Below, piece by piece: positions 1 to 31,332 of a stretch of DNA of 31,332 nt. The stretch lies in the IMG/VR virus record IMGVR_UViG_3300048014_000432, positions 1-31,332 of that record; one strand, given 5' to 3'. This stretch comes from a virus. The notes below the pieces were generated by a model. That model worked only from the letters and a program-made list of their open reading frames with translations. It ran no database searches and was not told the origin of the DNA. The translations under genes were made by a program, and so were the position numbers. Positions within the stretch are counted from its first letter, which is position 1. Each line of letters opens with the position of its first letter.

Positions 1-240
1 TTAGCGCGATGAAAACAAATGTATTATCTGATCTATAACGAAACCGGCTATGGCTCCGAGAGTCAGGATAACGGCGAAGCCGCCTTTCCAGCGGTTAGCC
101 ATTAAATCCAGCTGATCGAGGCGCGTATCGATGCCGTCGAGCTTGGTCTTGAGTTCGCCCACGGCTGTGGCAAGCGCCTGTACTTGTGCCTCCAGCCTGC
201 CCATGGCGCGGAAATACTCAGGCTCGTTCATGGGAGTCAT
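1..240 (-). CDS. Small coiled-coil plus single-TM protein (holin-associated/XhlA-like)
   Basis: A 79-residue protein whose stop codon is the first three bases of the window, so it is complete. Residues 12-48 form a heptad-like amphipathic stretch (LEAQVQALATAVGELKTKL) that should be a coiled coil. Residues 53-71 (GFAVILTLGAIAGFVIDQI) are one membrane helix preceded by RWKGG. This cytosolic-coil, one-TM plan is that of XhlA/DUF1515-like phage proteins, some of which assist lysis. Here it follows the tail genes, as expected of a late accessory or lysis protein. The start is uncertain: ATG at 240 has only a weak AAAGAA upstream, and ATG at 231 (MNEPEYF) is possible. The membrane topology is clear; a lysis role is inference. 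Confidence 0.7.
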   Translation of the reverse strand: MTPMNEPEYFRAMGRLEAQVQALATAVGELKTKLDGIDTRLDQLDLMANRWKGGFAVILTLGAIAGFVIDQIIHLFSSR

Positions 241-264
241 TTCTTTACTTTCTGGTTACAATTC

Positions 265-579
265 TTAGGTTGAATTTCCGACGATGGAGATAAAAGCCTG
301 CGAGATATCGGTGATGCCCGACCCATCGACGGCAGTGCTAAGGTAGGCTTGTTCCACTCCGACAATGCCTGAACCGTTGACGACAAAGGCAAGCGCGGCC
401 TGGTTGACATCGGTAATACTCGCCCCGTCACCCACAATGAGGATGGCGCCCTGAGTTACATCGATGCGTTTCGGCCCATCGCCAACGGTAATGATACCAG
501 TTTGCTCGACGCTGATCTGCTGATGGCCGTCGCCGACGGTAACCAGCGCGGCTTGGGAAACATCGCTTGCGGTACCCAT
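265..579 (-). CDS. Short repeat protein, six ~17-residue V-x-Q-x(4)-V-G-D-G units
   Basis: A 104-residue protein made almost wholly of six imperfect repeats of about 17 residues, such as VSQAALVTVGDG, VEQTGIITVGDG, VTQGAILIVGDG and VNQAALAFVVNG. Each has a Val/Ile-x-x-Gln core, a beta-type hydrophobic run and a G-D-G or N-G turn, so a beta-rich or solenoid-like fold is likely. The ATG overlaps the stop of the upstream lectin-like tail gene as TGATG, so translation is probably coupled and the two products may act together in the virion. No catalytic motif is seen. The repeat resembles those in the 128-residue protein at 1663-2049 and the N-terminus of the DUF2460 protein. A structural tail-fibre accessory is the best guess. 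Confidence 0.7.
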   Translation of the reverse strand: MGTASDVSQAALVTVGDGHQQISVEQTGIITVGDGPKRIDVTQGAILIVGDGASITDVNQAALAFVVNGSGIVGVEQAYLSTAVDGSGITDISQAFISIVGNST

Positions 580-1652
580 CAGACCGCTTCCAGTCCAAGC
601 TGGCAGAGATTGACGTTCGATGCCGTCCAGGGGACATTGCCGGGCGCCTGCGTGAAGGTGGCCGATAGATACCAGAAGGCTATGCCGGTGGTGAGACCCA
701 CCGGCACGGAAACATCATCGACGCCATCGACACGCGCATGCAGTTTGAGATCGCGCGCGCCGGAATCTTCCTTGCGCGCGCAGGCCGTGACCACGACGCC
801 GTCGATCACGGTGGGAGCGCCGGGAAGATCGGTGGTGTTGTAATAATCGAACGTGCCGGTTTGATTCGTCGTATTGTAAGTAGCGGTTTGATAGGCTTGC
901 CCGTCCACGGAAGCCCAATTGGCGACCGCGCCGCCGACGCGCGACCATTGCGTTTCATCGCCGACCGCATTGGGCAGGCTCGTCCATACCGAACGCGGCG
1001 GCACGAGCGTTGCCGCGGTATCGGTGCCATCGCTGGAATAGGAAACCAGATCGTCGATGAAAACCTGCCCTCCGTTGATTCCCGGCGTGACGAACGTAAT
1101 ATATTGCAGGGAAAAATTAATACCCAAAGCTGTCGTTGCGACAATCACGTCACCCAGCGCAACCGTAACCCAGCCGGAATGCGGATTGCACGAAATCGAC
1201 AGCCAGTATTGCGTGTTGCCATTGAGGGAATAGGGATTCGACGCCGCCAGCTCGGTGTTATTCGAGTTCTGGCGGATGCGAACGACGCCAAGATTGTCGA
1301 CCGAAATATTCACGCCATCCGGAGCCAGATTGCCAGGCCAGTTTGTAGGCGACGCGCTGAGTTGGAAAAGAGTGCCTTCCGATGTGGGAAGCGAACCCAT
1401 ATACCAGCCCATGCCGATATAGCGCGTACCGATATCGGGGACTTTCCAGAGAATGCCCGCACCGCCGTAATTGCCGAGATTCAGCGCCTGCGGGGTGACG
1501 CCGGTTCCCTGCAGGCTGCGCACGCCGGTGGTGGTGGAAATACCGTTAAACCCGCCCATAAGCTGACCGGCCCAGGGTTTGGAAACCTGATTTATGTCGG
1601 ATATGGCTCCAAACTGCTCAAAGCCGCATGCCCATTCAAGAGATAAAGCCAC
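579..1652 (-). CDS. Lectin-like (ConA/LamG-fold) tail protein
   Basis: A 357-residue protein starting at GTG 1652 (VALSLEWACGFEQFG), chosen because AAGGAG lies 6 nt upstream and the in-frame extension to 1820 is low-complexity shadow sequence. Residues about 20-200 have the alternating beta-strand pattern of a concanavalin/laminin-G-like sandwich (GISTTTGVRSLQGTG, YWLSISCNPHSGWVTVAL, GQVFIDDLVSYSS). The C-terminal third carries the signature ARKEDSGARDLKLHARVDG and a terminal W-T-A-S-x-V-N motif, shared with the proteins at 2046-3521 and 9150-10118. These three look like paralogues. The usual role of such tail-end sandwiches is binding the host surface. This gene lies downstream of the tail tip in the operon, which fits a receptor-binding or fibre protein. 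The receptor cannot be predicted. Confidence 0.75.
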   Translation of the reverse strand: MALSLEWACGFEQFGAISDINQVSKPWAGQLMGGFNGISTTTGVRSLQGTGVTPQALNLGNYGGAGILWKVPDIGTRYIGMGWYMGSLPTSEGTLFQLSASPTNWPGNLAPDGVNISVDNLGVVRIRQNSNNTELAASNPYSLNGNTQYWLSISCNPHSGWVTVALGDVIVATTALGINFSLQYITFVTPGINGGQVFIDDLVSYSSDGTDTAATLVPPRSVWTSLPNAVGDETQWSRVGGAVANWASVDGQAYQTATYNTTNQTGTFDYYNTTDLPGAPTVIDGVVVTACARKEDSGARDLKLHARVDGVDDVSVPVGLTTGIAFWYLSATFTQAPGNVPWTASNVNLCQLGLEAV

Positions 1653-1662
1653 ATTATACTCC

Positions 1663-2049
1663 TTAAGTGATGATCCATAGATACGGCTCGGCGATGACGG
1701 GGCCGCCACCGCTGCCTCCGCCGCTGCCGTTGCCATATAACACTTCGACGGCGAACTGGCTGAAAGACACGGCCGGTTGTCCCCGGCGAAGCACTTCCAC
1801 AGCAAGCTGGTTGAGAGCAATCGGCGATGGTTGTCCTTGCAGAAGGACTTCCACGGCGAATTGCGTCAGGTTCACGTTCGCCGGTGTCGTGGTAAGCGAG
1901 CTGCACAGCACCTCGGCGGCCACTTGCGCCAGCGCGACGGGTGGCGTCCCGCTGTGCAGAACTTCTACTGTTACCTGGCTTTGATGGACGGACGCGTGCC
2001 CGCTGCGCAGAACTTCGACAGCTCCTTGCGTAAGCCGGGCATTCGTCAC
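1663..2049 (-). CDS. Short repeat protein, six ~18-residue Q-x-x-V-E-V-L units
   Basis: A 128-residue protein starting at GTG 2049, whose GTGA overlaps the stop of the upstream tail gene. A start at 2100 would add 17 residues read out of frame through that gene. It has six tandem repeats of 17-20 residues with the core T/S/N-Q-x-x-V-E-V-L-x-x-G (LTQGAVEVLRSG, LTQFAVEVLLQG, LNQLAVEVLRRG, FSQFAVEVLYGN), then a Gly-Ser linker and the tail PVIAEPYLWIIT. Q-x-x-VEVL repeats recur in phage virion proteins, but I know of no assigned biochemical role. It lies between two lectin-like tail genes, and its stop codon overlaps the Shine-Dalgarno of the next gene. A virion-associated structural role is inferred. 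Confidence 0.75.
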   Translation of the reverse strand: MTNARLTQGAVEVLRSGHASVHQSQVTVEVLHSGTPPVALAQVAAEVLCSSLTTTPANVNLTQFAVEVLLQGQPSPIALNQLAVEVLRRGQPAVSFSQFAVEVLYGNGSGGGSGGGPVIAEPYLWIIT

Positions 2050-3521
2050 GACGCTATTTTGGCACCGGCAGCCAGGCTGTTGATGCCGCTTGCCGTCCAT
2101 GCGGCGCTCGTAGCCGGATCGGTGTCCTGATAATTGCTGTAGTAGGTGTAAGACGAGCTGGGCGTCACAGCAGCGCTCGAAACCTCGGTACCGCCCGACT
2201 CAAGCTGCACGGTCACCGTCCGCGCGCCGCTATCGGTTTTGCGCAGCATTGCCGAGATTTTCACGCCCGCGATATCGCTGGGCGATGAACTGAGCGAAGT
2301 GAAATTATAGAGATCTTCCGCCCCCACCGTGCTGGAGGTGACGCAACTCAAATCACCGCCTGGCGGCAGCTCGTTCGTTTCCGTATAGTTGGTGCTCATG
2401 CCGGTCATGCCGCCCCAGACCATCAGACTGCTCTGGCCGGAACCCATGCTGGGCGCGGTAGAGGGTGGCCCGCTTGCGAAACTGACACCGGCGCTATAAC
2501 CGGCATTCGTCTGATCGGAAGCGGCATCCTGGCGCAGCGTGTTGAGATCGGTGTCGGCGATATAGCCGAGCCAGTAAGGAGTGCCAGCCGTTAGACTCTG
2601 CGGGGTCGTAAGCGGCATGACCACCGGCGTACCGCCTACGCAGCCGTTGACGGTTGCGCCACCTGACAGCAACGTTCCCGGTGATCCGACATTGTCCGCA
2701 TAGACGGCCGGTTGGAAGTTGATGGTTCCGGACGATTGATTGGGCATGACGCTGACGCTGTTCAACGTTCCCGACACGGGCGCGGTATATTTGCGCAAGA
2801 AAAGCTGGTTGGCCGAGAGATAGCCATTCAATCCATTTATGGAGTAATAAGCGCCGATCACCCCTTGGCTGGGCGTGAAAGCGACGGAAGCGTCGGCGGT
2901 GGGGAACAGCGTTTCCACCCGGCTGTCGCCGCGCTGCGCGTTGTTGGCCGAGCCGGTGTTATCGAACAGGTACATATCGTCAAAATTGACGACATGGCCG
3001 CTGAGGATGATGGCATTGGCGGTGGAACTGCCGCTCGTCTGAAGATTGCCTATGCCGGAGAAGACCTGCACGCCATCGAGCCAGACGGTGTAATTGCCGC
3101 TGGAGGAAAAGGTTAAATCCCATTCCACGTAATGCCAGGAATTGGCGGTGATGGGTGAAGAGGAGATAGCAATCTGCGTGCCGTTGATGCCGCCCTGCCA
3201 TAAGACAAGATTGCCAGCGGTATTGAACCCGACGGCGCACTGGCTGTTGCCGGAATCGGAAAGCACGACGCCGCTGCTGCTTTGCAGCGTGCATTGCATC
3301 GCTATGCCACCGATCAGCCTCGGATAATTACTTGGCAAAGAACGTCTGGCGGTATCGTTATACCATATCTGCAGCGCCAGGGTGCCCGCGAAGCGGCCAG
3401 CGACAAACGCACCGTTGCCTCCCGATGGCAGGCTCGTCCATTCGTTGCCCATGGTCGAATTGACAGGGTAGGTATAGAGCGGGCCGTACTTATCGAATCC
3501 GTCCCAAAAAATCTCAGCCAT
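2046..3521 (-). CDS. Large lectin-like tail protein (ConA/LamG fold, multi-domain)
   Basis: A 491-residue protein beginning MAEIFWDGFDKYG. Residues 1-190 look like a LamG/concanavalin sandwich, with motifs NSWHYVEWDLTFSSSGNYTV and WLDGVQVFSG that are typical of this fold. Residues about 205-345 form a second beta domain (LRKYTAPVSGTLNSVSVMP ... TPYWLGYIADTD) absent from the two shorter paralogues. The C-terminus returns to the shared signature (AMLRKTDSGARTVTVQLESG, then DPATSAAWTASGINSLAAG). The start is 3 nt after the stop of the tip gene. The gene overlaps the next one by GTGA. It probably forms part of the distal tail appendage that contacts the cell surface. The extra domain suggests that receptor-binding modules have been added in this phage. 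Confidence 0.8.
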   Translation of the reverse strand: MAEIFWDGFDKYGPLYTYPVNSTMGNEWTSLPSGGNGAFVAGRFAGTLALQIWYNDTARRSLPSNYPRLIGGIAMQCTLQSSSGVVLSDSGNSQCAVGFNTAGNLVLWQGGINGTQIAISSSPITANSWHYVEWDLTFSSSGNYTVWLDGVQVFSGIGNLQTSGSSTANAIILSGHVVNFDDMYLFDNTGSANNAQRGDSRVETLFPTADASVAFTPSQGVIGAYYSINGLNGYLSANQLFLRKYTAPVSGTLNSVSVMPNQSSGTINFQPAVYADNVGSPGTLLSGGATVNGCVGGTPVVMPLTTPQSLTAGTPYWLGYIADTDLNTLRQDAASDQTNAGYSAGVSFASGPPSTAPSMGSGQSSLMVWGGMTGMSTNYTETNELPPGGDLSCVTSSTVGAEDLYNFTSLSSSPSDIAGVKISAMLRKTDSGARTVTVQLESGGTEVSSAAVTPSSSYTYYSNYQDTDPATSAAWTASGINSLAAGAKIAS

Positions 3522-3524
3522 AAA

Positions 3525-6350
3525 TTACCTCGTTCCTGTGATGGTGTAGCTGGGGCCAGCGAAAGTGGCATCGGCGGGGTTTGGCGCATCAAGCTCCAGC
3601 ACATCGCCGGGATTTAAGATTACCTGGGCGGCGAACGTGAACGTGCCGGTCGTAGCACCGGCTGCGAAATCAATGCTGCCGATAAACGTGCCGCTCTGGT
3701 AGAGCGGCAGGGTGACCGCATTCGTGGGCGCCGTCTGGCAAACAGCGCGGCTTCCGGTGAGACCCGCAGGCAACGTGACGGCGCGCACCATCTCTATGCG
3801 GAACAGGATTTGCCCGGTGATAGGAATGCCCGGTAGATAGCCAGCGATATCGTAGGGATTAGCCCCGGAATTGGGCGCCACGGCCACCACCTGTCCGGAG
3901 GCGTTATAGGTAACGCCGCCATAGGTGCCGCTTGCGCCTAAAAGCGGAAAGCCCGTGCCGACCGGAGTATAAGTGTAAGCGGTGCAGGTCGATAAATCCT
4001 GCACGCCGCAGCCCCATATATTGAAGCTCTGCAGCTTGACGGTGATCGGCACGCCGACATAATCTTCCGACAGATCGTACTCGAAGATGGCACCGTCGAG
4101 GCGCGCGAATTGCGAACCCGCCGCATGCGCGGCCGGCGTGGTGCCATAGAGGCCGCGGTAAAGCGTGGTGAGATTATATAATCCCGTACCGGTGAGCGTC
4201 GCCGCTTCATACGACAGCAATTCGCCGTCGCAGTAGCACAGCGTGCGGTAAGCGGAGGCATCGGCGGGGGTGCCTGATGACAGCGTGCCGCCGCTCTCAT
4301 TCAAATTGACGGCCAGCGTATCTGAATTGTCCGGGTTAGCGCCGGTAAACGACCCAAGCGTCGAGGTCAGCACGCCCATCCGCGCCGGGCCGGTTATGGT
4401 GCCGACCATCGAATAATTCGTGCCATCCGCCGACAGCCAGACGTTGCATCCACCCCAATTCGGATCGGCCACGCCGCCCGCGCCCGCGGAAGCGGCAATC
4501 CACACCTGCGCCGTGCCACCGGTGAGCGTCGCATCCGGCTCAAAAATAACTGGCGCGTTCACCGAATCCGGAATTACGGCTGGATTAATGGCGAGATTGC
4601 TGGAATTGGTCTGTGTCGGATAAGCGGGGCTTGTCGCCGTGCCGGAAGGAAATTCCTCGGCGACGATGGTCAACATTCCCTGGTCATCCTCTTCGATGGA
4701 GGTAATGCGCACCGCCACCTGCGTCATGCCCATACCGCTATCGGTAAGCGTCACCAGATCCATCGGCTCCAGCAGGAAATATTCCCATGACAGCTTGAAC
4801 GTATAGGTGTTGCGGATATTGACCGACCGCTGGCAGATCAGGTTCGCGGCTGTTGTGGCAACCGAGGACTGCGTAAATTCATCGGCCTGAATCTGATCGG
4901 CAACGCGCAGGCCGAACTGCTCAATGCTCGCCTGGTCGCGCGCCTCGGCGATATTCGCGTTATAGAGAACCGTGTTATCGGAAAACTCAAGGCGGAAGCA
5001 ATTATAGGCATCGTTAGGATCGGAGCGGATCAGCTGCACCGGATCGGCGTTATCGGGTTTGACATAATCGCTATCCGTTAAATTATAGACGGGCGTGACA
5101 TTCGGCACGAACACATAGCCGTTGCCGCTCACCGGCAAATCGCCATACGGAATAGCTTTTAATACCGACCCCGACCATACGGCTGCGGTGTTGGTGATCT
5201 GAAACCAGCGCGCCAGCACGTCATTGGCTTTTTCCACCGATGCGAGGCTCGGCGAGAAATCCAGACCCAGCGCCCGGCAGTAGGTCTGCCATGATGCATC
5301 ACCGGTCGTGGTGGCGTTCGGGCCTGAAAACCACGATGCGTTATCGATGCAGTCGGAAGGCAGGCCCACGCCATGCAGGCCTGTCAGATAATCCTGCGCG
5401 ACCAGCGGGACATCGGCATCGCCGCGCCCATTGATGCCGGTATTGTAAAGCGCGCCGTAGGTTTCGACTTTCAGCTGCGGCAGGGCGTCATTCGAGCCAA
5501 GATCGAAATTAGCGGAACAGAGATAGGCGATGTAGCGGTAATTGAGCGCCTGCGATGCGTTGTAGGATACGAGCCAGCCCCATGCCGTCTGCGATGAACT
5601 GCCAAGGTATGCTGTTAAGCCGAGCGCACCGGGACTGCCATATTGATCTTTGCCTTTCCAAATATTGCCAAAGCCACTGATGGGGCCGCAGCAAATACCA
5701 AGAATAAGGCCGGTTTGATAATCGTAGCTGGTGGTTTTACTGCCGCCGCCATTATGCACCAGCACGCCATCAGCAAAATAATTGTGATGCGGCTCTATGG
5801 TAAGATTATAGGTGAAAGTTATGTCGGTGGAAGGAACGATTTCCCTGATGGCAACGATCTGCCCGTTTTCATAAAAAAGTGCATCTCCTACCTGCCAGTC
5901 CTTGGCTTCAATCTTCTCCCAGCCGTCCTTCCAAAGATAATGATTTTCAGTGACATGCAATTGCCCACGGTCATGGCGGATACGCAGCATGCGGTCATGG
6001 CTGTCATTCGCCACGTCATGCGCATGCACGAGCTTGACCCGTCCTTTAACCTTTTTGCCTGTTTCAGGGTTGGCGCACCATACCGCATCACCGCGCTTCA
6101 AATCGGCGATTGCGCGCGGGCCACGCGGCGTTGACACCAGCGTCTCCGGCGCAAAGCATCCGCTGCCGCCGCCTTTTCCGCCGTGAACCTTCTGGGCTAT
6201 GGCCTGGAAATTGCCATACCACAGCAGGTTGATGCCGCCAGCGGCGCGCCCCCAGATCATCGGCACCGGCAAGGTGGCGATGGACGTGTTGATGGCGATG
6301 TCGGTGAATTCCGGCTTCTGCGCTTTGCCGCCGCCGAAGAGCCAGCTCAT
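3525..6350 (-). CDS. Tail tip protein (GTA gp15/lambda J-like) with internal Hint domain
   Basis: A 941-residue protein. I start it at ATG 6350 (MSWLFGGGKAQ), with GGGG 7 nt upstream and an ATGA overlap with the peptidase gene; the GTG at 6362 would add four residues. After a short N-terminal segment (ALPVPMIWGRAAG-like, residues 25-50) comes the glycine-rich GGKGGGSG. This is interrupted by a 136-residue Hint domain (residues 65-200), then resumes GGGSKTTSYDYQTGLILGICCGPISG as in ordinary phage tip proteins. The rest resembles tip/megatron proteins, with a mid-region baseplate-like part (LEPMDLVTLTDSGMG) and fibronectin-like beta segments near 580-800. It should sit at the tail tip, guiding host contact and DNA delivery. 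It follows the DUF2460, hub and peptidase genes, the same order as in gene transfer agents. Confidence 0.9.
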   Translation of the reverse strand: MSWLFGGGKAQKPEFTDIAINTSIATLPVPMIWGRAAGGINLLWYGNFQAIAQKVHGGKGGGSGCFAPETLVSTPRGPRAIADLKRGDAVWCANPETGKKVKGRVKLVHAHDVANDSHDRMLRIRHDRGQLHVTENHYLWKDGWEKIEAKDWQVGDALFYENGQIVAIREIVPSTDITFTYNLTIEPHHNYFADGVLVHNGGGSKTTSYDYQTGLILGICCGPISGFGNIWKGKDQYGSPGALGLTAYLGSSSQTAWGWLVSYNASQALNYRYIAYLCSANFDLGSNDALPQLKVETYGALYNTGINGRGDADVPLVAQDYLTGLHGVGLPSDCIDNASWFSGPNATTTGDASWQTYCRALGLDFSPSLASVEKANDVLARWFQITNTAAVWSGSVLKAIPYGDLPVSGNGYVFVPNVTPVYNLTDSDYVKPDNADPVQLIRSDPNDAYNCFRLEFSDNTVLYNANIAEARDQASIEQFGLRVADQIQADEFTQSSVATTAANLICQRSVNIRNTYTFKLSWEYFLLEPMDLVTLTDSGMGMTQVAVRITSIEEDDQGMLTIVAEEFPSGTATSPAYPTQTNSSNLAINPAVIPDSVNAPVIFEPDATLTGGTAQVWIAASAGAGGVADPNWGGCNVWLSADGTNYSMVGTITGPARMGVLTSTLGSFTGANPDNSDTLAVNLNESGGTLSSGTPADASAYRTLCYCDGELLSYEAATLTGTGLYNLTTLYRGLYGTTPAAHAAGSQFARLDGAIFEYDLSEDYVGVPITVKLQSFNIWGCGVQDLSTCTAYTYTPVGTGFPLLGASGTYGGVTYNASGQVVAVAPNSGANPYDIAGYLPGIPITGQILFRIEMVRAVTLPAGLTGSRAVCQTAPTNAVTLPLYQSGTFIGSIDFAAGATTGTFTFAAQVILNPGDVLELDAPNPADATFAGPSYTITGTR
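5751..6158 (-). other. Hint/intein-like (BIL-type) domain inside the tail tip protein
   Basis: This domain spans 136 residues. It begins with a catalytic Cys (CFAPETLVSTPRGPRAI, block A) and continues with L-K-R-G-D. Block B is VTENHYLWKDGW, with the TxxH (T-E-N-H) intact. It ends with YNLTIEPHHNYFADGVLVHN (blocks F and G), with the His-Asn that drives C-terminal cleavage. No room exists for a homing endonuclease, so it is a minimal Hint module. The next residue is Gly, not Cys, Ser or Thr, so canonical splicing lacks its second nucleophile. That is the arrangement of type A bacterial intein-like domains, which cleave and sometimes splice. It is placed exactly inside a glycine loop (GGGSG before, GGGSK after). 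The motifs are seen directly; activity is inference. Confidence 0.92.
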
Positions 6351-6787
6351 GACAGACCCCACGGATTGAAGAAGCGTTGCCTCTTATTTTCGGATAATGG
6401 CGAAGGCAGCGATATATCGGATTCCACGACGCGACCTTCCGGCTGATAGGCGTGGACGACAAAAGGCCAGCCGACGACGATACCACCGTGGGCGAATGCG
6501 CGGCCTATCTTCCAGACCATGATATCGCCGGGCTGCGGCTCGGTTACCTCTATCCCGCGCTCCAGCAGAAAACCAAGGTACCGCTCGTCGTCGCGGTGAA
6601 GATGCCACTGCGGTGAGTAAGGGCGGGGATCGAAAGGCGGCACCACGCCGGTATCGACATAGACGCGCACCAGCAGCATGCCGCAATCCACGCCTGCGCC
6701 CAGCACATCACCCAGATGATGATAAGGCGTACCGATCCAGCGCCGGGCTTCTGCTACCACGGCGGCGCGCTGTTCAGATTCATTCAT
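6347..6787 (-). CDS. NlpC/P60-family tail peptidase (GTA gp14-like)
   Basis: A 146-residue cell-wall peptidase. The start at ATG 6787 (MNESEQRAAVV) is chosen because it lies 11 nt after the hub gene; the longer in-frame start at 6853 would run 22 residues into that gene. The NlpC/P60 fold is shown by ARRWIGTPYHHLG, then the nucleophile Cys35 in GAGVDCGMLL, His100 in AFAHGGIVVG, and a third polar residue, His112, in VVHAYQPEG. The Asp-Ile-Met-Val-Trp strand (GDIMVW) before His100 is typical. In GTAs and lambdoid phages (lambda K), such enzymes sit in the tail tip and cut peptidoglycan peptides during DNA entry. The stop overlaps the tip gene as ATGA. Confidence 0.92.
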   Translation of the reverse strand: MNESEQRAAVVAEARRWIGTPYHHLGDVLGAGVDCGMLLVRVYVDTGVVPPFDPRPYSPQWHLHRDDERYLGFLLERGIEVTEPQPGDIMVWKIGRAFAHGGIVVGWPFVVHAYQPEGRVVESDISLPSPLSENKRQRFFNPWGLS

Positions 6788-6797
6788 GATAATAGCC

Positions 6798-7676
6798 TCA
6801 ATACATCGCCAGTTCAGGCGGCGGTACAAACGGAAAGCCGCGAAAATTCGCAAGGTTGTTGAAACGGTTCTGGCAGGTTGCTAATGTTTTATCGCAACCC
6901 TTGTAAACCACGAAGCTATCGCCTGCGACTAGCGGATAATCCAGCGGACGCGAGAGCGATAAGCCCGATGTGCTAGAGGTTTGCACCGTGCGCGACACGC
7001 CGACATTCGCGCCGCTTTCAAACGTGATGGTGCCTTGATCATAGATATCCGCCGCCGACCCTGACCACGGAACAAAACCGAGCGTCGGGCTGTCACCCAC
7101 CGTGCCGGATGCGGCATTGGCCGTTTTGACCATGGTGCAAAGGCCGTCATAAAGGGTATTCAGGCAGCATGGCTGCCAGATGTCGCGGGGCATATCGACC
7201 GCGAGCTTATTCAGCATCGATTTGACGGTCATCTTACAGCTGAGACGACCGATATTATCGACGGTCGCCACCAGCCCATGAAAAACGATAATCGGAGTGC
7301 CGCCGATGATTGCTCCGCCCGGTGCCGTGAGCACCGCCCGCGCGCGCTCAATCGTCGCGCCATCAAACCTTCCTTCGCGCACGGCAATCGGCCAGGGCAG
7401 ACCGGCGAGCGTGGAAGTGGGTTTGAAGGAAATGTCGAGCGACTGCTCGTCAATATCAACGCCGCAGGTTTGCTTGAGTTTCAGCCCGTCGAGCAGAATA
7501 TCACCGGCGATAAATAAAAACGCGGGATTGCCGGGCTGCGGGACTATAACATCGTATTGCGCGTTCGTGTAGCGGGCGATGGTGCCATCGGCCAACGTGA
7601 TGGTGAAACAATCGGCAAAGGCAAGCTCCCGGCTCGCCTGCAGCGCGGAGATGACGGCGGAGGGCGCGGATTTCAT
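6798..7676 (-). CDS. Tail hub protein, DUF2163 + phage BR0599 C-terminal domain (GTA gp13-like)
   Basis: A 292-residue protein with the two-part plan of GTA gp13 proteins: an N-terminal DUF2163 part (residues 1-175, with the motif FKPTSTLAGLPWP near 85-97) and a C-terminal BR0599 domain ending KGCDKTLATCQNRFNNLANF-RGFPFVPPPE. Four cysteines (PCCLNTLYDGLC and the GCDKTLATC pair) are laid out as in tail-tip proteins of the lambda L type, which bind an iron-sulphur cluster; cluster binding here is inference. It forms the hub between the distal tail protein and the tip. Its ATG overlaps the stop of the DUF2460 gene by ATGA, so the tip module is translationally coupled. Confidence 0.9.
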   Translation of the reverse strand: MKSAPSAVISALQASRELAFADCFTITLADGTIARYTNAQYDVIVPQPGNPAFLFIAGDILLDGLKLKQTCGVDIDEQSLDISFKPTSTLAGLPWPIAVREGRFDGATIERARAVLTAPGGAIIGGTPIIVFHGLVATVDNIGRLSCKMTVKSMLNKLAVDMPRDIWQPCCLNTLYDGLCTMVKTANAASGTVGDSPTLGFVPWSGSAADIYDQGTITFESGANVGVSRTVQTSSTSGLSLSRPLDYPLVAGDSFVVYKGCDKTLATCQNRFNNLANFRGFPFVPPPELAMY

Positions 7677-8557
7677 GGCAGTACCGAGGTCAGTTTGAGT
7701 TCCTGCAGCGACCAGAGATTCGCCATGAATTCTTCGAAGTCCTGCGCATCCGCAGCAAAGCGGCAGACGAAGTAGTAACGGAATGATGCGGTTATCTGGC
7801 TGCCATCGGCAGGTGCCGTGTTAAAGGTAAGCGTATTAGGCGATGTATAAGCATAGCTGCTTGGGTCTTGCAGCACGCCCGCGACATACACGGCGGTCAG
7901 ATCGAACGGGAAAACATAGCCCACCGGCTCAGCTGCTTCACCCACCGTGCGCATCAATGGAAATACCGTGGTAACGCCATCTCCGGTGCCTTGATTACCC
8001 TGCGCCACATAGCTATCGGCGGTGTTCTGCGTGACCGCGCCCAGATCGAGCAGGAAGGTATCATATTGCCCTTGGCGCGCGAGAAAGAAGCCCATCAGCG
8101 TTTGTATTTCCTGAGTGGCGTCGCCGCGCAGCACGTCGAAGGTCAGCGTAAATTCATAAATCGCATATTGCTGCCAGGCGGTACGGATTTCGCGGCCTGA
8201 TACATGACCTGCCACGCGGGTATTGAATTTCGGGGCGACATGCGCGCTCCAGGTGAGGCCGGGCGCCAGTGGGAATTTTTCGGTGCTCACGGTTGGGGGA
8301 ACCTCTATTTGAACGAGACATTCGATAGCGACAAAGCCAAGCCTCAGCGGGGCCGTGCCTTTGGCGGCAGCTTCGGCAAAGGCGGCGTTCACCCGCGGCG
8401 GCGTAATGCCTTTCGCCGCCGCTTCGGCAAACACGTTACTCATCCGCGCGGGTGCCGTGGTTTTACCGGCCAACTCCACCAATGTCTGATTGATGTGTAC
8501 CGGCGCATCGCCTTTGGCGGCAGCTTCAGCGGTTACAAAATTGATACGGGCTGGCAT
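7673..8557 (-). CDS. DUF2460 distal tail protein with N-terminal AEAAAKG repeats
   Basis: A 294-residue protein. Residues about 95-294 match the DUF2460 (TIGR02217, GTA gp12) pattern: FPLAPGLTWSAHVAPKFNTR, ALGREIRTAWQQYAIYEFTL-like strands, then GFFLARQGQYDTFLL and the C-terminal FAADAQDFEEFMANLWSLQE. This family forms the distal tail ring under the tube. The first ~90 residues are an unusual addition: four to five tandem units of 18-19 residues with the core FAEAAAKGxAPxRVN, degenerating to NQTLVELAGKTTAPARM and IECLVQIE. Such repeats are not part of the core family and resemble the Q-x-x-VEVL repeats in the downstream short proteins. The start at ATG 8557 is 68 nt from the divergent brnT start. 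Confidence 0.88.
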   Translation of the reverse strand: MPARINFVTAEAAAKGDAPVHINQTLVELAGKTTAPARMSNVFAEAAAKGITPPRVNAAFAEAAAKGTAPLRLGFVAIECLVQIEVPPTVSTEKFPLAPGLTWSAHVAPKFNTRVAGHVSGREIRTAWQQYAIYEFTLTFDVLRGDATQEIQTLMGFFLARQGQYDTFLLDLGAVTQNTADSYVAQGNQGTGDGVTTVFPLMRTVGEAAEPVGYVFPFDLTAVYVAGVLQDPSSYAYTSPNTLTFNTAPADGSQITASFRYYFVCRFAADAQDFEEFMANLWSLQELKLTSVLP

Positions 8558-8590
8558 GTTACGCCAATCTTCGATTAACAGTGGGGTAAC

Positions 8591-8619
8591 TTGACATTTC
8601 TATTATTTATGGCTATATT
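8591..8619 (+). promoter_or_regulatory. Sigma70-type promoter for brnTA
   Basis: A consensus -35 TTGACA at 8591-8596 and a -10 TATATT at 8614-8619, separated by exactly 17 nt. It reads away from the tail operon and towards brnT. Transcription would begin about 7 nt after the -10, at or within a few bases of the brnT ATG (8626), so the message is probably leaderless or nearly so; no Shine-Dalgarno is visible before the ATG. BrnA of characterised systems represses its own promoter, so this is also the likely operator region. Confidence 0.75.
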
Positions 8620-8625
8620 TAATCC

Positions 8626-8892
8626 ATGTTCACGTGGGACAAAAACAAGAGCGAATCCAATCGCGCCAAGCATGGCCTTGCTTTTGAAGCTGTCCACGAC
8701 TTCGATTGGGACGATCCCGTTATCATTGATCGCTCCCATCACGAGAATGAAGAAAAGCGATACGCGGCCATCGGGATGCTGAACGACAAGCTGCACACTG
8801 TGATTTTCACTTACAGGGGCGACGATATACGCATCATCAGCTTGCGCCGCTCCAACACGAAGGAGGAAAGAACCTATGCCAAAACAAAATAA
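8626..8892 (+). CDS. brnT: BrnT-family ribonuclease toxin
   Basis: An 88-residue protein with the BrnT layout: FTWDKNKSESNRAKHGLAFE at the N-terminus (W-D-x-x-K-x-x-x-N-x-x-K-H-G), then FDWDDPVIIDRSHHENEEKR, the strand RYAAIGMLNDKLHTVIFTYRG and the C-terminal IRIISLRRSNTKEERTYA. BrnT is a RelE-like-fold RNase that halts growth by inhibiting translation and is neutralised by BrnA. The gene overlaps brnA by 17 nt. It lies on the strand opposite to the surrounding tail genes, between the DUF2460 gene and a lectin-like tail gene, so it is a self-contained cargo unit. Possible roles in the phage are prophage maintenance or exclusion of other phages; neither can be shown from sequence. Confidence 0.93.
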   Translation: MFTWDKNKSESNRAKHGLAFEAVHDFDWDDPVIIDRSHHENEEKRYAAIGMLNDKLHTVIFTYRGDDIRIISLRRSNTKEERTYAKTK

Positions 8893-9142
8893 CGGAAGTC
8901 GATATGCCGATGACGCGCTGCTGACCGATGCCGAACTCAAGACCGCGAGGCGGTTGCGCGATGCGTCGCCCAGCCTTATAAAAGCCATCAAGCATAGCCG
9001 TGGAAGACCGGCAGGGCGCACGAAGGAAACCATACATATCAGCCTCGATACTGAAATCGTGGCGTCTTTACGCAAAAGCGGCAAAGGCTGGCAGACGCGT
9101 CTTAACGACATGCTGCGCGCGACCATGGGGTTGCTGACATAA
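8876..9142 (+). CDS. brnA: BrnA-family antitoxin
   Basis: An 88-residue antitoxin. The N-terminal half binds toxin and is helical (LLTDAELKTARRLRDASPSL). The C-terminal half is a ribbon-helix-helix-like DNA-binding module: RGRPAGRTKETIHISLDTE, then IVASLRKSGKGWQTRLNDML and the end RATMGLLT. These are the usual BrnA features, with the G-R-P/T-K-x-x-x-x-x-R-L-D-x-E/D-type ribbon recognisable. The preceding GGAGGAAAG-like stretch inside brnT provides a strong Shine-Dalgarno, and the 17-nt overlap couples the two genes. BrnA normally represses its own operon. The stop is 8 nt from the convergent end of the tail gene at 9150. Confidence 0.92.
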   Translation: MPKQNNGSRYADDALLTDAELKTARRLRDASPSLIKAIKHSRGRPAGRTKETIHISLDTEIVASLRKSGKGWQTRLNDMLRATMGLLT

Positions 9143-9149
9143 AGGCATA

Positions 9150-10118
9150 TTACGTCACGAGCTCGGCACCGACCTGCATCGCGTTTACGGCTTCATATGT
9201 CCAGCTGCTGCCGGTGTTGGGGTCGGTCACAAAAATATCGCCATGGCCTGCGTAAGACCCGTTCGTGTTCACGACCGTGCCGGTGGCCTGCGCCGATCCC
9301 GATTGAATGACCGATTTAATCTGACGCTGACCGGAATCATCCTGGCGGGCGACGACGATGCTTTGCACCGCCATGATTAACGGCGCATTGGCCACCGGCG
9401 AAAGCGTATAAAGATCGATGTCGCCCGGCGTGCCGCATGACACATAGGAAGAATCGTCCATGTAGGGATTGCTGGCAAGCTGCCAGTTGAACGAGGCGGA
9501 ACCGGTCGGCGTCCACTCAGTCAACGATCCGGCGCCATTTGGCAATTGCGCGGGTACGCGGGTGTTGCCGAGAAAATTGTTTAAAGAAGCACCGCTGTTA
9601 TCGCAGATGTAAAAATCATCAATTACGTTGTTGTTGCCGAAATTGATTTGATCGACGCCTGGCGAGCCTCCAGCGGAGGTATTCGTCGAAGTTATCGCCA
9701 GAACCACCGTCTCATTGACGCGCACGGTGACTTCGCCCACCGCCGGGTCAATGACTCCGTACACCTCGATATATTGCCAGACCGCGCCGGGGATAACCGC
9801 CATCGGAGGCGAGAAATATTGCCCGGACTGTGTTCCGCAGGTAATCGCGCCCGCCGAACTGAAGCGAATCCAGAAATTCGTGCCTCTGGTCGAATCCTGA
9901 AAGTCGATTTCAACATTCGTCGGATTATAGATGGCGAAGCCGCAGTAAAAAGTGCCCAGCCGCGTCGGCAGGATGATTTGGCCGAGTCTAGCCGCCCCGC
10001 CACCGGCGCGCCCTTGCCCCTGCAGTACGGTACAGCCGGTGAATCCGAGGCTGGCCAGCACGGAAGCCGGGGCCAGCGGTGTCAGGTAATCGAATCCGGC
10101 GCATTTGATGAGAGCCAT
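9150..10118 (-). CDS. Lectin-like tail protein (third ConA/LamG-type paralogue)
   Basis: A 322-residue protein (MALIKCAGFDYLTPLA). Residues about 30-180 form a beta-sandwich pattern with FWIRFSSAGAITCG, VWQYIEVYGVIDP, VTVRVNETVVLAIT and NNVIDDFYICDNSG, as in ConA/LamG-like domains. The C-terminal third carries the signature shared with the tail proteins at 579-1652 and 2046-3521: VVARQDDSGQRQIKSVIQSG, then DPNTGSSWTYEAVNAMQVG. It starts 12 nt after the tape measure gene and is the first structural gene below it. The position between the tape measure and the distal tail gene is unusual for an adhesin. It could be a tail-side decoration or a donor copy for exchange with the fibre genes. No strong Shine-Dalgarno is seen. 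Confidence 0.75.
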   Translation of the reverse strand: MALIKCAGFDYLTPLAPASVLASLGFTGCTVLQGQGRAGGGAARLGQIILPTRLGTFYCGFAIYNPTNVEIDFQDSTRGTNFWIRFSSAGAITCGTQSGQYFSPPMAVIPGAVWQYIEVYGVIDPAVGEVTVRVNETVVLAITSTNTSAGGSPGVDQINFGNNNVIDDFYICDNSGASLNNFLGNTRVPAQLPNGAGSLTEWTPTGSASFNWQLASNPYMDDSSYVSCGTPGDIDLYTLSPVANAPLIMAVQSIVVARQDDSGQRQIKSVIQSGSAQATGTVVNTNGSYAGHGDIFVTDPNTGSSWTYEAVNAMQVGAELVT

Positions 10119-10129
10119 GCGAGAAACCG

Positions 10130-13100
10130 TTAATGTTGCGTTTTGAGTGAGCCATTGCGCATCTGATTTGCAAGCCAGCGGTGCATGGCGGAACCCTGCT
10201 GCTGCAGAACGCTTGCAAGATCGACATTGCTGTGGGCGTTGATCGAAGGCGAATAGTGAAGATTAACGTCGCCCGACGAACGGGAATTATAGGTATTGCC
10301 GCCCACAGAGGCAGGCGGATCATCCGATCCCGCTGCACGCATATTCTCCGAGGCGCCGTCGGGTAGTTTCATGCTCTGGCTGCCGCCGCTGCCAAGCATG
10401 GACTGGCCGGAGCGGATGCCGTGGGCCTGCGCGGCAGGAACGATCATCTCGCCCTGGTGGATTTGCGCCACCATGTCTCGCGGCACATTGGTGCTGCCTA
10501 TATCGAAGGCAGGCAGAAAGCTAAGTGCTGTACTGAATAACCCGCCACCGCCGGATGTAGCAGATTCAGAAGATACAGCGGCAGTGTTTGCAGACACTGC
10601 TGCCGTGTTGGCATCAGTCTGTACCGTATTGCCGACCACATTGGTGGTTTGCGATGCGGTATTGCCCGTCGTTGCCGCCGTGCCTGCCGTCGTCGCAGTG
10701 GTATTAGCGGTAACGACAGCGCCATGGCCGGTAAGCGCCGTAGTGAGCGATGTCAGCGCCGTTGTGTTAGCGGTGAGCGCCGCGCTTTGCGTTGCCTGGC
10801 CGCCAGCTCCTGTCGCGCCTGAACCTAATCCCAATGCCGAGCCAATGCCCGGAAACGCGCCGCGCTGTCCGAAAACCGGCGCGGAAAGGCTGGATAGTTC
10901 CTTGGACAGGCTCGTAAATGACTGTTTGATACCGGATTGAATAAAGCTCAGCACCATCGATTGGGCGAGTTTCTTCATTCCCGCCTGCAGGGTCTGCGTT
11001 CCCTGCAGCATGCCTTCGATTGAGGAACTGAATGCATGTTCGATGGGCGCGAACGCATTTTCCCACGCCTGCGTGACCTGGCTCGCCGCCTGTTTATTAA
11101 GATTCGTGGCGTCGATGGCATACTGCTCGGTGGCCTGCGCCAGTTTTGATTGCGCTTCGGCAATCTGTACCGGCGTGCTGTTGCTATCATTGATGGCATC
11201 GTTGAATTCGGCCTGCTTGGCCACAAACTCCGCTTTCAGCGCATCCATGCGCCGATCGAGATCGGCCTTGGCGCCGCTGCCATCGACATCGCCAAACAGA
11301 GAGTCGATTATGCCTTCGCCGCCTTTACCTTTCGGGGCAGGCGTTCCGGCAAGATCGATCTTTTTGATCTCCGCCGTGCTTTGCAGCGCGATCTCGCGGA
11401 TTTTGCGATCATCCTGAGTTTGCTGCTGCAGCAGGCGCGTTTTTTCATCGAGCGCCGCCTTGTAATTCTTGATGTCGTCGCCGTAAAGGGACTGGCCTTT
11501 TTGCACCCATTGCTCTGCCAGCGCGATCTGCTGCGCGACGTTGGTTTTCGAGGCCTCGATCTTGAGGCGCATGTTTTCGGAATAATTTTGCCACTCGTCC
11601 GATAGCGCCTTGGTAGAGAGTTCATGCTGTTCATTAGCGATCTCTTTACGGATTTGGATTTCCGCTTTCGATCCGGCCTGTACCTGGTCGAGATGCTCCT
11701 GCCAGAATTGCAGCTCGTATTGTTTTTCCTGATCGCCGACCAGTTTCCGCTGCACGAGTTCCTGTTCGAGCTGATCGCGTAGACCCTGCATCTGCCCGGC
11801 GCCGACGCGGTTATTCAGTTCACGCTGCTGGCGTTGCAGCAAGGCGATATTATCCTGAATGATCGGCGCTTCAGCACTGCTTGCCGTCTTTAACGCCTCT
11901 TCGTCGCGCGCCAGCTCCTGCTTGATGCGGCCACGTTCCTCATCTTCAGCCTTCAGCTTTAAATTCTCATCCTGAATTTCACGCAGGATACGCAGCTGCT
12001 CGGATTCTGCTGCTGCCGTTGCGGGCGTTCCGCTTGCTGGTACGGAAAGCGGCTGACTGGAGGCCGGAACCGCGGGCTGCTGACCTGCGACGGGAATGTT
12101 GACCGGCTGTGCTGATAAGTCCGCTGCTGCCTTTTTGGCTCCGTGCAGGCCGTTTATAAGTGAAGCAATGCCGCCAAGTACACGGCCAACCGCAGCCATG
12201 AATGTATTAGCCCAGCTGCTGTCGCTGATGGCGCGGGTTAATCCCTGCCAGGCGTCCTTGAGATCGTTTGATCCTTTCTGGAATGGCGTAAGGCCGTCAT
12301 TGACCAGCGGCCCGAACTTTGCCTGCAGGGCGCTGATAGCAACGCCGAATGCCTGCGCTTTCTGTCCACTCGCATCAAAATCATGGATCGCCTGCGCCTG
12401 TGCGACCGAAAGAAAAGAAAACTGCTGATCCAGCTTTGAGATGCTGTCATAGCCGCCCTTGAGCGCTGAAATCAACTCTTCGGTGGCTTTGGGCACATCG
12501 CTGCCGGTTACGCGCGCGTAACCTGCCGCAGCCTGGCCGAGTGCGACATAGGAACCGGTGCCGATATCGCGCTGCCGCGCGAACATTTCGACCATCTGGG
12601 TCGCGGTATCGGTGTTTACGCCCTGAAGCTGGCGTAGATTATCGATATAGGATGCAATCTGGTCTTTGCTGACGCCGAAGCTGGCACCGGTCGCATCCAT
12701 CGCCGCCTTGATTTCGCCGAAGGATTCACCCCATCGCTCGGCTATGCTCACCGCGCTGATAAAAGCCCCTGCAAGTGCGACGACAGCGCCAACGACAAGC
12801 GTTGTCGGCGTGACGAGTGTCGCCAAAGCTCCGCCGAGGCCGCCTGTGCGCTCAGAAAGCACGATGATGGAACCGGCAGCGCGCTTATAGGAACCGATTA
12901 AGGTTTCATGGGCGAGAACCGGTTTTTCACGGAAGATTTGTGCGTTATGCTCACCTGCGGCTGAAAGGTTGTCGAGCGGTGGCTTCGCCGCCTGAATTTC
13001 CGACCGCAGCCGGGCAACGCTTGACTGTGCTGCGACTGCAGCCTCCGCTGATTTCGCCAGCCCCGCCTTGAGGCTATCGGAGGCGGAAGACCCGGCCTCG

Positions 13101-13225
13101 CGCATCTGCGTTGCCATGTTCCGCAATTCAGCGGTAGTGGCGGACAAATTAGCTTTGGCGACGGCGAGCTGGGAAGTGAGGCCAGTGACGTCGGCGCTAA
13201 TGCTTACGGCAATATTTGAGGACAT
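10130..13225 (-). CDS. Tail tape measure protein
   Basis: A 1031-residue, mostly helical protein, as expected for a tape measure. The N-terminus (TSQLAVAKANLSATTAELRN) is coiled coil. A hydrophobic segment follows at about 120-165 (ALATLVTPTTLVVGAVVALA). Next is the conserved lambda H-like region with WGESFGEIKAAMDATGASFG and YARVTGSDVPKATEELISAL. Residues about 400-700 are long Glu/Gln/Lys-rich coiled coil. Residues about 800-890 are a Thr/Ala-rich low-complexity stretch (ANTTATTAGTAATTGNTA). The protein sets tail length and is ejected ahead of the DNA. At roughly 0.15 nm per residue a tail near 155 nm is expected. It starts 4 nt after the frameshifted chaperone stop. Confidence 0.95.
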   Translation of the reverse strand: MSSNIAVSISADVTGLTSQLAVAKANLSATTAELRNMATQMREAGSSASDSLKAGLAKSAEAAVAAQSSVARLRSEIQAAKPPLDNLSAAGEHNAQIFREKPVLAHETLIGSYKRAAGSIIVLSERTGGLGGALATLVTPTTLVVGAVVALAGAFISAVSIAERWGESFGEIKAAMDATGASFGVSKDQIASYIDNLRQLQGVNTDTATQMVEMFARQRDIGTGSYVALGQAAAGYARVTGSDVPKATEELISALKGGYDSISKLDQQFSFLSVAQAQAIHDFDASGQKAQAFGVAISALQAKFGPLVNDGLTPFQKGSNDLKDAWQGLTRAISDSSWANTFMAAVGRVLGGIASLINGLHGAKKAAADLSAQPVNIPVAGQQPAVPASSQPLSVPASGTPATAAAESEQLRILREIQDENLKLKAEDEERGRIKQELARDEEALKTASSAEAPIIQDNIALLQRQQRELNNRVGAGQMQGLRDQLEQELVQRKLVGDQEKQYELQFWQEHLDQVQAGSKAEIQIRKEIANEQHELSTKALSDEWQNYSENMRLKIEASKTNVAQQIALAEQWVQKGQSLYGDDIKNYKAALDEKTRLLQQQTQDDRKIREIALQSTAEIKKIDLAGTPAPKGKGGEGIIDSLFGDVDGSGAKADLDRRMDALKAEFVAKQAEFNDAINDSNSTPVQIAEAQSKLAQATEQYAIDATNLNKQAASQVTQAWENAFAPIEHAFSSSIEGMLQGTQTLQAGMKKLAQSMVLSFIQSGIKQSFTSLSKELSSLSAPVFGQRGAFPGIGSALGLGSGATGAGGQATQSAALTANTTALTSLTTALTGHGAVVTANTTATTAGTAATTGNTASQTTNVVGNTVQTDANTAAVSANTAAVSSESATSGGGGLFSTALSFLPAFDIGSTNVPRDMVAQIHQGEMIVPAAQAHGIRSGQSMLGSGGSQSMKLPDGASENMRAAGSDDPPASVGGNTYNSRSSGDVNLHYSPSINAHSNVDLASVLQQQGSAMHRWLANQMRNGSLKTQH

Positions 13226-13228
13226 GGT

Positions 13229-13719
13229 TCAAGCCTTGTAGCCGACGAACCACTTCAGCAGCATATGAGCGGGTGGGTTCCGTCGCCAGTATGCGAGGAG
13301 ATCAAGATAGGCAGGAAAAGGCAGCGCATCGATTTCGGGCAGTGTATAGCCGCATGCCGTCATCAGGCTGCCGTAGATTTCGTTCCAGTCGAGTTCGCTG
13401 AGGCTGCCGGCTGAGCCGGCGTCGCTTCCCCCGACTCGGCGGCCCGCATTTCGACGCCCATCAGCTTCGCCACTTTTTCCACGGCGGTTTTCAGCTCAGG
13501 AAATGACACGCCGATCATTGCGTCAATATCGGCGGGCGTAACTTTAGGATCGGCATTGTGCATGGCCAGATAAAGAAGCGTGGTCTGCGCACCAACACCT
13601 TCCGGCGTATCGATACCGATGCGAATGAAGGCTGGCCCCGCCTGGCGCATCTGCCCCAGGGTCAGCGGTGCAATCGGAAAATCCCGTCCGCCTAAAGTGA
13701 TGGTTTTATCGTCGCTCAT
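13229..13719 (-). CDS. Tail assembly chaperone, -1 frameshift fusion product (G-T type)
   Basis: This is the predicted longer product of the chaperone gene. Ribosomes reading 13719 downwards slip back one base at G-GGG-GAA (13432-13426) after residue 97 and continue in the overlapping frame for 66 residues to the TGA at 13229-13231, giving about 163 residues. The extension reads like a real protein (LDWNEIYGSLMTACGYTLPE, DLLAYWRRNPPAHMLLKWFV), while the same bases in the zero frame give low-complexity SANSTGTKSTAA. A G/GT pair made by -1 frameshifting between tail tube and tape measure is the classical siphovirus arrangement. An ATG at 13363 overlapping the zero-frame stop as TGATG could alternatively start a separate 44-residue protein. 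The fusion is favoured because the sequence upstream of that ATG also looks coding. Confidence 0.8.
13363..13719 (-). CDS. Tail assembly chaperone, zero-frame product (G type)
   Basis: A 118-residue protein starting MSDDKTITLGGRDFPIAPLT, a layout common in GTA- and HK97-type tail chaperones, with a following helical part (LGQMRQAGPAFIRI, PADIDAMIGVSFPELKTAVE). AGGAGA lies 6-7 nt upstream of the ATG. The last 21 residues are Ala/Thr/Ser-rich, which suits a region that is mainly constrained by the overlapping frame. Such proteins bind the tape measure and recruit tail tube protein during assembly and are not in the virion. It sits just before the tape measure, but more than 7 kb of other genes separate it from the tail tube, which normally precedes it directly. 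Confidence 0.88.
   Translation of the reverse strand: MSDDKTITLGGRDFPIAPLTLGQMRQAGPAFIRIGIDTPEGVGAQTTLLYLAMHNADPKVTPADIDAMIGVSFPELKTAVEKVAKLMGVEMRAAESGEATPAQPAASANSTGTKSTAA
13406..13432 (-). promoter_or_regulatory. -1 programmed ribosomal frameshift signal
   Basis: Read on the minus strand, the heptamer G-GGG-GAA (13432-13426) lies in the right register for a -1 slip. GGG re-pairs fully, and GAA to GGA keeps two canonical pairs plus a G-U. After a 5-nt spacer (GCGAC) comes a stem of GCCGGC, loop TCA, GCCGGC (13420-13406), a 6-bp all-GC hairpin at the distance usual for stimulatory structures. The downstream -1 frame stays open for 66 codons. Confidence 0.75.
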
Positions 13720-13798
13720 AAATGGTCTCCTGTGGTGGTTGAAAGGTAAAATTCAGGCTCGAACCGGCCAAAATTTAGGCACACTTCGAGTCAAGTTT

Positions 13799-13835
13799 AT
13801 AATCGCATAACCCATTGTATTATAATGCGATTTAT
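13799..13835. promoter_or_regulatory. AT-rich intergenic promoter/operator with 8-bp inverted repeat
   Basis: The divergent gap between the chaperone gene (minus) and the 71-residue gene (plus) is 199 nt and AT-rich. It holds the inverted repeat AATCGCAT (13801-13808) and ATGCGATT (13825-13832), perfect over 8 bp, enclosing a consensus TATAAT at 13821-13826 on the plus strand. The near-palindromic ATTATAAT also gives TATAAT on the minus strand. No convincing -35 is seen for either. A repressor site over a promoter is the simplest reading. A promoter here would be needed for the tail genes, because the late operon stops at the terminator at 19009-19050. Confidence 0.45.
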
Positions 13836-13918
13836 CTACTTTTCTGGTTGATTAAATTGCCTTTTGGAGCGTTAATGGACTCATAAGCGAATGGCCAGAA
13901 CGGAAGAAAGAAAACGCC

Positions 13919-14134
13919 ATGAAGAGCCAGGAACACGCCACCAAGATTTACGCCGCGCATGTAGCCGGGCTGAACGCCATGTTCGAGCGGCTGCATGCAC
14001 CGGTGGGCGACGATCTTTTTTCCGATCCGGCCAAGGTCACATGGCCGCAGGTAGAAGCGATTACGCAGCTGACCAGAACTGTCAGGGACATCTGCGACAT
14101 GACTTTCCACGAAGGCAAATACTCAACACACTAA
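13919..14134 (+). CDS. Small hypothetical protein (71 aa)
   Basis: A 71-residue protein (MKSQEHATKIYAAHVAGLNA) that I do not recognise. It looks predominantly helical, with no membrane segment and no signal peptide. It has a conserved-looking centre, FERLHAPVGDDLFSDPAKVT, and the end TVRDICDMTFHEGK. A longer plus-strand frame from 13891 runs through the same region into the next gene, but gives an Arg/His-rich sequence typical of a shadow, so this frame is preferred. The Shine-Dalgarno is poor (GAAAGAAA upstream). It is followed 14 nt later by the DUF6900-like gene, so the two form a plus-strand operon against the tail genes. Confidence 0.6.
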   Translation: MKSQEHATKIYAAHVAGLNAMFERLHAPVGDDLFSDPAKVTWPQVEAITQLTRTVRDICDMTFHEGKYSTH

Positions 14135-14148
14135 CTGAGGAGCATTTT

Positions 14149-14655
14149 ATGAACAGCTTTGCACCGATGCCCACCGAGAATAAAGAATGGGGATTCTGGG
14201 GAACCAGCGTCGGCAATGGGTACGATGCCGAACTGACATGGGATACCGCCAGCCGTTTCCTCGCCAAACACTTCGACCTCACCGCCGAGCAAGCCCGCAG
14301 TGTTTTAGACAACCGCTTCGGACGGCACCTTGCCGACGATTTGAGCTTCATTGAAGGCGGCCCGGCCACGGCGGAGGCGATAACGAATCATCTTGCAAGG
14401 CGCATCCATCACGATGGATGGCGCAAATCCTTTGAAGATGTCATCCGCGCAGAGACCGGCAAAACCTACCCACGCCGCAAGCCTGTCAGCAGGGAGGATT
14501 TGTTCGCAAACATCGCCCGCGAACATCTCAATATCGAAACGCTAGAGGAGCGAAAATCCGACACCCTTGATTTTCACGATGTCGGCGTTATCGGTGTCCG
14601 CCGCGCTTTGAGAGCCGCCTATGAAGCCGGGCGCAACGCGAAAACAAAAAAATAA
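14149..14655 (+). CDS. DUF6900-like hypothetical protein (168 aa)
   Basis: A 168-residue protein beginning MNSFAPMPTENKEWGFWGTS, with GAGG in CTGAGGAGCATTTT about 8 nt before the ATG. The C-terminal part, IAREHLNIETLEERKSDTLD-FHDVGVIGVRRALRAAYEAG, matches my recollection of the DUF6900 pattern (hydrophobic-A-x-x-x-L-x-x-E-T-L-E-x-R, then D-F-H-D). The N-terminal half (WDTASRFLAKHFDLTAEQAR, DLSFIEGGPATAEAITNHL) is of unknown function and is common in mobile-element proteins. It is the second gene of the plus-strand pair, and the operon runs head-on into crcB. The function is unknown. The family call is from memory of the motif, not a search. Confidence 0.7.
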   Translation: MNSFAPMPTENKEWGFWGTSVGNGYDAELTWDTASRFLAKHFDLTAEQARSVLDNRFGRHLADDLSFIEGGPATAEAITNHLARRIHHDGWRKSFEDVIRAETGKTYPRRKPVSREDLFANIAREHLNIETLEERKSDTLDFHDVGVIGVRRALRAAYEAGRNAKTKK

Positions 14656-14685
14656 AGGAGTGAAGCCGTGGCGCTTTAAGCGCAA

Positions 14686-15117
14686 TTAAGCCTCTTCCTC
14701 AATTTCTAACTGAGCAACTTGCGTGGCTCCGCCATTAAAATACGAAGCAACAATATGGCCGAGAGCAACCGCACAAACACATAATATCACGGAAAGAAGA
14801 ATATTGGCCATCGGCCTGACTATGGAGCCGCTTCTGAAAAGGTCAAATGTCTGCAAACCGAAAGACGAAAATGTCGTGAAGCCGCCGCATAATCCTACCA
14901 TCACAAATAATCGGATATTTTCCGATACGGGAAACTTTCCGCTGGCAAGCGTCAAGGTGCCAAAAAATCCGATTATAAAACAGCCCAGGACATTGATGAT
15001 TAGCGTACCTAACGGCAACTCTTTACTAATAGGCATTGCCCATAAGGAAATGCCATAACGCGCAAGCGTCCCTATAGCGCCGCCAATTGATAAAAGTATA
15101 CATGTGTAGAAATTCAT
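14686..15117 (-). CDS. crcB: CrcB/Fluc fluoride ion channel
   Basis: A 143-residue inner-membrane protein with four hydrophobic helices. The Fluc signatures are all present: GGAIGTLARYG at 12-22, GTLIINVLGCFIIGFFG at 37-53, and GLCGGFTTFSSFGLQTFDLF at 75-94 with the TTFS core. It forms the dual-topology dimer that exports fluoride. The start at ATG 15117 (MNFYTCILLS) follows GGAG with 5-6 nt spacing; the in-frame extension to 15180 runs through the riboswitch leader. Expression should be controlled by the upstream fluoride riboswitch. The gene uses more AT-rich codons (several ATA, TTA, AGT) than the phage genes around it, which suggests recent transfer from another genome. The C-terminus ends in an acidic EIEEEA. 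Confidence 0.95.
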   Translation of the reverse strand: MNFYTCILLSIGGAIGTLARYGISLWAMPISKELPLGTLIINVLGCFIIGFFGTLTLASGKFPVSENIRLFVMVGLCGGFTTFSSFGLQTFDLFRSGSIVRPMANILLSVILCVCAVALGHIVASYFNGGATQVAQLEIEEEA

Positions 15118-15169
15118 ACATTCTCCTTCCATAAGGCGACCACCGCCGAAACGGTGCAGCCGGTTAATG

Positions 15170-15219
15170 GTAGGAGTCATCAGCTTGAAATAAGCGGTTA
15201 TCGGGGGAACCCCATCCCC
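15170..15219 (-). ncRNA. Fluoride riboswitch (crcB motif)
   Basis: On the minus strand the leader shows the crcB-motif core in order: GGGGATGGGGTTCCCCC (the G-rich/T-T-C-x-C-C hairpin with GATGG), ATAACCGC, then AAGCTGATGACTCCTAC, whose GATGACTCCTAC end is the most conserved part of this aptamer. It lies 50-100 nt upstream of the crcB start at 15117. The following bases (CACCG, TTTCGG, CGGTG) could form a small hairpin of an expression platform, but no clear U-rich terminator is visible, so control may be at translation. Crucial positions match the consensus I know. Fluoride binding is inferred from this match. Confidence 0.93.
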
Positions 15220-15275
15220 ATCGGCATTAAATTAGCATAAATAGTTTTGCTGGCAACGATAGTGTGAAACAAACT

Positions 15276-17024
15276 CTATTCATCCATCATCCTCTCAATC
15301 TTTTGAATCCTTTCGCCCAGCCAGCGCATCACCGGCACGGCCATGCTGTTGCCAAGTGCTTTGTAGCGGTTGCCATCAGCGGCTGGCTTGCCCCGGAAAG
15401 CCACCAGAGTGTAATCATCCGCAAATCCCTGCAACCGTTCGCACTCCCGCGGCGTCAGGCGGCGCACGGCCATTCCTTGCGCCAGCGCAGGCTTGTTGTT
15501 GCCTCCACCGCCGCCTTCGAGGGAGGGCGCTATATCTTCCTCATAGCCGATGCCGCGTGAAGCCGCTGACTGGCCGGGCTTGAAGCAACCGGCCACGAAG
15601 GTCTGCTGCTTCATGCCGGGCTCGGCAGATAGCGCACCGGCTAAATCACCGTCGCCATTCAGGAGGCGCACCTCGTCGCGGCAGTTCTGCGCAAAGGCAA
15701 CATAAGTGGAAAGATCGCCGCCAGAGGTAACGGTTTTAGCTTGATCGGCTTCGTTGACATAAAGGCCGCCGTTAGGGCGGTCCTTGCGTCTGCCATTGGC
15801 ATCACAGAATGTCACGTTGAATGCCACCGCATGTTGCACGGCGGCCTGCAACGTGAACATGGCGTCACCATCTTCGCCGATGCCGGAGCCTATGCTGGCA
15901 TCGTCAGTGGAAACGCCGGTGCGCTTGCCTACCTCCTGCAGCGGGATCGCCACCGCCAGCTGACCACCGCCATTCTGGTGACTGCCATCATGCGGCATAG
16001 CGCGCAGCGTGGGGGCGATGTCCTGCACCGCGTCGTTACCATAATCTTTGGCGGAGAAAGCAATCAGCGTCTCCGTATCGAAATCCTGGCGCTGCGTCGA
16101 CTTAGCATTTAAGCCCGCCGCCACGTCAATGCTGCCGGAGGTATTACCGCCTCCGAACGCCAGCAACGGGACGCCACGGCCGGTAACATCTTCGCTGGCA
16201 TCGAAGCCGTCGCCGCGCAGCGTGTGCGCCACCAGCGTATCGGCATCCTCCCTGTGGCTGCAATTGGGCTGCCCGCGCAGGGAATGGGCGACCAGCCCGC
16301 CGCTGGTGGCGAAGGAATGCTCGCCGCTGCGACCGGAACGCGCATCAAGAGTGGGAGCGACTAATCCGCCACCGTCGCCGTCGCTTGGGTCGGGATAGCC
16401 ACGGCTTCCAGTGCCGCCCTTAAGTGTTCCGGCAACGCTTTCCCGCGCTTGGCGGCGCGGCGTAATATCCCGGCGCAGGCTTTCGCGCTCAAACAATACC
16501 GCCGCGGCAGGTCGCCAGTCTCCAAGATATCCGACAACGAACACACGCCTGCGGCGCTGTGGCACTCCGAAATACTGAGCGTCAAGAATCCGGTAGGCGA
16601 ACCCATACCCGCATTCTGCCAACCCTCCGAGGAAGGTGCCAAACGCCCGTCCGTCATCAATTGACAGCACGCCAGGCACATTTTCCCAAACCACCCATCG
16701 GGCGCGAGATTTTTCAGCCAGGCGTATAAATTCAAGGGCAAGGTTCCCGCGATCGTCAGCAAGTCCTTTTCGCAGCCCTGCGACGCTGAAGGATTGGCAG
16801 GGCGTTCCTCCGACAAGAAGGTCAATTGCTGCATAATCGGTTTCTTTCAGCGCCGTGAAATCACCATGCAGCGGTACATCCGGATAGTGGTGTTTCAAAA
16901 CGGCACAGGCAAATGGATCGATTTCCGAGAACCCGGCTGGCTGCCAGCCCAGCGGATGCCAAGCAGCTGTTGCCGCTTCGATGCCGGAACAAATCGACAA
17001 GTATTTCAACGCATGCTGCGGCAT
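15276..17024 (-). CDS. DNA C5-cytosine methyltransferase with large insertion
   Basis: A 582-residue enzyme starting at ATG 17024 (MPQHALKYLSICSGIEAAT); the longer TTG start at 17075 has no better ribosome site. Motif I is LSICSGIEAAT (9-19). The catalytic Pro-Cys is in GGTPCQSFSVAG (Cys76). ENV is in VWENVPGVL (114-116), QRRRR is at 156-160, and the C-terminal RYKALGNSMAVPVMRWLG is motifs IX-X. Between QRRRR and the C-terminus lies about 350 residues, far more than one target recognition domain. It holds many short repeats of the type (V/I)APTLDAR, VAHSLRG, VAHTLRG, APTLRAM and APSLEGG. The enzyme transfers a methyl group to cytosine in DNA and could shield the phage genome from restriction. 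No cognate endonuclease is visible, so it is an orphan. Confidence 0.93.
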   Translation of the reverse strand: MPQHALKYLSICSGIEAATAAWHPLGWQPAGFSEIDPFACAVLKHHYPDVPLHGDFTALKETDYAAIDLLVGGTPCQSFSVAGLRKGLADDRGNLALEFIRLAEKSRARWVVWENVPGVLSIDDGRAFGTFLGGLAECGYGFAYRILDAQYFGVPQRRRRVFVVGYLGDWRPAAAVLFERESLRRDITPRRQARESVAGTLKGGTGSRGYPDPSDGDGGGLVAPTLDARSGRSGEHSFATSGGLVAHSLRGQPNCSHREDADTLVAHTLRGDGFDASEDVTGRGVPLLAFGGGNTSGSIDVAAGLNAKSTQRQDFDTETLIAFSAKDYGNDAVQDIAPTLRAMPHDGSHQNGGGQLAVAIPLQEVGKRTGVSTDDASIGSGIGEDGDAMFTLQAAVQHAVAFNVTFCDANGRRKDRPNGGLYVNEADQAKTVTSGGDLSTYVAFAQNCRDEVRLLNGDGDLAGALSAEPGMKQQTFVAGCFKPGQSAASRGIGYEEDIAPSLEGGGGGNNKPALAQGMAVRRLTPRECERLQGFADDYTLVAFRGKPAADGNRYKALGNSMAVPVMRWLGERIQKIERMMDE

Positions 17025-17133
17025 CCATAGCGCTTCCGTGAAGTCAAGGCGTTTACTTAAGCAAGATACTGACAATCATTATTTTATAAGCCTCATTCGA
17101 CTTGATAAGCGCGCGGATTGAAGCGTTCATGGA

Positions 17134-17151
17134 ATTGTCCGCAGGGACAAT
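17134..17151 (+). promoter_or_regulatory. Inverted repeat in leader of DUF3489 gene
   Basis: A perfect 7-bp inverted repeat, ATTGTCC (17134-17140) and GGACAAT (17145-17151), with loop GCAG, 25 nt upstream of the ATG at 17177. It lies in the divergent gap between the methyltransferase and the DUF3489 gene. It could be an operator or an mRNA hairpin in the leader. No strong -10/-35 pair could be assigned nearby, so function is uncertain. Confidence 0.35.
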
Positions 17152-17176
17152 CATGCAATCAAACCAAGGAGTTATT

Positions 17177-17683
17177 ATGAAGCTTTCCGATAGCCAGCGC
17201 GCCGTTTTGAAGGCGGCGGCAAAAAAACCCAAAACCGATGTGCGCGAATTCATGGCGCATATTAAAAGCCCCCACATCCGTGATAAGGTCGTAAACTCAA
17301 TGCTGGGTAACGGGCTGGTTACCGAAGACCCCGATGCTGAAGGTGTCGTTTACATCATCTCGGAGGCGGGCTTCGCCGCCATTGGCAAGAAGGCTCCCGC
17401 ACATGCAGCGGAAGCAGAAGCGCCCGCCAAAAAGCGGGAGCCGAAGCCCAGGCGCGAAGGCGCATCCAAAAAGCAGACCATGATTGATATGCTCTCACGC
17501 AAGGAAGGTGCGACTATTCAGCAGCTAATGGATACCATCGGCTGGCAGAAGCATTCGGTGCATGGCGCGATGGCAAATTTGAAAAAGGAAATCCACGAGA
17601 AGAATGGCCAGACCATCGTCGCCAATAAAGAGGAAGGCGAAGAACGCGTTTATAAAATCGCTAAAACAACTCTAGCTGCTTAA
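17177..17683 (+). CDS. DUF3489-family protein (168 aa)
   Basis: The start at ATG 17177 (MKLSDSQRAVLKAA) follows AAGGAG with 5-nt spacing; the in-frame extension to 17102 has no such site. The N-terminal ~85 residues form a small helical HTH-like part. A Lys/Ala/Pro/Glu-rich linker follows (AHAAEAEAPAKKREPKPRRE). A second helix-turn-helix-like domain then carries the recognisable DUF3489 motif MIDMLSRKEGATIQQLMD, then TIGWQKHSVHGAMANLKKEI. DUF3489 proteins are frequent in alphaproteobacterial genomes and mobile elements. A DNA-binding role is inferred from the fold-like pattern, not shown. The gene converges with the 254-residue gene on the other strand, and their 3' ends overlap by 23 nt. Confidence 0.85.
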   Translation: MKLSDSQRAVLKAAAKKPKTDVREFMAHIKSPHIRDKVVNSMLGNGLVTEDPDAEGVVYIISEAGFAAIGKKAPAHAAEAEAPAKKREPKPRREGASKKQTMIDMLSRKEGATIQQLMDTIGWQKHSVHGAMANLKKEIHEKNGQTIVANKEEGEERVYKIAKTTLAA

Positions 17684-18425
17684 TTTCATCCAAACGGATA
17701 ATGCCATTAATCAGCCATGTATCAGGATAAAGAGAATGGGTACCCATTGCGAAGGCCATGCCTTTCTTTGGGTACTCTTCTCCGAACACTTTTTGCATCG
17801 ATTCCAAGGCCTGCTGCTCACCGTAATTTCTGCGCCAGTTGAAAAATGTAGTGTTAGTTTCCCAATCCTGGCAAGTGCCATCGCGCGAACCGTCTTCCGT
17901 AGTGTATTTATATTTGAACTTGTAGGGGCATGGCTCCAAGGGAAGCAATGATTTATTGTCGAAAAGGTCTTTTTGCTTAAGCACGTCTTGATACGCCTGA
18001 CGTTCGCGCACGATATCGTCATCCGACTTTCTTTCGAATGAAAACTTAGGCTGCTGAGGACGCAGCAGCGCAAGGCTTTTTCCTGCTGCAGCAACTTGTT
18101 TCAGGCCTTTTACTTCCAGTTTGGCCAGCAGGCGCTCGCGTTCGCCTTTAGGATATTCACCGATAATTTCGATGGATTGCTGATCGACGCGCACGCTTTC
18201 AGGCCGCGTATCGGTTTTTGGCTTGCGCCATTTGAACCTCACGCGATCCCAGCGCCCAAATTTACTGACATCCTCCAGCTTGCGAAAGCTGACCGGATAT
18301 AACCTTACCCATTCACCTTCGGGAGTAATACCGGCGCAACATACCGTCTCGCCGTACTGCTGACTAATTTGGGGCGACGCCTTAACGATAATGACCGCTT
18401 CGGATTCGCCTTCGGTTTTAAGCAT
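17661..18425 (-). CDS. Unrecognised protein coupled to DUF488 gene (254 aa)
   Basis: I do not recognise this family with confidence. The start is ATG 18425 (MLKTEGESEAVIIVKASPQ), which overlaps the DUF488 stop by 8 nt, so the two are translationally coupled. The N-terminal ~75 residues read as a small beta-rich module (ETVCCAGITPEGEWVRLYPV, RWDRVRFKWRKP). A charged helical centre follows (DDDIVRERQAYQDVLKQKDL). The C-terminal part has conserved-looking Cys (PLEPCPYKFKYKY, DGTCQDWE), an aromatic stretch (NTTFFNWRRNYGEQQALESM) and the end AFAMGTHSLYPDTWLINGII. There are no membrane segments. Pairing with DUF488 suggests a shared nucleic-acid or defence-related role, but this is only context. 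The 3' end overlaps the DUF3489 gene on the other strand. Confidence 0.75.
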   Translation of the reverse strand: MLKTEGESEAVIIVKASPQISQQYGETVCCAGITPEGEWVRLYPVSFRKLEDVSKFGRWDRVRFKWRKPKTDTRPESVRVDQQSIEIIGEYPKGERERLLAKLEVKGLKQVAAAGKSLALLRPQQPKFSFERKSDDDIVRERQAYQDVLKQKDLFDNKSLLPLEPCPYKFKYKYTTEDGSRDGTCQDWETNTTFFNWRRNYGEQQALESMQKVFGEEYPKKGMAFAMGTHSLYPDTWLINGIIRLDEIKQLELF

Positions 18426-18921
18426 AAGCCGCTTCGGGATATACGGTAGTAAAGGAATTCTGCCGGGCAATGCCCACACGTACACCGATAGGATTCACGC
18501 GTTGCCCGGTATCGGCGGCAATGGCGTCGGCTACAATAGTACGATGACACTCATCCGGGCTGCGTTCATAACACAGCAGACAGGATACGCTGGATTGAGC
18601 AAGCTCGATCGCTACTTGTAGATCGGCCTGCGCCTGTTCGGTTTTCATGTGCGCGGAAAATATCTGCAGGAATTTTTTATAATCACCCGCGCGCGCAGCT
18701 TCTCTGCCATTTTTGGGATCGCCTAATCCCTTGAGATGCACATACTCTATGTCATTGGCTTTCAGCAAGGCATGCAGGACGTTTTTAGAGAAGCCTTTAC
18801 GGCGTGAAAGTGGATATTCACGTACATCAATAACCCGTTCTATGCCCGCAGTTTTCAATGTGGCAATAAAATCTTCTATCGCTGCACTTTCATATCCAAG
18901 AGTGTAAAGTTTATTTGCCAT
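18418..18921 (-). CDS. DUF488-family protein (167 aa)
   Basis: The start at ATG 18921 (MANKLYTLGYESAAIEDFI) is taken because it begins at the conserved L-Y-T-L-G-Y-E motif; the upstream extension to 18999 has no family resemblance. The DUF488 hallmarks are T-L-G-Y-E-S, IERVIDVREYPLSRRKGFSK (27-46), VHLKGLGDPK, and the C-terminal LLCYERSPDECHR (115-127), with two Cys and a His in the family pattern. The family is widespread; no general biochemical function is agreed. The leader is AT-rich with a weak AAAGAAA site, and no promoter could be named. It begins just after the terminator that ends the lysis cassette, so it is the first gene of a separate two-gene unit with the 254-residue protein. 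Confidence 0.88.
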   Translation of the reverse strand: MANKLYTLGYESAAIEDFIATLKTAGIERVIDVREYPLSRRKGFSKNVLHALLKANDIEYVHLKGLGDPKNGREAARAGDYKKFLQIFSAHMKTEQAQADLQVAIELAQSSVSCLLCYERSPDECHRTIVADAIAADTGQRVNPIGVRVGIARQNSFTTVYPEAAYA

Positions 18922-19008
18922 ATGTATTTCTTTACTTTTTTTTAAGTCACAATGGTAGCAAAAGATTGTTGATAGTTCGTTAAAATCATCCTGCGTCACT
19001 TTAATGCA

Positions 19009-19050
19009 GCTAATAATAAACCCCGCGTAGCCAGTTGACTACGCGGGGTT
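19009..19050 (-). terminator. Rho-independent terminator ending the minus-strand late operon
   Basis: Read on the minus strand, AACCCCGCGTAG (from 19050) pairs perfectly with CTACGCGGGGTT across an 8-nt loop (stem arms 19019-19030 and 19039-19050). It is followed by TATTATTA, U-rich though interrupted. It lies 15 nt after the stop of the 19066 gene. It separates the structural/lysis operon from the cargo genes. Confidence 0.85.
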
Positions 19051-19065
19051 CTCTTCGATAAGGGG

Positions 19066-19317
19066 TTACTGGCCGCTGCCGGTCGAGCCGCTGCCGCTGC
19101 TGTTGTTGCCGGTGCCGGTCGACGTGCCGCCAAGGCCATCCGTCAGCACTTTCAGGCCAGCCTGGATGTCGGCGATATTGGCCGCATCGGTGGATTCGCC
19201 TGCAGTGAGCGTCTGAATGGAAGCATCGATAGACGCGATGTGCGCCGGATCGACGGCAGTCTGGGAGGCTTTAATGGTTGCCACCACGGCAGCCATGGCA
19301 TCGGTGAATGCGGACAT
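19066..19317 (-). CDS. Small hypothetical protein (83 aa; 155 aa if started at 19533)
   Basis: This reading starts at ATG 19317 (MSAFTDAMAAVVATIKAS), which has GGAG 7 nt upstream. The same frame is open without a stop to an ATG at 19533 (MRHFFKSVLQSCNRENGSPV), giving a 155-residue protein with an extra DDEHLDLFASRIADAV region but a poor ribosome site. The N-terminal part of the short form is helical with evenly spaced hydrophobics (VDPAHIASIDASIQTLTAGE, ANIADIQAGLKVL). The tail is Gly/Ser/Thr-rich and flexible. I do not recognise it. It is the last gene before the terminator and follows the tRNA-like gene. A virion or lysis accessory role is a guess only. Confidence 0.55.
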   Translation of the reverse strand: MSAFTDAMAAVVATIKASQTAVDPAHIASIDASIQTLTAGESTDAANIADIQAGLKVLTDGLGGTSTGTGNNSSGSGSTGSGQ

Positions 19318-19561
19318 AGTTTTACTCCATAAGATATTGATGGTTTCTCCGGCTCCGAGATCGAAGCCGGGCGGAGAGAATTCTCCTATTCGCCGACCGG
19401 CGCGGTCAGCGAATTCCTTCGTGCCCACCGCATCGGCGATGCGGCTAGCAAATAAATCAAGATGCTCGTCATCGACGGGCGAACCGTTTTCCCGGTTGCA
19501 GGATTGCAGAACGCTTTTGAAGAAATGGCGCATGGGTATGCTCTCTTGGTAAAAATGATGA

Positions 19562-19638
19562 TGGAAGCGGGAGCCGGATTCGAACCGAGCGACCTCGTGG
19601 CTAATGAACCACGCGAGCTACCGCTGCTCTATCCCGCT
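19562..19638 (-). tRNA. tRNA-like gene, probable CAT anticodon (Met-type), degenerate
   Basis: 77 nt with an encoded 3' CCA. The acceptor stem is AGCGGGA with TCCCGCT, seven perfect pairs. The D arm is GAGC-AGCGGTA-GCTC. The T loop TTCGAAT is canonical. The anticodon stem CGTGG/CCACG is perfect, but the loop TTCATTAG has 8 nt instead of 7, with CAT as the likely anticodon. The T stem has a C-C mismatch or a bulge. It lies between the holin-like gene and the 83-residue gene, in the late operon, and is transcribed with them. Some tRNA detectors would score it low or as undetermined. It could be an active phage tRNA-Met, a decayed one, or a tRNA with altered decoding. Confidence 0.8.
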
Positions 19639-19663
19639 GTGAGGCGCGGCGGGCAAAGGAACG

Positions 19664-20026
19664 CTACTTAAAACGATCCAGCTGCGAATCTTCGTCCGGG
19701 TAGTCGGGCTGCGGGATAACGTTTTTAAGTTTCTCGACGTCGATTTGCAGCTTCTGCGCCAGGCCATTAAGCTGCTGATTGACGCTGTCCGGCACTAATG
19801 CGGTGACTATATGCCCGATGGGAACGGCTCCGCTCATCACCATCGTCATGGTAAGCGGCGTCGCGGCCGTCAGGCCTAGAAAGCCTATGGGTGGTATGGC
19901 GACACCGGCCGCTACCAGTACGGCGCCGATGCCGCATATGAGAATACTTGCAGCGCCCCCAGCCAGGACGCTTGTCGTGGGTTGAAAGTTTTTGACCACT
20001 GCGGTCGCAAAGCTGAGGGCGCTCAT
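19664..20026 (-). CDS. Holin-like hydrophobic membrane protein
   Basis: A 120-residue protein starting at ATG 20026 (MSALSFATAV), with AAGGAG six nt upstream; the in-frame start at 20104 gives a Pro/Ala-rich extension without a site. Residues about 20-43 (AGGAASILICGIGAVLVAAG) and about 44-78 (IPPIGFLGLTAATPLTM and on) are strongly hydrophobic, giving two or three membrane helices. A soluble helical tail (QQLNGLAQKLQIDVEKLKNV) ends in DEDSQLDRFK. Next to an endolysin in a phage late operon, such a small membrane protein is the natural holin candidate. There is no sequence signature that proves it, so a different membrane accessory remains possible. Confidence 0.7.
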   Translation of the reverse strand: MSALSFATAVVKNFQPTTSVLAGGAASILICGIGAVLVAAGVAIPPIGFLGLTAATPLTMTMVMSGAVPIGHIVTALVPDSVNQQLNGLAQKLQIDVEKLKNVIPQPDYPDEDSQLDRFK

Positions 20027-20063
20027 GCAGATCTCCTTGAGTGATGGTTTGAGGAAAATGGGT

Positions 20064-20441
20064 TTAGGAAGCGGAGCCGATGCCGGTGATGGCGCTCGTG
20101 CCACCTTGCGCTTGCGCCGCGTTCATCTGCGCGACGGCGGCTTCGATAGCGACGTTGATCGTGTTCTGCGCCACATTGATGATGTTGGCGGTCGACAGAT
20201 TGGAGGCGATGGAGGCCTTCGCTGCTGCCAACTTCTGAAGCCCGGTGCCGCCAGCCTGTTCGGCGGCGGTTACGGCATCAGTGACGATTTTCAGTCCTTC
20301 GACGCCGAGCTCATCTTCGACAGCGGATTCCGCCGAGCCGAAAAATGTTGCGATGACCTGTCCGGCTTTCTGCACGTCCGGCTTCAGCACCGTCGTCCAC
20401 AGATTCTCGAAAAACTGTCCTACGTTTTGAAAAATACCCAT
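20064..20441 (-). CDS. Possible nested in-frame product of the endolysin gene (125 aa)
   Basis: ATG at 20441 in the endolysin frame is preceded by GGAGAG with 6-nt spacing, better than many starts here. The product begins MGIFQNVGQFFENLWTTVL, an aromatic-rich amphipathic helix, followed by KPDVQKAGQVIATFFGSAES and long helical Ala-rich sequence with no membrane helix. It may be a separate protein, or a fused domain, of unknown function. Confidence 0.45.
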   Translation of the reverse strand: MGIFQNVGQFFENLWTTVLKPDVQKAGQVIATFFGSAESAVEDELGVEGLKIVTDAVTAAEQAGGTGLQKLAAAKASIASNLSTANIINVAQNTINVAIEAAVAQMNAAQAQGGTSAITGIGSAS

Positions 20442-20978
20442 GTTCTTCTCTCCATCGCGGCGTGTTAAAAGCAACCCACTGCCCGCGCCGCGTAAACGGT
20501 CAGCCGGTTGTCCTTGAAAATTCGATGTCAGCCTTCCACCGGCCTTGAGATAAACATCCTGCAAATCGCTTAAGCTGTTCTGGCGCTGGCCATAGGGAGA
20601 GCCAGGCAGGCTTGCCCAGATCGTGGAGCATTTAAGAATGGCGCTTTGCAGTTTGCCCGTATCGATATCGGCCAGCGCGCGCCGCTCGGAAAGTTGCCGT
20701 ATTGCAATAGCGTCCTGCGAAACAGGCGAGAAATCCGGCACGCCCAGCATTTCTTTATAGGCGTCGTAATATTTAGCGAGCAGCTGATAGCGGCCTGCCG
20801 CGGTAGAGTCTAATTTTGGATTAAAGATGCGCGGATGATCGGCATAGCTGTGAAAAAGCAACGGATGCTGCGGCGTCGATCCCACCAGAACATTGTATCC
20901 GTTGTCGCTGCCGGGAATGGTGGAAGTGCCTTCCGACCATGCCAGCATGTCGAGGAATGCTTGACGATTGCCGGGCAT
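20064..20978 (-). CDS. Endolysin, lambda R-like transglycosylase, with C-terminal extension
   Basis: A 304-residue protein. Residues 1-150 closely follow lambda R: RQAFLDMLAWSEGT with the catalytic Glu (E16), SYADHPRIFNPKLDSTAAGR-YQLLAKYYDAYKEML, DFSPVSQDAIAIRQL and CSTIWASLPGSPYGQ. This enzyme cleaves the glycan strand of peptidoglycan. The C-terminal half (from M180, MGIFQNVGQFFENLW) is unrelated: an amphipathic helix, then helical Ala/Gln-rich sequence. An ATG at 20441 with GGAGAG in front could start this as a separate 125-residue protein, so the gene may give two products. The start overlaps the tail tube stop by TGATG, an uncommon placement for a lysis gene. Confidence 0.92.
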   Translation of the reverse strand: MPGNRQAFLDMLAWSEGTSTIPGSDNGYNVLVGSTPQHPLLFHSYADHPRIFNPKLDSTAAGRYQLLAKYYDAYKEMLGVPDFSPVSQDAIAIRQLSERRALADIDTGKLQSAILKCSTIWASLPGSPYGQRQNSLSDLQDVYLKAGGRLTSNFQGQPADRLRGAGSGLLLTRRDGEKNMGIFQNVGQFFENLWTTVLKPDVQKAGQVIATFFGSAESAVEDELGVEGLKIVTDAVTAAEQAGGTGLQKLAAAKASIASNLSTANIINVAQNTINVAIEAAVAQMNAAQAQGGTSAITGIGSAS

Positions 20979-21760
20979 CAGAGGCTGCTCGACCAGTCGA
21001 AGAAGCGGCCCAGACTGTCGGTGAAGGCCGAGAATTCAAAATCGGGAACGGTGAAATCTTCGTTCTTGAAATCCCAGCTCATCTTCGTGGGGATAGCGGC
21101 ATAGAGGGTGAGGCACATATTGTTTCCGGCGTAATTATTGGCGAGGTTCATCCGGAAAGTGGGCGAGGAACCCATCAGCTGGTTGACGGCGGTGATGCGG
21201 TTGCCGCCGCTCGACTGGAAGAAAGCGTAGGAGATGATGACATTGACGCCCGCGGTTTCATCGGCGGCGGAAAACGTATAGGTGCCGCTGGTCATGTCGC
21301 AGCTATATTGTCCTGCGGCCGGAGTCGACGCCGAAGGCACGCGCGTCATCTGAATGCCGGTGCCTGCGTTGAACACACCGCAATCGATACCGGGATTGCC
21401 TGAAGACATCGATGCGCCGCAAGCGACAGTGAGCTGGTAGGGCGATGCCGGAATGGCCGTGCCGTTCGGGCCGCCTTCATCGACAATCTGGATTTGCTCG
21501 CCGCTGGTAAGGGTCTGGCCCAGGAAGGCATCGTTAAGCTGGCGGGCGTTCAGGTTGGCGATTTTGGCCTTGCCTGTGATCTTCTGCTGGCCGCGCGCGA
21601 CTGCGACCGGCGCCTGATACTGGCCGTACAGTTCCTTGGTTTCAAACGACATATCGACGCTGACATCCTGAAGCGTCCCTATGCGTGTGGGCGTCGGCAC
21701 GGCGATGTCGGTGCGCACCAGGAACAACGTCCCGGCGCCGAAATTATATTGTTGCAGCAT
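20978..21760 (-). CDS. Major tail tube protein
   Basis: A 260-residue, beta-rich protein starting MLQQYNFGAGTLFLVRTD, with AGAGGAG about 7 nt upstream. Motifs of tube proteins are FLVRTDIAVPTPTRIGTLQD, then VSVDMSFETKELYGQYQAPV, and the end WDFKNEDFTVPDFEFSAFTD. The tube monomer polymerises in stacked hexamers around the tape measure. It precedes the lysis genes and not the chaperone, so the gene order departs from the usual tube-chaperone-tape measure. An unusual two-hairpin element similar to the capsid gene leader lies in its 5' leader (21775-21831). The stop overlaps the endolysin start as TGATG. Confidence 0.88.
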   Translation of the reverse strand: MLQQYNFGAGTLFLVRTDIAVPTPTRIGTLQDVSVDMSFETKELYGQYQAPVAVARGQQKITGKAKIANLNARQLNDAFLGQTLTSGEQIQIVDEGGPNGTAIPASPYQLTVACGASMSSGNPGIDCGVFNAGTGIQMTRVPSASTPAAGQYSCDMTSGTYTFSAADETAGVNVIISYAFFQSSGGNRITAVNQLMGSSPTFRMNLANNYAGNNMCLTLYAAIPTKMSWDFKNEDFTVPDFEFSAFTDSLGRFFDWSSSL

Positions 21761-21774
21761 GGGTAACTCCTCTT

Positions 21775-21831
21775 AAGGGATGTGCCGTCATCACGACGGT
21801 ATGGATGCCTTGCCGAAGGGCATGTCGGGGC
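21775..21831 (-). repeat. Two-hairpin leader element upstream of the tail tube gene (copy B)
   Basis: The 95-nt gap between the tail completion and tube genes holds a short inverted repeat, CCGTC-ATCAC-GACGG (21785-21799), followed by ATGCCTTGCCGAAGGGCAT. The same order, with close sequence, is found upstream of the capsid gene at 25624-25678. Both are followed in the mRNA by TCCCTT and the Shine-Dalgarno of a major structural gene. Confidence 0.65.
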
Positions 21832-21855
21832 TTTCCACCGGTTTGGCCGGAAGAA

Positions 21856-22287
21856 TCAGGGAACCAGAATTTTGACGGGAATGATTGCCTTGGCGATGCC
21901 GTCCAGCACGCCGGGGAATTGTTCAATCTCGCCTTCGATCCAGGCATGCGAAACAAGGCCGCCCAGCGTCTGCGCGTTGGAGTTGATGCCCGGCAGCAAC
22001 GCCGCCTCGACGGCGTCGATGATATCGTTGAGCGCCTGCTCCGGGTTGGCATTGGGGTCTTTGCCCGCATCGGTGTAAACCCAAAGCTCAGCCGTAATGG
22101 TACGTTTTGGCGGTATGCCGCGCGGTTCCCGCGGCGGATAGTGCGTTCCGGTCGACTGCACGAAGAGCGCCGGGAAGGAAGAAACCTTGCTCCAGAGTAA
22201 AAGGCGGCGGCCACTGGTATTGAATGTGGCCGCCGTAAGTGCAAGGGAGAACAATGCCTGTATGATAGTTTCGCGGCTAGGCGTCAT
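21856..22287 (-). CDS. Tail completion/terminator protein (gp17-like)
   Basis: A 143-residue protein starting at ATG 22287 (MTPSRETIIQALFSLAL), which overlaps the preceding gene by 11 nt; the extension to 22419 is shadow sequence. Its motifs are those of small tail terminator proteins: REPRGIPPKRTITAELWVYT-DAGKDPNANPEQALNDIIDA, then SHAWIEGEIEQFPGVLDGIA, with a final beta strand (KAIIPVKILVP). Such proteins cap the tail tube and join it to the head. The position between the gp10-like gene and the tail tube is as expected. Confidence 0.78.
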   Translation of the reverse strand: MTPSRETIIQALFSLALTAATFNTSGRRLLLWSKVSSFPALFVQSTGTHYPPREPRGIPPKRTITAELWVYTDAGKDPNANPEQALNDIIDAVEAALLPGINSNAQTLGGLVSHAWIEGEIEQFPGVLDGIAKAIIPVKILVP

Positions 22288-22780
22288 CGTCGAAGGCCTT
22301 TGCTGATTGGTCGATAACCTGCTGCAGCTGCGCTGTCGCGTCACCCTCCACATCGGCAAGGCCACCGCGCAAGTAAAACCTTGCATCGATGTTGGTGAAA
22401 CTGTCATAAGCGCGGACATTAATACGTGTCGGCGAAATATCGCGCCCGAAAGCTTCGGAAATCGTGCGCTGATAAGCGCGTGGCTTTACTCCGCGATGCG
22501 AACCATATTCGAGCGCCGCCGCTTTAATGTATTCGGATTTGGTGAGGCCACCTTCAAGCGTCACCAGGCCTTTAATTTTTTGCGGATCGTCGAAAACGCG
22601 GGATATAATCTCGTCTTTGAGCTTGCCACTGCGTTCGGGCGCCAGCGCTTGAACACGGCCTTCCAGCGCATCCGTCAGCGCACGGATTTTCGCCAGCAGG
22701 GAATCGTGAAGTTCCTTCGGCCATTCGCTGAAGCGGGCGACGACACGGCGGTCGCCGGTAATAACTGCATCAAAATCCAT
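22277..22780 (-). CDS. HK97 gp10-like head-tail joining protein
   Basis: A 167-residue protein (MDFDAVITGDRRVVARFSEW). The gp10-like pattern is a helix LHDSLLAKIRALTDALEGRV, LAPERSGKLKDEIISRVFDD with the P-x-x-S-G-x-L motif, and ALEYGSHRGVKPRAYQ, which places an aromatic E-Y-G-x-x-x-x-x-x-P-R as in the family. The C-terminus includes ARFYLRGGLADVEGDA. It should act at the head-tail interface. A 10-nt direct repeat, ATGGATTTTG, occurs across its start codon and 15 nt before it, so there is a decoy ATG upstream. There is no strong Shine-Dalgarno. It lies in the order connector, gp10, tail completion, tail tube. Confidence 0.85.
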   Translation of the reverse strand: MDFDAVITGDRRVVARFSEWPKELHDSLLAKIRALTDALEGRVQALAPERSGKLKDEIISRVFDDPQKIKGLVTLEGGLTKSEYIKAAALEYGSHRGVKPRAYQRTISEAFGRDISPTRINVRAYDSFTNIDARFYLRGGLADVEGDATAQLQQVIDQSAKAFDDDA

Positions 22781-22797
22781 GAGACAAAATCCATAAG

Positions 22798-23484
22798 CTA
22801 CGTCGCCAGCGGCACGCGGTATTTTTCGAGCGTTGCCGCGATATCGGGCGGAAACGCTCCGGTCTGGCCGGGCATCGCGCCGACCCAGTACTGCTCGGTA
22901 CCGATATTAGGCTCGCCCTGGCTTTTTAAGAACGGGTCGCGCCCACGCGCCTTGAAGCGTGCGGTGACAAGACGAAGCACGGCCATTTCAAGATCGGGCG
23001 GCGGGTTGCCGGAACCAGCTTCAAAATATCCCGCCGTGTACTGGATGGTATATTGATCAGGGTTCCAGCCGGTGGGGTATCCCGTATTCGGATCGATCTT
23101 CGTCAGCCAGCCGCGCGCGGCATCAAGCACGAAATCCAGGCCTGCCGTGAGCGTATTGCCGGTATTAAGCGCGACGGTGTCGATGACCGAAGCCACCGAC
23201 ACCACCGGCCAGCGCGAAAGCAGCAGCTCGGTGAGCATGCCGGTCACCTGATAGGGATACGGATCGCGGTCGGGATAGATGACGTCCTGCACCGTTTCTA
23301 TGGGAAATACGCGGTTGCAGTATTGGGCGACCAACGCCGACTGCTCGGTGATGAAGCGGGCAAGGGTGGCGTCGCTGGAAGTATCGGTGCCGGGGATGGC
23401 GAGATCTTCCTTGATGTTCTCCAGCGTCGTCAGGTCATAACTCGACGCCGCTGTTAAAACAGTTGAGACGATTCGGACGGGCAT
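22798..23484 (-). CDS. Head-tail connector (HK97 gp6-like)
   Basis: A 228-residue protein (MPVRIVSTVLTAASSYDLTT). The helical N-terminus LENIKEDLAIPGTDTSSDATLARF and QYCNRVFPIETVQDVIYP are typical of gp6-type connectors, as are LLLSRWPVVSVASVIDTV and the aromatic QYTIQYTAGYFEAGSGNPPP before the helix LEMAVLRLVTARFKARGRDP. It should form the ring joining the portal to the tail stopper. It overlaps the preceding 77-residue gene by 31 nt. Confidence 0.87.
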   Translation of the reverse strand: MPVRIVSTVLTAASSYDLTTLENIKEDLAIPGTDTSSDATLARFITEQSALVAQYCNRVFPIETVQDVIYPDRDPYPYQVTGMLTELLLSRWPVVSVASVIDTVALNTGNTLTAGLDFVLDAARGWLTKIDPNTGYPTGWNPDQYTIQYTAGYFEAGSGNPPPDLEMAVLRLVTARFKARGRDPFLKSQGEPNIGTEQYWVGAMPGQTGAFPPDIAATLEKYRVPLAT

Positions 23485-23687
23485 GGCACATTCCGCTTTC
23501 GGGTTCGGTAAGGTTTGCTGGTGGATTGGCTGGTAGGTAGAGCTTGCTCTGCTTTGCCATCAAATGTGCTGATGACGTGCTTGGCAGCGCCCGTTTCAAT
23601 CAGCCTTCGGGCTATAGCATCCGTCACCACTCGTTTTTCACCGGCACGCTGCGGGCGCATATCGCGCGTAAATTCGACCATCTTCAT
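23454..23687 (-). CDS. Small hypothetical protein between decoration and connector genes
   Basis: A 77-residue protein (MKMVEFTRDMRPQRAGEKRV). The pattern F-T-R-D-M-R-P-x-R-A-G-E, then DAIARRLIETGAAKHV, is a short basic motif found in many phages between the capsid and connector genes, where it is usually annotated as hypothetical. The Ser/Thr/Lys-rich C-terminus (TSQSTSKPYRTRKRNV) overlaps the connector gene by 31 nt. It follows the decoration-like gene by 3 nt, so it is surely co-translated. Function is unknown. Confidence 0.65.
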   Translation of the reverse strand: MKMVEFTRDMRPQRAGEKRVVTDAIARRLIETGAAKHVISTFDGKAEQALPTSQSTSKPYRTRKRNVPCPSESSQLF

Positions 23688-23690
23688 GGC

Positions 23691-24128
23691 TTATACCGCT
23701 GCCAGTTCGCGTTCTCCGCCAAGGACAATGTCGGCGGCAACCAGTACCTCCGGCGAACTGCCACCGGCAAAGGCAACGATTGCTACCGCACGGATAAAGC
23801 GATTGGCGCTCGTCAGGTCAATCGCGGCGGTGTTTTCGCTGCTAACGGCGGTGAGAGCAGCCGTTTCCTGCGTAACCGTGTTGATCTGATAATCGCTCCA
23901 GTTCGTATTGTCCGGCGAATGCTGAAGCTTTGTCTGGACGCTGAGCGCTGTAGGAGCGCCGCTATCCGCGCCGACCACCTGGTGCAAAACGCAGGAGTTG
24001 GCCATGTTGTGCGAAACGCGGTCGATGCTGGCACCGTTGATGGTACCGGCAGCGGCATTTTGCGGAAACACGCTGGTCATGGGAACGACGAGCGAGCCGA
24101 TATTATGTTGGGCGACAAGAGCAGACAT
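23691..24128 (-). CDS. Capsid-associated structural protein (possible decoration)
   Basis: A 145-residue protein (MSALVAQHNIGSLVVPMTSV), with GGAG 8 nt upstream. It is beta-rich: ALSVQTKLQHSPDNTNWSDY, a motif common in small phage decoration proteins, then AAIDLTSANRFIRAVAIVAF and the C-terminal EVLVAADIVLGGERELAAV. It is placed directly after the major capsid gene, where decoration or capsid-stabilising genes usually lie. No signal or membrane segment is seen. The call as decoration protein rests on position and composition. Confidence 0.65.
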   Translation of the reverse strand: MSALVAQHNIGSLVVPMTSVFPQNAAAGTINGASIDRVSHNMANSCVLHQVVGADSGAPTALSVQTKLQHSPDNTNWSDYQINTVTQETAALTAVSSENTAAIDLTSANRFIRAVAIVAFAGGSSPEVLVAADIVLGGERELAAV

Positions 24129-24185
24129 AGGATTTTCTCCAGATTAAAAGGGTTATGAGTGGGTGGCCGCTTATTGGGCGAGCGC

Positions 24186-25604
24186 TTACTGGACGACGGG
24201 CGACCAGCGAACGAACTGCAGCACGACGCAGCCGGAGTCATGGCGAAGCTGGAAGTCATGCTCGGCGATGGCCCGGATAAGCGTCTGGTCGTACTGGAAC
24301 GCCGACACCGTGTTGCCATTGGCATCGGTGTAGGTGCCTTCACGCGACACGGCGAGCTCCAGGCTCATCGAGTCAAGAATCATGGCTTCGTTCATTTCCG
24401 CGAGGATGATGAACGAGCAATCATGGTTCGTGCCGGTGGCATCCCAGATATTGGTGGGAATCTGGGTGGTCTTCTTGAAAGGATAGCCGTAGAGCGTTCC
24501 CTTCGACAATTCGTCGCGGAACACATAGAGGCCGAGGCTGTTCAGCAAACCGAACAGGTAGTTGTAGGTTCGCGTATGCATGAACCATACGCGGCGGCGA
24601 TCCGGCACGTTGGCGGTATCGAGCCGGTTAATCATGCCGGTCAACTCGGCCACTACCGTTGCTTCGGTATAGGTCTCGTTCGAGGTGATGAAGTTACCGC
24701 CGTTCTGGCCGAGCAGAGGATTGCCGGGGTTGCCGTTGACCGCCGCCGTTGAATTGGCGCTCACACTCCACACTCCCGCCGTGCCGCCTTGCGACACTGC
24801 CCAGGCATTGGCAAAGCCGGTGAAGCCCATCGGCGCCGCCTGAGTACCATCGCCCAGGAGGAAGGCAAGGTCTTCACGCAGTGCGATTACTTCAACCAGA
24901 TCATCGCGCACCATGGCGTCGATGGCCGGATCGGCGTAGCGCATCAGGTCGTTCGAGATCGGCACCAGCGCCGTCAATTTCTTGAAGCTGGCGACGATCT
25001 GCTTGAGCGTCTGCTGCGACGAGGCAATCTGCGAACCTTCAGCGCCATAAGTCGCGGTCGCCGGGCTTGCCTGACCGGGCAGCGTCATCGTGCCGCGCGG
25101 CATCGGAATGACGCGCGGATTGGCGCCGCGCACCACCGCTGCCGGACGCAGCAATTCGATGATTTCGTTCATGTAGTCAGGTGGAACGATGAAGCCGCCA
25201 GCCGGGCCGGTCGATGCGACCAGCGCGCGGGTGACGGGATGGTTTTCGCCGTAGACTTCGGCCGATGCCTGGCGGGCATTGAACAGATTACCGCCGCCAT
25301 AAGCCATCATCTTGGCCGCGGCGCCGATGACGAGGCTGCGTTCCTTGACGTACTTATCCGTCTGCACCGTCGCCGGTACCTTGTTTTCGGGCGTTTCCTG
25401 CCCGGCAACCGGCTGCGCGCTGCCAGCGGAAAGCGCCTGCGCGTCTTTTGCACGGGCAATCTGCGCATCAAGGTCAGTGACGGCGCGTTTCTTCGTCTCG
25501 TACTCCGCCTGTTCGGCTTCGGTAAGAGAGGGTTTTTCGGCAAACACCTTGAATTCATCAAAGGCATGCGCACGTTGCTTGGTAAGCTCAGAGATTTTAG
25601 TCAT
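24186..25604 (-). CDS. Major capsid protein (HK97 fold)
   Basis: A 472-residue protein starting at ATG 25604 (MTKISELTKQRAHAFDEF), with GGAG 9 nt upstream; the ATG at 25619 lies before that site and is not used here. Residues 1-~95 are a coiled coil (LTEAEQAEYETKKRAVTDLD), the delta/scaffold segment that the prohead protease removes. The mature shell domain follows, with the typical GGFIVPPDYMNEIIELLRPA, AVVRGANPRVIPMPRGTMTL-PGQ, KKLTALVPISNDLMRYADPA, EDLAFLLGDGTQAAPMGFTG and the end YDQTLIRAIAEHDFQLRHDS. It polymerises into the icosahedral shell. It follows the protease/scaffold gene. Its leader contains a strong hairpin and a two-hairpin element resembling that of the tail tube gene. Confidence 0.95.
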   Translation of the reverse strand: MTKISELTKQRAHAFDEFKVFAEKPSLTEAEQAEYETKKRAVTDLDAQIARAKDAQALSAGSAQPVAGQETPENKVPATVQTDKYVKERSLVIGAAAKMMAYGGGNLFNARQASAEVYGENHPVTRALVASTGPAGGFIVPPDYMNEIIELLRPAAVVRGANPRVIPMPRGTMTLPGQASPATATYGAEGSQIASSQQTLKQIVASFKKLTALVPISNDLMRYADPAIDAMVRDDLVEVIALREDLAFLLGDGTQAAPMGFTGFANAWAVSQGGTAGVWSVSANSTAAVNGNPGNPLLGQNGGNFITSNETYTEATVVAELTGMINRLDTANVPDRRRVWFMHTRTYNYLFGLLNSLGLYVFRDELSKGTLYGYPFKKTTQIPTNIWDATGTNHDCSFIILAEMNEAMILDSMSLELAVSREGTYTDANGNTVSAFQYDQTLIRAIAEHDFQLRHDSGCVVLQFVRWSPVVQ

Positions 25605-25623
25605 AAAATAGGGCTCCATCTAA

Positions 25624-25678
25624 AAGGGACAGTCCGTCGTCACGACGGTCTAGCGCCTTGCCCAAGGGCGGTTGGGGC
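25624..25678 (-). repeat. Two-hairpin leader element upstream of the major capsid gene (copy A)
   Basis: A short inverted repeat, CCGTCG-TCA-CGACGG (25633-25647), then GCGCCTTGCCCAAGGGCG and GTTGGGGC. The order and much of the sequence match copy B at 21775-21831. On the mRNA it ends with TCCCTT, followed 20 nt later by the capsid start. Confidence 0.65.
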
Positions 25679-25679
25679 A

Positions 25680-25706
25680 TCGACTGGCGCGGGCTGCGCC
25701 AGTCGA
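25680..25706 (-). promoter_or_regulatory. Long perfect hairpin between protease and capsid genes
   Basis: TCGACTGGCGC pairs perfectly with GCGCCAGTCGA (11 bp) around a 5-nt loop, GGGCT. It begins 4 nt after the protease stop. There is no U-tract on either side, so it is not a standard terminator. It may be an mRNA processing or stability element that favours the capsid message. Confidence 0.55.
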
Positions 25707-25709
25707 AAG

Positions 25710-26117
25710 TCAGGTTTTCTGTGATAAAGCTGAGAGTTCAGCCTGGCGGCGGCGAAGATCGGCGCTGCGCTGATCATCGCCGTTACCGTCACCGGCGGAG
25801 GTTTCGGTATCTTCTTCCTCATCCTCTTCGTCGTCTGCTTGTGGCTTGGTATTTTTCATGGCCGCACGCACGCAGCGTTGGCAGGCTTTCAGTGAACGTC
25901 CAAGGGCGCGGTGCGCATCACTGGCATCGGCGTGAAGATCGTTAAGGTCGGCGCGGGTATCTTCATCGCCTTCGCTCATCTCCCGGACATTGTCCATTTG
26001 ATCGCCAAGCGCCTTATGGCGTTCGAACGCGCGCTGAAGATGTTCATTGGCATTATCAAGCTGCTTCTTCGTCGCCGGGGGCAGTTTTTTGCCCGCTGGT
26101 GTCTGGGTATCCGTCAT
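25710..26117 (-). CDS. Possible nested in-frame scaffold (Nu3-like, 135 aa)
   Basis: ATG at 26117 in the protease frame is preceded by CAGGAG nine nt upstream. The product begins MTDTQTPAGKKLPPATKKQL, is helical (LDNANEHLQRAFERHKALGD) and ends in the acidic low-complexity tail. It would share its C-terminus with the protease, as lambda Nu3 does with C. There is no independent evidence of expression. Confidence 0.6.
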   Translation of the reverse strand: MTDTQTPAGKKLPPATKKQLDNANEHLQRAFERHKALGDQMDNVREMSEGDEDTRADLNDLHADASDAHRALGRSLKACQRCVRAAMKNTKPQADDEEDEEEDTETSAGDGNGDDQRSADLRRRQAELSALSQKT

Positions 26118-26597
26118 ATCGTTTTTCTCCTGTTGTTTAGACCTTGCCGTTACCGCTGCGCCGGGATCAGCCGGCACCGAGCAAAAGGAACATTCCAGCA
26201 GCTCCCACTTCGTGAAGCGTTGGCCGCCACGCGGTTGCTTTGGGTCGAGCGGTTCGCCGTCGATGACATCGAAGCCGACCGACACGCCCGATACGATTCC
26301 GTTTTTGACAAGCCCGCGCACTTCGTCGGCCTTCGGTGAAATGCCGGTCGGCGCAAACGTGATGCGCGCGCGGATTTTATCACCGTTTACCTTCAGGTCG
26401 GAGGCGCGTCCGACCGGCACATCGGGGTTATGCTGCCAGAGAACGATGGGATTGGCCTGGTAGTTGGTGAGGATGCAGCCGGAGGGTTCAAGAATATGGC
26501 CATCGCGCGCCAGCGCCGAAGTCGAGATGATGACTTCCACCTCATTTTCGCCCAGCGCATTGATCTGGGCGGATACAGCCGCGCGCATCATCGTCAT
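25710..26597 (-). CDS. Prohead protease (S78/HK97 gp4-like) with scaffold-like tail
   Basis: A 295-residue protein starting at ATG 26597 (MTMMRAAVSAQINALGENE) after GGGAGA with about 7 nt spacing; the TTG at 26612 lies before that site. Residues 20-150 carry the S78 protease hallmarks: IISTSALARDGHILEPSG, the catalytic His in VLWQHN (H56), and the nucleophile Ser in NGIVSGVSVGFDV (S106). It cleaves the capsid delta segment and itself. Residues 160-295 are acidic, helical and low-complexity (DDEEDEEEDTETSAGDG), as in scaffolding proteins. A strong internal start at 26117 could make this part separately. The fused arrangement resembles lambda C/Nu3. Confidence 0.92.
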   Translation of the reverse strand: MTMMRAAVSAQINALGENEVEVIISTSALARDGHILEPSGCILTNYQANPIVLWQHNPDVPVGRASDLKVNGDKIRARITFAPTGISPKADEVRGLVKNGIVSGVSVGFDVIDGEPLDPKQPRGGQRFTKWELLECSFCSVPADPGAAVTARSKQQEKNDMTDTQTPAGKKLPPATKKQLDNANEHLQRAFERHKALGDQMDNVREMSEGDEDTRADLNDLHADASDAHRALGRSLKACQRCVRAAMKNTKPQADDEEDEEEDTETSAGDGNGDDQRSADLRRRQAELSALSQKT

Positions 26598-26615
26598 AAT
26601 GTTTTCTCCCAAGAG

Positions 26616-27959
26616 TTATAATTCGCCCTGCGGATCGAGCTGCGGATCGGGATCGCCGCTGGTTGCAACGCCGGGCTCCGGCAACGTGCCGCTTTCCGGC
26701 CTGCCAGCGCCGTCAGGCGCAGTACCTGTCATGTCGGAGCCGAGCGCCGCCGTATTGGCGGGCACCATCAGTTTGTCGCCTCCTTCCACAGGCGGTAGGC
26801 CTTCGGAGCGGCGCACCTCGTTCGGTGTCAGGATGCCGGTCAGCACGCCGAGGCGCGCGGCGTTGTAGCGCGTCATGATGTCGGCGCGCAGAAGCTGCCC
26901 TTCGTCGAAATCCACCTCAATGCCTTCCTTGTCGAGGCCGAACACCTGCGTAATCTTCTGCTCGGCAATCACCAGATCGGGCATTACCGTGTGATTGACG
27001 TAAGCCTGTTCTTCCTCGGCAGGCGTAATTTTGGTAGAGCCTCCAGCACCTATAACGCTGAGGCGGCTTAGGGGAACATCATAGTAACGGGCGATATCGG
27101 CAATCTGCAGATTACGCTGCTGAATGAATTCAAGGTCGACGGAGGTCAGTTGCACCGCCTGCCAGTCGACACCTTCTTCCAGCACCGCCGTCTGACCGAC
27201 ATTCTGTAAGCCGCCCGTGAACGCCTGCCATTGCTGCTTAAGACGCTGTGCGGCGGCTTCGGAAAGCCGTGTCTTGGCTTTCAACACGCCGGAGGGGCGT
27301 GCACCATTGCCGACCCAGCGTGCGGCCTGCTGTTCAAGCCCCATGGCAAGGCCGATGGCGTCACGCGCAAGGCCTATGGTTGATACGCCTACCAGCGTGT
27401 TGAAGCTGATGCCGCGAAGATGGAACATATCCTCTTCGGGCACGGCCACCGGCATGCTGCGCAGCATGGCGATTTGCCACAGCCCGATACGGTTCACGTT
27501 ATAAAAAATTGATCCGTCAGAAGCTTCCAGCACCATGACAGCATCGGGGTTGATCGGAATCAATTCCATCGGATTGCCGCGGCGATCACGCAGTATCGCA
27601 GCATAGGCGTTGCCACGCAGCAGGTAGCCGATCATCATCTGCTGCCAGAATTCGAACCAGGTTTGCTGGCGGTTCGGTCTGGCGAACAGCCTGGCGATAA
27701 CATGATCTTTGACCAGCTCGCGCCCACCGTCCTTATTCGGGACAAACAGGCGGGGCGTGCAACGCGCGACGTCCTTTGCCCGGATCGCAACGCAGGCATA
27801 GACGGCGGACACCGCCATCGCAGTCGCCTGCGAGATCATCAATCCCGTCGCGCTTGGCACGGAGCCAAGCGGCGGGATCATGCCATACGACGGCACGCCA
27901 GCGGAAGCGCGTTCCTGCTTCGGCGCGAAAGCGCGCTTAAAAAATCCTGGCATCTTCAT
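26616..27959 (-). CDS. Portal protein (HK97 gp3-like)
   Basis: A 447-residue protein (MKMPGFFKRAFAPKQERASA). HK97-type portal motifs are MAVSAVYACVAIRAKDVARC near 48-70, QQMMIGYLLRGNAYAAILRD-RRGNPMEL, WVGNGARPSGVLKAK, LEEGVDWQAVQLTSVDLEFI and QIADIARYYDVPLSRLSVIG. The C-terminal RADIMTRYNAARLGVLTGIL-TPNEVRRSEGLPPVEGGDKL is the usual end of this family, followed by a Gly/Pro-rich tail. Twelve copies form the DNA gate at one capsid vertex. Its ATG overlaps the large terminase stop as TGATG. Confidence 0.95.
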   Translation of the reverse strand: MKMPGFFKRAFAPKQERASAGVPSYGMIPPLGSVPSATGLMISQATAMAVSAVYACVAIRAKDVARCTPRLFVPNKDGGRELVKDHVIARLFARPNRQQTWFEFWQQMMIGYLLRGNAYAAILRDRRGNPMELIPINPDAVMVLEASDGSIFYNVNRIGLWQIAMLRSMPVAVPEEDMFHLRGISFNTLVGVSTIGLARDAIGLAMGLEQQAARWVGNGARPSGVLKAKTRLSEAAAQRLKQQWQAFTGGLQNVGQTAVLEEGVDWQAVQLTSVDLEFIQQRNLQIADIARYYDVPLSRLSVIGAGGSTKITPAEEEQAYVNHTVMPDLVIAEQKITQVFGLDKEGIEVDFDEGQLLRADIMTRYNAARLGVLTGILTPNEVRRSEGLPPVEGGDKLMVPANTAALGSDMTGTAPDGAGRPESGTLPEPGVATSGDPDPQLDPQGEL

Positions 27960-29644
27960 CAGAATACCAAAAGTCCGCGTTCCTCATAAACGGAACCGCC
28001 TTGTGCAGTTTGCAACCGGCCTACCGCCATTATAGCGGCGACAATCGCATCGATGCGTTCAGTGGATTTTTCCTTGTCGGGCTTTTCGTTGCCTGCCGGG
28101 TCACGGCGCACCGAAACATTGGAGGCGCACCAGGCGGCGACGGGATTGCCGCCATGCTGTAAGGTGCGACTGATCAGCAGGCGCATGAATTCGGCTGCCG
28201 CTGGCCCCATGCTGATAAATCCCTGACCGAATTCAACCATGGTAATTCCCTCGTCCTGAAGATTGCGCACTAGTTCACCGGCGAAGGTACGGTCGTAGGC
28301 GATTTCCAGAATGTTGAAGCGGGTCGAGAGTTCGAGAATTTCGGCCTCAAGGAACTTGAAATCCGTCGTGTTGCCTTCGGTAGCGATCAGGTGGCCGTGA
28401 TCGCGCCAGTTCGTGTAAGGTGCACGGTCGCGCCGCACGCGCCGCAGAATGTCCTCCTGCGGGCACCAGTGGCGCCAGATTATTTTTACTTTTTCATCCG
28501 GCAATTCCGGAGGAAATACCAGGGCCAGAGACGACAAATCGTTGACGCGGGCTAAATCGAGGCCGCCATAGCAAGGCCTGCCGATGAGCTCGTCCTCATT
28601 GAACGTTTCGGCGCCATCATCCCATACGCCCATGTCGATCCAGCGCGTGGCCTGTTCCGTCCACTCATTGAGGCGCAGCCGCCTTATGGCATTCTGCTGT
28701 GCGGGCATTTCACGCGCTTCATCGACCTGGCGTTTTAAATCCTCTTCTTTGACGGTGACACCAAGGCTGGGATTCGCTTTCCGCCAGACTTTCGGGTTCG
28801 CCCAATCATCTCCCGCATCGATGGTGGCGATATAAGCGAACCAGCTGTCGGACGCTTCGACCGGGACGGAGCCTTCCAGCACCTTGATCGAAAATTCATG
28901 ATGTTGGCGGCATATTGAAAGGCGATTATAGCCTGCCGTCGTGATTTCAAAGATAAGTGGCTGGCGCCGCGAGCCGGTCGCCGTATTGAGCTTCTGAATA
29001 ATTTCAGCGTTGGGATGCTCATGCACTTCATCCACCGCCGCGAAATGCACGTTGAGGCCGTCCATCTTCGTGGCATCGGCAGATAAGGGCCGGAACCATG
29101 ATGATGTCGCCATCACCGCGAGGTTATTGACGGTACGCGTTATCCTTGCGCGCAACGCGGGGCTGGCATCGACCATCCGCTCGGCTTCGCCAAAAACGAT
29201 GCGCGCCTGGTCGCGTGTCGTCGCCGCGGCATAGACATGCGATCCAAGTTCGCCGTCCGCCACCAGCGCATAGAGCGCGGTACCGGCAAGCAGCACTGAT
29301 TTACCGTTTTTACGCGCTACCTCAACGTAAGAAGTGCGAAAGCGGCGCAATCCATCCGCACGCTTCCATCCGTAGAGTGAGCCTACAATAAAGCATTGCC
29401 ATGGCTGCAACTCAAACGGCTGATTTGCCCATTCGCCTGTCGAGTGGCGCAGGTGGCTGAAAAAAGCAATTGCATGAAGTGCGGCAGCCTCATCCCATAC
29501 CAAGCCACGGTCTTTGCCGCCTGTCAGATCGCTTAAATGTCGTTTACAGGCGAGCTTTACCAGTTTCCCGGCGACGATTTTTCCGCTGACGACGGCGCGC
29601 GCGTAAGCCTTGACCGGACAGGCAGGCTTACGTTTCTTTGCCAC
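27959..29644 (-). CDS. Terminase large subunit
   Basis: A 561-residue packaging motor starting at GTG 29644 (MAKKRKPACPVKAYARAVVS). The ATPase Walker A variant is EVARKNGKSVLLAG (109-116 core). Walker B is NVHFAAVDEVHEHPN with D205-E206. The nuclease domain has YGGLDLARVNDLSSLALVF, where D363 and D369 are likely metal ligands, and later AYDRTFAGELVRNLQDEGI. The protein cuts the concatemer and pumps DNA through the portal. The gene overlaps the small subunit by 17 nt, and its stop overlaps the portal start. Its ribosome site is GGAG 10 nt before the GTG. Confidence 0.96.
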   Translation of the reverse strand: MAKKRKPACPVKAYARAVVSGKIVAGKLVKLACKRHLSDLTGGKDRGLVWDEAAALHAIAFFSHLRHSTGEWANQPFELQPWQCFIVGSLYGWKRADGLRRFRTSYVEVARKNGKSVLLAGTALYALVADGELGSHVYAAATTRDQARIVFGEAERMVDASPALRARITRTVNNLAVMATSSWFRPLSADATKMDGLNVHFAAVDEVHEHPNAEIIQKLNTATGSRRQPLIFEITTAGYNRLSICRQHHEFSIKVLEGSVPVEASDSWFAYIATIDAGDDWANPKVWRKANPSLGVTVKEEDLKRQVDEAREMPAQQNAIRRLRLNEWTEQATRWIDMGVWDDGAETFNEDELIGRPCYGGLDLARVNDLSSLALVFPPELPDEKVKIIWRHWCPQEDILRRVRRDRAPYTNWRDHGHLIATEGNTTDFKFLEAEILELSTRFNILEIAYDRTFAGELVRNLQDEGITMVEFGQGFISMGPAAAEFMRLLISRTLQHGGNPVAAWCASNVSVRRDPAGNEKPDKEKSTERIDAIVAAIMAVGRLQTAQGGSVYEERGLLVF

Positions 29645-30101
29645 GATTGAGATACTCCTCGAACGGGTCGACAGCGTCGGATGGCATCTCCATACGAATG
29701 CGGGAACGCGATGACGGTGTCAGGCCGAACTCGCTTTCGATCTGCGCCATCTGCAGCAGGCATTTGTTCGCCACCGCCAGAAACGGGTTCTGAATGACGT
29801 TGTCGGCGGTGGTCTTGACCACGGGGCCGCGCTTTTTAATTTCGGCTTCGGCATCGACCCAGCGGCACCACACCACTGCGAAGCGGGCGATAGCGTTGGC
29901 GTCAAGCTCGGTCATTATGCCGTGGCGGGCCAGCATCTCGGCCACCTGCGTGAACTTGGCCTTGGCCCGTTCATCGAGATGATCCGGAGGCTCCGGCGCA
30001 ACCAAAGGAGGCATCGGTTCATTTTCGTTTAGACGATGTGGCCGCGCGGTTCCTTTTACTATTTTTAGGTGCGTTGGAAGTGGCGGGCGTCCTGCTGTCA
30101 T
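29628..30101 (-). CDS. Terminase small subunit (P27 family)
   Basis: A 157-residue protein starting at ATG 30101 with the P27-family signature MTAGRPPLPTHLKIVKGTAR, then PHRLNENEP. The central helices PPDHLDERAKAKFTQVAEML, MTELDANAIARFAVVWCRWV and the NPFLAVANKCLLQMAQIESE stretch are characteristic. It recognises the packaging site and regulates the large subunit. The gene overlaps the methyltransferase by 83 nt in another frame, an unusually long overlap. The C-terminus RMEMPSDAVDPFEEYLNRG is acidic and may dock the large subunit. Confidence 0.93.
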   Translation of the reverse strand: MTAGRPPLPTHLKIVKGTARPHRLNENEPMPPLVAPEPPDHLDERAKAKFTQVAEMLARHGIMTELDANAIARFAVVWCRWVDAEAEIKKRGPVVKTTADNVIQNPFLAVANKCLLQMAQIESEFGLTPSSRSRIRMEMPSDAVDPFEEYLNRGKET

Positions 30102-31332
30102 GATGGATAACCGTTTTTGATGATGGTGGCGCTATGGAGGCGTCTTCGTTGCGCACGGCAATCTTGCCGGTAAACTCTTCCCAGCGCCTGACGATCACGT
30201 CGCAGTATTTAGGATCGAGCTCAATCAGCCGTGCCTGCCGCCCAAGTTTCTCGCAGGCAATCAGCGTGGTGCCGGAGCCGCCGAAGCTATCGAGCACGAT
30301 GTCGCGGCTCTTGCTGTTGTTAATGATAGCGCGTTCCACCAGCTCGACCGGCTTCATGGTCGGATGCAATTCGTTCTTTTGCGGCTTTTTGACAAACCAC
30401 ACGTCGCCCTGGTCACGCGCGCCGCACCAGAAGTGATCGGCGCCTTGCTTCCAGCCGTAGAGGATGGGTTCGTACTGGCGCTGGTAGTCGGCGCGGCCAA
30501 GCGTGAACGTATTCTTCGCCCATATGACAAAGGTCGACCATTTGCCGCCCGCCGCGATGAATGCTTTCTGCAGCGTGTGCAGCTCGCTGGACGACATGCA
30601 GATATAGACCGCGCCCTTGCAGACGGTCAGAATGTTGACGCAGGCGTCGTAGAGAAACGTCTCGAAGCCTTCGCCCAGATTATCATTCAGGATCGCACGG
30701 TTCTTGCCGCGCATCTTATCCTTGGCCGTGTTGGCATAATTTACATTGTAAGGCGGATCGGTGAACGCCATGTCGGCCAGCGCGCCGTCCAGTACCTTTT
30801 CTACGTTTGCAAGTACGGTGCTGTCACCGCAGAGCAGTCGGTGGTTATCGAGAATATACATATCGCCGGGCTTTGTGACTGGCTCGATTGGAGCCTCCGG
30901 CACCGCATCTTCGTCGGTGAGGCCTTCCGATTCGTCATCTTCCATCAGGCTTTTCAGTTCGTCACCGTCAAAGCCGGTCAGACCGAGATCATAGCCGAAA
31001 TCCTGCAAATCTTTTAATTCAAGCGATAGCAGTTCATTATCCCATTCAGCCCATGCCACCGAACGGTTGGCAAGCAGGCGGAATGCCTTGACTTGCGCCT
31101 CCGTCAAATCGTCGGCCACCGTGACGGGAACTTCTGTTATGCCGAGTTGTTGCGCGGCTTTAAGGCGCAAATGGCCGTCGACGATTGTGCCATCGGAACG
31201 GGCGATAATCGGAATGCGGAAACCGAATTCCTTGATCGCCGCGACCATCTTGTCGATGACTTCATCATTTTTGCGGGGATTTCGCGCATAGGGAATAAGC
31301 CGTGTAACCGGCCAGTTTTCAACGATCAGCAC
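30019..31332 (-). CDS. ParB-domain N6-adenine/N4-cytosine DNA methyltransferase (possibly 5'-truncated by window edge)
   Basis: 437 residues from a GTG at the very edge of the window, so the true start may lie outside. Residues 1-~75 are a ParB/Srx-like domain with IPYARNPRKNDEVIDKMVAA and the IVDGHLRLKAAQQLG motif. An acidic linker follows. The methyltransferase then has the catalytic TDPPYNVNYA (DPPY 192-195) and, after the target recognition region, LDSFGGSGTTLIACE with the SAM-binding FGGSG (350-354). DPPY before FxGxG is the beta-class order. The C-terminal tail is Ser/Lys/Arg-rich. ParB-methyltransferase fusions next to terminases are frequent in alphaproteobacterial phages. They are presumed to methylate phage DNA and so avoid restriction; the target site is not known. 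Confidence 0.92.
   Translation of the reverse strand: MLIVENWPVTRLIPYARNPRKNDEVIDKMVAAIKEFGFRIPIIARSDGTIVDGHLRLKAAQQLGITEVPVTVADDLTEAQVKAFRLLANRSVAWAEWDNELLSLELKDLQDFGYDLGLTGFDGDELKSLMEDDESEGLTDEDAVPEAPIEPVTKPGDMYILDNHRLLCGDSTVLANVEKVLDGALADMAFTDPPYNVNYANTAKDKMRGKNRAILNDNLGEGFETFLYDACVNILTVCKGAVYICMSSSELHTLQKAFIAAGGKWSTFVIWAKNTFTLGRADYQRQYEPILYGWKQGADHFWCGARDQGDVWFVKKPQKNELHPTMKPVELVERAIINNSKSRDIVLDSFGGSGTTLIACEKLGRQARLIELDPKYCDVIVRRWEEFTGKIAVRNEDASIAPPSSKTVIHHDSRTPATSNAPKNSKRNRAATSSKRK

What the first reader, a model, noticed from the sequence alone, without database searches (positions are those of the whole stretch)
5751..6158. Hint/intein-like domain in a phage tail tip protein, with no +1 nucleophile
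All splicing blocks are present: Cys1, TxxH as T-E-N-H, and the C-terminal His-Asn. The +1 residue is Gly, and the domain is inserted in the glycine loop that is otherwise continuous in tip proteins (GGGSG before, GGGSK after). Canonical splicing should fail for lack of a second nucleophile. If the domain is active, the tip protein would be cut into a ~64-residue N-terminal piece and a large C-terminal piece, or be spliced in the unusual way reported for type A bacterial intein-like domains. A tip protein that matures itself during assembly or on host contact would be a distinctive mechanism. The motifs are seen; the activity is inferred.
Basis: partly seen in the sequence, partly recalled or inferred. 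Interest (0 to 1): 0.88.

Follow-up and report, generated by a model that had tools for sequence, protein, structure and literature searches.

The report
Self-cutting domain in phage tail tips
This phage's tail-tip protein carries an intact intein-like (Hint) domain inside a glycine-rich loop. The same kind of insert, with all its cutting residues kept but without the residue needed for normal splicing, recurs in many uncultured phages, so these tail tips probably cut themselves during assembly.

Summary
Window 5751-6158 (-) encodes C65-N200 of a 941-aa tail-tip hub. Cys1, T-E-N-H and terminal His-Asn are present, and +1 is Gly. By sequence and predicted fold the nearest solved structures are bacterial intein-like (BIL) domains. 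Close relatives (80-88% identical tips) carry the insert with all catalytic residues kept. More distant relatives, and a 71%-identical tip from a related bacterial genome, have an empty glycine loop.

The wider finding is that this is not a singleton. About 60 distinct Hint domains lie in glycine-rich segments of lambda J-type, megatron-type and gpI-type tip proteins of uncultured viruses. In one J family, 53 Hint-bearing alleles (found with patterns outside the domain) keep every catalytic residue, all with +1 Ala, beside 20 empty alleles up to 99% identical in the adjoining 280 residues. I found no such tip in 50,697 deposited phage records and no paper on it in the held library.

Best reading: an active type-A-BIL-like domain that removes itself by N- and C-terminal cleavage, with variable ligation, at the place where lambda has a natural break between gpI and gpJ. 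Activity is inferred, not shown.

The parts
3528..6350 (-). Tail-tip hub protein, 941 aa (GTA-megatron / lambda-J type)
   Evidence: Phage-tail_3, Rcc01698_C, PHROG 1101; the full-length model matches JBD30, Chi, lambda J, T5 pb3 and GTA tip structures
6159..6350 (-). N-terminal hub segment (N-extein), residues 1-64, ending in GGKGGGSG
   Evidence: conserved in relatives with and without the Hint domain; resembles the gpI C-terminus, hhalign 82% over 24 columns
5751..6158 (-). Hint / type-A-BIL-like domain, residues 65-200
   Evidence: PT-HINT 1e-11; nearest solved structures are BIL domains
6156..6158 (-). Cys65 (Cys1, first nucleophile)
   Evidence: invariant in the 42-row alignment and in 53/53 J-family alleles
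5940..5951 (-). block B motif T134-E-N-H137 (TxNH)
   Evidence: T, N and H invariant
5805..5807 (-). Asn182 in block F (Y-N-L)
   Evidence: invariant in 42 rows; 2LWY also reads Y-N here
5751..5756 (-). His199-Asn200 (block G, Asn cyclisation)
   Evidence: invariant
5748..5750 (-). +1 residue Gly201, no nucleophile
   Evidence: Gly in all close relatives; Ala, Gly, Lys or a single Thr in the wider set
3528..5750 (-). C-terminal hub segment (C-extein), residues 201-941, starting GGGSK
6345..6853 (-). NlpC/P60 peptidase gene directly upstream, no JAB domain detected
   Evidence: PF00877 1.1e-5
6798..7676 (-). BR0599 / phiJL001 Gp84-type baseplate hub gene
7673..8557 (-). DUF2460 tail gene

Best explanation
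Residues 65-200 are an active Hint domain of the type-A bacterial intein-like kind, inserted in the glycine loop of a tail-tip hub. Shown by sequence: intact predicted fold and catalytic residues, no +1 nucleophile, purifying selection, empty-loop relatives, recurrence in other tip proteins. Inferred: Cys65 forms a thioester with Gly64, His199-Asn200 cyclises and frees Gly201, and the domain leaves. The thioester is then hydrolysed (two-chain hub: residues 1-64 plus 201-941) or attacked by the new Gly201 amine (ligated hub). Cleavage probably dominates, as in other type-A BILs. The loop lies between two predicted strands, and the junction appears to correspond to the gpI/gpJ chain break in lambda, so a cut hub can plausibly still assemble. 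I expect this to happen during folding or assembly, not as a response to the host.
For: Motifs and fold. Catalytic residues, Gly at -1 and Gly at +2 invariant over 42 domains, some only 30% identical to the window's. 53/53 alleles intact in a set not selected on the domain. dN/dS 0.12 for the domain against 0.06-0.10 for the rest of the protein. Empty-loop homologues, including one 71% identical. Predicted strands 41-52 and 209-221 on either side with a low-confidence glycine loop between them. N-extein resembles the gpI C-terminus. Type-A BIL chemistry: PMC4031507. In lambda the gpI C-terminus belongs to a separate chain that adds strands to gpJ sheets: PMC10721106.
Against: No biochemical or proteomic data. 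Some BILs do not splice without a +1 Cys (the M. magnetotacticum case in PMC4031507). dS is near saturation, so dN/dS is rough. The gpI resemblance rests on 24 columns; the matching test on the J side was weak (22% probability). Conservation could in part reflect folding, although invariance of Cys1 and the terminal His-Asn is hard to explain that way.
Confidence: 0.72

Rival explanations
1. A mini-intein-like selfish insert that splices itself out cleanly (ligation dominant), leaving a one-chain hub equivalent to Hint-less relatives; it persists because it is harmless.
For: Presence/absence polymorphism between alleles up to 99% identical nearby (53 with, 20 without); lower GC than the rest of the gene (0.525 against 0.59); insertion only in glycine-rich stretches that should tolerate scars.
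Against: No endonuclease domain (136 aa) and, with one Thr exception, no +1 nucleophile in about 60 domains, so clean splicing would be inefficient by known chemistry.
Confidence: 0.17
2. The thioester is used to attach the N-terminal segment to an amine on another protein, as BIL2 of the Tetrahymena BUBL locus does with ubiquitin-like domains, crosslinking the tip.
For: The closest fold is Tetrahymena BIL2, which forms isopeptide bonds (PMC8616854); gpI carries a ubiquitin-like domain (PMC1779556) and some gpI linkers carry Hint domains.
Against: No acceptor is indicated; in J-type proteins the N-terminal piece is only about 15 glycine-rich residues.
Confidence: 0.05
3. The domain is catalytically silent and serves as a structural insert or plug in the tip.
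For: No activity has been measured; catalytic residues could be retained for folding (inference).
Against: Invariance of exactly Cys1, TxNH and His-Asn at 30% identity, and alleles without the domain in nearly identical proteins.
Confidence: 0.06

Closest known systems
Type-A bacterial intein-like domains (C. thermocellum BIL, 2LWY)
   Same: Hint fold, Cys1, block B TxxH, terminal His-Asn, no +1 nucleophile; best PDB sequence match and a top fold match
   Different: Reviews place BILs in variable regions of non-conserved bacterial proteins (PMC7765530, PMC5874633); here the domain sits at a fixed glycine loop of a conserved virion protein
BIL2 of the Tetrahymena BUBL1 locus (6TMM, 6Y75)
   Same: Best fold match
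   Different: Flanked by ubiquitin-like domains in a polyubiquitin locus and forms isopeptide bonds (PMC8616854)
Pretoxin HINT (PF07591)
   Same: Best Pfam model
   Different: By name it precedes a toxin; here the downstream part is the tail hub
Class 1 inteins, including phage ones in TerL, helicase or ribonucleotide reductase
   Same: Hint fold and most motifs
   Different: They use a nucleophile at +1 (PMC4031507) and the phage ones met here sit in enzymes (PMC3556154); no endonuclease here
lambda gpI-gpJ and the predicted JAB processing of gpI
   Same: Glycine-rich linkers of the same tip proteins; cleavage predicted there (PMC1779556)
   Different: The predicted cutter is the separate protease gpK, not an inserted domain

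Membership tests
Type-A bacterial intein-like domain | Hint fold | tested here: met
   AlphaFold2 pLDDT 88; Foldseek top hits are BIL domains
Type-A bacterial intein-like domain | N-terminal Cys and block B TxxH | tested here: met
   C65, T134-E-N-H137; invariant in relatives
Type-A bacterial intein-like domain | C-terminal His-Asn | tested here: met
   H199-N200
Type-A bacterial intein-like domain | No nucleophile at +1 | tested here: met
   G201; Gly/Ala/Lys in relatives, one Thr (L187)
Type-A bacterial intein-like domain | Located in a variable region of a non-conserved protein (as reviews describe) | tested here: not met
   Fixed glycine loop of a conserved tip hub. This is a distribution feature rather than a mechanistic one, so I call it a type-A-like variant
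Type-A bacterial intein-like domain | Self-cleavage or ligation activity | not testable with these tools
   needs expression and mass spectrometry
Class 1 intein | Cys, Ser or Thr at +1 | tested here: not met
   Gly201
Class 1 intein | Homing endonuclease (optional) | tested here: not met
   136 residues, no insert in the Hint fold
Pretoxin HINT | Toxin domain downstream | tested here: not met
   downstream is Phage-tail_3 and Rcc01698_C
GTA-megatron / J-type tail-tip hub (host protein) | Phage-tail_3 domain and tip gene order (DUF2460, BR0599, NlpC/P60, hub) | tested here: met
   fold match to J, pb3 and GTA tip structures. The NCBIfam GTA_megatron equivalog cut-off is not reached (126 of 800 bits), so it is megatron-like, not the GTA equivalog

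The most novel reading that the evidence does not exclude
Tailed phages have repeatedly recruited autoprocessing Hint domains into the glycine-rich linkers of the gpI-gpJ tip module, so that the tip hub matures by self-cleavage. Here a fused one-chain hub would be turned into the two-chain gpI/gpJ form seen in lambda.
Probability: 0.5. Interest if true: 0.82.

Novelty: new variant of a known kind. Interest (0 to 1): 0.66.

Why it matters
Self-cleaving Hint domains are known from secreted bacterial proteins, toxins and mobile inteins in enzymes. I found no report of them in the tail tip of phages, although only an open-access library could be searched. If active, they add an autoproteolytic step to assembly of the device that recognises the host and opens for DNA, give a natural test of whether the tip hub works as one chain or two, and supply about 60 BIL-like domains flanked by glycine, of possible use in protein-ligation chemistry. 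The naturally paired Hint-plus and Hint-minus alleles make the function testable.

Tried and rejected
(1) Hint as a replacement for the JAB protease that is predicted to cut gpI: rejected as a general rule, because all four phages checked that carry a Hint in J or gpI also have a JAB domain nearby (one of them just below the Pfam cut-off). The window's own NlpC/P60 protein shows no JAB. (2) Toxin-releasing HINT: rejected, no toxin downstream. (3) Decayed relic: rejected. (4) Cultured relatives carrying a Hint in J: none found. tblastn with four Hint queries hits helicases, terminases, other enzymes, an Erwinia virion protein and polymorphic-toxin-like proteins. (5) Homology of the C-extein to the J N-terminus: only suggestive (22% probability). 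(6) Repeat of the J N-terminal motif on both sides of the Hint: copies match each other more than shuffled pairs (2.24 against 1.87 of 5 positions, 7/5000; a narrower first try was weaker), but the sequences are related, so this is weak. (7) Key BIL papers (JBC 2004, FEBS J 2013) were not held.

Full report
OBSERVATION. The protein on the minus strand at 3528-6350 (941 aa) is a tail-tip hub: Phage-tail_3 6e-32, Rcc01698_C 3e-17, PHROG 1101 tail protein 2e-79, with the gene order DUF2460, BR0599, NlpC/P60, hub that I know from gene transfer agents (own knowledge). Its predicted structure matches the tip proteins of JBD30, Chi, lambda, T5 and the RcGTA particle. Residues 65-200 (6158-5751) are a Hint domain, with C65, T134-E-N-H137, H199-N200 and Gly201 at +1. 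Pfam PT-HINT gives 1e-11, NCBIfam's intein end models match weakly, and the best PDB match is the C. thermocellum BIL (2.6e-5). AlphaFold2 on a 42-row alignment gives pLDDT 88, and the top Foldseek hits are Tetrahymena BIL2 and the C. thermocellum BIL, above all inteins.

RELATIVES OF THIS PROTEIN. Four IMG/VR contigs carry 80-88% identical tips with the domain; a partial one (L094) is cut off at the contig end just after T-E-N-H. Six loci from alphaproteobacterial or proteobacterial MAGs add copies whose domain region is 74-79% identical, and one more genome of the same order has it (L333). In the 11-row alignment C1, TENH and HN are invariant, and +1 is Gly throughout. dN/dS is 0.12 in the domain and 0.06-0.10 elsewhere in the gene, with dS near saturation. 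Relatives at 37-52% identity, including Acinetobacter and Brevundimonas phages, have a short continuous loop such as SGGKGG. The genome that holds L098 also holds a second tip, 71% identical over residues 200-890, whose loop reads VGKGGKS with no insert. A more distant hub, L121 (36% identical), has a Hint in the same loop (GKGGGG, then C...HN, then GGGGKGP).

RECURRENCE IN OTHER TIP PROTEINS. Representatives are lambda J-type (FNIII-A_GpJ up to 4e-41, PHROG 31 up to 8e-287) or gpI-type (PHROG 32 3e-24). In gpI-type proteins the Hint sits in the glycine linker, where cleavage by the JAB protease of gpK had been predicted (PMC1779556). In 42 aligned domains the Gly at -1, Cys1, the T, N and H of block B, His-Asn and the Gly at +2 are invariant; +1 is Gly, Ala, Lys, or once Thr. 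These pattern scans favour intact domains. A scan with patterns lying outside the Hint is free of that bias: it returned 53 Hint-bearing and 20 empty alleles of one J family, the two kinds interleaved at 97-99% identity in the adjoining 280 residues. All 53 keep every catalytic residue and have Ala at +1.

MECHANISM. Type-A BILs are described as lacking the +1 nucleophile, forming the N-terminal thioester and cyclising Asn; cleavage dominates, and the freed amine can attack the thioester to ligate the flanks (PMC4031507). All needed residues are here. The domain lies between predicted strands 41-52 and 209-221, with the glycine stretches 54-62 and 201-206 at low confidence, as expected of a flexible loop. 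The segment before it resembles the C-terminus of gpI (INTSIATLPVPMIWGR against VNTxxQGLPVPIxYGR; hhalign 82%, E=1e-5, 24 columns). In lambda, gpI is a separate chain that adds strands to gpJ sheets (PMC10721106), and gpI-J fusions are known (PMC1779556). So a cut at this loop would give a two-chain hub of lambda type. The J-side comparison was weak, so this remains inference. The near-identical empty alleles in the J family fit removal of the domain better than a permanent structural role.

NOVELTY AND LIMITS. Four tblastn searches of 50,697 phage records found no Hint in a J or gpI protein, and ten searches of the held literature found no report. Both are limited: tblastn misses divergent domains, and most subscription papers are absent. 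The chemistry and domain type are known; the place, the recurrence and the polymorphism appear new. No experiment shows activity.

Noticed in passing
window 14686-15228 (-): A fluoride riboswitch (RF01734, E=1.7e-15) directly before a CrcB fluoride-channel gene (PF02537, 3e-29), beside a cytosine methylase gene and the tail genes of the phage.
   Followed up: partly
L102-L109 (genome contigs): Bacterial and archaeal proteins with two to four tandem Hint domains joined by HN-KG(GGGG)C linkers, followed by a C-terminal region I did not identify; +1 is Lys.
   Followed up: no
[quoted passage not shown]
   Followed up: partly
L129-L205, L247-L326: In lambda J-type tips the N-terminal motif (such as RIVGAGGGG) is present on both sides of the Hint, so C-terminal cleavage alone would restore a normal-looking N-terminus.
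   Followed up: partly
L110, L116, L118, L146, L173: A second group of viral Hint domains at or near the C-terminus, where the protein ends a few residues after HN.
   Followed up: no
genome G003 (holding L096, L099-L101): One MAG holds several distinct copies of the Hint-bearing tip gene, some fragments with stop codons, which may be several prophages or binned viruses.
   Followed up: no
window 19562-19638 (-): ARAGORN reports a tRNA-like element with a four-base anticodon (catt), type undetermined.
   Followed up: no
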